Source: Gammaproteobacteria bacterium
GTDB lineage: Bacteria; Pseudomonadota; Gammaproteobacteria; Arenicellales; Arenicellaceae
Length of the DNA: 44,951 bases
Assembly: GCA_017854775.1 (NCBI GenBank)
Contig: JAFMHC010000013.1
Span: 1 to 44,951, forward strand
Direction of reading: 5' to 3'
Positions 1-44,951 of the stretch are shown piece by piece. The position numbers and the translations under genes were made by a program. The notes below the pieces were generated by a model. The model was given only the letters and a program-made list of their open reading frames with translations, was not told the origin of the DNA and ran no database searches. Each line of letters starts with the position of its first letter. Within the stretch, counting starts at the first letter, position 1.

Positions 1-576
1 GAATATGTCAGCTTAGATAATGGCTTCAAACGAGAGGATTCGGTCAAAGACATAGGAGCATTGTTAGATTGGATTGCCACCCAGCCAGACCTTGATCAAA
101 ATCGAGTGCTGGTATTCGGCGGCAGTTACGGTGGTTATATGGTATTGGCCAGTGCGGTGCATTACAGCGACCGATTGCTCGGTGGAGTAAATGTTGTCGG
201 CATAAGTAATTTCGTTACCTTTCTGCAAAATACTAAAGACTATCGCCGCGATCTAAGGCGTGCTGAGTATGGCGATGAGCGAGATCCTAAGATGCTTGAG
301 CATCTGCAAAAAATTAGCCCAAATAATAATGTTGAGAAAATTAAGATTCCAATGCTGGTTGTGCAGGGTAACAATGATCCACGAGTTCCGGTTACCGAAG
401 CTGAGCAAATTGTTGCTGCGCTTCGAGAGCAAGGCAATCAGGTTTGGTATATGAATGCGCTTAATGAAGGGCATGGCTATCGTAAAAAGGAGAATCGGGA
501 TATCTACCAGCAAGCGGTGATCATGTTTTTCGAGAAAGCGCTTAGTGATGACAAAGCCACTGACACGCTAGATTGA
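1..576 (+). CDS. S9 family prolyl oligopeptidase-like serine peptidase, C-terminal part
   Basis: The reading frame is open from the first base, so the gene begins upstream and only the last 191 codons are present. This part is the alpha/beta-hydrolase catalytic domain of the prolyl oligopeptidase family, which cleaves short peptides. The nucleophile motif GGSYGGY is visible, followed by the acid motif QGNNDPRVP and the final histidine in NEGHGYRKKEN, so the Ser-Asp-His triad is complete. The TTG at base 61 is an internal Leu codon, not a start. The protein ends with a short acidic tail. Whether it has a signal peptide or beta-propeller domain cannot be seen. Family assignment is firm; substrate is unknown. 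Confidence 0.9.
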   Translation, partial: EYVSLDNGFKREDSVKDIGALLDWIATQPDLDQNRVLVFGGSYGGYMVLASAVHYSDRLLGGVNVVGISNFVTFLQNTKDYRRDLRRAEYGDERDPKMLEHLQKISPNNNVEKIKIPMLVVQGNNDPRVPVTEAEQIVAALREQGNQVWYMNALNEGHGYRKKENRDIYQQAVIMFFEKALSDDKATDTLD

Positions 577-630
577 ACATATGCATTTTAAATCAGCACT
601 CGCTATCCACGTGTCTAAGACGATAATATT

Positions 631-978
631 ATGAATCAAATCAGCGCCTTGCTTGAGCGAATTAAAATATTTGCTGACGAGCGTGATTGGCAACAGTTCC
701 ATTCACCGAAAAATATTAGCATGGCGCTGTCAGTCGAAGCCTCCGAATTGTTAGAACATTTTCAATGGATGACCCAAGATGAGTCGAGAAATGTGTCGCC
801 TGATAAGAAGGCCCTGATAGCTGACGAAACCGCTGATGTTTTCTTATATCTACTGCGAATGTGTGAGCAAATGGATATCGATCTTATTAAAGTCGCGAAT
901 CAGAAAATTGATAAAAATGCACTAAAGTATCCGGTGGAAAAGGCCAAGGGAAGTGCGAAGAAATACACTGAGCTGTGA
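631..978 (+). CDS. MazG-like nucleotide pyrophosphohydrolase (RS21-C6/dCTPase type)
   Basis: This 115-residue protein has the size and pattern of the single-domain all-alpha NTP pyrophosphohydrolases. EASELLEHFQW gives the first acidic metal-binding helix (ExxE) and DETADVFLYLLRMCE the second (ExxD). The family hydrolyses non-canonical or excess (d)NTPs to the monophosphate and pyrophosphate in the cytoplasm, a house-cleaning role. The start ATG follows an AT-rich stretch without a clear Shine-Dalgarno sequence. A hairpin followed by T residues lies about 45 bases after the stop, so the gene is probably monocistronic. Substrate preference is not readable from the sequence. Confidence 0.85.
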   Translation: MNQISALLERIKIFADERDWQQFHSPKNISMALSVEASELLEHFQWMTQDESRNVSPDKKALIADETADVFLYLLRMCEQMDIDLIKVANQKIDKNALKYPVEKAKGSAKKYTEL

Positions 979-1023
979 TTTCAAGTTAAGGCTAGCTAAG
1001 CTCGTTCATCGTTGTCTGTACTG

Positions 1024-1052
1024 GACACAGGGAGGCTGTGTCTGATATTTTT
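1024..1052 (+). terminator. Rho-independent terminator after the MazG-like gene
   Basis: A 7-bp perfect stem (GACACAG / CTGTGTC) with a GGAGG loop is followed by TGATATTTTT on the plus strand. It separates the MazG-like gene from the M24 peptidase gene. Confidence 0.6.
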
Positions 1053-1104
1053 GCTTGCAGATTGATTTCATGCGCTAAGACGCATTAATACATGGGCCAC
1101 TACA

Positions 1105-2454
1105 ATGATCAAAGCCAAAACTTTATTGGTGGTATTTTTATGCGCGACGTTTTTAATTCTTCAAAGCAGCACCTTGGCTGCCAACAAAGTTTCAAATTTT
1201 AAAATTCTATCGCTTAAAGAGCGAGCGCTTGTCATTGACAGCATCACCTCGAAACGGATAAATCAATTGCTTCCCAGTTTGATGAAGCAAACTAACATTG
1301 ATATGTGGTTGTTGATTAGTCGTGAATATAACGAAGACCCGGTACTTAAAACAGTACTGCCTGCGACTTGGATGTCGGCTAGAAGAACCACTATGTTTGT
1401 TTTTGTCAGACAAGGCGAAGCGGTTAAGGCCCTCGCTATTGCTCCGTATAAGGTCGGAAAGCTATTCGAACCCGCGTGGGATAAAAAATCTCAGCCTAAT
1501 CAGTGGCAAGCATTAGTTGAACTAATACAAAAATATGAGCCTAAAACGATTGGCATTAATCAATCTGAAATATGGGCACATGCCGACGGATTAGTAGCAA
1601 CAGACAAACAAAGGTTACTTGCTGAACTGCCATCAAGGTTCGAGCGGCGATTGGTGTCGGCCGAAGCCCTAGCGGTTAGATGGTTAGAAACTAGAATTCC
1701 AGAAGAAGTTGAATTACTCAAAGGTATGACCGCACTGGCCCACGATATTATTGCCGAGGGTTTTAGTGATAAGACAATCGAGCCAGGCCGCACCTCGACA
1801 GATGATCTTGTCTGGTGGTTCCGAGAAAAAGTAGGCTCGCTTAAACTTAATACGTGGTTTCAGCCATCAGTCTCAATTCAGCGCAGTGATAAGATAAAAT
1901 TTGACCACGAAGATGCATTCACTAATGGAACGGGCAGCCAAGTAATTCAACCGGGTGACTTACTGCATGTTGACTTCGGCATATCGTATTTACGACTTAA
2001 TACCGACACTCAACAGCATGCCTATGTTTTGCAGAGTGGCGAAACAACTGCTCCCGTATATCTTAGTAATGCATTGAAAAAAGGCAATCAATTGCAGGAT
2101 ATTTTTACCAACAATTTTGACAAAGATAAGACCGGCAATATGGTTTTAAAGATATCGAGAGAACAAGCAATTAAAGCAGGACTCAGGCCCACTATTTACA
2201 CCCATCCCTTGGGCTATCACGGCCATGGCGCAGGAACCACTCTTGGTATGTGGGATTCGCAAGGCGGCGTAGCGGGCTCAGGAGATTATCCGCTGCATCT
2301 GAACACAAGCTACGCCATTGAGCTCAACAACGCGGTTTACATTGATGAGTTGAACAAAGAAATTCGAATTATGCTCGAAGAAGATGCCCATTTTGATGCC
2401 TCGGGAGTGTGGTACTTAGATGGTCGGCAAACTGAACTTTTGTTAGTGAAATAG
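1105..2454 (+). CDS. Exported M24 family metallopeptidase (Xaa-Pro aminopeptidase-like)
   Basis: The protein has 449 residues with an N-terminal signal peptide (hydrophobic residues 5-20, likely cleavage after LAA). A creatinase-like N-terminal domain occupies about residues 35-190 and a pita-bread M24 domain about 200-445. The metal ligands appear present: Asp290 in LLHVDFG, Asp301, a histidine in GYHGHGAG near 372, Glu406 in YAIELN and Glu425/426 in MLEED. The second ligand region lacks the usual GD..Y..D..R wording, so the site is somewhat divergent. M24 enzymes remove N-terminal residues next to proline or act as dipeptidases; here it would act in the periplasm. Exact substrate is unknown. 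Confidence 0.85.
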   Translation: MIKAKTLLVVFLCATFLILQSSTLAANKVSNFKILSLKERALVIDSITSKRINQLLPSLMKQTNIDMWLLISREYNEDPVLKTVLPATWMSARRTTMFVFVRQGEAVKALAIAPYKVGKLFEPAWDKKSQPNQWQALVELIQKYEPKTIGINQSEIWAHADGLVATDKQRLLAELPSRFERRLVSAEALAVRWLETRIPEEVELLKGMTALAHDIIAEGFSDKTIEPGRTSTDDLVWWFREKVGSLKLNTWFQPSVSIQRSDKIKFDHEDAFTNGTGSQVIQPGDLLHVDFGISYLRLNTDTQQHAYVLQSGETTAPVYLSNALKKGNQLQDIFTNNFDKDKTGNMVLKISREQAIKAGLRPTIYTHPLGYHGHGAGTTLGMWDSQGGVAGSGDYPLHLNTSYAIELNNAVYIDELNKEIRIMLEEDAHFDASGVWYLDGRQTELLLVK

Positions 2455-3044
2455 ATCAAGGTTTTGCGTCGAAAATTTCTTCTGAGCTATGCTGAGTGAT
2501 TTTGAGCACTGACCAAGACAGAGGGTGTCTGGCGAGTAATGCAAGATACCCTTAGGGTGGAAACCTAGTACTTTTAGTGGGGCTTAGTGGCCCTTTATCG
2601 CATATCTAATCCTTTAACTAATGCTATTCAGTGTTCAGCTGTAAGACGCTGTAATACCTCTTCATGCTGGCTTAGTAGATTATGTTATGGATCTAATTAA
2701 GACAAAAAACTCAAATCTTTACAAATCGCTCGACGAGAAGAGCGCTGTTTGCACACAAGGCCGCTGCACCGTGGCGGCGGACATTAAGGTATTCATAATG
2801 GGCTTAAGCTTGGGCTTCTTAACTGCGCAAAATAGGCAGCTTAAACGGAGCGACATAAATGTAATTCAGCCTAAATTGGTCGAAAACCGACTGACATTTT
2901 TTGTCTTAAGGTCGCTAAACACCTTGCTCTACGCTTGTTTGAGCATGACAAAAATAAGCTCCATCAACTCGGGCCTTTAGTCTATTGCTCTGGGTTACGT
3001 AGGGTGATTAAATTTATCTATATTGCAAAGCAGGAAGGCGGAAA
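2455..3044. other. Intergenic region without a convincing gene
   Basis: About 590 bases. A stem of 9 bp (AGGGTGTCT at 2522 with AGATACCCT at 2544, one G-T pair, 13-base loop) lies 70 bases after the peptidase stop, but has no T-run. An ATG frame of 97 codons at 2687-2980 has no ribosome-binding site and no recognisable domain, so I do not call it a gene. Nothing else stands out. Confidence 0.4.
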
Positions 3045-3398
3045 ATGAGCACTCAAATTAGTTATAGAGACCTAAAAAAGGACATGCTGTCAGCCAAAGG
3101 CTTGGGGCTGTTGTCAGAATTTGCACTAATTTGGTGCGCAAAAACTGGTGAGCTAATTGACGTTGACTCGGACGATGCCGTGATACGAATTCTACGAAAC
3201 GCAAAGCGAACTAGTGACCGCCGGTTGCGCTCTATCTATTTGCATCTTCGAGCAGAGTTCACCGATATGATAGAAAGTTCTGTAACACGCTGCGATGCGA
3301 TGCTAGCCGATCAGCTTATGTCACATATCTCTAAGGGCCGAACGTGTCGATTTCGAAGCCGAGAGTTTGTTAGGCAGATGCCTCAGTTAGCTAGTTAG
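3045..3398 (+). CDS. Hypothetical protein, 117 aa
   Basis: I do not recognise a family. The start ATG is preceded by GGAAGGCGG at suitable spacing, which supports it as a real gene. The product is soluble, without signal peptide or membrane segment. An acidic central patch (ELIDVDSDDAV) is followed by a basic half rich in Arg (RTSDRRLRS, CRFRSREFVRQ). The pattern is compatible with a small nucleic-acid or protein-binding regulator, but this is only a guess. It stands alone between the M24 peptidase and the lipocalin gene. Confidence 0.5.
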   Translation: MSTQISYRDLKKDMLSAKGLGLLSEFALIWCAKTGELIDVDSDDAVIRILRNAKRTSDRRLRSIYLHLRAEFTDMIESSVTRCDAMLADQLMSHISKGRTCRFRSREFVRQMPQLAS

Positions 3399-3509
3399 AC
3401 AATTCAATTCGAAAGTTCAATTAGACAGTTCAGAAAATCCGTTAAACGCACTTAAACCCATATCGAGCCTTGACACAAAAGCCAACGCTGCTCTGTTAGC
3501 CTTGCAGAC

Positions 3510-4049
3510 ATGAAAACTTTCCTGAAATTAGTTATGTCTGCAATAATCGCGCTATCGTTAACGGCCTGCGCAACCCGCGCTCCGATGCCAACAGTAGAAT
3601 CCATCGACCTGAAGAAATTTATGGGTGATTGGTATGTTATTGGCAATATTCCTACGTTTATAGAACGCCAAGCTTATAATGCGGTTGAACATTATGAGCT
3701 TGATAGTGATGGCAATATCCCGACCACCTTTACTTTCAACAAGGGTGGCTTCGATGGCCCCTTAAAGACCTACCATCCAAAAGGCTTCGTTAAAGACAAA
3801 ACCGACAATTCACTGTGGGGCATGCAGTTCATCTGGCCGATCAAAGCAGACTACCGAATTGTCTATTTGAGCGACGACTACCAGCAAGTGATTGTCGCTC
3901 GAAAGGCGCGTGATTACGTTTGGATAATGGCGCGAACGCCAAAAATAAGTGACACGGATTACCAAGCTCTGGTGCAAAAGACAGAAGACTTAGGTTATGA
4001 CCCAACTCTTATACGAAAGGTGCCGCAGCAAGATTTGATTGATCGTTGA
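3510..4049 (+). CDS. blc: Outer-membrane lipocalin Blc
   Basis: The 179-residue protein begins with a lipoprotein signal (basic MKTFLK, hydrophobic run, lipobox LTAC with the modified cysteine at residue 19). The lipocalin signature follows: KKFMGDWYVIGNIPTF, the GxW motif on the first strand. Further conserved pieces are YHPKGFV, the W-G-MQF block and DYVWIMARTP. Blc-type lipocalins bind fatty acids or lysophospholipids at the outer membrane and are often stress induced. Length matches the bacterial Blc family. It appears to be a single-gene unit. Confidence 0.9.
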   Translation: MKTFLKLVMSAIIALSLTACATRAPMPTVESIDLKKFMGDWYVIGNIPTFIERQAYNAVEHYELDSDGNIPTTFTFNKGGFDGPLKTYHPKGFVKDKTDNSLWGMQFIWPIKADYRIVYLSDDYQQVIVARKARDYVWIMARTPKISDTDYQALVQKTEDLGYDPTLIRKVPQQDLIDR

Positions 4050-4151
4050 TTCGACTCCTTAGAGCGCTAAACGAATCAGGTAGGGTTTTGACATATAATA
4101 CTCTAAGCATTAACGAGTATCGTAACCGCACAAACCTTAGCTGACCACTAA

Positions 4152-4871
4152 ATGAAATTAATACTTAGCCTATCCAATTTAGTAAGCAAAACAGTAAAGG
4201 CTCAACTGCCTAGGTTATACGACGAGCAGGGCAACAATCCCGGTGTGCAAAAAATCAGCTCGCACAGCACTCAAGTCAGCTGGCAGTTCCAGATAGTTCA
4301 TCTAAGCGGTCGCCAATGGGAGCCCTGCGACGATGGCACTTGGCTGCTTATGGCGGTTGAGTCCTACAGCAGATTCACGATCATCAATCGCTATTATTTG
4401 GAGCCGAGCTTAGAAGAAATTGAAAAAGACTTTATGGCATCATGGATTGAGCACTTAATCATGCTGATGCAGATGGGCGGATTCGTTCGCAATAAGCAAC
4501 ACATAGAACAAGTCACGTCACAATTTCAACAACTGAAAAAGCCAGAGTATTACCGAAACTTAGACTCAAGTATTGGTGGGCATATTGGCGACAATCAACA
4601 GTGGCTAAGAGCCTATATCGACGATACTCGTATTACGGAATTTAATAATACACATGTGCGCGAGTTCTCTAATTATTTAAATCAATTGTCACGCCGAATC
4701 GGTAAGCAACGCAAAAAGGCTGATCAGTTTATACCGTTTGAGCGGTTTTTAGACGATGGGCTCTATCGTTTTGCCTCCGGGCTGTGTGATCAAAAAATAC
4801 CGTATTGCCGCTTTGGTGATTTTCCTAATCCTTATCGTTCGAATGTTGAGTTGTCTTTGGTGAAGAGTTAA
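4152..4871 (+). CDS. Hypothetical protein, 239 aa (weak DUF6933-like look)
   Basis: The protein is soluble, without signal peptide. The N-terminal 110 residues alternate short strands and a WLLMAVESYSRFTIIN segment, then a helical stretch (EEIEKDFMASWIEHLIMLM). The arrangement faintly recalls DUF6933, a family of unknown function common in proteobacteria, but I am not certain. The C-terminal half is polar and helical (FSNYLNQLSRRIGKQRKK). No catalytic motif is evident. Upstream bases contain TTGACATATAAT, where -35-like and -10-like boxes touch each other, so they are not a usable promoter as written. Confidence 0.6.
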   Translation: MKLILSLSNLVSKTVKAQLPRLYDEQGNNPGVQKISSHSTQVSWQFQIVHLSGRQWEPCDDGTWLLMAVESYSRFTIINRYYLEPSLEEIEKDFMASWIEHLIMLMQMGGFVRNKQHIEQVTSQFQQLKKPEYYRNLDSSIGGHIGDNQQWLRAYIDDTRITEFNNTHVREFSNYLNQLSRRIGKQRKKADQFIPFERFLDDGLYRFASGLCDQKIPYCRFGDFPNPYRSNVELSLVKS

Positions 4872-4982
4872 GGCCTGCACCTTCATTCGTTGAGCGGCCC
4901 AAAAAGGAAATTAATCGGCAGTGAATGACAGCAAGAACAGGCGTGGTTGTTAATTTAGAAGGCCTGAAATTTATTGGGTAAA

Positions 4983-5000
4983 ATGTGCCATATGGTACAT
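4983..5000. promoter_or_regulatory. 18-bp near-perfect palindrome upstream of an exported-protein gene
   Basis: ATGTGCCATATGGTACAT reads as its own reverse complement except for one base pair. It lies 68 bases before the GTG start at 5068, a position suited to an operator. No regulator can be assigned. Confidence 0.3.
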
Positions 5001-5067
5001 TGAACTTACTAGCTCCAAGATCCAAAATCCCTGTATTGATATTAACCATTTACAGGAAAAACCCACA

Positions 5068-5880
5068 GTGAATTTCAAACGACCAATCCACACTTTAATT
5101 GCCTCAATTGTCGTGTTCAGTATTACTTCTTCGGTTCAAGCTGAAAGCCCTTTCTCAAAAATGAAAGACAAGCTTAAAAGTAAAGTCAGCGCCGAATCCA
5201 ATGAGCAAGCAAAAGACAAAGTAAAAAGTAAAACGTCTTCAAAATCGCTTGCAGCCACTGCCGGTGCAGGTTCATCAGTGGCACTGGGTTCGCCTTCAGA
5301 CAGCTTAACCTCACTAACCAAATGCGCAAGCGTGAAACCAAGCAACATTATTATTGGCTCATTAGGTGACTATACGTTTCAACAAGGATTCACTAAAGAA
5401 AAGCGTTCTGGCTTAATTAACCGAAACAAAGGGTCGTTGTCAAAAGGCTGTATCTTGCCATCACTGCAGTCGCGTCAAGTGGCTTATATGGAAGTAGACA
5501 CTAAATCTTATAAAGCCTTAGGCAGCTCCAACGATTGGGAAATGCAATGCCTTAAATCTGCGAATTTATCGGCTGGCGCCGTAAACGAGAAAGAGCCAAA
5601 GGGTGAGTATCCGTATCACGTTAATGTGTTGTCAGGCAAAGACATGCTTTTGTTTTGTGGTAATTCAGAAAACATTGACGAATGTGGCGAAGGTAGCAAC
5701 AGCTCACGAAGCGGTCAGTGGGACAAAAAGCTAAACGCACGAGGCAAAACAATGCTCAGCGTCATGGGCGTTGCTAGTACGTTAGCGCCAGCACAGGGTG
5801 AAAAACTATATTGCCAGTATTACAACAAAAAATCAGGAAAAAGTTTATTCGCTTTTGAGTACTTACGCGTTCGTGGGTAG
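5068..5880 (+). CDS. Exported hypothetical protein, 270 aa
   Basis: The gene starts with GTG preceded by ACAGGAAAAACC, a usable Shine-Dalgarno sequence. A signal peptide (residues 1-25, ending SSVQA) is followed by a Lys/Ser-rich low-complexity segment (repeated K-S-K around residues 30-62), a short Gly/Ala linker, and a C-terminal globular domain of about 180 residues. That domain has several cysteines (in TKCASV, KGCILPS, EMQCLKS, LFCGNSE, DECGEG, LYCQYY) that may pair in the periplasm. I do not recognise the family. The KxK-rich linker may bind the cell wall or nucleic acid; this is inference. Confidence 0.65.
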   Translation: MNFKRPIHTLIASIVVFSITSSVQAESPFSKMKDKLKSKVSAESNEQAKDKVKSKTSSKSLAATAGAGSSVALGSPSDSLTSLTKCASVKPSNIIIGSLGDYTFQQGFTKEKRSGLINRNKGSLSKGCILPSLQSRQVAYMEVDTKSYKALGSSNDWEMQCLKSANLSAGAVNEKEPKGEYPYHVNVLSGKDMLLFCGNSENIDECGEGSNSSRSGQWDKKLNARGKTMLSVMGVASTLAPAQGEKLYCQYYNKKSGKSLFAFEYLRVRG

Positions 5881-5915
5881 TGAATAAATACAGCCATATT
5901 TAGGGAAACCTAAGA

Positions 5916-5999
5916 ATGAAATTTAAACAATTATTGTTCAGTGCATGTTTAATGCTGGGCGCGAGCGTGGGTGTTCAAGCTGCTCAAATTAACGCATAA
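5916..5999 (+). CDS. 27-codon ORF that is only a secretion signal; possible nonsense-interrupted gene
   Basis: The ORF encodes a textbook signal peptide: basic MKFKQ, hydrophobic LLFSACLMLGASVGV, then QAAQINA and a TAA stop. The same frame stays open for another 20 codons after the stop (to the TAG at 6060-6062), giving a segment with ACGLLYIGG and NPALRS. It lies 36 bases after the 270-aa exported protein on the same strand. It is either a very small exported peptide, a leader peptide, or a larger gene broken by a nonsense mutation and deletion. The sequence does not decide between these. Confidence 0.35.
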   Translation: MKFKQLLFSACLMLGASVGVQAAQINA

Positions 6000-6098
6000 T
6001 TAGCCTGTGGCTTGCTTTACATTGGAGGCCCTACCATACTCAATCCGGCATTGAGAAGTTAGTTACATTGATCATAAATCAAAGGTGGATCCAGTTTC

Positions 6099-6791
6099 AT
6101 GACGACCAATCTAGAAAATTCAAAGGATGCATCAACTAATGCAATAAAAAAGCCTCATTTTTTGATGGTGCTGCTCATGCTTATGTTGTTCCTACTATTT
6201 ATGTATCTAACTTTTGTCGCTATAGGGTTGAGAAGCCCTGAAGGTAATCTCGAAGGTGCATACAATAGTTTGGTAATTGGGCAGATGGTTGGCGCGTTCA
6301 TAGTGCCTATTTTCATCGTCTGCCTATTTCAAATATTTAGACGGTTTCGAAATTCCAGATCGCATGTAAATATTTTAGTCTGGACTTTAGTTCTATTGTG
6401 TTTTTCAACCGCAGGGGGGCTTATAGATGCCGAAGAGCAAGGTCTGCAATCTTGGTTGCAGCAAGAGTCTATGGCGGCGAATAAGTCGCTCCCTGTAATG
6501 GTTGACGAATCGACGCGATTTGATTCTACTAAAGTTTCTAAAAGGAGTTTCGAACGCCACTATACGATAATAGACATTACTGAGAGTGAGATAGACGAAG
6601 CAACTTTAAAGGAATTTGAAAACAACATGAGAACGACAATTCTCCAAGCTTTTTGCAATAACGATTTATTTTTTGAGATGAGGCGTGAAGGGGTAAAGCT
6701 TGCAGATATTTATAGTGAAAAAAATGGCAAGTTGTTGATTCATATAATCTCAGACCCTAAGGATTGTTCGCCAGAAGTGGCTGATCATTGA
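6099..6791 (+). CDS. Membrane protein of unknown function, 230 aa
   Basis: The start ATG follows AAAGGTGG. Three hydrophobic segments lie at about residues 20-45, 60-80 and 90-107, followed by a 120-residue extracytoplasmic or cytoplasmic domain. The pattern NKSLPVMVDESTRFD, a Y-T-I-I-D strand, a cysteine in QAFCNND and a final cysteine in PKDCSP are typical of a widespread uncharacterised domain in which two cysteines are probably paired. No enzymatic motif is visible. The gene sits 86 bases before the DUF6279-type lipoprotein gene on the same strand, but with its own likely ribosome-binding site. Confidence 0.65.
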   Translation: MTTNLENSKDASTNAIKKPHFLMVLLMLMLFLLFMYLTFVAIGLRSPEGNLEGAYNSLVIGQMVGAFIVPIFIVCLFQIFRRFRNSRSHVNILVWTLVLLCFSTAGGLIDAEEQGLQSWLQQESMAANKSLPVMVDESTRFDSTKVSKRSFERHYTIIDITESEIDEATLKEFENNMRTTILQAFCNNDLFFEMRREGVKLADIYSEKNGKLLIHIISDPKDCSPEVADH

Positions 6792-6876
6792 TCTTGATCT
6801 GAATCTCGGCTATCGGCAGAGGCTGTGTAAAAACGAAATAAATACTATACTGGTTTTTTTCGATAGGAGTTAAGCC

Positions 6877-7782
6877 ATGTCCCGTTTTGACGACAAGGAT
6901 AGCTCGGACACCCAGATAAAGAACATGATTAAATTAATCGCAATAGGGCTATTACTTTGCCTGCTATCAGCTTGCGGGACAGGCGAGTTTTTTATAAAGC
7001 GAGGGATTAATGGCTTGCAACAGGATGTGGCCGATGAATTTAAGAGTTATGCCGATTTTGATGAGTCACAAAAGCAACAAATCGATCTTATCGCTAAGCA
7101 GCTAGACGATTGGGTTCGCGCTGATCGCTTGCCTATTTTGTATACTGAGCTGGAGAAAATGGCGGACGATATCCAGCGCAATGCGAGTATCAGTCGAGAT
7201 ACTTGGCAAAGTACGCTGGCATTCCTTGAGCAGCCGATGAATTTGGCTGCACAAGATGAATTAATTAGAGAAATTGCACAGCTAGTCTACGGCATGACCG
7301 ATCAGCAGGCTGAGGACACCTTAGAAAAACTGCAAAAAGAGTATCGTGAAACGCAAAAAGATGAGGCTAAAGAAACGCTTGAAAAACGCAATAAGACGCT
7401 GGCGCGTGGAATAAAAATCGTGTTTTCTGACCTTGCTATCAGTCGTTCTAGAGCGCAGGTTAAACAGGCTAAGGAAATGCTAGCGCAACGACAATCTCAC
7501 ATAAAACTTGAACATCAGAAAAGGGCGAAGAACTATGCAACTTTTGCTGGGCTTATTCAAGATAGGCAGCGCGAGTCGTTCTTTGAGGACTTTGAGAGTG
7601 CTTGGGCGGAGGCCGAACGTGGGCCAAAAGATTGGGCTCCTGATCAATGGCAATATAATTCCAAGATAATTTTTGACATGCTTAACTATTTACTCGGCGA
7701 TCTAGATCAAGAGCAGCGCGATACTGCCTCGGCTAAAATCCGTCGCTACGCTGCATTGTTTAAACGGCTCTCAGAAGCTTAG
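6877..7782 (+). CDS. DUF6279-type lipoprotein, 301 aa
   Basis: A lipobox LLSAC lies near residue 33, preceded by a hydrophobic run from MIKLIAIGLLL. The first ATG (6877) has a strong AGGAG seven bases upstream and gives an unusually long polar n-region. The alternative ATG at 6925 gives a more usual signal but has a poorer ribosome site, so I keep 6877. The mature protein is almost entirely charged alpha-helix (residues 100-250), as in the DUF6279 lipoproteins of gammaproteobacteria. It would be anchored to a membrane on the periplasmic side. Function unknown. Confidence 0.7.
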   Translation: MSRFDDKDSSDTQIKNMIKLIAIGLLLCLLSACGTGEFFIKRGINGLQQDVADEFKSYADFDESQKQQIDLIAKQLDDWVRADRLPILYTELEKMADDIQRNASISRDTWQSTLAFLEQPMNLAAQDELIREIAQLVYGMTDQQAEDTLEKLQKEYRETQKDEAKETLEKRNKTLARGIKIVFSDLAISRSRAQVKQAKEMLAQRQSHIKLEHQKRAKNYATFAGLIQDRQRESFFEDFESAWAEAERGPKDWAPDQWQYNSKIIFDMLNYLLGDLDQEQRDTASAKIRRYAALFKRLSEA

Positions 7783-7851
7783 TTTAAGTGGGGCTAAAGA
7801 CAGGGGCTAATAACTGAGCAGCAGCTTTAAACTATCATATAGATCTAGTGC

Positions 7852-8880
7852 ATGGTTAAATACCCGCCGATGAGTTCAAACAAAACACCAATGCTAGCTA
7901 ATGTCCAAACAGGAGATAAGCGTGGCAGTAGGAAACGGAAAAAACAATCGCCCTTGCCGATGCGCGATGGGGTGTCGGCTAGTCGTGTGTGGCTGCCTAA
8001 AGTAGGGGACTATAAAAACAGCACTGAAACATATGGTGAATGGGAGACTATACTCGATTTTTTATTGGACCGTTTTCCGTTTATCTCGGCTGATATTTTT
8101 AAGGAGCGAATGGGGCGTGGGCAAGTTGTTAGCGAAACGGGCGAGGCCATTAGCCCTGCTAGCCCGTACCAAGCAGAGATTCACGTGTTCTATTACCGTG
8201 AGATACCGTATGAGCCGGAGATTCCTTTTCGTGAAACCGTATTATTTAAAGACGACAATATTATTGTGGTGGATAAACCGCATTTTATTCCGGTGCAGCC
8301 AACGGGCCGGTTCATTCGTGAATGCTTATTGTCGCGTCTAAAGCATCATTATCAGAATGAGGATATCAGCCCCATTCATCGCTTAGACCGTGAGACCGCA
8401 GGCGTAATTCTATACAGCTGCAATGTTAAGGCCCGGGGTGCTTATCAGCCGCTGTTTGAGAAGCGCTTGGTTAAGAAAAGTTACGAGGCCATCGCGCCGA
8501 TTTCTGAACGGGCGTTTCCTTATACCCATCGCAGTCACATTGTGTCTAGCGAGGACCCTTTTTTCATTATGCGTGAAGAGCCGAGTGCAAAGGCAAACAC
8601 CGAAACGGTGATGAATGTTATTGAAATTAAAGGCGGCCTAGCGCGCTATAAACTGGAACCGGTGACCGGGCGACAGCATCAACTGCGTGTGCATATGATG
8701 TCGATTGGTTGCCCTATTATGAACGACCCCTTTTATCCGGAGTTGTTGCCGAATAAGGGCGAAGATTATTCTAAGCCACTGCAACTGCTGGCAAAATCGA
8801 TTCAATTCACTGATCCATTCACAGCTCAAGAACGATTTTTCGAAAGTGAAATTCTCCTGCAAGGAATGGCTAGCAACTGA
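7852..8880 (+). CDS. RluA-family pseudouridine synthase
   Basis: The catalytic motif HRLDRETAG is present with the nucleophilic aspartate at residue 179. Other conserved blocks are NIIVVDKPHFIPVQP near 136-150 and the GRQHQLRVHM motif in the last third. The family isomerises uridine to pseudouridine in rRNA or tRNA; the closest subgroup is the RluA type that modifies 23S rRNA U746 and tRNA U32. The first 35 residues are basic and low in complexity (GSRKRKKQ), an N-terminal extension. Neither ATG at 7852 nor 7870 has a good ribosome site, so the start is uncertain by six codons. Confidence 0.85.
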   Translation: MVKYPPMSSNKTPMLANVQTGDKRGSRKRKKQSPLPMRDGVSASRVWLPKVGDYKNSTETYGEWETILDFLLDRFPFISADIFKERMGRGQVVSETGEAISPASPYQAEIHVFYYREIPYEPEIPFRETVLFKDDNIIVVDKPHFIPVQPTGRFIRECLLSRLKHHYQNEDISPIHRLDRETAGVILYSCNVKARGAYQPLFEKRLVKKSYEAIAPISERAFPYTHRSHIVSSEDPFFIMREEPSAKANTETVMNVIEIKGGLARYKLEPVTGRQHQLRVHMMSIGCPIMNDPFYPELLPNKGEDYSKPLQLLAKSIQFTDPFTAQERFFESEILLQGMASN

Positions 8881-9049
8881 CAGTTACACCCGTTGGGGAC
8901 CTCTATTCTGAGCGATTTTTATTAGTGGTCTAGGATTTACTTTCTCTGTTTTGAGGCATCATAATGAATAATTCTACGACAAGGGATAGCTTGGGCACTC
9001 ACCTAATTCGGACTATGCTTTAGGTAAATGAGCCCGTGCCAGAGTTACT

Positions 9050-9095
9050 GGCCGGCCACGTTTATGAAAGTGAAAACCGTGGCCGGCCTCTTTTT
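9050..9095 (+). terminator. Strong Rho-independent terminator
   Basis: An 11-bp perfect GC-rich stem (GGCCGGCCACG at 9050-9060 and its complement at 9078-9088) with a 17-base loop is followed by TCTTTTT. It works on the plus strand only, as the minus strand has no T-run. It lies 170 bases beyond the pseudouridine synthase stop. The transcript it ends may be that gene's long 3' tail or a separate small RNA; a 19-codon ATG frame (8964-9023, preceded by GAGG) also lies in this interval. Confidence 0.75.
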
Positions 9096-9128
9096 ACCGG
9101 GTCAAATCTATGACAAGACTATTGGCTC

Positions 9129-10403
9129 TTATTGCTGCAAACGGTGCTCAATTAGGCTTGAAAAACGACTCACGCCATGATGAATAACCATTTCATCAAC
9201 TTCAAAATTAGGCATGTGCGGGAATGCTACATTGCCTTTCTCAGCGTTCGCAGTGCCGATGAAAAAGTAAACGCCTGGCACGGTCTTTTGAAAATGGCCA
9301 AAGTCTTCACTGGCAAACGGAACCTGACCAAAGTTATCTTGAATGGCATCGTCGCCATAGCTGCTTTTGATTAGGTGCGACGTTTGCCTGACCAGTTCAG
9401 CATTGTTATTGACACCCTCGCGTTCATGCAAAGCCTGTATTGAGCTGAAGCGATCTGCAAACTTGCTTACCCGAATTTGTTGCTCTAAGTTATCCATGAC
9501 AAGCTCTATGTCTTGATGTTCAGAGGTGAAAAGCTCAGCGGATAAAACCAATTTATTATCACTATTCTTAACGTTGGGGCGCCCACCGAATAAAACATAG
9601 TCTTGATAAATTGTTTCAGGGTTACCTAAGCCTAGTTTAGGGTCGGAGGTGTTAAGTAAGTTTGTAAATTGATCGGGTGACTTCACTCGAGTTACTGATG
9701 CCATCATTGCGTTGACCATTTCAGATAACGCTTCTGCGTCACCGGTTCCTGTGAATTCAATGTTGATATAACGAGAATGCGAAAATAGATTACCCGTCGA
9801 TGTGAAGATCACGCCGGTTGGCATTGGTCCCACGTGAGCGGCATAAATTTCATCTGGTTGAATCATGTCAAACAAACCGTCATTGATCATTGCTTTGGCG
9901 CCTTGCTGGCTTTCTTCCGCCGGTTGAAACAAGAAATAGACAGTGCCTGGTAAATTTTTGGCTTTTTGAGACAATGTTTTGGCAATGCCAAGCCCAATGG
10001 TTGTATGAACATCGTGGCCACATACATGGGCGGCATTATGGTTTTCATGCTCACCAAATTCAAACTTAGCCGCATCCATGTCGGAACGCCAAGCAATGTG
10101 CTTGCCGTCTTTTGAGCCTTCTAAAATGCCCACCACACCATAACCACCGATATTGGTTTTTACTTCGAGGCCAAGGTCCCTCAAATAATTGGCGGCAATC
10201 GACGACGTACGTTTCTCTTCGCCTGACGCTTCAGGGTGTTTAAATAGGTCACGCCTTAGCTCTAATAGCTCAGGGTAAATACTCATTGAGTAATCTTCGT
10301 TGGTCTCAACGCTATTTGGTTTAGCACTTGCCTGCGCTATAAACAGGGCTAACAAAATAGAAGTGGCAATGCTTAGTAACGGGGCTTTTGATTTCAATGA
10401 CAT
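9129..10403 (-). CDS. Exported M20 family amidohydrolase
   Basis: I place the start at the ATG at 10403, which has AAAGGTG upstream and opens a proper signal peptide (MSLKSKAPLL ... AQASA). The frame also extends 18 codons further upstream, but without signal-like character. Metal-site motifs of the M20D amidohydrolases are present: RSDMDAAKF, HVCGHDVHT, QPAEE, AAHVGP and ASEDFGHF. These enzymes deacylate N-acyl amino acids or related amides in the periplasm. The gene follows the AraC-type regulator gene on the same strand by 134 bases, and paired direct repeats lie between them, so it is the likely regulatory target. Confidence 0.85.
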   Translation of the reverse strand: MSLKSKAPLLSIATSILLALFIAQASAKPNSVETNEDYSMSIYPELLELRRDLFKHPEASGEEKRTSSIAANYLRDLGLEVKTNIGGYGVVGILEGSKDGKHIAWRSDMDAAKFEFGEHENHNAAHVCGHDVHTTIGLGIAKTLSQKAKNLPGTVYFLFQPAEESQQGAKAMINDGLFDMIQPDEIYAAHVGPMPTGVIFTSTGNLFSHSRYINIEFTGTGDAEALSEMVNAMMASVTRVKSPDQFTNLLNTSDPKLGLGNPETIYQDYVLFGGRPNVKNSDNKLVLSAELFTSEHQDIELVMDNLEQQIRVSKFADRFSSIQALHEREGVNNNAELVRQTSHLIKSSYGDDAIQDNFGQVPFASEDFGHFQKTVPGVYFFIGTANAEKGNVAFPHMPNFEVDEMVIHHGVSRFSSLIEHRLQQ

Positions 10404-10475
10404 GATAGACACACCTTTAATATGAATGTTAAGTGTGGCCATTAAATCAAGCAGCAAGCGGTGTGGCGCTTCAAA

Positions 10476-10512
10476 TTATAAAATTGAACGCCCCGTTTTA
10501 TAATGTTGAACG
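10476..10512. promoter_or_regulatory. Paired 15-bp direct repeats, candidate AraC-family operator
   Basis: TTATAAAATTGAACG (10476-10490) and TTATAATGTTGAACG (10498-10512) match at 13 of 15 positions and start exactly 22 bases apart, two helical turns, which is how AraC-family proteins bind. They lie 73 to 109 bases upstream of the amidohydrolase start. Confidence 0.5.
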
Positions 10513-10536
10513 TCTTAAAAAACTATAAAGGGCGTT

Positions 10537-11685
10537 CTAAGTCTGAAAATGTTGCTGGTGATTTTGTCGGTACTTATTTCGGTATTGGGTTGGGGTAATC
10601 CCCATGTATTTTTTAAAGATGGTGTTAAACGTGCTTTTTGACGCAAAGCCGGCTTGCACTGCAATATCCAAGACATTGGACGTACTGGATGAATGCAACT
10701 TCTCGCACACCTCTTTTACCCGATACGAATTGATGAAGTGGTTAAAATTTTTGCCCGCATGCTGATTCAATACTTCTGAAAGGTGATGCGGCGACAAGCC
10801 GATTGAATCCGCCAGTTTGGCTAGGCTCAGTTCGCTATTTCGATAACTATGCTCTTGTTCAATGTGCTTCGTGAGCTGGTCAAACATCGTGGCGCGAGTG
10901 TCCTCATCAACCGCGCCGATACTTCTCGAATCTTGTCGCGTTGAACTATTAATAAGCGCCTGTTCATCACCGTCAGAACTGTTGATGACAAAAAATTGAG
11001 GGTTCTTCCATTGAGTCAACGCAATCAAAAGAATAATTAAGACGATCAATGCGTCAGACAAAACCAGCATGGTCAAGGTGGCGAAATTGGTAAATGCCAT
11101 AATGCCTTTCACCGAAAAGATCACGATAAACGATGACACTAACACTCCCAGCCACAGAAATATTGTTGGGTTGAAATTTGATAAGGTGTCAGATGCTTGC
11201 CGATGGTAGCGCTGAATTAAAAATGCTGTGGCAATTAAATACGCAATGGCTATAGCAAACAATATGTACTCACTCAACCAGAGTCGTTGTGTTGGAGCAG
11301 CGCCACCATTAATCCAAAGCCTAAACTCCTCATGATGAACAAAAAGGGCATCGACGTTTAAGGTGTAACAGGCCAACAGAGGTGCAACATGAAGCAAGTC
11401 AGCGGCTTTGAATGGCGCATTGAAAACAACTTTGCTGCAATACAAATACAGCAGCGCCCCATACATCACTGGTATAAAGAATAACCATGCTGCTAACGGA
11501 TTGAATACATCAGACGCCACGCCAAAAGTAATGAAAGGCAAGAAAAACGCCAAGCCCATCGATAAACAATACAGACCCAGCACCTTACTAGCCGCACTAG
11601 TGTTGCGGTCACACACCAACAAAAAAAACAACAACAAGCCTTGAAAGCTACCTATGGCGGAAATGTATTGATGTAAAGCGGTCAT
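10537..11685 (-). CDS. AraC-family regulator with integral membrane N-terminal domain
   Basis: Residues 1-240 contain about seven hydrophobic segments, a membrane sensor arrangement seen in a subgroup of AraC regulators. Residues about 270-375 form the two-helix-turn-helix DNA-binding domain: LSLAKLADSIGLSPHHLSE for the first and the conserved VLDIAVQAGFASKSTFNTIF followed by GITPTQYR for the second. It would sense a signal at the membrane and regulate adjacent genes, most likely the M20 amidohydrolase. A 27-bp inverted repeat with ATTATAA / TTATAAT arms at 11780-11806 upstream may be an autoregulatory site. Confidence 0.85.
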   Translation of the reverse strand: MTALHQYISAIGSFQGLLLFFLLVCDRNTSAASKVLGLYCLSMGLAFFLPFITFGVASDVFNPLAAWLFFIPVMYGALLYLYCSKVVFNAPFKAADLLHVAPLLACYTLNVDALFVHHEEFRLWINGGAAPTQRLWLSEYILFAIAIAYLIATAFLIQRYHRQASDTLSNFNPTIFLWLGVLVSSFIVIFSVKGIMAFTNFATLTMLVLSDALIVLIILLIALTQWKNPQFFVINSSDGDEQALINSSTRQDSRSIGAVDEDTRATMFDQLTKHIEQEHSYRNSELSLAKLADSIGLSPHHLSEVLNQHAGKNFNHFINSYRVKEVCEKLHSSSTSNVLDIAVQAGFASKSTFNTIFKKYMGITPTQYRNKYRQNHQQHFQT

Positions 11686-12006
11686 TATTCTAATACCTAT
11701 AATCGCGAGCGAGGGCTTAGTACCCCGTGTCTTGCCACTGATTAGATTTGCCTGCGTGCGGTTAGTTCATTTTATAGCGATTATAAAGTTAACTTGCAAT
11801 TATAATAAGCCATTTCGGGGTGATGGAAATTTTCGAAATAGGCTGTCAGGGCTTGAATTATTGCGGGTTTAAGCTGTTTGCGCTGGATTAAAGGTGCCGG
11901 AAGGATCGAAAACTAAGAGTATAGTTATGACTCCCATAACGATTCGGCGGTGCTCATGATGATGGGACGTTAACAAACACAGCCTCGGTTTCGAAAGCTT
12001 TTTTTA
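11686..12006. other. Intergenic region with an AT-rich inverted repeat
   Basis: This non-coding interval upstream of the AraC-type gene contains ATTATAA at 11780-11786 and TTATAAT at 11800-11806 around a 13-base centre. It resembles the TTATAA part of the direct repeats at 10476-10512. No gene is visible. Confidence 0.3.
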
Positions 12007-12669
12007 TTATTGTTTTGGCCGTACAAGTGAATCACGCGCCTGATCTATGGCCTGATTGAATTCCTCGGGCTCATCACTGCCAATGCGAATCCGTTTACCA
12101 TCATCAAGAATCAGCTCTACTGATTTAAGCCCAGATACATTGTATAGCCAACCGCGGGGGATCACTCTAATGCCGAGTCCCCACCATGCTTTATTTCTCA
12201 CCGCTCTATTGCTGACGACGCGCGAAATAGGCATTGTTTTACTAATCAGGCCAACGCCAAAGTTCCACTTTATAACTCCATTCTCCACTCGCGTTGTCAG
12301 GCTTGAAAATATACAGATTAAGATGGTTAACACTGCCATCAAGACGAGAAACTCAAACGCTGCAAAGTACCCTCGAGTAAACGCCCACGTTGCCGTAAGT
12401 ACGACCACTAAAATCATTGCGATTATAGTGTGACCCAGTTGAACGTTTATGTATTCTTGAGAATGCGGGTTTGTTTTTAGTAGCTGGTCTGAATCGATTT
12501 CGAACACGGCGGCGAGTGCTTTGGTTGTTTCAAAAGAAGCTTGGCCATCACCCTCAGCCCGTTGAATGGTGCGAAGGCTTACCCCACAGGCTAACGCCAA
12601 TTCCTCTTGCGACCATAATCTTTGTTTGCGTAAGCTTTTTACTTTTCGCGCATTAACATTCATGTCCAT
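12007..12669 (-). CDS. Xre-type helix-turn-helix protein with membrane domain, 220 aa
   Basis: Residues 7-65 form a Cro/CI-type helix-turn-helix (VKSLRKQRLWSQEELALACG, then SLRTIQRAE). Two hydrophobic segments follow at about residues 75-95 and 100-118, then a 100-residue domain with alternating strands. Such proteins bind DNA while tethered to the inner membrane. The start may be ATG 12669 or ATG 12663; GGTGAGG precedes both. No partner gene is adjacent on the same strand. The target is unknown. Confidence 0.75.
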   Translation of the reverse strand: MDMNVNARKVKSLRKQRLWSQEELALACGVSLRTIQRAEGDGQASFETTKALAAVFEIDSDQLLKTNPHSQEYINVQLGHTIIAMILVVVLTATWAFTRGYFAAFEFLVLMAVLTILICIFSSLTTRVENGVIKWNFGVGLISKTMPISRVVSNRAVRNKAWWGLGIRVIPRGWLYNVSGLKSVELILDDGKRIRIGSDEPEEFNQAIDQARDSLVRPKQ

Positions 12670-12970
12670 AGTGCCTCACCTTTTTATACTTAAGAAGTCA
12701 CAAAAAAGGGTAGTGCATTTACCTTGAAATTTTAACGTCAGTATACCGCCAAAAAGCCGCCAAACTGTACAACAAATAAATCGAGCTCAGATCTAGCTGT
12801 CTTTGCAATGACCATGCGCAACGCCTAGTGAAATAGCATTTTACATAAAGCGGGGCGCGGCCAGCCCATTAGGGTTGGGATCAAATTTTAATTTTGAGTC
12901 GGCCCCAAATATACAACTGTATGGTTTATTCTAGGCGACCATATTTAATAATCTATTTTGAGAGGCTCCT
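12670..12970. other. Divergent intergenic region
   Basis: About 300 bases between the divergent Xre-type gene and the DUF1993 gene. It includes a short hairpin (CCAGCCC / GGGTTGG near 12860-12880). No promoter can be assigned with confidence. Confidence 0.25.
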
Positions 12971-13486
12971 GTGAGCATAAGTGTTTCCGATGTAATGAAT
13001 GGCCTTGCTACACAGCAAGTGCATGGTCTAATTCTGATTTTGAAAAAAGCGAAAGAGTACTCTGTAGAGTCGTGCACTGATTATGCCACTCTTATGGATG
13101 CTAGATTACACCCCGATATGTACCCGCTGTCTTGGCAGTTGAACGCTACTTTAGAGATACTCATCAGGGGCTCTGCTCGCTTGAGTCGTGCAGAAGTAAA
13201 GGGACTAACATTAAATGAGGATGAATCTGATTTCGATGGTCTGATTGCGAGTGTAGAGGGTCTTCAACAAAAACTGCTTGGCTCAGACAGTGCTCTGCTT
13301 GATCAAAGTGAGGCTGAAACATTTGATGTTCCCGTTGGCCCTGATGCCTCGATGCCGATGACCGGAAAAGAGTATTTGCTTAAGTTTTTATTACCTAACT
13401 TCTATTTTCATTTAACCACCTCTTATGACCTATTAAGAATGAGCGGCGTCGCGGTTGGCAAGAGAGACTATCTTGGTGTGTCTTGA
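12971..13486 (+). CDS. DUF1993 family protein, 171 aa
   Basis: Start is GTG with GAGAGG upstream. The pattern is that of the DUF1993 family: an N-terminal helix with MNGLATQQVHGLILILKKA, the block LHPDMYPLSWQL, the GSARLS helix, and the C-terminal LLPNFYFHLTTSYDLLRMSG. The fold is expected to be a DinB-like four-helix bundle. No biochemical function is established for the family that I know of. Cytoplasmic; appears monocistronic. Confidence 0.8.
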   Translation: MSISVSDVMNGLATQQVHGLILILKKAKEYSVESCTDYATLMDARLHPDMYPLSWQLNATLEILIRGSARLSRAEVKGLTLNEDESDFDGLIASVEGLQQKLLGSDSALLDQSEAETFDVPVGPDASMPMTGKEYLLKFLLPNFYFHLTTSYDLLRMSGVAVGKRDYLGVS

Positions 13487-13768
13487 TTTATCGATCTTTT
13501 AGTTTTAGGCCGTTTCATTTTATATAAGTTTGACCGCGGAGCCGACAATCGCATCGAAGCCACTAGTTGCCAGCTTTGTCCGATCAGAACTGTATAAAAT
13601 GCTGCGAGCTTACGATTGGTATGCTCAGTGCTAAGGTAGGTGCAACTAGCAGCGGATATGAACGTGCTGATGAATGGACGTAATTCAAAGTAGGGGCCTA
13701 CTAGCAAAACAATACGGCTTGGGCCAATGACTTTGATCAAGTGCGTTTTTCTTATTGAGGTTTCACAA

Positions 13769-15016
13769 TTATAAAACCTTACTACGGCCGATTAATACTC
13801 TCGGTCTTAACTTCAAAATTTCAGCCAGCAGTAGCTTCTCAGTCGATAGCGTGACTCTGCTCGCTAGGCCAAAAGCGCTTTGCTCAAAAGGCAGTAATGT
13901 TGATAGGCGAGCCATATAAAACTGGTACACAGCCTCTTTAGCAGCGGCAAGCATGGGGCTGGCTAAGACCAGCTTACCCTGAACAAAGTAAGTGTTGATA
14001 TCGCCTAAAGATAGAAGTACTGGTTTGCTTTTGAACTTAAACCGATCTAACGATTTTCCAGCTAAAAAGCGAGTAATGTTACGCGCAGCATGGGGCCCCA
14101 TATCCAGCGCAATACTGGCTTGTTTGGGTAATGATTTTGCTAGCGAAGCTGAGTCACCGGCGACAAAAATATTGTCGAACTCGTTAGTTTGTAAATAGGC
14201 GTTAACCGCTAGCCCGCTAACACTGCCTTCAGTATTGATGCTATCTAGGTAGTCGGGCAGTTTGCTGCCTGCGGTCCAAATTGTTAGATCCGACTTGGTT
14301 GATTGTTTGTCGTCGAAATGAATGCTGGATTTTTTAACTTCAGTGATTTTTCTGTTGAATTGAAACTGCGCTTGATAGCCTTTACATTGCTCTAAAATAT
14401 CATCTGATAATTTTTCGGGCAGTGCCTGTACTAATCGTGACGCGCTGTCGATCACAGTAAAATGCAGTTGTTTGTTGGTAGCGTACTTGCGTAGCAGCTC
14501 GCCTAACACCTCTACGCCGGTAAAGCCGCCGCCAATAATGTTGATGTGGATCGGGCGTTCATTACTACTATTTTTACCGTTATTAGTAGCAAGAAGTACT
14601 TCAATATTATTGTGTATTTGCAGTACGTCATCAGCACTACGAAACCCATAAGCATATTTGTCAGCGCCCTTTATGTCATAGTTTGACCGTGTATGGCCAG
14701 ATGCAATTAATAGTGCATCGTAATTTAGAACCTGCTTGTCATCCAAGGTGACTGCCTGTAAGTCACCGTTAATGCTAGAAACTGTCTGGTTAATAAAGCG
14801 ATGCCCTAGCTTTGTGATAATGGTTTCTAGATTTAAACTGAGAGCGGATTCTTTTTTAACATTTGACAGAATTTCATGGATGTTCGGCGTCCATTGAAAA
14901 TTTTGCCTGCTATCAATCACTGTTACATCATGGCTCTTACTTAGCTTGGCGGCAGCGGTAAGGCCGGCAAAATTTGCACCAACAATAATAATGCGAGATT
15001 TTTTTCGATTTAACAT
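13769..15016 (-). CDS. NDH-2-like FAD-dependent pyridine nucleotide oxidoreductase
   Basis: The N-terminal dinucleotide-binding motif is IIIVGANFAGLTAA and a second one, NIIGGGFTGVEVLGEL, lies near residue 165. VAGDSASL near residue 300 is the FAD-binding motif of this superfamily. A positively charged C-terminal helix region is consistent with membrane association. Type II NADH dehydrogenases and related ferredoxin or sulfide oxidoreductases share this layout; electron acceptor and donor cannot be told. The start is ATG 15016 (AGGAA upstream); GTG 15019 is an alternative. Confidence 0.8.
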   Translation of the reverse strand: MLNRKKSRIIIVGANFAGLTAAAKLSKSHDVTVIDSRQNFQWTPNIHEILSNVKKESALSLNLETIITKLGHRFINQTVSSINGDLQAVTLDDKQVLNYDALLIASGHTRSNYDIKGADKYAYGFRSADDVLQIHNNIEVLLATNNGKNSSNERPIHINIIGGGFTGVEVLGELLRKYATNKQLHFTVIDSASRLVQALPEKLSDDILEQCKGYQAQFQFNRKITEVKKSSIHFDDKQSTKSDLTIWTAGSKLPDYLDSINTEGSVSGLAVNAYLQTNEFDNIFVAGDSASLAKSLPKQASIALDMGPHAARNITRFLAGKSLDRFKFKSKPVLLSLGDINTYFVQGKLVLASPMLAAAKEAVYQFYMARLSTLLPFEQSAFGLASRVTLSTEKLLLAEILKLRPRVLIGRSKVL

Positions 15017-15258
15017 CACATGGGGTTTCCTGAATAGTTACGCGAAGCAGTTAAGCGCAAACTTAAATTGTAGTAGGGCAGAATACATAATACGTGTAAT
15101 TTGTTGTAATTAATCTAGGGTTGTCGCGGTATAGCAAAGTTATCAAGATGTTGCGAAGGCAGTCTCAGATGAAACTCGCTAGTCTCCGTTCAGTTTCAGT
15201 TAAGCTTGATGGGCTATAGTTGAGAATCAAGACAATTATGACTTTAAGTTGAGGGCGT

Positions 15259-16731
15259 ATGCATATCAATAGAGCAGGTAAAACAGCGGCTGTCGCTATC
15301 GGTACATTGTTTATCGTCATCGGCATGTCGACACCTTATGTAGCTAGTGCTCAACAATCGGTGATCATCGACCATGATGAAAGTTACGTAGTCGGTAGTG
15401 AGCCGTTAGAGCAAGCAAAATTAGATCAACTTCTCGCCCCGATTGCACTTTACCCTGATTCATTATTGTCACAAATTTTGGTCGCCGCGACTTATCCGTT
15501 AGAAGTTGTTCAAGCGAACCGTTGGCGCCAAGCAAATCAATCGTTAAGTGAAGATCAGGTTCTTGCCACAATTGAAGATAAACAATGGGATCCGAGTGTT
15601 AAAGCACTTACTCCTTTTACTGATCTCATTGCCAGACTCAGTAAGGATCTTGATTGGTTGCAGCAGCTCGGAGATGCCTTCTTGCAGAATGAAGATCAAG
15701 TATTGGCTAGCGTTCAAGATCTTCGCCAAAAAGCGCGCGACCACGGTTCGATTGCCGATAATGATTACTATGATGTGGTTGAAGAAGATAACAATATTAT
15801 TATTAAGTCGACCCGCAGAGACATCGTTTACGTGCCTTATTACGACAGCCGAGTAGTGTACGGTGCTTGGGGTTGGAGTGATTATCAACCAGTCTATTGG
15901 CATCGGCCATCGCATTACCGCCAGCACGCAGGTTTCTATTGGAGTGATCGGTTTTATATAAGGCCAACACTATTTTTTGGTGGCTTCCACTGGAGTTCGC
16001 GCAACCTAGTCGTTAACCATCACTATTACGATCGACCATATCGACATAGCAATCGCTACCGTGATAACCGTGTGTCAGATTATCGCCATTGGAAGCATAA
16101 CCCGGAGCATCGGCGTGGGGTAAGGTATTCGCGCAATGGAAATAAAAATTCCTTTTACCGCGATCAATTTAACTCCCGCTACAGAGCGAGTCGAGCGACC
16201 GGAGAATACAGTGGCGAGAGGCGCCGTGTCGGCAATAGAGTTGTTTCAAACAACCCTAGAAATCGAGAAACTATCCGCCAGACTGAGCGAAATAGGGTTC
16301 AACACCTAGAGCCAAATCGTGGTGATGGGCTAAAAGTAGAGCGCCGTCACCGCGACCATTCAGGCAGTAGTCAACAACGCCGCCGTAACAATGAGCAAAG
16401 GTCGACGACGAGGGCGGCAGATGCAACCATTGTTAATAATCGGGAATCGTATAGACGTCGCATTAGTAATGACCGTAGCGTCGCACATCAACAATCAGCA
16501 AATCGGCCTCAGCGCACTGACTCGAGTGTTAATCGACGCAATAATCCGGCTAACGTCCGAACTGTGCCGGTGGCTACTAATAAGCCGTCATCTAGAACAC
16601 CGGCCCCCCGACAGAGTAATGCTGATAGGGGCAATAAAAGTAGCAATCATCGATCATCTGAAGGCAAAACGTCTAACCATAATCCTCGGCACAGAGGTTC
16701 GAATACTAGGTCGCATAAACAACCCAACTAG
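15259..16731 (+). CDS. DUF3300 domain exported protein with Arg/Asn-rich tail
   Basis: A signal peptide (residues 1-31, ending ASA) precedes the DUF3300 domain: LDQLLAPIALYPDSLLSQIL, then TYPLEVVQANRW and QWDPSVKALTPF. After about residue 180 the chain becomes Tyr/Trp/His/Arg-rich (PVYWHRPSHYRQ), and from about residue 250 to the end it is a long low-complexity Arg/Asn/Ser segment. The tail is strongly basic and probably disordered, so it may bind polyanions at the cell surface. Function of the family is unknown. Long basic tails are usual in DUF3300 proteins. Confidence 0.8.
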   Translation: MHINRAGKTAAVAIGTLFIVIGMSTPYVASAQQSVIIDHDESYVVGSEPLEQAKLDQLLAPIALYPDSLLSQILVAATYPLEVVQANRWRQANQSLSEDQVLATIEDKQWDPSVKALTPFTDLIARLSKDLDWLQQLGDAFLQNEDQVLASVQDLRQKARDHGSIADNDYYDVVEEDNNIIIKSTRRDIVYVPYYDSRVVYGAWGWSDYQPVYWHRPSHYRQHAGFYWSDRFYIRPTLFFGGFHWSSRNLVVNHHYYDRPYRHSNRYRDNRVSDYRHWKHNPEHRRGVRYSRNGNKNSFYRDQFNSRYRASRATGEYSGERRRVGNRVVSNNPRNRETIRQTERNRVQHLEPNRGDGLKVERRHRDHSGSSQQRRRNNEQRSTTRAADATIVNNRESYRRRISNDRSVAHQQSANRPQRTDSSVNRRNNPANVRTVPVATNKPSSRTPAPRQSNADRGNKSSNHRSSEGKTSNHNPRHRGSNTRSHKQPN

Positions 16732-16827
16732 TAGGGACGAAAGCTGTTCTATAATTAATCGGGGCGAGCGAATTAACATACGCTTAGAGCTATTCGAAGG
16801 CGATGCTCTTCTGCTTCAAGTTGGCGA

Positions 16828-18612
16828 CTAGCTTTTGTTAAAGTCTAAGCCGTATATTTTCACAAGTTCGTTTTTCCCTCGTATTTTAGCGCTCCCCAAT
16901 GCTTGCCAATTAAAGTTTGGCGCGGCGTCTACTGTGTTTTGACTGGCGATTATCGGGTAAGGGTGGTTCTTACTTTCAGACTCTAATCGTGATGCAAGGT
17001 TCACGCCATCACCGATAACGGTATAGTTATTTCTAGATTTTGAACCCATGTTGCCGACTACCACTTGGTCTGTGTTAATACCAATGCCGGTCTCGAAATC
17101 AAAGGTCCAAATGTCTTTATTGTTAACTCTAAATTCAATTAGAGCTTGCTGCATTCCTAACGCGGCTTTGACCGCTAGTTCAGCGTGGTTATCTCTGTGT
17201 ACCGGCGCTCCAAAGATCGCCATTACTTCGTCCCCGATATACTTATCAACCACTCCATTAAACTGATCAATCACATTGCTCAGGCAATCGAAGTAATCAT
17301 TTAAAAAGGCTAGTAGCTCACTTGGTGATAAGCGCTCACTTAATGTGGTGAAGCCCCTTAGATCAGCAAACAATACTGTTACTTCTCGCTCCTCACCAGC
17401 AACTTGAATATCGTTGTTGAGGAGCTCCTCAGCTACTTCAGTAGAAACTGACCGCCCAAGTAATTGCCTTATTTTTTCTTTCTCTTTGAGGTTGCCAGCC
17501 ATTTTATTGATACTTTTTGATAAATCACCTATCTCATCTTGCCGGTCTTGTGTCACCTTGACTTCATAGTTGCCGGTACCAATTTCTGCGACGCCTCGAG
17601 ATAATCCAACAAGTGGTTTTGTTATCGAACGACTAATCAAGCCGGTGGCTAACAAGGTTACGATGCCGCCCAACAAGAATACGCCAGCCAAAATTAGGTT
17701 CAGTCTTTGATAAGGCGCGAGCTCTTTCGTTAGTGATCCCTGAATCGCGGCAAATATGCTTGCCTGATTATTGTCAGCTTGGCTGGTGCGAATAGGGTTC
17801 GAGCTCTGCTTATCGTGGCTGTGCAAAGGCCGTAATTTGTCTAAAGGGAGTATCGAAGTCAGGTACTGGCTTCGATTAAGTGACACTTGCCAAATTTTAT
17901 TGATGTGCTTTTGATAATCATTGAGGCTGCTTATTAAGTCATCGAACTGTGTTTTATCAAACGTACTGGCATGAATTTCAACATCTACATCGCTCTGCTG
18001 CTGGCTGAATATAGTAATGTTACTCTGGGTAATACGACTTGCTGTAGAGGTGAACTCTTGGTCTAAGGGGAAGCCCATTAATACCCAGGCTTCTGGGTCA
18101 GGAATTAATAGTGGTGTTACTATTATTTCGTACGGCTGCTTGTTTATTATAACAACGCCATCAGCTTCTAGTGAATCGTTGTTTTCAGCATTGAGGAGAA
18201 GATGCTGCCAGCTTTGTCCGGCGTGTTGATTCAAACTGGTGGTTGAGGCAATTATATTATTATCGAAATCTACCAACACCATTATAGTGCTATCAACATT
18301 TTTGATACGCGCCGTCAAATTTTTCATTGCTGATATCAGCGTGGGGATATGGCCTTCACTGTAAACCTGTCTGAAGGCATGATCACTGGTGGCGGGCCTG
18401 GCAATATCCTTTAAGCTTTGTATCCGGCTTTCAATTAACTGTCGGAATACCTCTGCTGTAATCGATAGGTTAGCGGTAATGTTGGTTTCGGCATTAGCAA
18501 TATTTGCCCGGTGGGTGATCAGTAATGTTGTGCCCGAAAGCACTAAGATTAATGCCGAAAAAAGAATCGTAATACGCCATCTTAATTGTTGTTTATAGAG
18601 CGTAATAAACAT
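16828..18612 (-). CDS. Membrane-bound class III adenylate/guanylate cyclase with periplasmic sensor and HAMP domain
   Basis: A transmembrane segment at about residues 13-33 and another at 308-330 enclose a periplasmic sensor of about 270 residues. A HAMP linker follows (ITKPLVGLSRGVAEIGTGNY, then DEIGDLSKSIN). The catalytic domain spans about 410-590, with the metal-binding aspartates in VLFADLRGFTT and KYIGDEVMAIFGAP. The lysine before IGDEV and overall pattern fit an ATP-using cyclase, though this is not proven. It lies last in a minus-strand run after the barrel and cupredoxin-like genes (24-base gap), suggesting they signal together. Confidence 0.85.
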   Translation of the reverse strand: MFITLYKQQLRWRITILFSALILVLSGTTLLITHRANIANAETNITANLSITAEVFRQLIESRIQSLKDIARPATSDHAFRQVYSEGHIPTLISAMKNLTARIKNVDSTIMVLVDFDNNIIASTTSLNQHAGQSWQHLLLNAENNDSLEADGVVIINKQPYEIIVTPLLIPDPEAWVLMGFPLDQEFTSTASRITQSNITIFSQQQSDVDVEIHASTFDKTQFDDLISSLNDYQKHINKIWQVSLNRSQYLTSILPLDKLRPLHSHDKQSSNPIRTSQADNNQASIFAAIQGSLTKELAPYQRLNLILAGVFLLGGIVTLLATGLISRSITKPLVGLSRGVAEIGTGNYEVKVTQDRQDEIGDLSKSINKMAGNLKEKEKIRQLLGRSVSTEVAEELLNNDIQVAGEEREVTVLFADLRGFTTLSERLSPSELLAFLNDYFDCLSNVIDQFNGVVDKYIGDEVMAIFGAPVHRDNHAELAVKAALGMQQALIEFRVNNKDIWTFDFETGIGINTDQVVVGNMGSKSRNNYTVIGDGVNLASRLESESKNHPYPIIASQNTVDAAPNFNWQALGSAKIRGKNELVKIYGLDFNKS

Positions 18613-18636
18613 CTGAAGTAGGTTTCATATTCTTAG

Positions 18637-19332
18637 TTATTGGTAGCGGCGATTTGAATTAGAGTTTTGACGCTTTGAGCGAAACGAAGGTTTAAGGCGA
18701 AGCTCTATCTTCTTTGTTGTTGACTGGTCACCAATTGTAATCGTTTCTCTATATGATTTCTTTTGTCTTGGGTGCCATAGCACAAGTTCATACTCCCCTG
18801 CAGAAACATTCGTTAATTGAGCCTCACCTAGCTGATTAGTTTTTTGATAGTAAGGAGTATCAACAATCACCACATAGGCACTCATCCAATCATGAATGTT
18901 ACATCCGAGGGTCGCGACACCTGCGATATCAAATTCAATTGGTTCATTAGGTATGCCTTTATACAAGGGCAAATCAAACGTTTTTGCTTTTGAAAACGAG
19001 TAAACATGATGCAAGATGTCATCTTGGTTTGGAAATGAAACTAAGGAGCCAACAGGGATTACTGTCACCGCAGGAACAAATTCTCGGTCTATTTGCTTTA
19101 TCTCAATGTTGAGAGGCGCAGGCGAGGTTGATTGCTGGATGCCCCCCAGTCGTTCGAGCGTTACTACAACACTCTCTATAGGTTGATTTTTTTGTGTGTT
19201 GATACTGATTTTTAGATCGCCAGCGATGCTATGTGCCGATACCAAGATAGCGACGAGGAAGCACAATTGTGATTTTAGGCGCATGGATTGGTTTGATTTG
19301 CTTTCGCTCATTTTTATAGCGTGAATATACAT
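18637..19332 (-). CDS. Exported cupredoxin-like protein (methylamine-utilisation-protein type)
   Basis: After a signal peptide (RLKSQLCFLVAILVSAHSIAG) the protein has a plastocyanin-like fold signature: SFPNQDDILHHVYSFS, LYKGIP and VATLGCNIHDWMSAYVVIVD, which contains the Cys-x4-5-Met/His pattern of blue-copper-like domains. A carboxypeptidase-regulatory-like strand set follows (GEAQLTNVSAGEYELVLWHP). Proteins like this are often annotated as methylamine utilisation proteins without evidence for that role. The start is uncertain: ATG 19332 has GGTAAG upstream, while TTG 19347 and ATG 19311 and 19284 are alternatives. It is closely coupled to the barrel gene upstream. Confidence 0.7.
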   Translation of the reverse strand: MYIHAIKMSESKSNQSMRLKSQLCFLVAILVSAHSIAGDLKISINTQKNQPIESVVVTLERLGGIQQSTSPAPLNIEIKQIDREFVPAVTVIPVGSLVSFPNQDDILHHVYSFSKAKTFDLPLYKGIPNEPIEFDIAGVATLGCNIHDWMSAYVVIVDTPYYQKTNQLGEAQLTNVSAGEYELVLWHPRQKKSYRETITIGDQSTTKKIELRLKPSFRSKRQNSNSNRRYQ

Positions 19333-19340
19333 TTTGCTAC

Positions 19341-20213
19341 TTACCAATTAACGCTATATTCAAGAGATAGAAGGTGGCGTGAATATTTAGACTCATTGCC
19401 AGCTTTACCGGATTGACGAGTAACTAAAAAGCTTAATGCCGACTGCTCAGTTAGCAGACGATCCAATCCAATCGCAACTGAATATGCATGACCATCACTT
19501 CTATAGGCAATCGCGTCTGACCTAATGTCTGAATAGTCATTTGCGGCTGAAGCCCGAGCAAGAATTGATAGATTAGGTTTTGATATAGAAACCAAATCAC
19601 CATCGATAAATGAAATGCTCATAGGCATTGACCAATTGGAATCAAGATAGGTTATGGATGATAACTCGGCGCTTATGAAGTCACGATCAAATACGTTTCC
19701 ACGCAACGGTGATTGCAGTTGTTCAGGAGTGATCTGATCATCTTTGGCGCGATGCCGTTCAGCCCTTAGATTTAGCGCCAAATCAATGCGCTGATTGATA
19801 GGCTTGCTTAGGCCGATGGTTAGGCTACTAACAAAGGCATCGTCTACGTTAACTTGGTAATTTCTCGATTCGCCTGAAATACCGATAGTTAATCTAGGTG
19901 TTTGAAAGCCCAAACCGAGCTTTCTTGTGTATGTTGCGTATAAGCCAACGTCTATATGATCACGAGCGTAATTATTGTATTTGTTGATATCTAGGCTGCC
20001 AGTTAAGCTGAGATGGCTAAATGGACTCAGCCTTTTGGTCAGAGTTTTTTCACCACTGACCCGTATCGAATTTGCTGAAACAATACGGTCTGAGTTTGGC
20101 GTAAAGCCAACGTTGCTATCATGCAATAGACCAAGCGATATCACTGAATCTTGTGCATTTGATTGAATTGGCAACAAACAAATGGTAATCAGTAATAGGC
20201 TCTCAGGTTTCAT
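19341..20213 (-). CDS. Outer-membrane beta-barrel protein, unknown role
   Basis: A signal peptide (MKPESLLLITICLLPIQSNA) is followed by about 270 residues of alternating hydrophobic strands ending in an aromatic residue (LEYSVNW), the usual C-terminal signature of outer-membrane barrels. The ATG at 20213 is preferred over the TTG at 20228. It is the first gene of a unit with the cupredoxin-like protein and the cyclase. A barrel, a periplasmic copper-type protein and a membrane cyclase could together form a sensing chain across the envelope; this is inference. Confidence 0.65.
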   Translation of the reverse strand: MKPESLLLITICLLPIQSNAQDSVISLGLLHDSNVGFTPNSDRIVSANSIRVSGEKTLTKRLSPFSHLSLTGSLDINKYNNYARDHIDVGLYATYTRKLGLGFQTPRLTIGISGESRNYQVNVDDAFVSSLTIGLSKPINQRIDLALNLRAERHRAKDDQITPEQLQSPLRGNVFDRDFISAELSSITYLDSNWSMPMSISFIDGDLVSISKPNLSILARASAANDYSDIRSDAIAYRSDGHAYSVAIGLDRLLTEQSALSFLVTRQSGKAGNESKYSRHLLSLEYSVNW

Positions 20214-20340
20214 AATCTTGTGTATCAAAAAGTGTGATCAATTATTCAATTGTGATTTCTCTATATCATACAATTAAAGGCTAGCCGGCCACAGTTTAGG
20301 ATTAATTAATCTGCAACTATCCCTAGCGCCAAGCCGTCTA

Positions 20341-22335
20341 CTATAACGACAAGCTCTGTACCTTAGTACGAATGTTGGCATAGCTGAAATTCTCACAAAG
20401 CGCAAAACCGGCTAATTGCCTTGTCTTGTTGCGGGCAAAAATGGGCACACTCAAGCCGGCTAAAAATCGGCAAAGTAATTCATCTGATAATGGCACAGTT
20501 ATTTTAGTCGCAAGGTGGTTTTTAAGTTCGTCTAACACTTGGCTGAGTGTTTCATCACTTGGCCAATCTTGTTGCTGAGAATAAGCTAGCTCCGCCACGT
20601 GACCTCTACAGACGCTGCAATGGCCGCATTTTTGCGGAGCATTTTGGTCATCAAAGTATCGTGAGAGATTATAACTTAAGCACTTATCTAGCTCGAAAAA
20701 ACGTATTAATGCGGCAATACGTTTAATCTCTTTGTATTCTTTTTCGACAAAATACTGATGTAGGTTTGCTGCAAGCTTACTATCCGCGAGTGCCTCGCTA
20801 TTGACCGCAAATACTTCTGTCATGCGTTTAGTTTCGAGTTCTATACAGTGAGTTTCTTGTAAGTACTCAAGTGCGGTAATAACTCTCTCTCGATTACTAT
20901 CATAGTTGGCAAAAAGAGCATCAAAGTCCGGCTCGCCCCACACCTTTTTCATATTGGTGTTATTGAAAATTGCCTCAACAAAGTGTCGCCGTTCACCTTC
21001 AAACCGATTCAGAATTTCTGTTTTTGGTTTCAAGAACTTGTACTTAAACTCGGCAAAGTAGGCGTACTTCGGGCGTACAACGCCTAAGAGTTCCAGTTGA
21101 ACCAACAAGGTTTTTAACGGTAAGGGCCGCACATTACTCGCATTCGATAAGCTTATTAACTGCAGTTCCCAGTTACCTGCTTGGGTCTCGGTCTGAATGT
21201 TGTTCAACACAAAGTCGATCGCGACCAGTTCAGGGGTATCGCCATAGACAAAATTTTCGACCGTATTCAGGCCGTCAAGATTTGCCAAGGTGATGCATCG
21301 CGAAGGTAAGCTATCTCTGCCTGCGCGGCCAATTTCTTGGCTATAGTTTTCAATAGACTTTGGCAGGTCATAATGAATAACGAAGCGTATATTTGATTTG
21401 TCGATGCCCATACCAAAGGCAATAGTGGCGACCACTATTTGAATTTTTCCTGCCATGAATTGTTCTTGAATATGCTGGCGTTTATCATTATTGAAACCAG
21501 CATGATAAGCCGCGGCATTGACTTTATTCTTGCACAGATAATCGGCAACGCGTTCAGCCGTTTGTTGCTGTGTTACATAGACGATGCCGGGCTGTTTTTG
21601 TAACGCGCTCTCGATTGCCTGATCTGAACTGGGATTATTTAGAACATGCTGCAACAACATTTTATTTTTGTTAGCGGTACTTACCGGTACTACCGCCAAG
21701 TCAAGGTTTGAACGGTAAAATCCTGTTTGCACAATATGTTGTTCAGCTATACCGAACTTAGTTGCCATATCACGCTTAACGGTTTTGGTCGCCGTGGCGG
21801 TTAACAATAAGACCAACGGGATATTTAATTCATCACGATAGGTAGGTAGCTTTAAATAGTCGGGTCTAAAATTGTGGCCCCATTCTGAGATGCAGTGAGC
21901 CTCATCAACTACCAACATCGATAACGGAATAGCGTTTATAAACTGGCGGAAGCGTTCATTTTTGAAACGCTCAACCGACACCATTAAAATCTTTAGTTTA
22001 CCGTCACGTGCGTCGGCCATTACCCGTTGGTTTTCGGTAGGCGTTAAGCTTGAATCAATGCTGGCGGCTGAAATTCCTTTGCCAGCTAAGAAAGTAAGCT
22101 GATCTTTCATTAAAGCTAATAAGGGTGATACTACAAGTGTAAGGCGCGGTAAATGTAATGCGGTAAATTGGTAACATAATGATTTACCAGAACCGGTCGG
22201 AAAAATAGCCAGCGATGATTCGCCGGACAATAATTGGGTGATGGTCTGTTCTTGTCCAGTGCGAAACTGGTCGAAACCAAATGTTTGTTTTAATTCGCGA
22301 TGCAATTCTATTGTCATGTTTTTAGCTGAATCCAT
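20341..22335 (-). CDS. recQ: RecQ-family ATP-dependent DNA helicase
   Basis: All main helicase motifs are visible: Q motif FGFDQFRTGQEQTI, Walker A PTGSGKSL (residues 46-53), DEAH at 144-147 in LVVDEAHCISEWG, and motif VI in EIGRAGRDSLPS. The RecQ zinc-binding cysteines lie near residues 550-577 (KC..., QKCGHCSVCRG). A short winged-helix and tail follow; no clear HRDC domain is seen, and at 664 residues the length suits a RecQ-like protein. It unwinds 3'-5' in repair and recombination. It follows a 56-aa protein and RNase H1 on the same strand. Confidence 0.9.
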   Translation of the reverse strand: MDSAKNMTIELHRELKQTFGFDQFRTGQEQTITQLLSGESSLAIFPTGSGKSLCYQFTALHLPRLTLVVSPLLALMKDQLTFLAGKGISAASIDSSLTPTENQRVMADARDGKLKILMVSVERFKNERFRQFINAIPLSMLVVDEAHCISEWGHNFRPDYLKLPTYRDELNIPLVLLLTATATKTVKRDMATKFGIAEQHIVQTGFYRSNLDLAVVPVSTANKNKMLLQHVLNNPSSDQAIESALQKQPGIVYVTQQQTAERVADYLCKNKVNAAAYHAGFNNDKRQHIQEQFMAGKIQIVVATIAFGMGIDKSNIRFVIHYDLPKSIENYSQEIGRAGRDSLPSRCITLANLDGLNTVENFVYGDTPELVAIDFVLNNIQTETQAGNWELQLISLSNASNVRPLPLKTLLVQLELLGVVRPKYAYFAEFKYKFLKPKTEILNRFEGERRHFVEAIFNNTNMKKVWGEPDFDALFANYDSNRERVITALEYLQETHCIELETKRMTEVFAVNSEALADSKLAANLHQYFVEKEYKEIKRIAALIRFFELDKCLSYNLSRYFDDQNAPQKCGHCSVCRGHVAELAYSQQQDWPSDETLSQVLDELKNHLATKITVPLSDELLCRFLAGLSVPIFARNKTRQLAGFALCENFSYANIRTKVQSLSL

Positions 22336-22411
22336 TCATTAGCTTTTAAGATGCCGCCGAGCAAATTGATAGGTATTTAAAAACGCCATTTCTATCAATA
22401 GCTCGCGGAAA

Positions 22412-22582
22412 TTAATCTTTCTTGGTAATGGTGATTTCGAGGCTTTGAGTGTCACCCGCGAACCATTTTTGCACATACAGGGTGCCCATAATTGGTGCCT
22501 TACCGTCTTCAGGCACCTCTTTATAACGCACACTGTTTTTGGTTTCTTTCTCGATTCTAAATTTTACTGTGGTTTGCGGCAT
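22412..22582 (-). CDS. Conserved small protein, 56 aa
   Basis: This short gene lies between RNase H1 and RecQ. It starts at ATG 22582 with AAGGA upstream and ends at 22412. The product begins MPQTTVKFRIEKETKNSVRY and contains APIMGTLYVQKWFAG and LEITITKKD. The pattern (K-E-T-K-N-x-V-R-Y, then G-T-L-Y-V-x-K) recurs in small bacterial proteins of unknown function, and the fold is probably a small beta-sheet. No function is known to me. Confidence 0.75.
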   Translation of the reverse strand: MPQTTVKFRIEKETKNSVRYKEVPEDGKAPIMGTLYVQKWFAGDTQSLEITITKKD

Positions 22583-22638
22583 GCTTGTTCCTTATTTGGT
22601 TTTGAACTAATAGCGGCTGTGAATGGTTAATCGCTTGA

Positions 22639-23409
22639 CTAGCCTGCTCTTAATTTCAATAGACCGGCTACGTCAAGTTCACCATTATAACGGGTAAAAT
22701 CAGGTTCTCTTTTACCAATCGCGATTATCGACATTCGGTCAGCTAACTCGTTACCTTCAACACCAACATGGCCATTCACATGCAATACCTGAATTTTACC
22801 CTTGAGCTGTTGGTGTAAGGTAAACATCTGCTTGATTAATTCAAGATTTTTGATTTCCCCGCCCGCTTTTTTCCAACCTTTTTTCTGCCAGTTAACCGCC
22901 CATTGAGTAACACACTGGATGGAATATTTGGAGTCGCAAAATATCGCTACAGATTGGCCTTTGTCGACTTCACTTGCTGCCATTATCAATGCTTGATGCA
23001 GTGCGTGTAATTCGGCTGTGTTATTGGTGCCATTTGGCTCAAATAAGCCGTACCAGAGTTCGTCAACTTTATTGTTACGATACACTGCGACGCCCGAGCC
23101 TGCTTTGCCAGGGTTAGGTTCACAACCCCCATCGGTAAATATTTTGGTATCCAAGGTCATCGCCGCGATTTCATCAGCGGTATAGGTTTTTACAGTTTGC
23201 TTCGTAGACTTCTTTTTGACCAAAGAGCCACTCGGTTTGCTGGTTGTTGATGCAACCTTACCGGTGAATGCTGCTTGCGCTTCTGCCCGAGTCTTAAAAG
23301 ATTTATATTTCGCGCCAGCAAACGCGTCAACCTGCTTCTTGCAGGTGTTCCAATCGGTAAAAATACCTGTTTCTCTACCTTGCCAAACTACATAAAATTT
23401 TTTAGCCAT
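22639..23409 (-). CDS. Ribonuclease H1 with N-terminal viroplasmin-like RNA-DNA-binding domain
   Basis: Residues 1-50 match the hybrid-binding (viroplasmin) domain: KFYVVWQGRETGIFTDW and YKSFKTRAEAQAAF. A 35-residue Lys/Thr linker leads to the RNase H domain. The catalytic acids are Asp93 (FTDGGCEPNPG), Glu133 (AELHAL), Asp159 (FCDSKYS) and Asp224 (GNELAD). It degrades RNA in RNA-DNA hybrids in the cytoplasm. The ribosome site AAGGGG is six bases upstream. It heads the unit with the 56-aa protein and RecQ. Confidence 0.92.
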   Translation of the reverse strand: MAKKFYVVWQGRETGIFTDWNTCKKQVDAFAGAKYKSFKTRAEAQAAFTGKVASTTSKPSGSLVKKKSTKQTVKTYTADEIAAMTLDTKIFTDGGCEPNPGKAGSGVAVYRNNKVDELWYGLFEPNGTNNTAELHALHQALIMAASEVDKGQSVAIFCDSKYSIQCVTQWAVNWQKKGWKKAGGEIKNLELIKQMFTLHQQLKGKIQVLHVNGHVGVEGNELADRMSIIAIGKREPDFTRYNGELDVAGLLKLRAG

Positions 23410-23641
23410 TGTTGCCCCTTAGAGTTATGCAGAGGTCTCTGTTAATCATTTGGTTGGGAATGATATCGCAACGGCATCAATTAGCATATCGTCGGATTTG
23501 TTTATTTGCCGGTGCCTTCGCAGAGGCGTAACCGGTACGCTTAAGGGCTACGGGGCTTTGTATACGCTTTTATTGGTGTAATTAAGTGTAATCGACTTGG
23601 CGCACGATACGGTGTAAAACTAGTGAAACATAAATAAATGC

Positions 23642-23664
23642 GATTAGTTTGATATTCACTAATC
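23642..23664. promoter_or_regulatory. 23-bp inverted repeat before the lodA-type gene
   Basis: GATTAGT (23642-23648) and ACTAATC (23658-23664) are perfect inverted arms around a 9-base centre, ending just before the TAGGAGG ribosome site of the lodA-type gene. The position suits an operator or a 5' leader structure. Confidence 0.4.
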
Positions 23665-23688
23665 AGCACTGGCTAGGAGGCTTCTTAT

Positions 23689-25569
23689 ATGAAAGACACT
23701 ATTGTACGTGCCGCGATTCATCCCGCGATTGGTATTGCTCGTGTTGGCAACTCGAAGACAGAATTTTACATTGGTCCGGAAGTTATTAACCCAGCGGCGC
23801 AAGACCCTGGTTTCTATCGCGATGATACCGGCGCGTTAAAGCGCGAAGCCGCTCGGTTTAGAGTCTATGGCTACAATGCTCAAGGCGAGGTTGTGCGCGA
23901 ATTAAGCTGCGCTGATGCCGATATCGAATGGCAGGTTCATTTGGCCAATCAAAAGGCATCTTGGTATCAATTTCAGTTAGCCTTGGATATACCTGAAGCG
24001 GTTGCCGCTCCTGACACTGCGTTGCGTAATTCAGATATAAAAGGCAATGATAGAAAAAAACTGCTGATTGATGGCGGTAAGATCTCCATTTCTGGGGCTG
24101 ACCAATCTGGCTCTAAGTACAGGTTTGACAAAGGGCACTTCTTCGATAAGCCAGTCTATCTCGGTGAGTTACAAACACAGGCTGATGGTCAGTTACTGGT
24201 GCTCGGTGGGCACGGTCACTCGGCTTCTGTTGATGATAAACGCGCAACTACCTTCGCCAATAATAACGGCTGGCACGATGACACTAGCGATGGGCCGGTA
24301 ACTGCTAGGGTATCGATTGATGGTCAAGAACTGATTGTCGAGCCAGCATGGGTTGTGGTCGCCCCACCTAATTATGGGCCATTGCAAAAGTCAGTTAGGA
24401 CTATGTATGACCTAATCACTGACGTGCAAACTCAATCAGGATTGCTAGACCAGCCCGAAACCGTTTCATTTTCTAACGACATTATGCCGTTGTTTTTACG
24501 CATGAGTAACCTTGAGTGGGTGAACAAAGGGTATGCCACACAGTTCGGTTGGGGTGGCCCTCAGTATTTTCAGTCTGAAGCGTTATTAGCGCAATTAGGC
24601 GACGGATCAGATTTGTTTAAAGAGCTGCGTCAACAAACCGCCAATATGTTTCGAGAATTTAAACGTGATGGCAAAGCCCCTCAGCCATGGCCATGGTTAT
24701 ACGGCGACGCCATGAGTGTGCCGCCAGCGGATACACCACGACAACATGCTACCGTCACCGATACTCAATTAGCTTTGCTGCAACGTTGGGCCGAGGGCGA
24801 TTTTATCAGCGACTATGATCCTTCCTCGCAGTCGCCTCGAGAGCTGTGTGATGTGCCCTTGCAGGAACAGCCGAGGATGCTCGATCAAGCGGCATTAGAA
24901 TTTTGTTTAGCCGATGCGTTCCACCCGGGTTGTGAGATGACTTGGCCTATGCGTCATGCGAGTATGTATATGAGTGAATATCGTATTCGACACCGTCGAA
25001 GTAGCCAAGCCGTGCCCAACTACGGGTCGTTACTCACCCCCGACGTAGCTGTCTCTGAGCAAGGGCCACTTTACGCCCAGTCAGCGGGCGATATTACTCG
25101 CTGGATGGCGGTACCTTGGCAAACTGACACGGCAAGCTGTAAGTATGGGTATTACGCTGGCTACGGCCCTAAGTATGATCCGTATTTGCCGACCTTCTGG
25201 CCAGCTCGTGTACCGAATCAAGTGCTTACTGAGAGTGACTATGATCTGGTCATGGACGAGTCAGCGCCGAAAGAACAACGTAGCCAGGCATTTAATCGTC
25301 GAGATGATTGGTTTCGCACCCTAGGTGATGGTGGATATGTAGATCAAATTAACAACATGATTCACCACTTCGATAAAATGGGTGTGGTTGAAACTCGCAA
25401 AGGGCCTAGTGATGGATTGTTTCCAACTACCTTACAGGTCGAACATCGTGATTTAGATGCCATAGCGACTAACCAAACCTTTAGGGCTAAATCTACTGGT
25501 GGTGAAGATAAGGCTGAAGAAGATATCACCGCCATCGATAAATATAAGCGGTTTCCGAAAGGCTTATGA
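23689..25569 (+). CDS. LodA/GoxA-family CTQ-dependent amino acid oxidase
   Basis: The family signature opens the protein (IVRAAIHPAIGIARVGNS) and continues with FYIGPEV, GHGHSAS, the block ADAFHPGCEMTWPMRHASM, MAVPWQTDTASC and PTFWPARVPN. These oxidases use a cysteine tryptophylquinone made from a Cys and a Trp of the chain; Cys415 and Trp477 are 62 residues apart, close to the 65 of Marinomonas LodA as I recall it, so they are the candidates. Known members oxidise lysine at the epsilon amine (LodA) or glycine (GoxA) and release hydrogen peroxide and ammonia. No signal peptide, as in LodA. The stop overlaps the next start by four bases, so the LodB-type partner is translationally coupled. Substrate unknown. 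Confidence 0.9.
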   Translation: MKDTIVRAAIHPAIGIARVGNSKTEFYIGPEVINPAAQDPGFYRDDTGALKREAARFRVYGYNAQGEVVRELSCADADIEWQVHLANQKASWYQFQLALDIPEAVAAPDTALRNSDIKGNDRKKLLIDGGKISISGADQSGSKYRFDKGHFFDKPVYLGELQTQADGQLLVLGGHGHSASVDDKRATTFANNNGWHDDTSDGPVTARVSIDGQELIVEPAWVVVAPPNYGPLQKSVRTMYDLITDVQTQSGLLDQPETVSFSNDIMPLFLRMSNLEWVNKGYATQFGWGGPQYFQSEALLAQLGDGSDLFKELRQQTANMFREFKRDGKAPQPWPWLYGDAMSVPPADTPRQHATVTDTQLALLQRWAEGDFISDYDPSSQSPRELCDVPLQEQPRMLDQAALEFCLADAFHPGCEMTWPMRHASMYMSEYRIRHRRSSQAVPNYGSLLTPDVAVSEQGPLYAQSAGDITRWMAVPWQTDTASCKYGYYAGYGPKYDPYLPTFWPARVPNQVLTESDYDLVMDESAPKEQRSQAFNRRDDWFRTLGDGGYVDQINNMIHHFDKMGVVETRKGPSDGLFPTTLQVEHRDLDAIATNQTFRAKSTGGEDKAEEDITAIDKYKRFPKGL

Positions 25570-26702
25570 TCGACCCTAAAGCCAACTCTAAGACCGTCGG
25601 CGTCGATGTCTTGATCGTCGGTGGTGGAATGGCTGGTTGTGCGCTTGCCTATGCTCTTGCTCATAAATATTCTGTTTTGGTGTTGGAAAAAGAGCCTGAA
25701 ACGTCGCGGCAAGATCGCATTGGTGAGTCGCTACCAGCAGCGGCATTGCGCTCATTAAAATCCCTTGGCTTGAGCGATACAATTGACCAGTGTGCGCATA
25801 GTGATTACCACGGTGTTGTGTCAATTTGGGGGCAAAGTAGGCCTATCAGAAAAGATTTTTTTGATACGTTAGATGGCTCAGGCTTACATGTTGATCGCGG
25901 TTTGCTAAACCGCGCTATTAAAAAAGCAGCTGTTGGTGCTGGCGTCGGCTTTATTCAGGATGCTCAGCTAAGCTCTCTTTCGAGCAATAATGACGACTGG
26001 GCGGTTGAGGTCGACCGCACTGATGAGCATTATCATATTCAGGCGCGTATTGTCGTTGATGCCAGTGGCAGGGCTAGCGTTGTTGCACGAAAGCTGGGCA
26101 TGAGACGGGTTAATACCGATCGCGCTGTTGCTATTCATGCACAATGTACTCGAATGAAAACCGACCAAACGTTGCCACAGCTAAACTATCAAGGATCAAC
26201 CTTGATCGAAGCTGTCGAGAATGGTTGGTGGTACCGCGCGCCGCTGCCTAGCGGGAAGTATATTATTTCATTTCACACAGATAGTGATCTACCAATCACT
26301 TCTTTTATGCAAAAACCGGGGGTTTGGTTAGACGCGTTGCGATCAACTAAACTTATCAATAATGGCGTTGAGTTATCCCAAGAAAGTGCTCTAAAATTAG
26401 CGGTGTGCGCCGCTAATAGCAGCTTTCCGAGGCAATGCGCAGGCGATAATTGGCTAGCAATTGGCGACGCCGCTTTAGCATTCGACCCTTTATCGTCACA
26501 AGGCATGTTCAATGCGCTAACGACAGCTTTGTTGGCCAAACAGGCTATTTATGAAGTCTTGGATGGTAATTCTGATGCGACTGCGAGCTACGCTCGAAAA
26601 ATAGCTAGGGTTTGTAATGCATATCAACAAAATTTAACTGAGTTTTACCGAACAGAAGTGCGCTGGCGAGAAAGCCTTTTTTGGAAGCGCCGATTGGCTT
26701 AA
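25566..26702 (+). CDS. LodB-type FAD-dependent maturation protein
   Basis: A Rossmann FAD motif lies at residues 14-25 (VDVLIVGGGMAGCA) with the second FAD motif IGDAALAFDPLSSQG near residue 300. The overall form is that of the tryptophan-halogenase-like flavoproteins, to which LodB belongs. In the known system LodB is needed to form the tryptophylquinone cofactor in LodA. The gene starts inside the stop codon of the lodA-type gene (ATGA overlap), which supports the pairing. It lacks the lysine-containing extra motifs I would expect of a real flavin halogenase, though I did not align it. Confidence 0.88.
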   Translation: MIDPKANSKTVGVDVLIVGGGMAGCALAYALAHKYSVLVLEKEPETSRQDRIGESLPAAALRSLKSLGLSDTIDQCAHSDYHGVVSIWGQSRPIRKDFFDTLDGSGLHVDRGLLNRAIKKAAVGAGVGFIQDAQLSSLSSNNDDWAVEVDRTDEHYHIQARIVVDASGRASVVARKLGMRRVNTDRAVAIHAQCTRMKTDQTLPQLNYQGSTLIEAVENGWWYRAPLPSGKYIISFHTDSDLPITSFMQKPGVWLDALRSTKLINNGVELSQESALKLAVCAANSSFPRQCAGDNWLAIGDAALAFDPLSSQGMFNALTTALLAKQAIYEVLDGNSDATASYARKIARVCNAYQQNLTEFYRTEVRWRESLFWKRRLA

Positions 26703-26883
26703 TTCTAGTAAAAGGAATCAGATTTAACCGAGATGACGATTTCGTACTAAATAGGCCGAAAACCATATTTCCTCGGACATCCGTGCGTGAGGAACTTATT
26801 AGGCGATTTGTATAATTAACCACTACGTTCTAACAGATATACATAAAGGTAAGCTGTTATTGCATCATCACGTTTAATTATTT

Positions 26884-26940
26884 ATAGATATCGAGCGTTA
26901 TCTATTGACAATTAATTTGACTTCGCTACCATAGATAACG
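26884..26940 (+). promoter_or_regulatory. Promoter A with paired operator half-sites
   Basis: A 22-bp palindrome lies at 26884-26905 with arms ATAGATATCG and CGTTATCTAT (one mismatch, AG centre). It touches a TTGACA -35 box at 26905-26910; 16 bases later is a weak -10, TACCAT. A second half-site ATAGATAACG lies at 26931-26940. The same elements recur at four other promoters in this window. Confidence 0.6.
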
Positions 26941-26988
26941 GTCACTATATTAACTTTATTAATCTAAATCGAATCGGAGAAAAACCTA

Positions 26989-27462
26989 ATGAAAAACTTT
27001 AAAATTGCAGCATTTACACTCATCTCGTTTATCGTTGGCACTCAAAGTGCACTCGCGGAAAATTGTATCGATCTTGGCGGAGTCGCCATTGCAAACTTCA
27101 TTCCTGAAGGTGAAGGTAAGCCGATTATTATCGCGGCAAGCCTAATGGGAAGCGTTTCAAATGGGGCGGGTAAAATCACGGCGCAGCGAACTACTAAGAC
27201 TGGTTTGGAAATGGATATGGAGCACTACTTCAGTCGTCCAGACGGCGGCACAGTATATACCAAAGATTTGGGTACTCTTACTGCAGTACCAGGAAAGCCA
27301 GGTCGCTTTATGATCGAAATCACTTATGACGTACAAGAAGAAGAGTCAAGAGGCACTCTTAAGAACTACAACGGCACTTTCAATAGCTACGGCCTTGTTG
27401 ATCTGCGCGACTCAGCTGACATGAAAGGTCTTGTTCGTTACGAAGGCAAAATCTGTAAATAA
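26989..27462 (+). CDS. Exported hypothetical protein, 157 aa
   Basis: The start has CGGAGAAAAACCT upstream. A signal peptide (ending ALA) is followed by a mature chain beginning ENCIDLGG and ending YEGKICK, so two cysteines at the ends are probably disulfide bonded. The middle is alternating strand (IIIAASLMGSVSNGAGK, RFMIEITYDV, YNGTFNSYGLVDLRD), consistent with a small beta-barrel. I do not recognise the family. It is the first gene after promoter A and is separated by a strong hairpin from the glyoxalase-like gene. Confidence 0.65.
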   Translation: MKNFKIAAFTLISFIVGTQSALAENCIDLGGVAIANFIPEGEGKPIIIAASLMGSVSNGAGKITAQRTTKTGLEMDMEHYFSRPDGGTVYTKDLGTLTAVPGKPGRFMIEITYDVQEEESRGTLKNYNGTFNSYGLVDLRDSADMKGLVRYEGKICK

Positions 27463-27490
27463 GCATCGATTGAATAATCGACTGGAATAG

Positions 27491-27514
27491 CGGAGCATCG
27501 ATCACGATGCTCCG
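27491..27514 (+). terminator. Hairpin between the exported-protein gene and the glyoxalase gene
   Basis: A perfect 10-bp stem (CGGAGCATCG / CGATGCTCCG) with an ATCA loop is followed only by TTTG. It may be a partial terminator or an mRNA-stabilising element that lowers expression of the downstream genes relative to the first. Confidence 0.5.
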
Positions 27515-27547
27515 TTTGTAGAACATTTAACTCTAGGAAGTGCAACG

Positions 27548-27976
27548 ATGGAAGATTCGCAGAAGGGCATTAAGGCCAAAATTATTTACACCATGATTCG
27601 TGTTAGCGACTTGGAAAGATCGGTAGCATTTTATACCGATGTATTGGGAATGAGCGAATTTCGTCGGGAGGAATACCCTGAAGGTCGTTTCACGCTGGTC
27701 TTTGTTGGCTATGGTGATGAATCATCAAATTCAACTATTGAGCTCACCTACAACTGGGATGAAAATGAATATCAACACGGGAATGCATATGGTCATATAG
27801 CCTTAGGCGTTGATGATATATACGTCGCCTGTGACTATTTAAAATCAGCTGGAGTTAATATAACTCGAGCTCCAGGCCCGATGACCTTTACCGCTACAAA
27901 TGGTGTCTGTGATGTAATTGCCTTTATTCAAGACCCAGACGGCTACAAGATTGAATTAATTGAGAATCACAAGTAA
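27548..27976 (+). CDS. Glyoxalase I-like protein with an altered metal ligand
   Basis: The 142-residue protein follows GloA along its whole length: SVAFYTDVLGM, EGRFTLVFVGYGDE, STIELTYNW, AYGHIALGVDDIY and DPDGYKIELIE. GloA lactoylglutathione lyases bind Ni or Zn through His, Glu, His and Glu. The last three are present, but the first His (in LLHTMLRV of E. coli GloA) is tyrosine here (IIYTMIRV, Tyr14). Activity may therefore be changed. An extra 10 residues precede the usual start. It sits in the transcription unit of promoter A; a second, intact homologue lies at 41657. Confidence 0.85.
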   Translation: MEDSQKGIKAKIIYTMIRVSDLERSVAFYTDVLGMSEFRREEYPEGRFTLVFVGYGDESSNSTIELTYNWDENEYQHGNAYGHIALGVDDIYVACDYLKSAGVNITRAPGPMTFTATNGVCDVIAFIQDPDGYKIELIENHK

Positions 27977-28035
27977 ATAAACTAAGACCGCGACCAATCT
28001 TCATTTAGAAATCGCCAACAACGAAATAATACAAT

Positions 28036-28737
28036 ATGAATTTAAGTAAAATTATAGCGACTACCTGTCTTATTATCAGCAGTGCAGTCGCGCAAGCAGA
28101 AACATGGTATGACGACTGGAACGTTGAACTGATTGATGTTATTGAGCAGGTACAGCATTATGGTGGGAATGGAACCTGTGAGTTTCAGCAACAAGACGTA
28201 AGGCTAAACCAATATACGTTTACATTTGAAAACTATACTTATCCTAGTGTTGCAAGCTTCTATCTAGGTGACACGACGGAAGCTTCCCCCACCGTCAGTA
28301 TTTTAGCCCCATATAGAGTCGTAGATTCAAATGGGTTTGTTCAAGCAGATATCAAGTTTTATGCTTGTCAGGCCTTATATCTTCCGACTACCTTTGTTGA
28401 AAATCGTGTGGTTTCTCAAAAGGAAGTTAAAACACCTATTCAACCTTTTGCAACGTTTGCGAGATATGAGTTTAGTCAATGCGTAGGCGGCACGCGGAAT
28501 GGGATATTAAGTTTTGGTGGAGCAAATGGTCAGAACGTGAAAGTGCGCGTATCGAGTTCTGGGTCTGGTTTTCCTAATCAAACTATTTACAACGGGCAGT
28601 CTCAAGGGTATGTAGCTCTCAATACCTCAAGTACAGGAACTAAAAACGTAAGCGTAAAAATTGGTTCTGGATCAAGCAAATACATCAACATCAACATTCC
28701 TGAATGTGGAGTTGGTGGTGGGCCCCATCCCTTTTAA
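28036..28737 (+). CDS. Exported hypothetical protein, 233 aa
   Basis: A clear signal peptide ends in VAQA. The mature protein has two parts: an N-terminal beta-rich domain with two cysteines (GTCEFQQ and FYACQALY) and a C-terminal Gly/Ser-rich part (GANGQNVKVRVSSSGSG) with cysteines in FSQCVGG and IPECGVGG. The tail repeats V-K-V/I with S-G-S spacing, resembling lectin-like or bacterial PPC-type strands, but I do not recognise a family. It is the third gene after promoter A and is followed by an insertion-sequence remnant, which may have removed further genes of that unit. Confidence 0.6.
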   Translation: MNLSKIIATTCLIISSAVAQAETWYDDWNVELIDVIEQVQHYGGNGTCEFQQQDVRLNQYTFTFENYTYPSVASFYLGDTTEASPTVSILAPYRVVDSNGFVQADIKFYACQALYLPTTFVENRVVSQKEVKTPIQPFATFARYEFSQCVGGTRNGILSFGGANGQNVKVRVSSSGSGFPNQTIYNGQSQGYVALNTSSTGTKNVSVKIGSGSSKYININIPECGVGGGPHPF

Positions 28738-28819
28738 ATATTACTTAGTGTATGTGGGCGATGCAGAGTAATTTTTATGTTAGAAAAGGTTTTGTAATAT
28801 TCCCATTTTTAACTGCGTC

Positions 28820-29340
28820 AAAAAAAGAGTTTAAGCGGGCATTAAGGCGTCCGAGCATCGTTCGCTTTATGCAGTCGTTCGTTATTGTAAAACCAAAGCC
28901 ACTTTGTTGCATAATCCCGCACTTGTTCCAGTGAATCGAACAAGTGCTTGCTTTGACTCAGCTAAACTTGATTGTGCGGTTGTGTAGTTCAACGTAGGCG
29001 TTTTGTAGGGGGTTTCCTGCTTGGATATAGTTGATGCAAATATTCTTTGCTTTAGCCCAGCTCACGAACTCACTTGCGATAACTTCAGGGCCGTTCTCGC
29101 AATGTATCGCGACGGGTGTATTTCGCTTTAGCCTTGCCATCAGAGAGACATCCTGCCCGCCATATTTAGCACCCTACTTATAGAATGTGGTCAGACTAAT
29201 GACATGTTCGCAGCAATGATCTGGTCTTGGCGTACAAGCATTAGATTGATTAAGGAAGGCCAGAGTTTGACTGTCCGCATATTTAGATTCTTCACGTAGA
29301 ATCTCCTGCGTTTAGATTAAAAGAATATTCTACTTTTAAA
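28820..29340 (-). mobile_element. Internally deleted IS3-family insertion sequence remnant
   Basis: Read on the minus strand, orfA starts near 29295 (GTG after GGAGATTCTAC). With frameshifts and a stop it retains the ISLTTFYK and AKYGGQDVSLMARLKR segments of IS3 orfA. It then jumps directly to the rve integrase part of orfB: AIHCENGPEVIASEFVSWAK and QAGNPLQNAYVELHNRT. A further frameshift leads to EQVRDYATKWLWFYNNERLH. The coiled coil of orfA and the N-terminal half of orfB are missing. It cannot transpose. Ends are approximate; terminal repeats were not identified. Confidence 0.8.
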
Positions 29341-29488
29341 CTCAGTTAGTTTTCGGGAGCCGTATCTACACGTTTTTAAAATCATTACTCCATGTGTTTT
29401 AAGGGCGTCTGCCGTGTGATGTAGGCTAGACGAAGCGTTTTTCGCTTAAACCTGGTCGGCTAGTCTGAAAATTCGTCGCGAGACTCAA

Positions 29489-30091
29489 CTAGAAGTAGAT
29501 TTTGACGATTTGAAAACATCCAAAGTATAGAAAAAATGCCCCAAAGACTTTATTAATCGAAGCCTCTTTGGACTGAATAAAGCTATATACGTTTTTATAT
29601 CGCAGTATCGAACTTATAAAAGAAAACCAGATAAAGGTTACTACAGGGACTGAAATAATAAGAAAAAATATTGATTTATCCATATTCTTTGGCAAATTAG
29701 CCGAAAGTATTGCTAGATAAAACAGGGCTGCTTTAGGGTTTGATAATGTAACCCAAAGCCCTTTATAAACTCCTCCAAATAAAGCTGCGTTGTTCGGATT
29801 CGCGCTAGAACTAAAAAGCCCAAATGATTTTAGTCCTAGATAGCATAAGTATAGGCCCCCACATAGTTTAAGCAGGTATAAAGCCTGTGGATAAGTGTGA
29901 AAGACCCTTTCAATACCGAGCAGAGCACCAAATACCCAAAAGCCATTTCCAATAGCTATTCCTAAGATAAATAAATAGATGCTTTTATTCTTATTTTTTA
30001 ATAAGGAAGCCTGAGATACAGCCACGAAATCTGGCCCCGGGCTGACAATACCCGCTAAGGCAAGTATTGTCAGATAAATAAGTGATTCCAT
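29489..30091 (-). CDS. LysE/RhtB-family amino acid exporter
   Basis: The 200-residue protein has about six hydrophobic segments and the family signature at the N-terminus: LALAGIVSPGPDFVAVSQAS. The middle block GLWVTLSNPKAALFYLAIL is also typical. LysE-type carriers export basic or other amino acids, or unusual amino acid derivatives, across the inner membrane. It is the last gene of the halogenase operon (13-base gap to the GFA gene), so the likely role here is to export the product of the pathway. Substrate is inferred from context only. Confidence 0.88.
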   Translation of the reverse strand: MESLIYLTILALAGIVSPGPDFVAVSQASLLKNKNKSIYLFILGIAIGNGFWVFGALLGIERVFHTYPQALYLLKLCGGLYLCYLGLKSFGLFSSSANPNNAALFGGVYKGLWVTLSNPKAALFYLAILSANLPKNMDKSIFFLIISVPVVTFIWFSFISSILRYKNVYSFIQSKEASINKVFGAFFLYFGCFQIVKIYF

Positions 30092-30104
30092 TCTAGGGAA
30101 TCAC

Positions 30105-30518
30105 TTATTCTGGAAACTGTTTAAATTTAATTGCTGTGCTTATTCGCGCTTCCCAATCGGTAATTTCTTGGCAAAATATATTGACCGTCTCTATCTGACT
30201 CGGCTCATCAGATAGCGATCCGGCGGGTATAATATATCGACTACAATCCGAAGTTAGAAATGGTAAGCCACTTCCACAGATTTGACAAAAAGCCTTTGTG
30301 AAATCTCTATTCGGATATTTGTAAATCACCACCTTGTCTTTGCCTTTAAGCCATTCTAGGTGCTTTTCTTCAATGAAAAAATTCGATGCAAAAGCGCTAC
30401 CAGATATCTTCTTGCATTGTGTGCAATGACAAATATATGCCTTGGTAAAAGAGTCGTTGACCACATACTTTGTATTGCCACATAAACAGCTGCCCTGTAA
30501 TTTGGTGCTCATCATCAA
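30105..30518 (-). CDS. GFA-family zinc protein (glutathione-dependent formaldehyde-activating type)
   Basis: Zinc-binding cysteines are present in the usual arrangement: SCLCGNTKY, then CHCTQCKKISGS, then FCQICGSGLP. GFA (Gfa/CENP-V) proteins bind zinc, and the founding member was proposed to speed reaction of glutathione with formaldehyde, though many members have other roles. The start ATG overlaps the porin stop by four bases, so it is translationally coupled to it. In an operon with a BesC-type enzyme, which would release formaldehyde, a formaldehyde-handling role is plausible. Confidence 0.85.
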   Translation of the reverse strand: MMMSTKLQGSCLCGNTKYVVNDSFTKAYICHCTQCKKISGSAFASNFFIEEKHLEWLKGKDKVVIYKYPNRDFTKAFCQICGSGLPFLTSDCSRYIIPAGSLSDEPSQIETVNIFCQEITDWEARISTAIKFKQFPE

Positions 30519-31681
30519 AAATAAAATCCAATGTTTATGTTTACTCTATGATCTAGCGAAGTTGAACCGTTGAGACCGACTCCTGGGCCATTAACAAAAA
30601 AAGAGTTATTGCCTGATATCAATTCGGAAAAAATCAATAAAGGACCTTTCTTTATCGAGCACCCCAATAAATTTTGAGTTGTATCATTACCCACATTCTC
30701 GCTATCTCTCTTGGGAGAAATAATTCCCCAATTGTTGTAACAACTTAATTCATCTATAAAGCCTATAGAGCTCGTATCTATTTTCCTTTCTATATTTAGC
30801 AACAGAAAATCGGCGTTGCTAGCTACATGAAATCTAGTACCAAACGCTCCAAAAAGTACTTGGTCAGAACTTACTTCATCTGAGTTTTTTGTATCAAAAT
30901 CATAAGTACCGATCTCTATTTGATAGTTCCATTTATGATAATTGTAGCTGGCGTGTATAGCTTTAATATCCTGACTACCGGAGCGACGAGTATCTTCATT
31001 GAAAATATCTCCGTATTGAGCAGACGCTCCTAGTGATAAATTCCCAAATTTCTTTTCAATACGAAGGTTCCACTGATTCTTTTCATAGTTAGCTTCTCTC
31101 TCGTTAATATCGGCAGTTGCGATGTCATCCTGTCGAGTGACGAGATCAAACGAGAATCGATTTTCTTGGCTCTTGGATAGTTCTGCATTTTGATAAAAGG
31201 CGGCGATCAGTTCAAGGCCATTATTGTTGTAGATGTATTTAGCACCAACGTCATTGTCATCATCAAGGCCTATATGGTACAGAAGGCTTTCCCAGTAACC
31301 ATGTGAAGAAAATGGCTGTAGACCAAAAGGGACTCTGTTTAAGCCAAACTCAATTCGATTATTAGTGTCAATATCGTATCCAAGATAAGCATATTCGGGA
31401 AAATTGAAATCTTCATACCATCGATATTGAGCATAAAATTCTATATCTGATACTCGGCCCTCAACTTTTATTCGAAACAACTCAAAGTCTAATGCGCTTG
31501 AGTTGCTCTCATAGCTTTTGTATTCGTAATTGAATCTAGCTGCACCGCCAATCTTGACAAAATCCTTAGACTTTCCATCTTTACCTAAGTCTGAGTTAGC
31601 GCTCTCAGCATGCGTAAGCGAACAGCCCATTGAAAAGGCAAAAGCGCTTATCAACCATGCATTTTTTAATACTCTATGCAC
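30515..31681 (-). CDS. Outer-membrane porin-like protein
   Basis: The start is GTG at 31681 with AGGAG upstream, inside the end of the hydroxylase gene (8-base overlap). A signal peptide (MHRVLKNAW ... CSLTHA) is followed by amphipathic strands typical of a 16-strand-type phosphate-selective or alginate-export porin (KIGGAARFNYEYKSYE, IEFYAQYRWYEDFNFPEY, RIEFGLNRVPFGLQPF). It ends in the aromatic NINIGFYF, the expected barrel signature. It would let substrate or product cross the outer membrane. Specificity cannot be read. Confidence 0.78.
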   Translation of the reverse strand: MHRVLKNAWLISAFAFSMGCSLTHAESANSDLGKDGKSKDFVKIGGAARFNYEYKSYESNSSALDFELFRIKVEGRVSDIEFYAQYRWYEDFNFPEYAYLGYDIDTNNRIEFGLNRVPFGLQPFSSHGYWESLLYHIGLDDDNDVGAKYIYNNNGLELIAAFYQNAELSKSQENRFSFDLVTRQDDIATADINEREANYEKNQWNLRIEKKFGNLSLGASAQYGDIFNEDTRRSGSQDIKAIHASYNYHKWNYQIEIGTYDFDTKNSDEVSSDQVLFGAFGTRFHVASNADFLLLNIERKIDTSSIGFIDELSCYNNWGIISPKRDSENVGNDTTQNLLGCSIKKGPLLIFSELISGNNSFFVNGPGVGLNGSTSLDHRVNINIGFYF

Positions 31682-32558
31682 GTTTTCTCCTGTACGGATA
31701 AAATTGCTGTTTTAGAATGCTAGTCTGTGAAATATCATCGGCTCCATACTCACCTTTTATACCTATAGGTGACTTAAAGGTTCCGAAAATTAGGTCCCAG
31801 AACATAAAGACTTCTCCAAAATTTACTCTGTCATCAGAAATCGTATGGTGTAAGGCATGAACCGGCGGAGACCCAACTATGTAGGCCCATAATGGAACCT
31901 TGGTCCAATTTAATTCAATATTTGCGTGAGACACATATCTAGCCACCAATGAACCAGGAATATAGTAATAAAGATAGGCTTCAGTACTGGCGCCCAGCAT
32001 GTAAAAAATAATCACGGTGGTTACCTCTTGCAGAAGAAACCAGTCGATTAAGTTAGTTCTATCGGCCGCGAAGATATTCATCTTTGTCGAACTATGATGG
32101 GTTTTATGAAAGCTCCACCAAAAATCAAAGCCATGCTGCCCTCTATGTATCCAATACTGTTTAAAATCAACAATAACGAGTAGAAGGAGCCCTTGAATTA
32201 ATATGGGTACATTATTAGCGCTTAACCCCCAGCTTACCGATCCAAAGTAAGTTAATATTAGGGGAAGAAAGGATATGACAACTAAGTGTTTGAGTAACAG
32301 GTAGGTGATATTCATTACGTTATCGTTGTTGGCGATATGTCCGTAGTCGCTTCTAGGCTTAAATTTCTCTAGCGCGAGAAATATGAGAACTGCAAGTATT
32401 TCGATTACACCGCTCATACTCGGTTGAAACAAATGCACAACCCCAATCGAGAAGATCATCATTGCCGTTCTAATGTACAGCCCAAACTTACTTGGCGTAA
32501 CGTAACGGTTAATCAATATTAGCGCCACTACAAGCGAGATATCTACTAAAATTTCCAT
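31674..32558 (-). CDS. Sterol desaturase/fatty acid hydroxylase superfamily membrane diiron enzyme
   Basis: Four or more hydrophobic segments surround a full set of histidine motifs: HRGQH (138-142), HKTHH (151-155), His211 in VSHAN and HALHH (234-238). These eight or so histidines bind two irons in the sterol desaturase/alkyl hydroxylase superfamily, which inserts oxygen or desaturates unactivated C-H bonds at the membrane. The gene lies between the diiron lyase and porin genes in the halogenase operon, so it is a candidate tailoring enzyme on the amino acid product or a lipid conjugate. Substrate unknown. Confidence 0.88.
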   Translation of the reverse strand: MEILVDISLVVALILINRYVTPSKFGLYIRTAMMIFSIGVVHLFQPSMSGVIEILAVLIFLALEKFKPRSDYGHIANNDNVMNITYLLLKHLVVISFLPLILTYFGSVSWGLSANNVPILIQGLLLLVIVDFKQYWIHRGQHGFDFWWSFHKTHHSSTKMNIFAADRTNLIDWFLLQEVTTVIIFYMLGASTEAYLYYYIPGSLVARYVSHANIELNWTKVPLWAYIVGSPPVHALHHTISDDRVNFGEVFMFWDLIFGTFKSPIGIKGEYGADDISQTSILKQQFYPYRRKRA

Positions 32559-32589
32559 ATCCTAATTCCTGGTTAGATAGACTGACTTA

Positions 32590-33345
32590 TTAGTTGGATA
32601 GTAGCTTCTCTACACCGTTCCAATAATCTTCGAGAAGAGATAGAAATTCATTTACTCCTTCTTCGAATTCTTTCTTTGTCTCAGGTGAATGAACATACGG
32701 CGCAATAGCGTTGAAAACCGAATTGCTATGTCCAATTTCGACTTCAATGTGCATCTCCCAAAAGCTTCTTACTAGCGCGTCGTGTCCTTGATTTTTTAGG
32801 CCGTCATTTAATTTCGATACCATAATAGAAGACATTGTTTCATCTGCGTATAATGCGCCCAATGATTTTTCTATACTGCACTCTGTATATAATTTTCTTA
32901 TGCCGTCGTTTAACTTTTTAGTTACCTCTAAAGGCTGATAAGACAAAACTTCATCGTAGTCCATATCAAGTTTGCTCATAAAACTTTTATAAATACTTGA
33001 ATGAGTAATTTTGTGCCCAACTTCGTCATAAACGTTTAGCACAATCTCTCTCAGAATATTTTCATCTCTTGTTTTATTAGCCATTCCAGTAATATAAAAA
33101 GGCAAGTACTGAAAAAAGTAGAAACACTCCGAGTAAAGCTGCTTTTGTTGAAGATCGCTTAATTTATTCTCTCTATAATAGTTTAAGAATTTATGCTCTA
33201 CACCTGGATGCGCTAATATTCCAACCAAAATATCGTCTAAGTATTTTTTGATTTCTGGCGCTACTCCAGCTTCTCTTGAGCGAACTTGTTGAGGCGTATT
33301 GTCCCATTTATCGGTGGCGTTAGATTCGACTGTTTGTAATGACAT
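32590..33345 (-). CDS. BesC-type heme-oxygenase-like diiron oxidase (HDO)
   Basis: I choose ATG 33345 (AGGAA eight bases upstream), giving 251 residues; the frame extends 26 codons further without support. The all-helical chain carries the full diiron ligand set of the HDO superfamily (UndA, CADD, SznF, BesC): Glu108 and His111 in YDEVGHK, Glu169 in YADE, and His199, Glu203, His206 in HIEVEIGH (H-x3-E-x2-H). BesC cleaves 4-chlorolysine to 4-chloroallylglycine with loss of ammonia and formaldehyde. The gene directly follows the BesD-type halogenase (38-base gap), as besC and besD are neighbours in known clusters, so a BesC role is the best guess. Other HDO reactions remain possible. Confidence 0.82.
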   Translation of the reverse strand: MSLQTVESNATDKWDNTPQQVRSREAGVAPEIKKYLDDILVGILAHPGVEHKFLNYYRENKLSDLQQKQLYSECFYFFQYLPFYITGMANKTRDENILREIVLNVYDEVGHKITHSSIYKSFMSKLDMDYDEVLSYQPLEVTKKLNDGIRKLYTECSIEKSLGALYADETMSSIMVSKLNDGLKNQGHDALVRSFWEMHIEVEIGHSNSVFNAIAPYVHSPETKKEFEEGVNEFLSLLEDYWNGVEKLLSN

Positions 33346-33383
33346 AATTGAGTTCCTATTAATTAGTGTTGGTATAAATAGCG

Positions 33384-34118
33384 TTAAACTTGTATCGCTG
33401 CCGGTGCATTCTCGTTTTCCCACCAGCGATCTACGCCCACGTCACTTAAATCGCTTGCGCTAACATCGCCCCAAGTCATATTTAGCATCACTCTTGTTGC
33501 ATCTTGGCTTAGAGGTATCGTTCGATGTAAAGTCGTGTCTGATCTCAACAAATACACATCGCCCGACTCAAAAGCGTATGTATTGATCTCGTTGGAGCTA
33601 AGATAGCGATGTATTTTAGGTTCTTCCTTGTTCCAATCGGTATGAGGTACGCACTGCAATAGACCACCAATTTCAATATCAGGTGTTTCCAAAACCCATA
33701 TCAATGCGAAGCTATAGTCACCCCAGTGCCAACCATGGGTATCGCCCTTTTTTTCATGGCGGGTGATTAGAAATTCTTCATCTTTGCTTGGGCAAGGGTG
33801 AAATTTTTCGCCTGCTATTTTTTCCAACATTTCAGTCAGCGACGGGCTCTCATAAACAGATCTTATGTGTTCGCTGTTGTCTGAAATATTCTCGCTAGTA
33901 ACAACCGACATGTAACGAGGAGTATTATTAGTAGTTTCTAAATGAAGATCTCTTCTTTCTGAGTGATCAGCCAATAACCGGTCAGCCTCCTCTCTCATGT
34001 CAGACTTGGTCGTTGACGTAAGCAAATCAGTTACTTTTACAAATCCGTATTTTCTGAAATTTTGCGAGTACTTTAATAGTTCGTCATCGGTTTTTTTTTC
34101 TAATATGTCCTTCTGCAT
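33384..34118 (-). CDS. BesD-type Fe(II)/2-oxoglutarate radical halogenase
   Basis: The 244-residue protein starts with AAAGGAG six bases upstream. Iron-site region HGWHWGDYSFALIW has His131-Trp-Gly133, where ordinary hydroxylases have His-X-Asp/Glu. The distal histidine is His198 (TTLHRT) and Arg209 (ATRVMLNMTW) should bind 2-oxoglutarate. Loss of the carboxylate leaves room for chloride, the hallmark of this halogenase class. The 67-residue spacing between the two histidines equals that of BesD (His137, His204; Gly139, from memory). BesD and relatives chlorinate free lysine or similar amino acids. GGLLQCVPHTDW also fits the family. It is the first full gene of the operon. Older annotation would call it ArpA or phytanoyl-CoA dioxygenase-like. 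Confidence 0.85.
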   Translation of the reverse strand: MQKDILEKKTDDELLKYSQNFRKYGFVKVTDLLTSTTKSDMREEADRLLADHSERRDLHLETTNNTPRYMSVVTSENISDNSEHIRSVYESPSLTEMLEKIAGEKFHPCPSKDEEFLITRHEKKGDTHGWHWGDYSFALIWVLETPDIEIGGLLQCVPHTDWNKEEPKIHRYLSSNEINTYAFESGDVYLLRSDTTLHRTIPLSQDATRVMLNMTWGDVSASDLSDVGVDRWWENENAPAAIQV

Positions 34119-34738
34119 TTAATACTCCTTTTAGTCGATTAAGTGTGGTGTGCTAATTTGATTCTGATTTATAGGGTTAAAACCGATCAGCGGGTGCCTA
34201 ATCTCCGTACAGATAGAGTCAAGTCCGTATATATGCCGACGGCTATGTCGCTATATCTGGTCTCCCTGTAATTCTAAATAGTTCGACAAAAGAAGCCGTA
34301 CGTCTTCAATCTCTCGTTTAGAAACCTTGAAGCACATTATTTAGCGTGTGCGGAAAATACATCCGCCAAAATTTTGAACAACTTCGCTGTTGTCTCATCG
34401 CAAAAACGGTCTCGTCGTTGCATAGCTAAAGCTTAAAATCTGTCTGTAAATTTAATCTTTAATTTACCTACGAGCTAAACCAATCCCTCGCGTCCATTTG
34501 CTATTTTCCTTTATGTTGTTTGACGTCATGCCAGTTGCCTGAATCCCAGGCAAAGAAAATATCATTAATTTAAAATTTCGTGGCCATTCCCTACTGTTTC
34601 GGATATGCCGTAACTACGCCGCGGTTATTGGCACGCTCAATATGTACGTTTCAGTAGAAGCTGATCTATACCATCCTTTTTAGTGGGTGAGTCATGGCAA
34701 GCAAAACACTCTAGCGATGCGAGTTTTAACACACCAAA
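34119..34738 (-). other. Long leader of the halogenase operon with decayed coding remnants
   Basis: About 620 bases between the short ORF and the halogenase start. Minus-strand frames contain broken stretches such as FFAWDSGNWHDV and, near 34340, a 28-codon ATG frame beginning MCFKVSKREIEDVRLLL, but none is intact or clearly started. A small hairpin (GCGGA / TCCGC) lies near 34360-34380. This looks like a deleted or decayed gene. Confidence 0.35.
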
Positions 34739-34834
34739 TTATTTTCTAATAAAGTTATATCTTGGTGTGCTAGCCATTTGCCACAAGGCCCACTCAGGTA
34801 AAATCCCTCGTGTTATCGTAAGTGTTAATGGCAT
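34739..34834 (-). pseudogene. 31-codon ORF with strong ribosome site, probably a truncated gene start
   Basis: GGAGG lies eight bases before ATG 34834, just downstream of promoter B. The product starts MPLTLTITRGILPE, which resembles the opening of small tautomerase-like proteins, then runs into unrelated residues and stops. It is either a gene broken early by deletion or frameshift, or a leader peptide for the halogenase operon. The tautomerase likeness is weak. Confidence 0.4.
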
Positions 34835-34893
34835 TTCTTGTTCCTCCAAATATATAAAATTTTGTTTGATTAGGTAGTTAACGATCATTGGCG

Positions 34894-34980
34894 TTAAAAT
34901 AACGACCGATATCTAATTGCTTTTTACTATATGTAGGGGCGCATATTTTGTCAATAGGTAAATAACGACTGCTATGTTAG
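34894..34980 (-). promoter_or_regulatory. Promoter B of the halogenase operon with two operators
   Basis: On the minus strand, TTGACA (34954-34949), a 17-base spacer and TATAGT (34931-34926) form a near-consensus sigma-70 promoter. Operator-like copies flank it: ATAACGACTGCTATGTTAG ends upstream of the -35 (34957-34980) and ATAACGACCGATATCTAA lies downstream of the -10 (34894-34916). The same arrangement occurs at 36321-36406. Confidence 0.7.
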
Positions 34981-35241
34981 CGGGCAAGTGTGACGTTGTC
35001 GCGTTGTTGCAACGAAGTACCAAAACCACGCAGAAGTTAATAAAATGGAGTGCATTCAGTACTAAAAATTTTCACTGCCCGGTGTTATTGAGGATGCTAC
35101 AAAATGTTAAGTCCTCTATAAATTTATCAATAGGGCGATCCATAACCCGTTTTCACTACGCTGTTTTATCTCCGTAAGCTCTAAATATATATAGCTGCCG
35201 AGTAAGTTGGGCGTAGGTTTATTGTAAATAATGAAATAAAT

Positions 35242-35283
35242 AAAAAAGCCTATGACACGAGAGTACATTCCCCTGTCATAGGC
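35242..35283 (-). terminator. Rho-independent terminator of the 229-codon-frame exported-protein gene
   Basis: A perfect 10-bp stem (GCCTATGACA at 35248-35257 with TGTCATAGGC at 35274-35283) is followed on the minus strand by a run of six T and AT-rich sequence. It lies 80 bases after the stop of the gene at 35365. Confidence 0.85.
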
Positions 35284-35364
35284 CGGTAAATCAGATCGAC
35301 GGATTGGTTAGTTATCTATAAACCCTCTATCTATCTTTTGCACAAAATAATTGTTGAGTCGCTT

Positions 35365-36039
35365 TTAGTGGCCTTGGTTAGGAGCGGGGTGGTATAGAAT
35401 TTGCAATGTTTCGCAAGCAAAGCCCGATTGATCGTCAGTTTCGCAACCGCCGTTGAGACTATTAATTTGCTCGCCAAGAGTTTGCGCGTCATCAAAAACG
35501 CCAGGTCCGTGGGTGCGAACGAATAGTTGGTATTCCGCTTTTTTAGGAAAAACGAGTCCTTCTTGAGTGCCAAGTGGCATTACAGCATGGCTCAATTCGC
35601 CAACGCCTAAGCAAAAATTGAGATTAGCCTTTTCATTCGGCCCTACGATTACGGGGGCGGCCCACATGAGTGTACCGCGAGTTAATGGATTATCAAGGTC
35701 AGCCATTCCGCATTTTTGCCCATTTCCAAATGGATTTGGATTACTGCAGTTAGATGGCTCATTAAATATCATCCACCAAGTAGTGTTTACTCCTTGCACA
35801 ACCTTGGTGTTAGCAGTCAAACATGCGCCTGAATTTGTAATTTTTAGTTTGGACTTTGATTTTCGAACGGCTGATTGTGACGTAAGGTCCCAAAATTTAG
35901 CGGTTCGAATGTCGCGATTATGGCTATGCTTTGAATAGGAAAGGGAACTCAATTCGTCGCCTTGTGGTTGTTCGGCGACGGCACTTTGTAAAACGAACAG
36001 CGCGGTAAATGCGCATGCGACCTTAATAATAGTTTTCAT
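35365..36039 (-). CDS. Exported hypothetical protein, 224 aa
   Basis: The start is ATG 36039 (GGAG nine bases upstream); the frame is open five codons further. A signal peptide ends in SAVA. The mature chain has SGACLTANTKVVQGVNTTWW, then IFNEPSNCS, CGMADLDNP and WAAPVIVG, a pattern seen in uncharacterised secreted proteins in which a TVWWVVFN-like strand precedes N-C-S and C-G-x-x-D-L motifs. Cysteines are probably paired. It is preceded by promoter C, which has the same operators as promoter B, and followed by a strong terminator, so it is a single-gene member of the regulon. Confidence 0.7.
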   Translation of the reverse strand: MKTIIKVACAFTALFVLQSAVAEQPQGDELSSLSYSKHSHNRDIRTAKFWDLTSQSAVRKSKSKLKITNSGACLTANTKVVQGVNTTWWMIFNEPSNCSNPNPFGNGQKCGMADLDNPLTRGTLMWAAPVIVGPNEKANLNFCLGVGELSHAVMPLGTQEGLVFPKKAEYQLFVRTHGPGVFDDAQTLGEQINSLNGGCETDDQSGFACETLQILYHPAPNQGH

Positions 36040-36320
36040 CGTAAATTTCTCCAAATTGGTAAAATGTTTTAATTGAACACATGAGCGAGGCCGCGCCTTA
36101 TGTTTCGTTTCTTAATTGAAAATAGTTGCCATCATCGATGATTGAAGGTAATCCAAAACTTTACTCCCTGAAAAGTTCCATTTGATCGTTAAATCCCTAG
36201 CACCAGTAACATCTGCCTTCTCGGAACATTCTGGTTAAACTCCTTTTTAAAGACTAATGGCATAGCCTGTCCCTCTTAAACACATCCATTTTTATATGAA
36301 TTAAGGCAATTTAACAAAGC
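36040..36320 (-). other. Leader of the exported-protein gene
   Basis: About 300 transcribed bases lie between promoter C and the start at 36039. No ORF with a ribosome site is visible. Long leaders are shared with promoters B and D. Confidence 0.3.
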
Positions 36321-36406
36321 CCAAATAACGAACGATATCTAAGATGGATCAACTATAGGCAGTGATATTCATCTTGTCAATATATAAATAACGAACAATA
36401 TGTTAG
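36321..36406 (-). promoter_or_regulatory. Promoter C with two operators
   Basis: On the minus strand, TTGACA (36380-36375), a 17-base spacer and TATAGT (36357-36352) match promoter B. ATAACGAACAATATGTTAG (36388-36406) lies upstream and ATAACGAACGATATCTAA (36325-36342) downstream. The distances from each box equal those in promoter B within a few bases. Confidence 0.7.
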
Positions 36407-36850
36407 CTTTCTGTAACTCACTGGAGGGGGTTAATAAATACCAATCGATAGCTATCCGAATTGGCCCGTATCGGCCCCGACTGGAGGCATTAACGACCAT
36501 TTGAGATAGGTGAATTGCAATAGGCTGGATGTATAGCTGCGGCGGTTATGCAAGCAATTTTTAAGCTAACTAGGAATCACTATATCTAGTTTTGGGGGTA
36601 GATACAGTCGGCTACACATTCTCGATTATTCATCTGATTTTGCTGTCGATTAGAGTCGAAATTTGGTTGAAATACCTAGATAATTGAGCTCTTTGCAGCG
36701 TCAAATGGTAACTATTGCCATGTTACCTAAAAACGATAGTAATAATAACTGCGGGCTTATGTGGGAGAGCCGGGCACTACTATTTGATTAATTTTCTAAA
36801 GCTGTTAGCTGTTTACAAAGCTAGGGTACTTCGACTAGTAAAAAATCAAT
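36407..36850. other. Intergenic region, no gene seen
   Basis: About 440 bases between promoter C and the terminator of the NHL-protein gene. No open frame with a ribosome site, no repeat and no recognisable remnant was found. Confidence 0.35.
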
Positions 36851-36919
36851 TAATAAAAAGCCTAGACTTGATCTGAGCGAGAACGCTTTAACGGCCATCC
36901 CGCGATCAAATCAAGTCTA
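36851..36919 (-). terminator. Terminator of the NHL beta-propeller gene
   Basis: TAGACTTGA (36863-36871) and TCAAGTCTA (36911-36919) are perfect arms enclosing a 39-base structured loop. On the minus strand the stem is followed by GGC and TTTTTATTAATT. It lies about 80 bases after the stop at 36996. Confidence 0.6.
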
Positions 36920-36995
36920 AACCTAACGATTAATGCTCCAAACGAGCTAAGTTAACGTTAATGTTGGACCTCAAATATATTTGAGTTATACCCAA

Positions 36996-38273
36996 TTAAT
37001 TATGAGTATATGTTGGCTCGATCGTAATCGTGTCTGTAGCGAGCATAGTGCCTCCTCTATTGTTGGTCGCTCGATATGTGACGGTATATACCCTGTCTTC
37101 ATTGCTATAGTTTGTATTTCTGATTCGAAATTTTCTGTCATCGGTTCCATATCTTGCACCTCTTACATTCCGACTAACATCTATGTTTGGGTCATTGACT
37201 GTAATTGAAATCAATTCAACATCTGGATTGTTATCAACCGTATCATTTTCACTGATTACATCGATGGTTACCTTAGCAAATCTCTTTCTTTTTCCATTTG
37301 CTCTTTCTTTCTTAGCTGAAGAGGATATGAAAAAATTAGGTCTCGCTGTAAACATTAGGCCCCTTGGCTCCAAAAAGCCAAATTCTGATCCTGCCGCTGA
37401 CTCACTGAGGAACTCTCCTGTAATGCGATCGTAAACTAATACATTATTAGTATCATTGCTGACCACATAAAGGTTGCTATTGGTTCCACCAAACTCAATT
37501 GCTCTCGGATTTTTTAAACCGGCACTTCCTGTAGGCACGAAGTCATCGATATACTCGCCAGTTTGTCCATCATAGCGTTTGACGCTGCTGGTTCCTGCGC
37601 TTGAGGTATATAAGTTTCCGTCTGGCCCAAAAGACAGACCTATAGGTACGGTCAAGCCACCGCTGCCGGGAGCCACAAGATCCCGCTCATAGTTACCGGA
37701 CTCGACATCGTAGACCTGTATGCTATTGGTAAATCCGCTGGCGAAAAGAATCTTGCCAGCAAATTCAGGGTAGGGCGAGAAGATGGGCATGAAAGGCCCA
37801 TTTATGGGGCTATTACTTGGGTCAGCAAAAATGTCGATAAACGCGCCTGTTTGACCGTCAAATCTAAGATAACCATTTAAAATTAGATCGCCTACTATTA
37901 TGTACTTGCCATCAGGCGTCATTAGAGGCGCAGCCGGCTTGGTTAGTCCACCGCTTCCGGCTTTTATAAACTCGCCTAAGTACTCTCCGGTTATGCCGTC
38001 AAATCTTAAGACTGCTCCGGTGCTTTGAGCCGCGACAAATAAGTCGCCGTCAGTTCCAATAAATGACGCAAATGGCCCTGGCACCGATTGATCCAAAATG
38101 CCAAGGTACTTTCCAGTGTCCTCCTCAAATCGGTATATCTCATCAGTTGCTGAGCTGCTCAGGTAATACCATTGATCTTGCTCCGGCTGCGGATCATGCG
38201 TAGCGGCATTGGAATGAAATGTATAGCTCATTCCCATCGCTAAGACAAACATACTGATAACTCTATTTTTCAT
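36996..38273 (-). CDS. Exported NHL/six-bladed beta-propeller protein
   Basis: The start is ATG 38273, with AAGGAG seven bases upstream; the open frame reaches 38390 without support. After a signal peptide (ending SNA) come about six propeller repeats with the core RFDGxTGxYxxxF and GSGGLxxP, as in NHL and streptogramin-lyase-like propellers. The C-terminal 90 residues form a beta-sandwich (DVELISITVNDPN, YTVTYRATNNRGG). No catalytic residues can be named; such propellers bind ligands or partner proteins outside the inner membrane. It is divergent from the cytochrome-propeller operon and shares its operator motif. Confidence 0.75.
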   Translation of the reverse strand: MKNRVISMFVLAMGMSYTFHSNAATHDPQPEQDQWYYLSSSATDEIYRFEEDTGKYLGILDQSVPGPFASFIGTDGDLFVAAQSTGAVLRFDGITGEYLGEFIKAGSGGLTKPAAPLMTPDGKYIIVGDLILNGYLRFDGQTGAFIDIFADPSNSPINGPFMPIFSPYPEFAGKILFASGFTNSIQVYDVESGNYERDLVAPGSGGLTVPIGLSFGPDGNLYTSSAGTSSVKRYDGQTGEYIDDFVPTGSAGLKNPRAIEFGGTNSNLYVVSNDTNNVLVYDRITGEFLSESAAGSEFGFLEPRGLMFTARPNFFISSSAKKERANGKRKRFAKVTIDVISENDTVDNNPDVELISITVNDPNIDVSRNVRGARYGTDDRKFRIRNTNYSNEDRVYTVTYRATNNRGGTMLATDTITIEPTYTHN

Positions 38274-38398
38274 GTTGATTCTCCTTGAATCCCTGAGAAT
38301 GATTTCCCAAGGTTTATTGTGACTTGTTTTAGTGCGTCGTTTTATTGGTCCAACCCAATGCTTGAGCGGCCCCTTCCCCGACGTAAACAAGATATTTT

Positions 38399-38513
38399 AC
38401 TTCCTGTGAAAACACCTTAAGACTTCCTGTGAAAACACCCAAACACTTCCTGTGAAAACACCCCAAGACTTCCTGTGAAAACACCCTAAGACTTCCTGTG
38501 AAAACAACCTAAG
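38399..38513. repeat. Five 23-bp tandem repeats
   Basis: Units begin at 38399, 38422, 38445, 38468 and 38491, each exactly 23 bases. All share ACTTCCTGTGAAAACA; the last seven bases vary (for example CCTTAAG, CCCAAAC, CCCCAAG, CCCTAAG, ACCTAAG). There are no spacers, so it is not a CRISPR. If promoter D is correct, the array lies in the 5' leader of the NHL-protein mRNA, where the minus strand reads TGTTTTCACAGGAAGT with a Shine-Dalgarno-like AGGAAG in each unit. Confidence 0.95.
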
Positions 38514-38519
38514 AATATA

Positions 38520-38584
38520 GATCAACATTAGACGTTGATCGATATCTTAGGTACGCTTATACATTTCCAAAAAGGGCTTGTCAA
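38520..38584 (-). promoter_or_regulatory. Promoter D of the NHL-protein gene
   Basis: On the minus strand TTGACA (38584-38579), a 17-base spacer and TATAAG (38561-38556) form a promoter. CGATATCTTAG (38540-38550) downstream of the -10 matches the GATATCG half of the shared operator. An adjoining inverted repeat has GATCAAC / GTTGATC arms (38520-38526 and 38534-38540). Confidence 0.6.
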
Positions 38585-38645
38585 TCCATTTTTAATTGGG
38601 CGGTTAGGTGAAAAATAGGACACATAACTGTTTTTTAACTTCGTC

Positions 38646-38701
38646 TTGACATTACCTTCACCATGCATATACTTAGAAAGGTAATAGACGTTATCTATTA
38701 C
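38646..38701 (+). promoter_or_regulatory. Promoter E of the cytochrome-propeller operon with palindromic operator
   Basis: TTGACA (38646-38651), 16 bases, then TATACT (38668-38673). Just downstream lies a perfect inverted repeat with arms GTAATAGA and TCTATTAC around CGTTA (38681-38701), well placed to block transcription. It contains the CGTTATCTA half-site of promoter A. Confidence 0.7.
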
Positions 38702-38930
38702 ATTTTTTTAAAAAGGAATCGAAAACGTTGAGACAGCAATAATTAATTTTTTTGTAGGAAGAAGTTGAAGCTCAACATTGCAGTAACGATCGTGTTACCG
38801 CTTTTATTCGAAATCATTTTCAATCATCAGTTGTAGCAGCTATAAGGTTATTCTAAAGCCTTAGCTTTTGTCATACGCAGATATTCGTTTGCTCTGGCGG
38901 GCTATGACTCCAAAGGAAGGAGGTAGGTTT

Positions 38931-41492
38931 ATGTTTACATTTACATATGGAAGATCAGGGCAAAGATCACTCGGCTTAGGGGTATTAATATTATCTAGTT
39001 TGTTAGCTATTAATACTAGTTTTGCAAATGGAGGTCAGGGTGGAGCAGGCTCAAACGATCTGAAATCAACAACATCTGGCCCGATAGTATTATCAAACGA
39101 TGGCAAGTATTTGTGGTCAGTGGTTCCTGATCTAGACGTGGTGACTGTGGTGCGCACCGCTACCAACGAGGTAGTATCTACAATAGGGGTAGAAGATCGC
39201 CCGACAAGTATTTCGATTACGCCTAATGGCAAGCGTGTCTTTGTTACTAATACCGCCAGCAATTCGGTTACTGTAATTAAGGTTACAAAGGCGAGTCAGC
39301 ATCAATTTAAAGCCAAGGTTGTTCGTAGAGCTGGGGTTCAAGGCAATATTACAACCGGCTCCGAGCCACAAAGCGTTGTAGTATCACCAGATGGTAAGCG
39401 AGTCTTCGTAGCTAATAGCGGCCAAGATACTATTACGGTGATTGATGCTAAAAGTCTTCGTAATCTTGGCAGTGTCGATTTGGCTAAGAGTAGCTGTAAT
39501 GTTGGCGACAAGGAGCGCCACTTTCAACCTAGAGGTTTAGCGGTTACTGCTGATAGCAAGCATTTGTATGTAGGAAGGTTTCTTTCGTTTACGGCGGAAG
39601 GTGGCACGCAACGAGACGACATGGGCAAAGAGGGCGTAGTTTGTCGTCTTGACATTGATACGTATTCGCAGTCCATGAGTGATTATAGAGCCAGCCACGC
39701 GATAAAAATGCAATCAACTAATAGTGGCTTTCTTGATAAGAGCGGCAACGAAACTTATGCGTTTCCAAACCAGTTACAAAGCATCGTAATTCGAGATGGC
39801 AAAGCCTATCTACCTAATATTGCTGCTTCGCCAACTGGCCCTCAAAGGTTCAATAATAACACTCAAGCCTATGTCAATTGGATTGACGGAATTGGCAGTA
39901 CTGAGAGTGACGCAGGCTATCTAAACTTACATGTTGGTGGGCAAGATCCTGTGCCAGGAGCACAAGAGCTATATTTCGCCAACCCATGGGGTATCGCGTT
40001 CACCAATGACTCAGGCGAAGGAGATGCCTATGTTATTTCGGCGGGCAGTGATTTGTTAGTGAAGCTTAGCGTTTCAGCAAATGGTAATTTAGCTTTCCCT
40101 ATTGATGAAGATACAGTTCAATATATCGATCTGAACAATCCAGATAATACCGATACTGCTGGCATGAATGCCGGTAAAAACCCGTTGGGAGTGGTCATCA
40201 ATGATGCCGGAACGATGGCTTACACGATGAACTATATATCGAGAAATATTTCGGTAATTGATCTTACTCAAGGACGAGTCAACAAGGTTATTTCAGTAGC
40301 CGATCTGCCAGAACCTGGGTCACAAGAAGAGCAACTTTTGGTTGGCGCTGAAATGTTTTTTACATCTAGAGGTAATTTCTTTAGACCAGAAGGCGCCAAG
40401 GGTTCTAGCCGCGATAGACTTTCAGACAAAGGGCGACAAAATTGTGCGAGTTGCCACGCTGACGGACTGACCGATGGAATAATTTGGCAGTTTGCCTCTG
40501 GCCCAAGGAAAACCCTAGCTGTTAATGGTACTTTTAATCCTAAAGATATCACCGACCAAAAAATAATCAATGCGACAGCCGTATTTGATGAAGTATATGA
40601 TGCTGATTTCAATACTCGGTTAGTTTCTAGTATTGGGATATTAGATTCTCCTACGACTTGCGTAGAACAGCCACCAGTAACTGGTATAACAGAGAGTATC
40701 TTTACTCCAAACGCTGGATTGATTTTGGGTGAGGATGGCGATTTTGAATTTGCTCCATGCGTAATGAATCAGTTTGCTACGCCAAATGAAGGTCGGCCAC
40801 AGCCATATGTTCAATTGCACGGTAGTGATGTTTTAGTTGGCGCTCACGATGCACTTGTTGAATGGCAGAGAATTTCGGTTAGAACACCTAACAAGCCGAT
40901 GACCAAACGGGAATTGGTTGCGTTGGGAGCGAGCCCTGTTGGCGGAGCAAGCGAAATAAAGGCTGACGTAGGGCGTAGAATTTTTGCCTTTGCTGGATGT
41001 CAGGAATGTCACAATGGTGGTAATTGGACTAGTAGTACAAAGGATTTTGTATCACCGCCAGACCCTTCTGAAATTTCTAGTGAGGTAGGCGCAAGCAACT
41101 CAAATCAGGCTCAAGTTTTACATCGATTCTTAAAGGATATTGGATCTTATGGCTTGAATGTTGCCGGTGGAGGAAAAGATATAATTGGATTTCCTCAAAT
41201 TGGCGGAATAGAGAAGGATACTAATGGTAATGATGCCTTAGGCTTTGATTACAACGGCGACGGTAAAGGAAGTGGGTTCAACGTATCTTCAATACTTGGC
41301 TCATATAGCGTGCAACCGTATTATCATAACGGTGCATGCGAAACCTTAGAGTGTGTAGTGTCCGATGTAAGCCATCGCACGGCTGGTCTGAAAGATGGCC
41401 GAGTAGATATATTGGAGCGGGACCAAGCAAGGAAGCTGCTAGTAAATTTTCTTGAGTCGATTGATGAGACCACCAAAATCTTTCCGAGATAG
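38931..41492 (+). CDS. Exported YVTN beta-propeller fused to a diheme cytochrome c peroxidase-like domain
   Basis: ATG 38931 has AAGGAGG seven bases upstream, and a signal peptide follows (ending TSFA). Residues about 40-460 form a YVTN-type seven-bladed propeller (VEDRPTSISITPNGKRVFVT, SVVVSPDGKRVFVANSGQ). The C-terminal part holds two heme c sites, C505-A-S-C508-H509 and C690-Q-E-C693-H694, in a MauG/cytochrome c peroxidase-like context. It would work in the periplasm as a redox protein, as oxidase or peroxidase, or as electron donor. It heads a plus-strand operon with GloA, an HbpS-like protein, an acyl-CoA ligase and an MFS transporter. Confidence 0.85.
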   Translation: MFTFTYGRSGQRSLGLGVLILSSLLAINTSFANGGQGGAGSNDLKSTTSGPIVLSNDGKYLWSVVPDLDVVTVVRTATNEVVSTIGVEDRPTSISITPNGKRVFVTNTASNSVTVIKVTKASQHQFKAKVVRRAGVQGNITTGSEPQSVVVSPDGKRVFVANSGQDTITVIDAKSLRNLGSVDLAKSSCNVGDKERHFQPRGLAVTADSKHLYVGRFLSFTAEGGTQRDDMGKEGVVCRLDIDTYSQSMSDYRASHAIKMQSTNSGFLDKSGNETYAFPNQLQSIVIRDGKAYLPNIAASPTGPQRFNNNTQAYVNWIDGIGSTESDAGYLNLHVGGQDPVPGAQELYFANPWGIAFTNDSGEGDAYVISAGSDLLVKLSVSANGNLAFPIDEDTVQYIDLNNPDNTDTAGMNAGKNPLGVVINDAGTMAYTMNYISRNISVIDLTQGRVNKVISVADLPEPGSQEEQLLVGAEMFFTSRGNFFRPEGAKGSSRDRLSDKGRQNCASCHADGLTDGIIWQFASGPRKTLAVNGTFNPKDITDQKIINATAVFDEVYDADFNTRLVSSIGILDSPTTCVEQPPVTGITESIFTPNAGLILGEDGDFEFAPCVMNQFATPNEGRPQPYVQLHGSDVLVGAHDALVEWQRISVRTPNKPMTKRELVALGASPVGGASEIKADVGRRIFAFAGCQECHNGGNWTSSTKDFVSPPDPSEISSEVGASNSNQAQVLHRFLKDIGSYGLNVAGGGKDIIGFPQIGGIEKDTNGNDALGFDYNGDGKGSGFNVSSILGSYSVQPYYHNGACETLECVVSDVSHRTAGLKDGRVDILERDQARKLLVNFLESIDETTKIFPR

Positions 41493-41519
41493 GTAGTCTT
41501 TAGAGATACTTAAGTAGTG

Positions 41520-41606
41520 TTGGCGGCCAGATACTAATCTATCTGGTCGCCAATTCTAGCTTCTACTAGTGAATATAATTTGAATTGATTTTATTGGCGG
41601 CCAGAT
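41520..41606 (+). repeat. Three copies of a 13-14-bp element able to form alternative hairpins
   Basis: TTGGCGGCCAGATA at 41520-41533 pairs with its inverted copy at 41540-41553 (one G-T pair, 6-base loop). A third, direct copy TTGGCGGCCAGAT at 41594-41606 can pair with the same inverted copy. The two stems exclude each other. The first is a strong stem but lacks a T-run. It sits between the cytochrome gene and gloA. Confidence 0.75.
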
Positions 41607-41656
41607 GTTCTGTATTAATTGACAGGCGCCGCCATGGAGTCGGATGGAAGGGTTAC

Positions 41657-42055
41657 ATGAGAAGAATACTTCACACCATGATTCGAGTGGGAAATATGGC
41701 TGATTCAATTGCTTTTTATACTGATGTTATGGGTATGAAATTGCAGAGAAAATTTATCCAAGAGGAAGCGGGCTATGAGCTTGCTTTTGTTGGTTATGAA
41801 GAGGAAGAAAATGGGTTTGTAATTGAGCTCACACACAATTTTGGCGTATCTGAATATGACTTAGGCGATGGCTATGGACATATCGCGATAGCGGTAGACG
41901 ATTGTTATCAGGCTTGTGAGAGGATAAGAGAGAAAGGCGGTGAAATAATACGCGATGCAGGACCATTGAAAGGCGGTGAGGAAATCATCGCTTTTGTAAA
42001 AGACGTAGATGGATACAAAATTGAGTTAATAGAACGACCTAAGCACTGGTTTTAA
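41657..42055 (+). CDS. gloA: Lactoylglutathione lyase (glyoxalase I)
   Basis: I start at ATG 41657 (GGAAGGG upstream); the frame is open 24 codons further. The 132-residue protein has all four metal ligands of GloA: His6 in ILHTMIRVG, Glu in VIELTHN, His in GYGHIAIAVDD and Glu in YKIELIE. It converts the methylglyoxal-glutathione adduct to lactoylglutathione in the cytoplasm. Its place among transport, ligase and cytochrome genes suggests protection against a reactive aldehyde made by the pathway. It differs from the 27548 homologue, which lacks the first His. Confidence 0.88.
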   Translation: MRRILHTMIRVGNMADSIAFYTDVMGMKLQRKFIQEEAGYELAFVGYEEEENGFVIELTHNFGVSEYDLGDGYGHIAIAVDDCYQACERIREKGGEIIRDAGPLKGGEEIIAFVKDVDGYKIELIERPKHWF

Positions 42056-42096
42056 TCGGGCAGGCTAGTTAGTTTTTTGGAATACAGGAGTAGGAA

Positions 42097-42597
42097 ATGA
42101 AGATAATTAAATTAGTGGTTGGACTGGCGTGTTTGACGATTCCTTATACGGTAAGTGCGAACAGTCTATCATTAGACTCGGCGCTAGAAGGCGCGGTGGC
42201 GGCTTTGCAGAGCTGTGAAAAATCAGGATACAAAGTATCAGTCACGGTTGTGGATATGAATGGCAACAAGAAGGTTGTGTTGAAAGGTGATGGAAGTACT
42301 ATTCATACTAAAGACACATCTTACAGAAAGGCCTACACCCTGGTGACATTAGGCCCCATATTCAATCTGAAAAACGGTTCTGAAGTGGCTGACCTAGTAG
42401 CAAAAAGTCCGTCAAAAGATGCCTTTCTTACGGTGCCTAATATTACCCCCCTATCTGGCTCTGTTGGTATATATATCAATGATGAGATGGTAGCCGCTAT
42501 TGGTGTAGGCGGTGCGCCTGGTGGGGCTAAGGATCAAGAGTGTGCCCAAGTAGGCGCCAATAAAATCATGGATAGAAAAATTGTAGATAGAGACTAG
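42097..42597 (+). CDS. Exported HbpS/GlcG-family protein
   Basis: ATG is preceded by AGGAG. A signal peptide ends in VSA. The body follows the heme-binding HbpS/GlcG/PduO C-terminal family: SLDSALEGAVAALQSCEKSG, VTVVDMNGNKKVVLKGDG, SYRKAYTLVTLG and GGVGGAPGG-like AIGVGGAPGGAKDQECA near the C-terminus. Some members bind heme or help cobalamin-linked enzymes; many are unassigned. Export and the neighbouring diheme cytochrome make a heme or small-molecule-binding periplasmic role plausible. Confidence 0.8.
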   Translation: MKIIKLVVGLACLTIPYTVSANSLSLDSALEGAVAALQSCEKSGYKVSVTVVDMNGNKKVVLKGDGSTIHTKDTSYRKAYTLVTLGPIFNLKNGSEVADLVAKSPSKDAFLTVPNITPLSGSVGIYINDEMVAAIGVGGAPGGAKDQECAQVGANKIMDRKIVDRD

Positions 42598-42646
42598 CTA
42601 GCTAAATTTAATATCGTCGACGAAATGAAATATTCTAAGGTTGTTT

Positions 42647-44287
42647 ATGAAGTTAGTTAATAGAGACACGCATTGTTTTCAAGAATTATCGCCACTGACG
42701 TTTCTTGAAAGGAGTGCTAAGGTTTATTCTTCTGGGGTTGCCGTAGTGCATTCTGGTGGCGAGGTTAGTTACCAAGAGTTATTGCATAGATGCCGATGTT
42801 TATCATCAGGCCTAAAGGAAATGGGCGTCGGAGATGGCGATCGAGTAGCACTAATTTTGCATAATGGCTTGGCAGCGATTGAGAGTCATTTTGCGGTTCC
42901 TAGCGCTGGGGGTATCATTGTGTCTCTGAACCCAAAGATCGATTCCCAGGCGATATCAAAACAGTTGACGTTTTGCGACGCTAAAATATTGATCATAAGT
43001 GAAGAATTTGTACATTCTTTTGGTTCTTTATTTTCCGCCTTGATCGAAAAAGGAGTACAAATAATCGTTGTTGGGCTAGCTAAAAAAGGTACTGATGAGC
43101 AGTTGATCGACTACGAAGCTTTGCTAGCGAAGCAAGTTGGCGACACGCATTTGGATGCGTTCATTGTAAACGAGATGAGCAGCATTGCGATCAACTTCAC
43201 ATCTGGTACAACTGGCGAGCCGAAAGGCGTTGAATATAGTCATAGAGCAGCGTACCTGCACGCGATTGGACAAGTCTTAATGATGAATCTAACAAGAGAC
43301 TCTTGTTATTTCTGGACTCTACCAATGTTTCACGTGAATGGATGGGGGCATATGTGGGCATGCATTGCCACAGGCGCATGCCAGTTTCTACTGGATGAGT
43401 CTGAACTGAATAATATTGAACACACGTTTAAACGAATGGTGAATTCAAATGCTACCCACATAGCCGGCGCACCGAGATTGGTGAAATCAATTGCCGATCA
43501 TGCTGCTGATAAGAATGAGCTTAAAGGGCTTACTATACTAACCGGCGGCGCAGCTCCTACACCAAGTCTGATTGAACAAATGCTGGATTTAGAATTTAAC
43601 TTAGTACACCAGTACGGTTTGAGTGAGACCTGTGGGCCTCTTCTTTTTTGTGAAGAGGGTAAGCAATGGAATAAGTTGACGAAGGAAAAGTTAGTTGCAA
43701 AGAAGCTTAGGCAAGGGGTGCCAGCTATTCATGCCGGTAACGGGGTTCGAGTAGTTGACGAGCATATGAAAGATATACCTAGTGATGGCTCCAGTATTGG
43801 TGAAATAGTCATTAGAGGTAATACTGTTGCTAAAGGCTATTATAAAAATAAGGTAGCGACGGATACTGCATTTGTTGACGGTTGGTTTCATACTGGCGAC
43901 ATGGCTGTAGTTCATGATGATAGTTACATTGAAATTAAGGATCGTTTGAAAGACCTGATTTACGTTGAAACGGACTATGGGTGGGAGAACATTTCTTCAA
44001 TCGAAATTGAAAACACGATTAGCAGTCATGAGGACGTCAATGATGTCGCCGTTGTGGGAGTCAAGTTGGGAGAAGGCGGTGAATGTCTAGTTGCATTCTT
44101 AGAGCTTAAAAGCGCTGGAGAGAGTATTGCCACTGAGTTGGATGAATTTTGTCGTGAAAAATTACCCGACTTCAAGGTTCCCAAATATTATTTCAATATG
44201 ACTTTACCTAAGACGGCGACAGGTAAGGTGCGTAAAAATCTATTAGTAGATGAAGCTAGAAAAAGGATTTTAAACGAGGACAGTTGA
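42647..44287 (+). CDS. AMP-dependent acyl-CoA synthetase (DmdB/medium-chain ligase-like)
   Basis: ATG 42647 has TAAGG six bases upstream; TTG 42641 is an alternative. Adenylate-forming motifs are present: INFTSGTTGEPKGVEYSH (phosphate loop), LPMFHVNGWG, HQYGLSETCGP and GWFHTGDMAV, then IEIKDRLKDLIYVETDYGWE and PKTATGKVRKN with the catalytic lysine. FHVNGW and a MxHxNGW-like core recall medium-chain and methylthiopropionate ligases. It makes acyl-AMP and probably the CoA thioester of a carboxylic acid in the cytoplasm. Substrate is not readable. An unusual feature is the aspartate-tyrosine-glycine where E-x-I-S usually has GGE. Confidence 0.88.
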   Translation: MKLVNRDTHCFQELSPLTFLERSAKVYSSGVAVVHSGGEVSYQELLHRCRCLSSGLKEMGVGDGDRVALILHNGLAAIESHFAVPSAGGIIVSLNPKIDSQAISKQLTFCDAKILIISEEFVHSFGSLFSALIEKGVQIIVVGLAKKGTDEQLIDYEALLAKQVGDTHLDAFIVNEMSSIAINFTSGTTGEPKGVEYSHRAAYLHAIGQVLMMNLTRDSCYFWTLPMFHVNGWGHMWACIATGACQFLLDESELNNIEHTFKRMVNSNATHIAGAPRLVKSIADHAADKNELKGLTILTGGAAPTPSLIEQMLDLEFNLVHQYGLSETCGPLLFCEEGKQWNKLTKEKLVAKKLRQGVPAIHAGNGVRVVDEHMKDIPSDGSSIGEIVIRGNTVAKGYYKNKVATDTAFVDGWFHTGDMAVVHDDSYIEIKDRLKDLIYVETDYGWENISSIEIENTISSHEDVNDVAVVGVKLGEGGECLVAFLELKSAGESIATELDEFCREKLPDFKVPKYYFNMTLPKTATGKVRKNLLVDEARKRILNEDS

Positions 44288-44292
44288 ACCGT

Positions 44293-44951
44293 ATGGATAG
44301 CACTAGCGAGTCGAAAGTAGTTGATGTCAAAGTGACGGCGGCAATTATCACAATTATTGCATCTTTGCTGGCCATCACTTTAGGGGTCAATATGGAAGTT
44401 CCGCTGTATGGGCTATATGCCAATACAGCGGGAGCCGACACAGGCATGTTGACAATAGTCTTCTCAGCCTATGTTATTGGCTTGTTGCCGACATTAATAT
44501 TTTTTGGCGGTGTATCGGATGTTTTCGGATGTAAGCGAGTATTAATATTTGCGCTAATACTGTCGGTGATTTCAAACATACTGATAATTGTGCAACCGAA
44601 TATGCATATGCTGTTTGTCGTCAGAATATTGCAGGGCATTTCAGTTGCATTGAGCCTAGGCACCTGTACTGCGTATATTACTGAATTCGCCGATTGGTCT
44701 TCAAAAGCAGCGATCATCAATGGCCTAACGGTATCTATTGGCCTCGGGTCTGGCGCGCTGATAACTTCTATTGCATTGTATGTAGGTCATAGCATAGTGC
44801 CAACAAGCTACTACATTGTACTTTTCATCGCCTTGATCTCTACTCTTTTTGCCCTTTTTCTTCCCGAAACCGCGGTTAAAAAGAATATAAGTACTGGTTT
44901 TGCCCGGCTGCCTTATTTTTATATCGACGAACGCAAATATTACGTTGTGGA
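44293..44951 (+). CDS. MFS transporter, N-terminal part
   Basis: The frame starts six bases after the ligase stop and is open to the end of the window (219 codons). About six hydrophobic segments are visible, with the DHA1-type motif A region GGVSDVFGCKRVLIFALIL between the second and third, and RILQGISVALSLGTC further on. It is probably a proton-driven exporter. As the last visible gene of the operon it may move the pathway product. The C-terminal half and substrate are not seen. Confidence 0.85.
   Translation, partial: MDSTSESKVVDVKVTAAIITIIASLLAITLGVNMEVPLYGLYANTAGADTGMLTIVFSAYVIGLLPTLIFFGGVSDVFGCKRVLIFALILSVISNILIIVQPNMHMLFVVRILQGISVALSLGTCTAYITEFADWSSKAAIINGLTVSIGLGSGALITSIALYVGHSIVPTSYYIVLFIALISTLFALFLPETAVKKNISTGFARLPYFYIDERKYYVV

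Follow-up and report, generated by a model that had tools for sequence, protein, structure and literature searches.

A predicted BesD–BesC-type lysine chlorination and cleavage pair in a different operon of a very probably Gram-negative bacterium

Introduction

In some actinobacteria lysine is chlorinated by the enzyme BesD and then cleaved by its partner BesC, which yields an unsaturated amino acid that carries chlorine. The halogenases PfHalA, PkHalD and PrHalE come from Pseudomonas. They were reported earlier as BesD-family halogenases acting on free amino acids, and enzymes of this family also accept ornithine, leucine and others (PMC8407142, accessible sections); with these three, Gram-negative hosts were already known to have halogenases of the BesD kind. 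BesC is described as releasing formaldehyde and ammonia (PMC13108848) and as also fragmenting lysine itself (PMC10187165), in each case in the accessible part of the article.

In all eight actinobacterial loci that we compared, besD and besC are followed by a gene for a Cys/Met-type PLP enzyme (BesB), and an ATP-grasp gene (BesA) lies within about 2 kb of this besD-besC-besB block. At least three of the eight (S. cattleya, S. triculaminicus and Actinomadura) also carry a putative BesE of the 2OG family and an EamA transporter at 1e-15. The names BesA, BesB and BesE at these loci are given by position and family; BesA and BesB were assigned with Pfam in S. cattleya and one Frankia member and by blastp at the other loci, and the S. 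cattleya stretch bears no annotation in PLSDB. Here we describe a pair of genes resembling besD and besC in a window of 44,951 bases, which is a whole contig of an assembly of 381 contigs and 4.86 Mb (92.7% estimated completeness, 4.21% estimated contamination).

A BesD-like protein with a halogenase-type iron site

The first gene of the pair (33384..34118, minus strand; 244 aa from an ATG start) encodes a predicted BesD-like Fe(II)/2OG lysine halogenase. In a phmmer search of the PDB it matched BesD (6nie) with an E-value of 1.3e-89, followed by a lysine halogenase (9oer; 1.2e-73) and Halogenase B (7u6i; 1.2e-68); the lysine hydroxylase 7jsd was matched at 5.4e-62. Identity is 56% to 6nie (135 of 239 columns in an ungapped alignment) and 57% to S. 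cattleya BesD (tblastn), and the HalD Pfam domain PF23169 is present at 4.1e-90. The iron site reads HGWHWGD, comprising H131-W-G133 and H198, with a glycine where hydroxylases have an Asp or Glu iron ligand.

We compared individual residues with those named in the accessible portion of PMC13244439, which reports that the exchanges D142G/N149I/V223N turn a related hydroxylase into a halogenase and catalogues the BesD residues in contact with lysine or with an influence on it. By the ungapped alignment, its residue numbers minus 9 give the numbers in the window protein. The three exchange positions are G133, I140 and N213 here, all in the BesD state, as are R68, E114, H128, D134 and K164 (R77, E123, H137, D143 and K173 in that article) and H198, R209, D230, R231 and W232 (H207, R218, D239, R240 and W241), which brings the matching positions named there to 13. 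K120 of the same source corresponds to S111 and differs. For the Chimera14 set, again from that portion, the protein agrees at L148, I149, T217, N222, M223 and T224 and differs at S216, I220, A226 and K231 (A207, M211, G217 and S222 here); at Chimera14 positions 216, 220, 226 and 231 the residues of 6nie are T, I, A and L. Structure prediction gave a poor model of the BesD-like protein, with a mean pLDDT of 64.7.

In a 22-row maximum-likelihood tree the protein grouped with nine BesC-partnered BesD rows (the eight loci and 6nie; support 96/90), and the lysine halogenase/hydroxylase pair 9oer/7jsd formed the next branch (94/93). Within this group it forms a branch of its own, of length 0.74, outside the actinobacterial BesDs. 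Several other rows are long, so the deeper branches of the tree are unsure. Eight BesD-family proteins from plasmids and class genomes fell outside the branch of solved enzymes, and all have an HxD site, as does 7jsd inside that branch; phage records gave no BesD match at 1e-5. The protein scored 358.9 bits against the NCBI equivalog for BesD (NF042920), short of its cut-off of 450 bits, which all four actinobacterial BesDs scored as a control (four of the eight pairs) pass, the Frankia ones at 453.6 and 457.9 bits. This cut-off sets the protein apart from actinobacterial BesDs. Its sequence features support a predicted role as a BesD-type lysine chlorinase, and because identity to known enzymes is 54–62%, the substrate could have shifted.

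A BesC-like diiron enzyme beside it

The second gene (32590..33345, minus strand; 251 aa) is separated from the first by 38 bases (33346-33383) and encodes a predicted BesC-like heme-oxygenase-like diiron oxidase. A ribosome-site-like sequence precedes the ATG of each gene, AGGAA in the case of the besC-like one, for which a longer GTG start at 33423 would overlap besD. By phmmer the protein matched BesC (7twa) at 2.9e-97, and the second-best PDB match was at 1.5e-6; it shares 61% identity with 7twa and 58–62% with the eight actinobacterial BesCs. The putative diiron ligands E108, H115, E169, H199, E203 and H206, whose positions were assigned by family motif, are invariant in all nine aligned BesC sequences and align with E/H/E/H/D/H of the related enzyme 9pj4. 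The best Foldseek matches of a structure model built from an eight-sequence alignment (mean pLDDT 79.8) were the four chains of 7twa, with TM scores of 0.91–0.92 by target length, and CADD came next (0.77–0.85). Model and family motif indicate a heme-oxygenase-like fold with putative 3H/3C diiron ligands.

The BesC-like protein scored 372.3 bits against the BesC equivalog (NF042919) and so fell below the cut-off of 500 bits. Two of the four actinobacterial BesCs scored passed; the two Frankia ones failed at 452–454 bits, and they sit in loci with besD, besB and besA. Since these also fall below it, the cut-off is strict. The attachment point of the window protein was not resolved in the BesC tree. 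Its sequence features support a putative BesC-type 4-chlorolysine lyase. Chance similarity or an open reading frame artefact was considered for the pair and is excluded by the E-values, the tree and the conserved gene order.

These results bear out what an earlier note, made from the letters of this DNA, had read at this place: an Fe/2OG enzyme with the halogenase iron site adjoining, 38 bases away, an HDO enzyme with all six diiron ligands. Both genes were found where it had put them, and the phylogeny it proposed does not group the 2OG enzyme with the hydroxylase 7jsd; the HDO protein has BesC as its nearest match, both by sequence and by fold.

The 2OG enzyme might instead chlorinate or hydroxylate another basic amino acid, such as ornithine or a modified lysine, which the diiron enzyme would then cleave to a product other than 4-chloroallylglycine. 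Such a shift would suit the separate branch (0.74) of the protein, the variation of substrates among family members (accessible sections of PMC8407142), the differences at some BesD- or Chimera14-named residues (in the portion of PMC13244439 used above), and the hydroxylase-type HxD site in each of the three BesD-family matches that 368 other genomes of the class yielded. However, the BesD state is seen at all three exchanges that define a halogenase and at ten more residues named in that portion, and the BesC partner is present, with a block at 162-178 (LGALYADETMSSIMVSK) that is invariant in 9/9 BesC sequences. We judge another substrate unlikely, and take L-lysine as the predicted one in what follows.

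Four further genes follow the pair

The pair opens a run of six same-strand genes, besD, besC and genes for an FA_hydroxylase protein, a barrel-like protein, a GFA protein and a LysE/RhtC-type exporter, spaced by 38, 31, -8, -1 and 13 bp, and we infer their co-transcription. The third gene (31674..32558, minus strand; 294 aa) encodes an integral-membrane diiron protein of the FA_hydroxylase/sterol-desaturase family (PF04116, 7.6e-25; 88.3 bits at a cut-off of 31) with complete histidine boxes (HX3H at 138, HX2HH at 151, HXN at 211 and HX2HH at 234). Of 99 other relatives, 62 gave matches to it, at only 22–33% identity, and a PDB search at E 1 returned nothing. The fourth gene (30515..31681, minus strand; 388 aa), which overlaps the third by 8 bases, encodes an outer-membrane beta-barrel/porin-like protein (Porin_4 at 5.8e-4, which does not reach the Pfam threshold); at 1e-5 none of 25 relatives gave a match to it.

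The fifth gene starts at an ATG at 30515, overlapping the stop of the barrel-like gene by one base (30105..30515, minus strand; 136 aa), and encodes a GFA/CENP-V family zinc protein with the cysteine pattern of the family (PF04828, 1.5e-23; 83.5 bits at a cut-off of 24.3). Its PDB matches were 8ajq (6.9e-06) and GFA (1x6m; 0.017), and it missed the equivalog for S-(hydroxymethyl)glutathione synthase (TIGR02820; 19.8 bits, cut-off 234.55). Paracoccus GFA, to which it is only distantly related (E 0.017), bound glutathione and did not speed the glutathione–formaldehyde reaction, according to the accessible part of PMC4682968. The sixth gene (29489..30091, minus strand; 200 aa) encodes a predicted LysE/RhtC-type amino-acid exporter (PF01810, 6.2e-30; TIGR00949, 8.2e-30, below the cut-off of that model), with matches in 17 of 25 relatives at 24–34% identity. 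Carriers of the LysE family export amino acids, and the gene hints that a free amino acid leaves the cell. A LysE gene also comes after a BesD-family (HxD) gene in Phyllobacterium; between the LysE protein encoded there and that of the window we found only a 12-residue match (E 0.78).

The six genes have a mean GC of 0.384, against 0.440 in 27 other open reading frames of the window, a comparison that omitted two frames longer than 150 aa (12971-13486 and 41585-42055). The low GC of the group, together with FA_hydroxylase, barrel and LysE proteins that lack close counterparts in the searched relatives, is consistent with the six having been acquired together, and with a low-GC source more than with a recent transfer from Streptomyces. 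These data also bear on whether the last four genes have nothing to do with the amino acid and form a lipid or envelope set (FA_hydroxylase and barrel) plus general genes, co-transcribed by chance. GFA and LysE proteins are widespread and have varied functions, and the FA_hydroxylase protein weakly matches the ornithine-lipid hydroxylase OlsE (72.8 of 475 bits), as such a set might. However, the spacing is very tight, with two overlaps, and the shared low GC and the shortage of close counterparts point to one acquired unit, and we consider a chance grouping very unlikely. Read with the pair, the four downstream genes hint at a way to deal with formaldehyde, at export and perhaps at one more oxidation.

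A promoter-like site, TTGACA-17-TATAGT (34926..34954, minus strand), lies roughly 0.8 kb upstream of besD and agrees with the consensus at 11 of 12 positions; it is a consensus match only, such sites being rarer in the region (13) than in shuffles (mean 20.8). It is flanked by a 20-bp motif that occurs twice at a distance of 63 bp (34897..34980, no strand assigned), and this block is repeated at 36323-36406, upstream of the next gene. Rfam families were found neither in the window at the gathering threshold nor in 34000-35500 at E up to 1, and hence no known lysine riboswitch. A leader reading frame upstream of besD (ATG 34834) was considered as a decayed tautomerase start, for which Pfam gave nothing.

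Missing BesA and BesB and the predicted product

We searched the contig for the partners that accompany besD and besC elsewhere, and the rest of the genome for BesA and BesB. The contig holds no BesB PLP enzyme, no BesA ATP-grasp ligase and no match to the BesE hydroxylase. In its own genome BesA had no match at E 1, and BesB had no orthologue; four short matches to the BesB model, the best of 52 bits over 135 of 511 positions, are as expected of ordinary PLP enzymes. In a control with Frankia omitted from the models, Frankia BesB was recovered at 666–688 bits and BesA at 476–494 bits by local hmmsearch, a different tool from that of the own-genome search, so orthologues at a comparable distance should have shown up if they were in the assembly. 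Because the assembly is 92.7% complete, besB could sit in a gap. Conversely, homologues of the FA_hydroxylase, barrel, GFA and LysE proteins were not found at the eight actinobacterial loci (17–25 kb each) at 1e-4. The earlier note had seen no ligase, PLP lyase or BesE-type hydroxylase near the pair and had assigned it to a different operon; this view holds, for BesA and BesB genome-wide as to orthologues, for BesE on the contig, and for the operon in that four other genes follow besC.

Predicted from these sequences, the role of the operon would be to make a chlorinated, unsaturated amino acid from free L-lysine and to export it, a reading that we hold with moderate confidence. The BesD-like enzyme would chlorinate C4 of L-lysine with Fe(II), 2-oxoglutarate, O2 and chloride, and the BesC-like enzyme would cleave the C4–C5 bond to give 4-chloro-L-allylglycine, ammonia and formaldehyde. 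The chlorine would stay, since BesA and BesB orthologues were not found in the assembly and the usual elimination of chloride to an alkyne is not expected. Since formaldehyde release by BesC has been reported, the GFA gene hints at a means of dealing with this by-product, and from gene order its protein may handle or buffer formaldehyde; the eight actinobacterial loci lack a homologue of this GFA gene over the 17–25 kb compared, so such a gene is not generally needed. Gene order likewise suggests that export of the product could fall to the LysE/RhtC-type carrier, perhaps together with the barrel-like protein. In the least certain step, the membrane diiron hydroxylase may oxidise the product, or a linked lipid or envelope component. 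The product, which may act as an antimetabolite, would most likely be 4-chloroallylglycine or an oxidised derivative and not an alkyne; with the alkyne-forming enzyme absent and the neighbouring genes different, the end product is probably different from that of the bes clusters.

Alternatively, 4-chloroallylglycine could be made and then converted to propargylglycine by an unlinked PLP enzyme or by an acetylenase-like membrane diiron enzyme. Candidates would be the four places in the genome that the BesB model matches over a short stretch (at most 52 bits, across 135/511 positions) and the membrane protein, as membrane enzymes resembling fatty-acid desaturases can be acetylenases (PMC13185094, accessible sections). 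However, no BesB orthologue was found in the assembly, and besB adjoins the pair at 8/8 other loci; a BesA match at E 1 is absent there, and the membrane protein matches PF04116 (FA_hydroxylase) and not PF00487 (FA_desaturase). Propargylglycine is thus a quite unlikely product, and the chlorinated amino acid remains the one that we prefer. A bolder extension of the preferred pathway, possible and still doubtful, is that the operon represents a second kind of bes pathway, in which the membrane diiron oxygenase would replace BesB and BesE and oxidise 4-chloroallylglycine, the GFA protein would take up formaldehyde and the LysE carrier would export a new chlorovinyl amino acid.

Distribution of the pair and its host

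No BesC match was detected in 99 other relatives, 17 of them of the same genus (E 0.001), or, at 1e-20, in 368 other genomes of the class and 397 of the phylum, samples that overlap. Two peptide patterns, run over contigs from 84,980 species, pointed to 84 stretches; we could confirm seven of these as BesC, all actinobacterial (four Streptomyces, two Frankia and one Actinomadura), and such a scan may miss relatives that differ in both patterns. An earlier contig scan, with patterns from less conserved BesC stretches, gave no confirmed relative, and neither did scans of viral contigs with short BesC pieces. The plasmid collection added S. cattleya BesC (two records) and a distant HDO in Burkholderia glumae (23.5% identity). 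Within these searches, the BesC-like protein of this window is the only non-actinobacterial BesC found.

We asked whether the contig might be misbinned. The RecQ-like helicase of the window has full-length orthologues at 79–83% in three of 17 same-genus genomes, and in the other 14 partial matches of about 40% or none at the threshold used; the orthologues counter misbinning, and the contig very likely belongs to the genome. Among 351 matches to this helicase in plasmid records, the eight best covered are from Pseudoalteromonas (62–64%). From the helicase matches and the weakly matched porin-like barrel, the host is very probably Gram-negative; a pseudouridine synthase of the window pointed to no clear host. 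An 874-aa flanking protein had no match in 25 relatives at 1e-30, which suggests that much of the contig is accessory.

The earlier note had proposed a chloro-amino-acid pathway in a Gram-negative bacterium. A BesD/BesC-type pair is indeed present; given the Pseudomonas enzymes, a BesD-family halogenase in a Gram-negative host has precedents, and the unusual feature here is a BesC partner without BesB. The accessible parts of the literature on BesD/BesC, chlorolysine and ethynylserine contained no Gram-negative besD-besC pair; the halogenase SecA treated in PMC12171316 is unrelated. The enzymes are of known kinds, and their combination and host are new within these searches.

Comparison with known systems

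If the predictions hold, a Gram-negative pair without an alkyne-forming enzyme would mean that chlorination and fragmentation form a module able to work independently and to supply other chemistry. The diverged enzymes, at about 56–61% identity to known ones, would add to those for halogenated and unsaturated amino acids, and a formaldehyde-releasing pathway with its own candidate protection gene would be a testable case. The membrane diiron enzyme, should a free amino acid be its substrate, would be an unusual tailoring enzyme.

HalA, HalB, HalD and HalE are free amino acid Fe/2OG halogenases, like the predicted BesD-like protein, and the solved Halogenase B (7u6i) and Halogenase D (7u6h) lie outside the branch of BesC-partnered BesDs. 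With BesD, the L-lysine 4-chlorinase of the S. cattleya bes cluster (6nie), the protein has in common the HxG site, the 13 named residues and the besD-besC order, whereas it sits on a separate branch, falls below the equivalog cut-off, differs at a few named residues and very probably has a Gram-negative host. The BesC-like protein has the fold and the six expected ligands of BesC, the 4-chloroallylglycine synthase (7twa), and an adjoining besD; it too is below its equivalog cut-off, and a membrane diiron hydroxylase gene lies downstream instead of besB. In contrast to the bes clusters for beta-ethynylserine, this locus carries FA_hydroxylase, barrel, GFA and LysE genes; no match to BesE came up on the contig, and the genome yielded neither a BesA nor a BesB orthologue, whereas its first two genes stand in the same order as in those clusters and in the other actinobacterial besD-besC-besB loci.

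Repeats and oxidase genes around the besD–besC operon

A 20-bp motif occurs in the window as two pairs, at 34897–34980 and 36323–36406, with a spacing of 63 bp within each pair. The first pair lies upstream of besD and the second upstream of the next gene (36054–35365). Each pair brackets a promoter-like site, and the two hexamers are identical at both sites. Across 159 columns, the two motif-bearing blocks are 66% identical. The four copies compare with 0.06 expected by chance, for a pattern that was itself derived from those copies. A separate tandem array of five 23-bp units (ACTTCCTGTGAAAACACCNNAAG-like; 38399–38513) is located immediately upstream of a 464-amino-acid open reading frame (38390–36996).

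About 3 kb from the operon, the window carries genes for a LodA-like CTQ amino-acid oxidase (PF17990/PF18417) and its LodB-like flavoprotein partner (23689–26702). The oxidase is similar to GoxA and L-lysine 6-oxidase. LodA enzymes acting on amino acids produce H2O2.

BesD-family and HDO genes in other genomes

In our maximum-likelihood BesD-family tree, the 6nie stretch and S. cattleya BesD are joined by a zero-length branch (L009 and PDB 6nie). This match to S. cattleya differs from the source organism given in PMC10187165, which ascribes BesD to Streptomyces lavenduligriseus.

On a Burkholderia glumae plasmid (L056, 2867–8594), an HDO-family gene is accompanied by genes for an aminotransferase, an FAD oxidoreductase, a TauD dioxygenase and an ATP-grasp enzyme. 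Together these genes resemble a cluster for an amino-acid natural product that is so far uncharacterised, and the same plasmid carries a BesD-family gene around 19 kb away. On a Roseomonas mucosa plasmid (L054, 3037–10178), a non-ribosomal peptide synthetase gene directly follows a BesD-family gene of the HxD type, with IS66-type transposase genes upstream. A further BesD-family HxD gene, in a genome of the same class as the window (L045, 2561–8991), stands in a row with FA_desaturase, Nudix, GARS-like ATP-grasp, aminotransferase and EamA transporter genes. As in the window, the BesD-family gene there neighbours a gene for a membrane diiron-type enzyme.
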